Notes under the pieces: model-generated
The model's database searches: none
The model's input: only the letters and a program-made list of their open reading frames with translations
Told to the model about the DNA's origin: nothing
Assembly: GCA_019247865.1 (NCBI GenBank)
Contig: JAFBAJ010000037.1
Span: forward strand, 1-10,762
Direction of reading: 5' to 3'
Source of the DNA: Acidobacteriota bacterium
GTDB taxonomy: Bacteria; Acidobacteriota; Blastocatellia; Pyrinomonadales; Pyrinomonadaceae
DNA length: 10,762 nucleotides
In this document: one piece after another, positions 1-10,762 of the stretch
Numbering within the stretch: the stretch's first letter is position 1
How the letters are laid out: each line of letters opens with the position of its first letter
Made by a program: the position numbers and the translations under genes

Positions 1-1158
1 GTCTCCCATCACGAAGTCGGAAACGGTCACGCTCGCGCCGTAGATGAAGTAGCGATCCAGCCCGGACTTGTGGCTGAAATGCATCGCCCGCATGACGAAG
101 CCTGAGGAGAGGTCGCCGATCACTCGGCCGCGCTTCTCAAGCTGCACGATGCGCGCAAAGAGCTCTGCGGCCGAGCCTGATTCGCTGTCCAGAAGGACGA
201 CCAGATTGCCTTTGAAGATACGGTCAGCGCCGCGCGTCTTGGCGAGCATCGGCTTGGTCTCCGTGCGCGATTTGATGTCATAGACTTTGACATCATGGTC
301 GAACATGTAACCCACCAGACGGAGCAGGGTCTGTTCATAGCCGCCCCCGTTGCCGCGCAGGTCCAGGATCAGCGACTTACGTTTGCGTGCCTTGTCCATC
401 ATCTCGTCCACGAGGTGGTCGTCGTCGAACTGCGGCATTCTCCAGATCAGCAGCTCCTTGTCTTCGACATAGCGATGGCGCATCAGACGCGCGTAATTCT
501 CCCACTGCCTGATGAGGTCCGAGCGGTCGGCTCCGGTCGTGCTGCCCAGGTTGTAGACGGCCTTGCCCGGAGTGACTTTCGCCTGCACGCTGAGCGAGCG
601 TGCTTCTCCGCCCGCGCTCCGCACGAGCAGTGAGATCTCCGGCTGGAAACGCAGAAAGTACCAGAGCTTCCAGAGCCCTTCGCGCGTCGGCGTCGCGCCC
701 GCCAGAGCGAGGATTTCGTCGCCCGGCTTGAGACCTTTGGCTTCGGCGTCGCTCCCCGGTTTGACCGCCGTCACGTAACACTTGTCGCCGATCATCTGGA
801 GCGTCCAACCCTGTTCCACGCCGTCGGCCGGGGCCGGAATGAGAAAGAAAGTGTGCGAGTCGTTGAAGTCCATCAACGAACGCGCGATGATGCCCAGCAT
901 CTCGCCCATGGAATTGGCCGCCTTGACCTTCGCCTCCGCGGCTCCGAAGTGCGCGTCCAGATCGAGGCCGCGAAAAGTCGTGTCATAATAATTTTTCTGA
1001 ATATCTTTTTTGATGAGCTGCACCATCTCGACCGCACGCCGCCGGTCGTTATCGAGCGTCTGCGCCTGCGCACCCTGCCGCAGCGTGGCGATGAAGAGGA
1101 GGCCGAACAGCACGGCGAGCGTGATGGCGCGCGTGCGCCGGTAAATTTTTATCTGCAT
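1..1158 (-). CDS. Exported S41-family (tricorn-type) peptidase, C-terminus cut off by window edge
   Basis: This gene reads from ATG at 1158 leftward and is still open at position 1, giving 386 residues. The start is supported by AGGAAGA at 1164-1170, about 5 nt upstream. Residues 1-32 look like a Sec signal peptide (basic n-region, hydrophobic LAVLFGLLFIA, cleavage after AQA). Then come an N-terminal helical part ending in the motif DFNDSH (Ser101-His102), a PDZ domain near 118-195 (GSDAEAKGLKPGDEIL), and the S41 core with LDLRGNGGG at 266-273 and the nucleophile region SESGSAAELFAR (likely Ser329). The Lys of CtpA/Tsp is absent (GDLSSGFVM). The Ser-His pair before the PDZ and Ser in the core fit the tricorn/S41B arrangement, known from the family. 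The final catalytic Glu would lie just past the edge. It probably acts on peptides or misfolded proteins outside the cytoplasm; the substrate is unknown. It is a paralogue of the upstream neighbour and probably co-transcribed with it. Confidence 0.92.
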   Translation of the reverse strand, partial: MQIKIYRRTRAITLAVLFGLLFIATLRQGAQAQTLDNDRRRAVEMVQLIKKDIQKNYYDTTFRGLDLDAHFGAAEAKVKAANSMGEMLGIIARSLMDFNDSHTFFLIPAPADGVEQGWTLQMIGDKCYVTAVKPGSDAEAKGLKPGDEILALAGATPTREGLWKLWYFLRFQPEISLLVRSAGGEARSLSVQAKVTPGKAVYNLGSTTGADRSDLIRQWENYARLMRHRYVEDKELLIWRMPQFDDDHLVDEMMDKARKRKSLILDLRGNGGGYEQTLLRLVGYMFDHDVKVYDIKSRTETKPMLAKTRGADRIFKGNLVVLLDSESGSAAELFARIVQLEKRGRVIGDLSSGFVMRAMHFSHKSGLDRYFIYGASVTVSDFVMGD

Positions 1159-1163
1159 GATTA

Positions 1164-1170
1164 TCTTCCT
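1164..1170 (-). promoter_or_regulatory. Ribosome binding site of the downstream S41 gene
   Basis: On the minus strand AGGAAGA lies 5 nt before the ATG at 1158-1156. It fixes the start of the partial peptidase and shows that this gene has its own translation initiation signal after the intercistronic hairpin. Confidence 0.7.
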
Positions 1171-1179
1171 TAAACTCGA

Positions 1180-1228
1180 CCGGCGTGGAGACAAAGCAGC
1201 CTCGTCAACCGCTTCGTCTCCGCGCCGG
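1180..1228 (-). repeat. Intercistronic hairpin between the two S41 genes
   Basis: Arms at 1180-1192 and 1216-1228 are inverted repeats of 13 nt with one non-Watson-Crick position (a C-A mismatch in the minus-strand RNA, G-T wobble on the plus strand). A further 4-bp AAGC/GCTT stem (1194-1197 with 1211-1214) closes a 13-nt loop. It lies between the stop of the upstream peptidase (1239-1241) and the start of the downstream one. There is no U-run after it on the minus strand, so it is not a standard rho-independent terminator there. It could protect or process the mRNA, or partly terminate it. On the plus strand it is followed by ATTTTT, but no gene reads toward it. Confidence 0.6.
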
Positions 1229-1238
1229 ATTTTTCAAG

Positions 1239-2576
1239 CTATCTCTTCCATTCCACAGGGAAGAGCTTGCCCGCCTCTTCGGGCGAGAGGCTGAAGCCGG
1301 CCAGCTCCGCCGCGCGCATGAGCACCGGGTCGCGGTAAGCGGCCATGTCGGTTCCGGTCGGCAGGATGACTTCATCCGGCGCTACGCCGACGTGCTCAAG
1401 GCTCTTGCCGTCCGTCATGATGACATCCGCGTTGGTGATGCTCGCGCCGTAAAAGGCGACGATGTCCACCCCGGACTCGTGCCCGACTCCTCTTGCCTGC
1501 ATGACTGCGCCCGCCGAACGGTCGCCGAGGACGACGCCGCGCTTTTCGAGCTGCATCGTCCGCGCGAAGATTTCCGACGCCGAGCCGGAGCCGCTGTCCA
1601 CCAGCACGATCAGCTTGCCCGTGAAATAGTCTTTACGACCTTTCGCCTCCTGCGGGTCCATCTTCTTGCGCCCCTTGAGGTCTGCGATCTTCACATCATG
1701 ATCGAAGAAGTTGCCGACGAGACGCTCCAGCGCATCCACGCGCCCGCCGCCGTTGCCGCGCAGGTCGAGGACCAGGGTCTTATACTTCCTGACCTCTTTC
1801 ATGCGCGCATCCATGCTCGCCGGGTCTTGCACGAAGGTGTGCATCTTCCAGAAGATGATGTCCTTGCTGTTTTTGGGCGTGACGAAGATGTTGCGCTCCA
1901 GATAGTCCGCGTCTTCGGCCTCACGGATGCCGGTGCTGAACATGTCCTCAAAGTCCTGAATGATCTTGCCCTCCTGGACTTTCGCCATCGCCAGCACTTC
2001 GCGCTGTGTGCCGTCCCGGTCCTGAATGACGAACTTGACGCCCGCTTTCGGATGCAGCACATAGTAGTAGAGCTGCATCTTCCAGATGTTGTCGCGGGTC
2101 GGCTCAAAGCCGTCGATGGAGTAAATCTCATCGCCCGGCTTGAGACCTTTGGCTTCGGCGTCGCTCCCCGGCTTGACCGCCGTGATGAAACATTTGTCGC
2201 CGATCATATTCATCCGCCAGCCGTACTCGACCTTGACCGCTTTGCCCGGCGGCCGGAAATAGAGGTGCGAGTCGTTAAAGTCCATCAACGTCTGCGAGAT
2301 GATGCCGAGCGCCTGACTGATCGAGGCCGCCTTTTTGACCTTCTCCTGAGCCTGCTTAAAATGCTCGTCCAGATTGATGCCGTGAAAATTCTCGTCGTAG
2401 TAATTCTTCCTGATATCGGTCTTCAGCGCGTCCAGCATCTCCGAATAACGCTGGCGGTCAAAACTGCTGAGCGACTGGGCGCGGGCGGGATTCTGCCAGC
2501 CCGCCAGCGCGAGCAGACAGAGCGCGGCCATCGACATGGCGAGGGCTGCGCGCATGGGGCAACGTCTAAACTTCAT
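1239..2576 (-). CDS. Exported S41-family (tricorn-type) peptidase, complete
   Basis: Start chosen at ATG 2576-2574 (445 aa), because AGGAG at 2586-2590 is 9 nt upstream. An ATG three codons earlier (2585) directly abuts that AGGAG and is less likely. Residues 1-33 form a signal peptide (MKFRRCPMR, then ALAMSMAALCLLALAG, cleavage after ARA). The order is N-terminal helical domain with DFNDSH (Ser103-His104), PDZ near 118-200 (GSDAEAKGLKPGDEI), core strand motif LVLDLRGNGGG at 268-278, nucleophile motif SGSGSASEIFAR (likely Ser332), and SLEHVGVAPDEV with Glu394. These residues match the Ser/His/Ser/Glu set of tricorn-type S41 enzymes as I recall it, while the CtpA catalytic Lys position is Ala (GDRSAGAVM). 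It is therefore probably an active periplasmic or secreted protease of S41B type. It is the first gene of a two-gene unit with its paralogue, divergent from the glycan cluster. Confidence 0.93.
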   Translation of the reverse strand: MKFRRCPMRAALAMSMAALCLLALAGWQNPARAQSLSSFDRQRYSEMLDALKTDIRKNYYDENFHGINLDEHFKQAQEKVKKAASISQALGIISQTLMDFNDSHLYFRPPGKAVKVEYGWRMNMIGDKCFITAVKPGSDAEAKGLKPGDEIYSIDGFEPTRDNIWKMQLYYYVLHPKAGVKFVIQDRDGTQREVLAMAKVQEGKIIQDFEDMFSTGIREAEDADYLERNIFVTPKNSKDIIFWKMHTFVQDPASMDARMKEVRKYKTLVLDLRGNGGGRVDALERLVGNFFDHDVKIADLKGRKKMDPQEAKGRKDYFTGKLIVLVDSGSGSASEIFARTMQLEKRGVVLGDRSAGAVMQARGVGHESGVDIVAFYGASITNADVIMTDGKSLEHVGVAPDEVILPTGTDMAAYRDPVLMRAAELAGFSLSPEEAGKLFPVEWKR

Positions 2577-2829
2577 TGGGTACATCTCCTACAGGATTAT
2601 TTAGTTGGATTGGTTGTTAAATGATAGCCGCCGGTGCTGGAAAATCAGACAGGGGGTTTCGCGGCCGCGAGCGAAGGCGCATCTTACACGCGAAGCGGAC
2701 GCGCTGCAAATGGCCTGGGCCGGGGCGCGCTTGTCGCCGCGCCGGAGCCATGTTACTTTGCAGAGTTTGCTTCCGCAGCGCGATGATTTACCGTGTGCGC
2801 GCCGGAATAAGATGGCGTAGAGCGGCCAA
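2577..2829. other. Divergent intergenic region
   Basis: About 250 nt between the peptidase start and the first methyltransferase start, on opposite strands, so promoters for both units should lie here. The peptidase side is AT-richer (2591-2625) and includes a TAAATA on the minus strand, but I could find no convincing -35 partner. On the plus side TAAGAT at about 2808-2813 is a weak -10 candidate. A GGCGCG/CGCGCC stem (2724-2729 with 2738-2743) is of the kind expected by chance at this GC content. Short open frames here show no family features or ribosome binding sites. Confidence 0.5.
2586..2590 (-). promoter_or_regulatory. Ribosome binding site deciding the start of the complete S41 gene
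   Basis: AGGAG on the minus strand. It directly abuts the ATG at 2585 and is 9 nt from the ATG at 2576, so it favours the second ATG. The resulting protein begins MKFRRCPM, a better signal-peptide n-region. Confidence 0.65.
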
Positions 2830-3756
2830 ATGGATGCTTTCGCCGCCCCTGAATTCATGCTGATGTCTCAAGCCGATCAGAACCTGAAAGAGCGCGTCCG
2901 CGCCTTCTGGCAGGCGCATCCGTGCGGCACCAAGTTCGCCGACGCAGCGCCGGGCACGCGCCTCTTTTTCGAGCGCGTCGAAGAGCATCGCTATCGCACG
3001 GAATGGCACATTCCGGCGGCGGCGGATTTCGGTAGCGCGCGCGGACTCAAAGTGCTGGAGATCGGCTGCGGCCTCGGCACGGACGGCGCGCAGTTCGCAC
3101 GCGCCGGAGCGGACTACACCGGAGTCGACCTGACGGAGGCGGCGGTCGAGCTGGCGCGCAGGCGTTTCGAGCTCTTCGGCCTGCCCGGCACTTTTCGCAC
3201 GGCCGACGCCGAGAACCTGGACTTTGCCGACGACACTTTCGACCTCGTCTACTCGCACGGCGTCCTGCATCACACGCCGGACACGGAGCGCGCGGTGCGC
3301 GAAGTCCATCGCGTCTTAAAGCCCGGCGGGCGCGCCGTCGTCATGCTCTATCACAGAGACTCTTATAACTATCGCTTCAACATTCGCCTCTTTCGCCGCG
3401 CCGGAGCGCATCTCCTCAAGTCGGAGACGGGATTGAAGCTCGCGCACAAACTGACGCACGAGCCTTTGGAGAGCCTGCGCGAGCACGCGCGCTTTATCAA
3501 AGAGGACACGGAGAGTTATCTCGCGCCCGGCGAGTTTCTGAGCCAGAACACGGACGGGGCGGGCAATCCTCTGGCGCGCGTCTACTCGCGGCGCGAGGCG
3601 CGCGAGCTTTTCAGGGATTTTTCGCGCGTCGAGCTGCACACACATTTTCTGAACAAACGCTGGCTGCCCGTCGTCGGCAACCTCTTGCCGCGCGGCCTCG
3701 AAGCGCGCCTCGCCGCACGCTGGGGCTGGCATCTCTGGATCTATGGAACGAAGTAG
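2830..3756 (+). CDS. Class I SAM-dependent methyltransferase (Methyltransf_11 type)
   Basis: 308 aa from ATG 2830. ATGs at 2857 and 2863 are possible alternatives, since none has a clear Shine-Dalgarno and homology begins near residue 20 (RVRAFWQAHPCGT). The Rossmann methyltransferase core is plain: motif I VLEIGCGLGTDG at 75-86, an acidic ribose-binding Asp at 100 (GVDLTEAA), the DLVYSHGVLHHTPD block at 138-151, and RVLKPGG at 161-167. A C-terminal extension from 170 to 308 contains NTDGAGNPLARVYSR and a conserved-looking basic tail. It transfers a methyl group from S-adenosylmethionine to an unknown small-molecule or glycan substrate, probably in the cytoplasm. It opens the glycan cluster, so a sugar, lipid-linked or quinone-like acceptor is plausible. 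Its TAG stop is the first part of a 26-bp inverted repeat. Confidence 0.9.
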   Translation: MDAFAAPEFMLMSQADQNLKERVRAFWQAHPCGTKFADAAPGTRLFFERVEEHRYRTEWHIPAAADFGSARGLKVLEIGCGLGTDGAQFARAGADYTGVDLTEAAVELARRRFELFGLPGTFRTADAENLDFADDTFDLVYSHGVLHHTPDTERAVREVHRVLKPGGRAVVMLYHRDSYNYRFNIRLFRRAGAHLLKSETGLKLAHKLTHEPLESLREHARFIKEDTESYLAPGEFLSQNTDGAGNPLARVYSRREARELFRDFSRVELHTHFLNKRWLPVVGNLLPRGLEARLAARWGWHLWIYGTK

Positions 3757-3826
3757 CCAGTAGCCAGTAGTCAGTAGAAAAGCATTTGTCTTGATGCTGA
3801 CTACTGACTACTGGCTACTGGCTACT
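3752..3826 (+). repeat. Palindrome A: heptamer-built inverted repeat over the stop codon
   Basis: Perfect 26-nt inverted arms at 3752-3777 and 3801-3826. Each arm is made of tandem 7-bp units (AGTAGCC, AGTAGCC, AGTAGTC, AGTAG). The 23-nt centre (3778-3800) holds a second small hairpin, AGCAT at 3781-3785 with ATGCT at 3794-3798. The stop codon TAG of the methyltransferase (3754-3756) is inside the left arm. The right arm ends 14 nt before the ATG of the epimerase and leaves no room for an obvious Shine-Dalgarno. There is no U-run, so it is not a classical terminator. It may affect mRNA stability or coupling, or be a mobile palindrome. Confidence 0.93.
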
Positions 3827-3840
3827 GCTTATTGATTGAT

Positions 3841-4800
3841 ATGAAAAACATCTTAGTGACCGGCGGAGCCGGATTCATCGGGTCGCATCTGGTGGACCAG
3901 CTCCTGAGCGAGCGCGCGTGGCGCGTGACGGTCGTTGACGACTTCAACGACTTTTATGAGCCGGAGCGCAAGCGCGCCAACATCGCCGCGCATGTGGCCG
4001 ACGCGGCTTACAAATTGATCGAAGCCGACATCCGCGACCGTGCCGCGCTCGATGAGATTTTCGCCGCGACGAAGTTCGAGGTGATCGTGCATCTGGCGGC
4101 GCGCGCGGGCGTGCGTCCGTCTCTGAGCGAGCCGGAGCTTTACGCCGAGACGAACATCAACGGCACGCTCAACCTGCTTGAGCTGGCGCGCGAGCATGAA
4201 GTAAAGCAGTTCGTCTTCGGCTCCTCCTCCTCCGTCTACGGCATCAATGCCAAAGTCCCTTTCAGCGAAGAGGACATGATTCGCCAGCCCATCTCGCCCT
4301 ATGCCGCGACGAAGGCGGCGGGCGAACTGCTCTGCCATACCTACACGCATCTCTACGGCATACGCTGCGTGTGCCTGCGCTTCTTTACGGTCTACGGCGC
4401 GCGGCAGCGCCCCGATCTGGCGATACACAAGTTCGCGCGTCTGATCGATGCGGGGCAGGCGATCCCAGTCTTCGGCGACGGCACGACGCGGCGCGATTAC
4501 ACTTTTATCGAAGACATCATCCAGGGCGTGCGCGCGGCCATCGATTACGACGGGAGCGAATACGAAGTCTTCAACCTCGGCGAATCGCGCACGGTCGAGC
4601 TGCGCGAGCTGATCGAGCTGCTGGAAAAGGAGCTCGATCAAAAAGCCGTCATCGAGCGCCAGCCGATGCAGCCCGGCGACGTGCCGCAGACCTTCGCGGA
4701 CATCTCGAAGGCGCGACGCTTGCTCGGCTATGATCCGCACACGCAGATCGAAGACGGCATCCGCCGCTTCGTCGAGTGGTTCAGGAATGAGAGAAGCTAG
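3841..4800 (+). CDS. NAD-dependent epimerase, UDP-glucuronate 4-epimerase type
   Basis: 319 aa starting at ATG 3841 ([17 protein letters not shown]). An in-frame TTG at 3832 is less likely because the family begins at this beta strand. It is an extended short-chain dehydrogenase: NAD-binding TGGAGFIG at residues 7-14, Asp33-Asp34 after beta 2 (VVDDFNDFY), catalytic Ser cluster GSSSSVYG at 127-134, and Tyr154 with Lys158 in SPYAATK. The blocks [45 protein letters not shown] and [15 protein letters not shown] are those of UDP-glucuronate 4-epimerases (LspL/Cap1J type). These make UDP-galacturonate, reversibly, through a 4-keto intermediate. GDP-mannose dehydratase or other sugar 4-epimerase activity is less likely but possible. 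It would supply a uronic acid donor for the neighbouring glycosyltransferase. The start has no visible Shine-Dalgarno; palindrome A sits just upstream. The next gene's ATG (4787) overlaps its end. Confidence 0.92.
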
Positions 4801-6283
4801 CTCTGTCTTTCCTTCGCGCCTTCGCGCCTTTGCGAGAGAATTAGTCTCACGCAAAGACGCAAAGACGCAAAGAAGAAGGCGCATCGCGGGGCTGCTCCTA
4901 ATCGTCCTGCTCGCGCTCGCAGCGCGCGGCCTGACGGCGCAGTTCATCGGCGCGCGCCTCAGTGATGCGGGCTGGTTTCCGTACGGCATCTACGCGATCT
5001 TTGACCGGCAGGCCCAAAGCATTCTGGACGGGCGCGCGAACGCCTTCTGGATCGGCGACCCGTCGCAGACGGAGGCGGCCATCTATCCGCCGGGTTATCC
5101 GCTCTGGCTGGCGTTGGTCTATGCGTTGCGGGGCGCGCGTTCGGCTGCGGTCGTGCAGGGCGTGCAATGGGTTTTGGATTCCTTCGCGGTGCTGCTGGTC
5201 GCGGGCATCGGCGTGACGGCGTTCGGGTGGCGTGTGGGAATCCGGGCGGGCGTGCTGGCGGCTCTGTCGCCGCTCTTGGCGCTCTACGGCGCAATGCCTT
5301 TGGCGGATGCGCCGACGAGCTGGCTCGTGCTGGGCGGAGCGTGGCTGCTCGTGCTCGCGTGGCAGAGACGGAGGGGGCGGAGCTGGCGTTTCGCGCTCGG
5401 CGCGGGGCTGCTGGTGGGATTGTCCTGCTGGCTGCGAGCGAACGCGATGCTGCTCGCGGTGTGGTGGGCGCTCGCCCTGCTCCTGTTCGTGAAAGAGAGC
5501 TGGAAAGTGCGTGTGCGGCTGGCGGCCTGTGTCCTCGCCGGAGCGGCGATCTTTCTGCTGCCGATCGTGGTGCGGAACATCATCGCCTTTCGCGCCTTTG
5601 TGCCGACGGGGATGGGCGTCGGGACGAACCTCTGGGAAGGCATCGGCGAGACGGATCGCGCGGCGGAGTTCGGCGCGGTCTACGGCGACGGCGCGTTGAT
5701 CGAAAAAGAGCGCGCGGAGCTGGGCGTGAGCGCTGGAGAGAAATTCAATCTCTACTTTCCGGACGGCGTGGAGCGCGACCGCGCGCGTGCGCGCAAAGCT
5801 TTCGCGGTCATCAAAGCTCATCCGGTGTGGTATGCGGGAGTGATGGCGCGGCGGATGGCGGGCGTCCTGAACTACGCGGGCGAGCCTTCGCCGGTTTACG
5901 GCAGCGCGGGCTTTAACGTCACGAGCCGGAAATGTCTGGAGGCGCGCTGGCAGGGCGGAGTCGCGGCCTTCTTCGTGAACCTGCTCGGCATGGCGCAGAG
6001 CGTGATGAGGTATGTCGTGCTGCCGCTCATGCTGCTGGGGCTCTTCTTCGCCCTGCGCTCGGACGCGCGCGCGGCGGGAGTCTTGCTGACGACCGTGCTC
6101 TATTATCTGTGCGTCGGCTCGTTCATGCACGCGGAGATTCGTTACGGCCTGCCGATGCAGGCGCTGCTCTTCGTCTTCGCTGGAGTGGGAGTCGCAGGGC
6201 TGCCCGCGCTCACTTTGAAAATCAGAAGGAAGCTCAGAAGGAAAATCAGAAACAAGAGGGAAAGCCGGACCGTAGGTTTATGA
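4787..6283 (+). CDS. Polytopic membrane glycosyltransferase, PMT/ArnT-like (GT39/GT83 clan)
   Basis: 498 aa from ATG 4787, which overlaps the epimerase end by 14 nt. The only other in-frame ATG nearby is 4730, well inside the epimerase. Residues about 9-31 are encoded by palindrome B (they include [10 protein letters not shown]), and the first membrane helix starts near 33. Roughly ten hydrophobic segments follow (33-50, 104-114, 122-145, 155-170, 176-192, 203-234, 246-262, 391-422, 431-446, 456-474). A hydrophilic stretch at 263-390 contains [27 protein letters not shown] at 100-109 and EIRYGLPMQ at 450-458 are typical of dolichyl/undecaprenyl-phosphate-sugar-dependent transferases. It probably moves a sugar from a polyprenyl-phosphate donor to a lipid, protein or glycan on the outer face of the membrane. 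The acceptor is unknown. The C-terminus is a basic tail from a 12-bp tandem repeat. The TGA stop overlaps the next start. Confidence 0.85.
4808..4876 (+). repeat. Palindrome B: octamer-built inverted repeat inside the 5' end of the glycosyltransferase
   Basis: The right half has three perfect tandem 8-mers CGCAAAGA (4850-4873). The left half (4808-4834) has diverged inverted copies (TTCGCGCC twice, then TTTGCG). The innermost 7 bp pair perfectly (CTTTGCG 4828-4834 with CGCAAAG 4850-4856), and GAGA/TCTC (4836-4839 with 4845-4848) forms a small central hairpin. Going outward, the mismatches fall at every fourth base and are all C-A on the plus strand, hence G-T wobbles on the other strand. It starts 8 nt after the epimerase stop and is read through in frame by the downstream gene. 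Confidence 0.85.
6219..6254 (+). repeat. 12-bp tandem repeat, three copies, coding for a basic tail
   Basis: AAATCAGAAGGA, AGCTCAGAAGGA and AAATCAGAAACA follow each other without a gap. They encode KIRR, KLRR and KIRN near the C-terminus of the glycosyltransferase. The 12-bp period keeps the frame. The array lies just before the overlapping start of the next methyltransferase. Confidence 0.75.
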
Positions 6284-7281
6284 AAGAGAGACTGCTGCCA
6301 TACCTCGCCTGCCCTTCGTGCGGCGGTGTGATTCGACTGCTTTCCGTCGCGCGCAGAGACGGGACCGAAGTCATTGAAGGCGATCTGGATTGCGAGACCT
6401 GCGCGCGCCACTTTCCCATTGTGCGGGGCGTGCCGCGCTTTGCGAGCCTCGATCAGATCGAAGCGGACAAGGCCGCGACGGCCGAGAACTTCGGCTTTTC
6501 GTGGCAGCACTTCACGCAGGAGGACGAGCGCTACGCGGAGCAATTCCTGGGCTGGCTGACGCCCGTCCGGCCTGAGTTTTTTCGGGATCAGGTCGTCCTC
6601 GAAGGCGGCTGCGGCAAAGGGCGGCACACGCGCCTCGCGGCCGAGTGGGGCGCGCGCGATGTCATCGCGGTCGATCTCAGCGCGGCCGTCGAGGTCGCAC
6701 ACGCGGCGACGCGCGAACTGGAGAACGCGCACGTCATACAGGCAGACCTCTATCATTTGCCTTTGCGCCGCGCCTTCGATTACGCCTTTTCGGTCGGCGT
6801 GCTGCATCACCTGCCGGAGCCGCGCGGAGGGTTTCTCTCGCTCGCCTCGAAGGTCAAAGCGGGCGGGCACGTTTCGGCCTGGGTCTACGGCGCGGAGAAC
6901 AACGGCTGGATCACGCGCTTTGTGAATCCGCTCCGCGAGAAAGTGACGGCGCGCATCAACCCGCGCGCGCTGCTCCAGCTCTCAAAGCTGCCGACCGTCG
7001 CGCTCTACGCCGCGACGAAGCTCGTCTACGGCCCCCTGAACCGGAGCGCGGGCGGAGCCAACCTCGCGCGCAAACTCTTCTACAATGATTACCTCAAGGC
7101 GATCTCCGATTTCGGCTGGCGCGAACAGCACACCATCGTCTTCGACCACCTGGTCGCGCCGACCGCCTTCTACCTCTCGCGCGAAGAGTTCGCAGAGTGG
7201 TGGCAGGCCGTCGGCGCGTCGGATGTCGTGATAAGCTGGCACAACCGGAATAGCTGGTGCGGCATGGGACGAATTACATAA
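6280..7281 (+). CDS. SAM methyltransferase with N-terminal Trm112-like zinc ribbon
   Basis: 333 aa from ATG 6280, whose ATGA overlaps the TGA of the glycosyltransferase, which implies translational coupling. The frame stays open far upstream, but that part is a shadow of the transferase. Residues 1-55 form a zinc-ribbon of Trm112/YcaR type: CPSC at 11-14 and CETC at 38-41, ending FPIVRGVPRF. The Rossmann core follows: VLEGGCGKGRHT at 106-117 (motif I), Asp132 (VIAVDLSAA), and DYAFSVGVLHHLPEP at 167-181. The C-terminal part has a long insert (205-300) and ends HNRNSWCGMGR, as in methyltransferases of polysaccharide clusters. It transfers methyl from SAM to an unknown acceptor, probably a sugar. 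The fused ribbon may stabilise the fold or bind a partner. Its stop is followed at once by palindrome C. Confidence 0.9.
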   Translation: MKERLLPYLACPSCGGVIRLLSVARRDGTEVIEGDLDCETCARHFPIVRGVPRFASLDQIEADKAATAENFGFSWQHFTQEDERYAEQFLGWLTPVRPEFFRDQVVLEGGCGKGRHTRLAAEWGARDVIAVDLSAAVEVAHAATRELENAHVIQADLYHLPLRRAFDYAFSVGVLHHLPEPRGGFLSLASKVKAGGHVSAWVYGAENNGWITRFVNPLREKVTARINPRALLQLSKLPTVALYAATKLVYGPLNRSAGGANLARKLFYNDYLKAISDFGWREQHTIVFDHLVAPTAFYLSREEFAEWWQAVGASDVVISWHNRNSWCGMGRIT

Positions 7282-7286
7282 AAGAT

Positions 7287-7378
7287 GGTCTTGGGTCTTT
7301 GTGCTTTGTGCTTTGGTCTTTGCACGCGGCTCAGCGTTGAGCGAGACATCAAAGACCTAAGACCTCAGTCCAAAGACC
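7287..7378 (+). repeat. Palindrome C: heptamer-built inverted repeat
   Basis: The left arm (7287-7321) is five tandem heptamers: GGTCTTG, GGTCTTT, GTGCTTT, GTGCTTT, GGTCTTT. The right arm (7351-7378) is four inverted heptamers: AAAGACC, TAAGACC, TCAGTCC, AAAGACC. The innermost 8 bp pair perfectly (7315-7322 with 7350-7357). The centre holds GCTCA/TGAGC (7329-7333 with 7338-7342). The element starts 5 nt after the upstream stop and ends 21 nt before the next ATG. With the flanks it fills the 118-nt gap between the two genes; I see no other signal there. Confidence 0.82.
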
Positions 7379-7399
7379 GAAACAGAAAATGAAACACAG

Positions 7400-8164
7400 A
7401 TGAGCGATTTACCGCACGAGATGCAGCAGCACACCTACTCGATCATGTACGAGGTCGAGGGGACGCACTGGTGGTTCGCCGGGCGGCGGCGCATTCTCGA
7501 AAGCTTTCTGGAGCGCATCATCACAGAGCTGCATAGCACAGACCGCAAGCCGCGCCTGCTGGATGTCGGCTGCGGGACTGGAGCGAATCTGGAGATGCTC
7601 GCGCGCTTCGGCGAAGCGGAGGGCGTGGATGTCTCTGCGGACGCGCTGGCCTTCTGTCGCGCGCGCGGCCTGGAACGCGTGAGCCTCGGCGCGGCTGAGA
7701 AGCTGCCCTACGAGGACGGGACGTTCGATGTCGTGACCGCGCTCGATGTGGTCGAGCATCTGGACGACGACCTTGCGGGACTCAGCGAGATGCGCCGCGT
7801 CCTGCGCAAGGACGGGCGCGCGCTCTTTTTCGTCCCGGCCTTTATGTTCCTCTGGGGCGTGCAGGACGACATCAGCCATCACCGCAGGCGCTATCGTCTG
7901 CCGCAGTTCTTAAACACGGTTCGCGCCGCCGGGTTCGAGATCGAGCGCGCGACCTACGCCAACCTGACCTTCTTCGCGCCGATCCTGCTCGGCCGCGCGC
8001 TGATGCGCGTCACAGGACTGCGTCCGGCTTCGGAAAACAACATCACCGTCTCCAGCCTCAACGGCCTCTTCGGCCGCCTCTTCGGAGCGGAAAGCCGCAT
8101 CTTACGCCACACCAATCTTCCCTTCGGCGTCTCCGCCATCTGCGTCGCACGCCGCGTTGATTAG
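7400..8164 (+). CDS. Class I SAM-dependent methyltransferase
   Basis: 254 aa from ATG 7400. No clear Shine-Dalgarno precedes it; the region just upstream is purine-rich (GAAACAGAAAATGAAACACAG) and follows palindrome C. The N-terminal YEVEGTHWWFAGRRRIL at 17-33 is a recurring opening in methyltransferases of surface-polysaccharide clusters. Motif I is LLDVGCGTGANLE at 53-65, the acidic residue is Asp77 (EGVDVSADA), and TFDVVTALDVVEHLDDD spans 108-124. RVLRKDGRALFFVPA then leads to a distinctive FLWGVQDDISHHRRRY block at 150-165. The hydrophobic stretch at 190-203 may be an amphipathic membrane contact. It methylates an unknown acceptor with SAM and is the third, non-paralogous methyltransferase of this cluster. 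The TAG stop is part of palindrome D. Confidence 0.9.
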   Translation: MSDLPHEMQQHTYSIMYEVEGTHWWFAGRRRILESFLERIITELHSTDRKPRLLDVGCGTGANLEMLARFGEAEGVDVSADALAFCRARGLERVSLGAAEKLPYEDGTFDVVTALDVVEHLDDDLAGLSEMRRVLRKDGRALFFVPAFMFLWGVQDDISHHRRRYRLPQFLNTVRAAGFEIERATYANLTFFAPILLGRALMRVTGLRPASENNITVSSLNGLFGRLFGAESRILRHTNLPFGVSAICVARRVD

Positions 8165-8263
8165 CCACAGAGTCACAGAGTCACAGAGGAAATCAAACAC
8201 ATGAAGATGCTGCTGAGTCTGATTCTTCATGTTATCTCCGTGTCTCTGTGACTCTGTGGCTAA
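8161..8263 (+). repeat. Palindrome D: octamer-built inverted repeat over the stop codon
   Basis: The 29-nt arms 8161-8189 and 8235-8263 are inverted with 26 matches. Both ends read TTAGCCACAGAGTCACAGAG outward-in on their own strand. The arm is a run of 8-bp CACAGAGT units. The 45-nt centre contains a separate perfect 9-bp hairpin, ACATGAAGA with TCTTCATGT, at about 8200-8208 and 8222-8233. The methyltransferase stop TAG (8162-8164) is the start of the left arm, and the same TAG is presented on the opposite strand at the right end. Short T-rich sequence (TCTTTTC) follows, so bidirectional termination is possible but unproven. Confidence 0.92.
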
Positions 8264-8267
8264 TCTT

Positions 8268-8296
8268 TTCAGACCTGATTTGAGGTGAGATATACT
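8268..8296 (+). promoter_or_regulatory. Candidate sigma70-type promoter for the MOSC gene
   Basis: TTCAGA (8268-8273) and TATACT (8291-8296) are separated by exactly 17 bp, just beyond palindrome D. A start site about 7 nt after the -10 box would fall at or near the A of the ATG at 8303, suggesting a leaderless or near-leaderless transcript. Alternatively GAGGTGA (8282-8288) serves as a distant Shine-Dalgarno on a longer transcript. Confidence 0.35.
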
Positions 8297-8302
8297 CCGC
8301 TC

Positions 8303-8947
8303 ATGAAAATCATCTCTCTCAACGTCGGTCGTCCGCGCCTCGTGATGTCGAAGGGTGAAGCCGTCTCGACCGGTATCTTCAAGAAGCCTGTGGAGGGGCG
8401 CGTCATGCTGCGCACGCTCAATCTGGACGGCGACCGGCAGGCAGACCTCACGGTGCACGGCGGGCCGACCAAAGCTGTCTACGCGTATCCGGTCGAGCAC
8501 TACGAGTTCTGGCGCGCGGAGTTGCCGGAGATGGAGCTGCCCTACGGCATCTTCGGCGAGAACCTGACCGTCGAGGGCCTGGACGAATCGGTCAACATCG
8601 GCGACGCCTTTCGCATCGGCGAGGCGGAAGTGATGGTGACGGAGCCGCGCATGCCCTGCTACAAGCTCGGCATACGGTTCGGCCGCGCGGACATCATCCG
8701 GAGATTTCTGCAGAGCCGCCGCACCGGCTTCTACTTCTCCGTCCTCCGGGAGGGCGAAGTCGGCGCGGGCGATGAGGTCAAAGCGCTCGCGCGCGCGTCG
8801 CACGGCGTGACCATCGCGGACATCGTGCGGCTCTACGCCTTTGACAAGCGCGATGCAGAGACCCTGCGCCGCGCGCTGGAGGTCGAAGCGCTGCCCGAAA
8901 GCTGGAAGGAATATTTCCGCGAGCAGTTGAAGAAGGCCGAGCCATGA
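8303..8947 (+). CDS. MOSC-domain protein, YiiM-like
   Basis: 214 aa from ATG 8303. An in-frame GTG at 8285 would add six residues, but the family begins at MKIISLNVGRPR. The MOSC beta-barrel motifs are LNLDGDRQADLTVHGGPTKAVYAYP at 39-63 with HYEFW, FGENLTVEGLDE at 84-95, IGDAFRIGEAEVMVTEPR at 99-116 and PCYKLG at 118-123, where Cys119 is the conserved cysteine thought to handle molybdenum-cofactor sulfur. A C-terminal three-helix domain covers about 165-210 (GVTIADIVRLYAFDKRD). E. coli YiiM is linked to reductive detoxification of N-hydroxylated base analogues with molybdenum cofactor; the same role here is only an inference. It follows palindrome D and a possible promoter, so it may head a new transcription unit. 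It overlaps the debranching-enzyme gene by ATGA. Confidence 0.93.
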   Translation: MKIISLNVGRPRLVMSKGEAVSTGIFKKPVEGRVMLRTLNLDGDRQADLTVHGGPTKAVYAYPVEHYEFWRAELPEMELPYGIFGENLTVEGLDESVNIGDAFRIGEAEVMVTEPRMPCYKLGIRFGRADIIRRFLQSRRTGFYFSVLREGEVGAGDEVKALARASHGVTIADIVRLYAFDKRDAETLRRALEVEALPESWKEYFREQLKKAEP

Positions 8948-10762
8948 TTCGATTTGACGCAGACGAATGCCGCCGTCCTGAGAGCGCGACGGCGCGCGAG
9001 TGGCTGGAGACGAACGGGCTCGGCGGTTTCGCTTCGTCCACCATCACCGGGCTCAACGCGCGTCGCTATCACGGACTGCTCACGGCCGCCACGCGCCCAC
9101 CCGTCGGTCGCCTCGTCATGCTCTCCAAGCTCGAAGAGACGCTCGTCATCGCTGGCCGCCGCTACGAGTTAGCGACCAATCAATATCCCGGCGCGATCTA
9201 CCCGCACGGCTACCTGTTCCAGACCGGCTTTCGCCTCGACCCGTTCCCCGTTTTCACGTACGAAGTCGAAGGCATCATCATCGAGAAATCCGTCTTCATG
9301 ATTCAGGGCGAGAACTCGACCGTCATCCAGTACGAAGTCAAAGTCCCGGATCCCGGGTCCCGGGTCCCGGGTCTGTCTTTCGAGCTGCGCCCGCTCGTCG
9401 CGTGTCGTGATTATCATAGTCTGAAGCATGAGAATGATGCTGTTAATCGTTTCGTGCAGATCGGCGAAGGAGCGGCCTGCGTGAAGCCTTACGCGGACGC
9501 GCCCGCGCTCTATCTGGCGCATGAGGCGGACGAGGTCGAAGCGAGCGGCGGCGTGTGGTATCGCAACTTTGAATATGAGGCCGAGCGCGAGCGCGGCTTT
9601 GATTACACCGAAGACCTCTTTAATCCGTTAGTGCTCAAATTCGAGCTCGCAGACAGAGCTTCGTGCGTCGTCATCGCTTCCACCGCAGAACGCGAAGCAG
9701 GGCGCGGCGCGGAGTACAAAGCGCGTGAGCTTGCGCGGCGCGAGCGGCTTAAAGAATCCGCCAACTCCGTTGACGAGCTGACGCGTGCTTTGACCTGCGC
9801 GGCAGACCAGTTCATCGTCGCGCGTGGCGAGCAGAAGACAGTCATCGCGGGCTATCACTGGTTCTCGGATTGGGGGCGCGACACGATGATCTCGCTGCCG
9901 GGGCTGACGCTGGCGACCGGACGCGCGGAGGTGGCGCGCAGCATCCTGCTCGAATTCTCAAAATACGTCGACCGGGGAATGCTGCCGAACCGCTTTCCGG
10001 ACGCGGGCGCAGAGCCGGAGTACAACACTGTGGACGCGACGCTCTGGTTCTTTGAGGCCGTGCGCGCGCTCGTCGCACACACGCATGAGGCGGAGTTCGT
10101 GCGCGCGTCGCTGTATGAAACGCTCGTCTCGATCATTGACTGGCACGTGCGCGGCACGCGTTACAACATACGCGCGGACGAGGACGGGCTGCTCGCGTCC
10201 GGCGCGCCGGGCGCGCAACTGACCTGGATGGATGCGAAGGTCGGCGAGTGGGTCGTCACGCCGCGGCGCGGCAAGCCGGTCGAGATACAGGCGCTCTGGT
10301 ACAACGCCCTGCGCGTGATGGAGGAGCTGGCCCGTACGTTCGGCGACGCGTCACGCAGTCAGTCATACGGCGCGATGGCCGAGCGCGCGCGCGCGAGCTT
10401 TAACGAAAAGTTCTGGAACGAGGAGGCCGCGTGCCTCTACGACGTGATCGACGGCGAGAGCCGTGACGCATCCCTGCGCCCGAATCAAATTTTCGCCGTC
10501 AGTCTGGAGCACACGATGCTCAACTCAGACAGAGCGCGGCTGGTCGTCGAAGCGGTTGAACGCAGCCTGCTCACGCCCTACGGCCTGCGCAGCCTCGCGC
10601 CGGATGACCCGCATTATCGCGGGCGTTACGAGGGCGACGCGCTGAGCCGCGACGGCAGCTATCATCAGGGCACAGTCTGGGGCTGGCTGATGGGGCCGTT
10701 CATCACGGCCTCCCTCAAAGCCTCAGGCGAGAACGCCGGGACGAGCGCGAAGGTCGCGGCCT
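8944..10762 (+). CDS. Amylo-alpha-1,6-glucosidase / glycogen debranching enzyme (GH133), C-terminus cut off by window edge
   Basis: Starts at ATG 8944, overlapping the MOSC stop, with AGAAGG at 8931-8936 7 nt upstream; 606 residues are visible and the frame is open at the right edge. The N-terminal beta-sandwich domain of bacterial/archaeal debranching enzymes spans about 1-260 (REWLETNGLGGFASSTITGLNARRYHGLL at 18-46, LRPLVACRDYHSL at 148-160). The (alpha/alpha)6 catalytic domain follows: GYHWFSDWGRDTMISLPGL at 303-321, PNRFPDAGAEPEYNTVDATLWF at 348-369, LTWMDAKVGEWVVTPRRGKPVEIQALWYNAL at 426-456, and YHQGTVWGW at 573-581. It hydrolyses alpha-1,6 branch glucose in glycogen-like or other alpha-glucans, usually in the cytoplasm. 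Only the last few tens of residues should be missing. Residues 134-143 come from an in-frame heptamer repeat. The link to the MOSC partner is not obvious. Confidence 0.93.
   Translation, partial: MIRFDADECRRPESATAREWLETNGLGGFASSTITGLNARRYHGLLTAATRPPVGRLVMLSKLEETLVIAGRRYELATNQYPGAIYPHGYLFQTGFRLDPFPVFTYEVEGIIIEKSVFMIQGENSTVIQYEVKVPDPGSRVPGLSFELRPLVACRDYHSLKHENDAVNRFVQIGEGAACVKPYADAPALYLAHEADEVEASGGVWYRNFEYEAERERGFDYTEDLFNPLVLKFELADRASCVVIASTAEREAGRGAEYKARELARRERLKESANSVDELTRALTCAADQFIVARGEQKTVIAGYHWFSDWGRDTMISLPGLTLATGRAEVARSILLEFSKYVDRGMLPNRFPDAGAEPEYNTVDATLWFFEAVRALVAHTHEAEFVRASLYETLVSIIDWHVRGTRYNIRADEDGLLASGAPGAQLTWMDAKVGEWVVTPRRGKPVEIQALWYNALRVMEELARTFGDASRSQSYGAMAERARASFNEKFWNEEAACLYDVIDGESRDASLRPNQIFAVSLEHTMLNSDRARLVVEAVERSLLTPYGLRSLAPDDPHYRGRYEGDALSRDGSYHQGTVWGWLMGPFITASLKASGENAGTSAKVAA
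9343..9370 (+). repeat. In-frame heptamer array in the debranching enzyme
   Basis: Four tandem 7-bp units, GTCCCGG, ATCCCGG, GTCCCGG, GTCCCGG, followed by GTC. Each junction contains a CCCGGG-type palindrome core. It is translated as VPDPGSRVPG (residues 134-143), between a strand ending QYEVK and the family block LSFELRPLV, so it probably forms an extra surface loop in the N-terminal domain. Confidence 0.85.

Follow-up and report, generated by a model that had tools for sequence, protein, structure and literature searches.

Dispersed palindromes with tandem-unit arms at gene ends in an Acidobacteriota genome and their turnover at orthologous junctions

The window analyzed here, a stretch of 10,762 nucleotides from an Acidobacteriota bacterium (assembly GCA_019247865.1, contig JAFBAJ010000037.1), raises the question of why successive gene junctions should carry palindromes that are built to one plan and spelled in different repeat units. 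A preliminary description had placed palindromes with inverted arms of tandem 7–8-mers at four junctions (J1–J4), each close to the upstream stop codon, and had held that they were not copies of one element. The analysis presented below indicates that J1–J4 probably belong to several families of dispersed palindromic elements, which replace one another behind stop codons and are retained there in the role of terminators or 3'-end hairpins.

Palindromes at Four Gene Junctions

All four palindromes were present where they had been described (Table 1). The gapped inverted-repeat score, for which 26/26 positions paired in J1, 23/28 in J2, 14/15 in J3 (core only) and 28/30 in J4, exceeded in each case that of 200/200 dinucleotide shuffles. 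RNA folding yielded z-scores of -12.2, -3.2, -3.6 and -7.9 for J1 to J4, respectively, with 0, 1, 0 and 0 of 200 shuffles folding equally well. J2 and J3 are clearly weaker than J1 and J4; both were missed by gapless searches, and neither is included in the 45 strong palindromes of the genome sample considered below.

Table 1. Genes and palindromes across junctions J1–J4 (window coordinates).
Feature	Coordinates	Strand	Description
Methyltransferase gene, 5' of J1	2830..3756	+	Methyltransf_11
J1 palindrome	3752..3826	n/a	26-nt arms of AGTAGCC/AGTAGTC units, period 7; 23-nt centre; upstream gene ends at 3756
NAD-dependent epimerase/GDP-mannose dehydratase-like gene, between J1 and J2	3841..4800	+	gene caller start 3832
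PMT_2-like membrane protein gene	4787..6283	+	called N-terminus runs through J2 palindrome
J2 palindrome	4805..4879	n/a	core 4812-4872; CTTTGCG-first arms of CGCAAAGA units, period 8; upstream gene ends at 4800
Methyltransferase gene (Trm112p-like N-terminus), 5' of J3	6280..7281	+	
J3 palindrome	7287..7378	n/a	GGTCTTTG-type units, period 7; core arms 7287-7301 and 7350-7364; inner hairpin GCTCAGCGTTGAGC; upstream gene ends at 7281
Methyltransferase gene, between J3 and J4	7400..8164	+	
J4 palindrome	8159..8265	n/a	30-nt arms of CACAGAGT units, period 8, outer GATTAGC; inner hairpin ACATGAAGA/TCTTCATGT; upstream gene ends at 8164

The proximity to upstream stop codons was likewise confirmed, all four palindromes lying at a stop codon or no more than about 10 nt away. 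J1 and J4 begin within the stop codon or just ahead of it, J1 overlapping the methyltransferase stop, J3 starts 5 nt past the stop codon, and J2 starts 4–11 nt past the epimerase stop, the distance varying with the extent to which its imperfect outer part is included. The 12 nt 3' of the palindrome contain six T at J1 and five at J4, where TTTT immediately follows the right arm, and one T each at J2 and J3, from which a T-rich tail is absent. J2 also falls within the following called ORF (ATG at 4787), a point overlooked in the preliminary description, and is probably translated as part of it. A search of positions 3600-8400 against Rfam returned 11 matches, none above the gathering score and all to microRNA models.

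Abundance and Placement in the Genome

A sample of 212 kb of this genome (G000), comprising 161 gene junctions and excluding two masked contigs (runs of N), was surveyed for similar structures. Strong palindromes were abundant, occupying 45 of the 161 junctions and having tandem arms in 35, and none appeared in two rounds of shuffling of the sample. Arm periods at z ≥ 2.5 were 8 in 16 of the 45 palindromes, 7 in 11, 9 in five and 11 in three, with none in 10. Crude word counts divided them into CGCAAAG (14), CRCAGAG (12), GTCTTTG-like (6), AGTCCCA (3), AGTAGYC/CAGTGGT (3) and other (7) kinds. In their common plan, inverted arms of tandem 7–9-bp units enclose a centre that varies, and tails rich in A upstream and in T downstream are frequent.

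Placement relative to stop codons, proposed at the outset as a check, was non-random in this sample. In tandem junctions, 20 of 33 palindromes lay within 10 nt of the stop codon, as compared with 9.4 expected (as many were reached in 0 of 20,000 simulations), and the stop codon was the nearer gene edge in 29 of the 33. Among spacers of at least 30 nt, a palindrome was present in 9/13 convergent, 33/77 tandem and 3/22 divergent cases (Fisher p 0.002 and 0.013 for convergent and tandem versus divergent spacers, respectively). The outer tails were enriched in T downstream (0.383) and in A upstream (0.400) against a background of 0.24, which holds outside the CGCAAAG family too. At least five T were found in 12 nt at 26 of 44 palindrome ends, and fewer at 18.

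Families and Their Dispersal

The earlier statement that the palindromes are not copies of one element was correct in that the four units differ from one another, but each kind is itself a dispersed family with further copies in the genome. The 15-base core of the CGCAAAG family, CGCAAAGACGCAAAG, gave 291 matches in G000 (151 + 140) and 8 + 9 in a congener, and the reversed pattern gave none. Strand bias as a sign of direction was dropped, since an inverted repeat is identical on both strands. Across 30 CGCAAAG elements, conservation fades 10–13 nt beyond the core, within an A/T tract. Inner-arm identity in 26 of the 30 was 0.96 and 0.73, compared with 0.44 for the centre, values that are indicative only, since the loci had been fetched by matching a single arm and no alignment of the arms underlies them.

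The CGCAAAG palindrome was found exactly in many phyla, an environmental Flavobacterium strain being among the carriers, which bears out the earlier remark that peptides encoded by this repeat recur in many unrelated genomes. Of 178 arms of these cross-phylum palindromes, 91 read TCA or TCT at the outer bases, which were left free by the query. Their flanks are AT-rich, with A (0.385) exceeding T (0.290) before them and no T excess after them (T 0.324 versus A 0.331), although paired tails counted as arm could mask such an excess. In viral contigs, CGCAAAG palindromes numbered zero and CACAGAG palindromes were found in 20 stretches. Three near-identical CACAGAG palindromes lie inside a phage structural gene cluster that runs in one direction, where complete termination would be costly, and this trio argues against full termination.

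Such a palindrome measures ∼70 bp and carries no gene. Two of 31 CGCAAAG elements examined are embedded centrally in a longer element with inverted repeats, the ends of which are GGTARTGGGTCARTTT. At one of these loci (L111), an 8-bp direct repeat, GGGAATAC, was identified by eye on both sides; no flanking direct repeat was found at L007 or at the similar L029. Given these longer elements, a transposase may be one vehicle of spread. Simple target-site duplication was rejected for ordinary CGCAAAG copies, as only four of 30 copies were flanked by direct repeats of 5 nt or more, compared with 3.1 when flanks were re-paired.

An origin from REP elements and their RAYT transposases was rejected for the tandem class on two grounds. 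Y1_Tnp matches numbered four in G000 and zero in G001 (71% complete) and G010, both among 60 genomes searched, although the J4 element matched dozens of times in G001 and the CAGTAGCC core 11 + 11 times in G010. Moreover, three of the four G000 contigs with Y1_Tnp were inspected, and a tandem-unit palindrome adjoined the gene in none; the nearby palindromes were a degenerate CGCAAAG copy ∼1.5 kb away in one and a different sequence, GCTCCGTCAGGAGCG, in one. DNA uptake sequences were also rejected because seven words occurred in 170 kb of coding DNA at 0.9–1.2 times the Markov expectation, CGCAAAG itself (52 versus 46 expected) not being enriched.

Dispersed families and patchy expansions would suit selfish or neutral repeats spread by a mobile-element process, with the stop side as merely the least harmful position and no function in termination. 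The presence or absence of copies between relatives, the longer L111 element with its direct repeat, the copies in the phage gene cluster, the probable translation of J2 and the missing T-tails of J2 and J3 are in keeping with this. Such repeats would not be expected to cluster by their edges within 10 nt of stops beyond even placement in the leftover spacer, to bear A/T tails across several families, to be in excess between convergent genes or to persist at the same gene end across three species of a genus (g8), and we regard the explanation as rather unlikely.

Turnover at Orthologous Junctions

The strongest new result of the analysis is turnover in place: at some orthologous junctions, relatives have a palindrome that belongs to a different family, and at others they have none. 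Comparison of syntenic junctions, which had been suggested earlier, revealed both presence/absence differences and the same architecture. In the congener, tandem palindromes occupy all three of the window junctions covered (J1–J3), and the units are unrelated at two, AGTAGCC of J1 corresponding to CAGTTTT and GGTCTTTG of J3 to GGACAGGAT; at J2 the arm period changes from 8 to 9. A GTAAATG-type palindrome at the L165 junction has as its counterpart in G001 an AGTGATA palindrome, in which the order of units is unlike between the two arms. Two L104 junctions contain a palindrome on one side of the comparison only, and a convergent gap measures 2 nt in G000 versus 89 nt in G001. Within genus g3, palindromes of any kind were present on both sides in nine of 92 comparisons, with unrelated arms in eight, and within genus g8 a palindrome was retained at one gene end in three species.

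Palindromes show a weak memory of the junction site, with a junction-level odds ratio of 6.7 (p 0.012), or 5.7 (p 0.03) for spacers of at least 30 nt, and of 1.5 (p 1.0) for the G003-G044 comparison alone. Four of eight junctions were occupied in both G000 and G001, which is not unexpected in itself given that 45 of 112 G000 spacers of at least 30 nt hold a palindrome. Three comparisons of long congener contigs with this genome gave few syntenic pieces because both assemblies are fragmentary. That some of the same spots carry different words in a related species makes the hairpins look like spreading, replaceable gene-end signals. Among the titles and opening lines of abstracts listed from the open-licence literature, none gave an account of in-place palindrome replacement, which does not prove that none exists.

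Native intrinsic terminators could instead have grown in place by slippage and template switching, their units differing by chance and nothing having moved. The position, the tails, the complementarity of the arms and the variable centre fit such growth, as do the differing unit order in the arms of the G001 AGTGATA palindrome and the period of 8 versus 9 at J2. Independent growth would not be expected, however, to produce arms that are nearly identical among many copies within a genome, or arms exactly shared, together with their outer ends, by different phyla, and the convergent gap of 2 versus 89 nt also argues against it; this origin appears quite improbable.

Comparison with Known Systems

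Cyanobacterial STRR heptamers, like the units described here, are arranged in tandem, with several sequences per genome.

For the published systems, the comparison draws on excerpts of the papers cited. Xanthomonas GGGAATC and Nostoc GGGGA(T/C)T heptamers form tandem, mostly intergenic arrays. Two sites are close together and inverted in 70 cases in one Xanthomonas genome (186 sites) and in 75 in another (183 sites), and such pairs are few in Nostoc; the interest there was in G-quadruplex formation by repeats of a single unit type, and Calothrix heptamers are mentioned alongside (PMC4692102). The Xanthomonas arrays resemble those described here in being mostly intergenic tandem heptamers in inverted pairs. 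Here, by contrast, many units occur per genome and are swapped in place, and a comparison of orthologous junctions was not found in the excerpt of PMC4692102.

In Geobacter metallireducens, the tandem units of classes 1 and 2 form pairs, one member on each strand, with spacing that varies, and class 3 consists of tandem heptamers, the octamer/heptamer pairs being interpreted as binding sites of unknown global regulators (PMC2700814). The likeness lies in several unit families per genome and in paired 7-/8-mer arrays; the stop-codon placement, tails and turnover observed here were not found for G. metallireducens in the part of PMC2700814 consulted. The features common to the Xanthomonas and Geobacter sites, namely tandem 7–8-mers in inverted pairs, intergenic and in many copies, are all found here. 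As proposed for G. metallireducens, the paired units might be bound by nucleoid proteins such as IHF/HU, but very different units at one junction in sister species argue against a single sequence-specific binder, and it is gene ends, not divergent spacers, that show the excess, so that we consider this highly improbable.

Uptake-sequence (USS/DUS) terminators of Neisseria and Pasteurellaceae share with the palindromes a high-copy short word inverted at gene ends, A-/T-tails and an excess between convergent genes, with most USS lying outside terminators (PMC1852404). Unlike these, CGCAAAG is not enriched in coding DNA, and several unrelated words share one layout. REP/RAYT elements are likewise small palindromes outside genes, which in some cases lie no more than 15 nt from a stop codon (PMC12306157, PMC3733652), whereas the arms here are tandem units and no Y1_Tnp match was found in the repeat-rich G001 and G010. 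Beggiatoaceae TAACTGA heptamers are similarly abundant, intergenic, tandem and common to distant lineages, but are direct repeats mostly 5' of start codons, an inverted repeat occurring in one of 170 sets (PMC4679880). The portions of PMC13289151 and PMC2267715 consulted contained nothing on tandem-unit palindromes, and unit strings retrieved no bacterial paper by title from the open-licence literature. The preliminary view that such repeats are poorly described was thus half right: inverted heptamer/octamer arrays have been published, and the architecture has precedents in Xanthomonas and Geobacter, but for in-place replacement no precedent was found in the open-licence literature as sampled.

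Proposed Mechanism and Implications

For the favoured explanation, that of dispersed families retained behind stop codons and replacing one another, the following sequence of events can be envisaged. Transcribed copies would fold into strong hairpins. Those with a T-tail (26/44) may end transcription, and the others may set and protect the mRNA 3' end. Copies behind stop codons would be tolerated or favoured, and those in coding or promoter DNA lost. If a junction requires a hairpin and not a particular sequence, an incoming palindrome could take the place of an older one, whether it lands in the old loop and outlasts the old arms or is exchanged through recombination between palindromes. Against termination stand the 18 of 44 ends with fewer than five T, the single T at J2 and J3 and the probable translation of J2; against the explanation as a whole stand the weak site memory, the missing T excess after the cross-phylum copies and the lack of target duplication over 30 CGCAAAG copies.

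A broader proposal, which we consider less likely than not, is that of a cross-phylum superfamily of mobile hairpins with outer ends TYTC-ACGCAAAG/TYTC-ACAGAG that invade post-stop sites and act as bidirectional terminators or 3'-end caps. These might be passed between phyla partly by phages and replace one another in place, successive waves overwriting the terminators of a genome by a novel spreading mechanism.

If spreading elements supply and overwrite gene-end hairpins, many terminators would not descend from earlier ones at the same site, and the occurrence of repeat-encoded peptides across phyla would be accounted for. The junctions would then provide a set of naturally occurring gene-end hairpins that can stand in for one another, and an opportunity to test whether structure can be under selection while sequence is not conserved.

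Tandem-unit palindromes in the window and in the genome

The preliminary description held that four gene junctions of the window share one palindrome design with different repeat units. These palindromes (J1 to J4) were borne out at the positions it gave, each with a gapped inverted-repeat score above all 200 of 200 dinucleotide shuffles, as were its tandem arm periods of 7 in J1 and J3 and 8 in J2 and J4. RNA folding z-scores ranged from -12.2 to -3.2, and the imperfect J2 and J3 escaped gapless searches. The adjoining genes, all in one direction, encode three methyltransferases, an epimerase, a PMT_2-like membrane protein and a MOSC-domain protein. As called, the N-terminus of the PMT_2-like protein is an in-frame reading of J2; the orthologue in the congener G001 has its called start after its palindrome and a different N-terminus.

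Coordinates of the palindromes and associated features
Feature	Sequence	Position
J1	window	3752-3826
J2	window	4805-4879
PMT_2-like N-terminus read from J2	window	4787-4880
J3	window	7287-7378
J4	window	8159-8265
Region colinear with G001 contig C205	window	2728-8151
Longer inverted repeat around CGCAAAG element	L111	2124-2273
Longer inverted repeat around CGCAAAG element	L007	1453-1587
CACAGAG palindrome, phage DNA	L346	3110-3179
CACAGAG palindrome, phage DNA	L346	3857-3928
CACAGAG palindrome, phage DNA	L346	6249-6315
REP-like palindrome without tandem units	L301	615-675
Three consecutive CAGANRT-type palindromes	L096 (G003 C23 303433-304080)	3433-4080

The source assembly is fragmentary (3.98 Mb, 855 contigs, 74% complete), the window being one contig. 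Forty contigs were picked by number; the 35 readable ones (five masked ones were left out) and the window gave 36 pieces with 212,096 bases, 198 called genes and 161 gene junctions. The search for inverted arrays proposed earlier, run on this sample, revealed palindromes scoring at least 15 in 45 of the 161 junctions, and none at that score in two rounds of dinucleotide shuffling. The count is conservative because only J1 and J4 of the window's four are included under this threshold and rule. A significant tandem period was present in 35 of the 45 (8 in 16, 7 in 11, 9 in 5 and 11 in 3). If the sample is fair, the whole genome would hold roughly 800 palindromes.

A 400-kb stretch of a single contig of G003, a genome from the same family, contained 51 inverted repeats. 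Arms with a period of 7 or 8 were present in 18; others were REP-like and lacked tandem units. This second class (GCTCCGTCAGGAGCG, GGCGGGCGGTAGCCCGCC and others) was seen at L301 and at several places in G003 contig C23 (L081-L100). The same contig holds three consecutive heptamer palindromes within ~650 bp, with arms of up to 67 nt (L096).

Placement after stop codons

Tabulated against stop codons, 29 of 33 tandem-junction palindromes lay nearer the stop upstream than the start downstream. Twenty of the 33 lay within 10 nt of the stop, as against 9.4 expected from even placement in the leftover spacer, a number reached in 0 of 20,000 simulations; five lay within 10 nt of a start codon. Among spacers of at least 30 nt, palindromes were held by 9/13 convergent, 33/77 tandem and 3/22 divergent ones (Fisher p against divergent, 0.002 for convergent and 0.013 for tandem). 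A 2026 inverted-repeat survey (PMC13155455) reports conserved arms, variable spacers and a bacterial peak 50-80 bp past stop codons; the palindromes described here begin much nearer the stop than that peak.

In the sense of the preceding gene, T made up 38% of the 12 nt downstream of the palindrome, compared with 24% in intergenic DNA, and A made up 40% of the 12 nt upstream. At least five T were present in the downstream 12 nt at 26 of 44 palindrome ends; the other 18, and likewise J2 and J3, lack such a tail. The A/T bias was also present outside the CGCAAAG family, and conservation across 30 distinct CGCAAAG elements tapers off 10-13 nt beyond the core, inside the A/T tract. Judged from sequence, position and tails have the look of a two-way intrinsic terminator.

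Replacement at orthologous gene ends

The proposed comparison of syntenic junctions was made with G001, whose contig C205 is colinear with much of the window (main blocks, 76-84% identity). A tandem palindrome was present in G001 at all three junctions that C205 covers, J1 to J3; J4 lies beyond its end. The J1 palindrome of the window is built of AGTAGCC units and its G001 counterpart of CAGTTTT units, and each starts no more than a few nt from the stop. For J2 the units are CGCAAAGA (period 8) versus CGCAAAGGA/CGCAAAGAA (period 9), and for J3 GGTCTTTG versus GGACAGGAT. Colinear pieces of the two genomes, compared partly by eye, gave 10 matched adjacent gene pairs; in 8 of them one species has a spacer of 30 nt or more. 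Of these eight junctions, four had palindromes in both species (three with different units, one with the word unchanged and the period altered), two in one species only, and two had none seen. In the cleanest one-sided case, a convergent pair is separated by 2 nt in the window's genome and 89 nt in G001, the extra DNA being an AGTGATA/AGTGATG palindrome immediately 3' of TAA.

For G003, in genus g3, 53 pairs of neighbouring genes had a match in at least one of six relatives, giving 92 comparisons. Palindromes of any kind stood on both sides in nine, with unrelated arms in eight. The junction-level association was 6.7-fold (p 0.012), or 5.7-fold (p 0.03) for spacers of at least 30 nt, and was absent from the G003-G044 pair alone (1.5, p 1.0). 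Single swaps are thus seen directly as replacement in place, whereas general site memory is only weakly indicated. One gene end in genus g8 has CACAGAG palindromes starting 7, 11 and 8 nt past the stop in G032, G065 and G008; a half remnant occupies this end in G053 and a different long palindrome in G087, seven others have no palindrome, and one further locus stops there. No account of palindrome replacement at orthologous gene ends was found in the literature searched.

Families, spread and mobility

In the window's own genome, CGCAAAGACGCAAAG gave 151 forward and 140 reverse matches and the same pattern read backwards none; G001 had 17. Of 145 genomes searched, 65 had at least one match to it, 25 contained CACAGAGTCACAGAG and 10 contained CAGTAGCCAGTAGCC; the expanded unit varies from genome to genome. 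The exact CGCAAAG palindrome was found in at least 88 stretches of the GTDB species collection. Among the matches listed, the 80 titles, named or placed by genus, include Verrucomicrobia, Bacteroidetes, several Proteobacteria classes, Desulfobacterales, Chloroflexi, Chlamydiae, Chlorobi, Nitrospinota, Planctomycetes, Myxococcota and Acidobacteria. By a crude ORF caller, 90 palindromes among these matches fell in 44 tandem, 22 convergent and 8 divergent junctions, 10 ORFs and 6 edges, with the stop nearer in 28 of the 44; their flanks were AT-rich, with an A excess before and no T excess after.

Among the matches listed, 91 of 178 arms carried TCA or TCT just beyond the outermost unit, at bases not fixed by the query, the two arms of one palindrome not being independent. 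Such sharing of the outer end favours common descent and transfer over repeated independent origin; a common constraint may also account for it. Inverted 7-8-mer arrays have been described in Xanthomonas (PMC4692102) and Geobacter (PMC2700814), and heptamer direct repeats common to distant lineages in Beggiatoaceae (PMC4679880). In Neisseria and Pasteurellaceae, inverted uptake words serve as terminators (PMC1852404). The lack of CGCAAAG enrichment in coding DNA argues against an uptake sequence.

Palindromes may also be nested. In G068, the loop of a CACAGAG palindrome contains a second one of CGCGGAT units, and the J1 loop in G001 includes AAGACCAAAGAC, resembling one GTCTTTG-family arm. A longer inverted repeat, with GGTAGTG ends and a GTCARTTT-like stretch, has the CGCAAAG element at its centre in 2 of 31 distinct elements (L111 and L007); L029 looks similar at a lower score. 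GGGAATAC stands on both sides of the L111 element as an 8-bp direct repeat. No flanking direct repeat was found at L007 or L029, nor any target duplication across 30 CGCAAAG copies as a set. The profile (Y1_Tnp) for RAYT, an enzyme tied to REP elements, had no match in G001 or G010, and at three of four matches in the window's genome tandem-unit palindromes were not beside the gene. One non-tandem REP-like palindrome lies near a Y1_Tnp gene in that genome.

Viral contigs held CACAGAG palindromes in 20 stretches and no CGCAAAG palindrome. L346, the one of the 20 that was read, contains a cluster of genes all pointing one way, among them head, portal-like, tape-measure and tail genes; three nearly identical copies with TCTCACAGAG ends occupy gaps between the cluster's genes. 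Occurrence in phage DNA suggests a possible route between hosts, and position inside such a cluster cautions against reading each copy as a full terminator.

Most likely, these elements are a class of dispersed palindromes, represented in each genome by several families, that take up positions behind stop codons. Their abundance, dispersal and placement are established, as is replacement in individual cases; a role in RNA and a spreading process are inferred. Once in place, they probably act as terminators or 3'-end hairpins, and newcomers would take over the sites of older ones.
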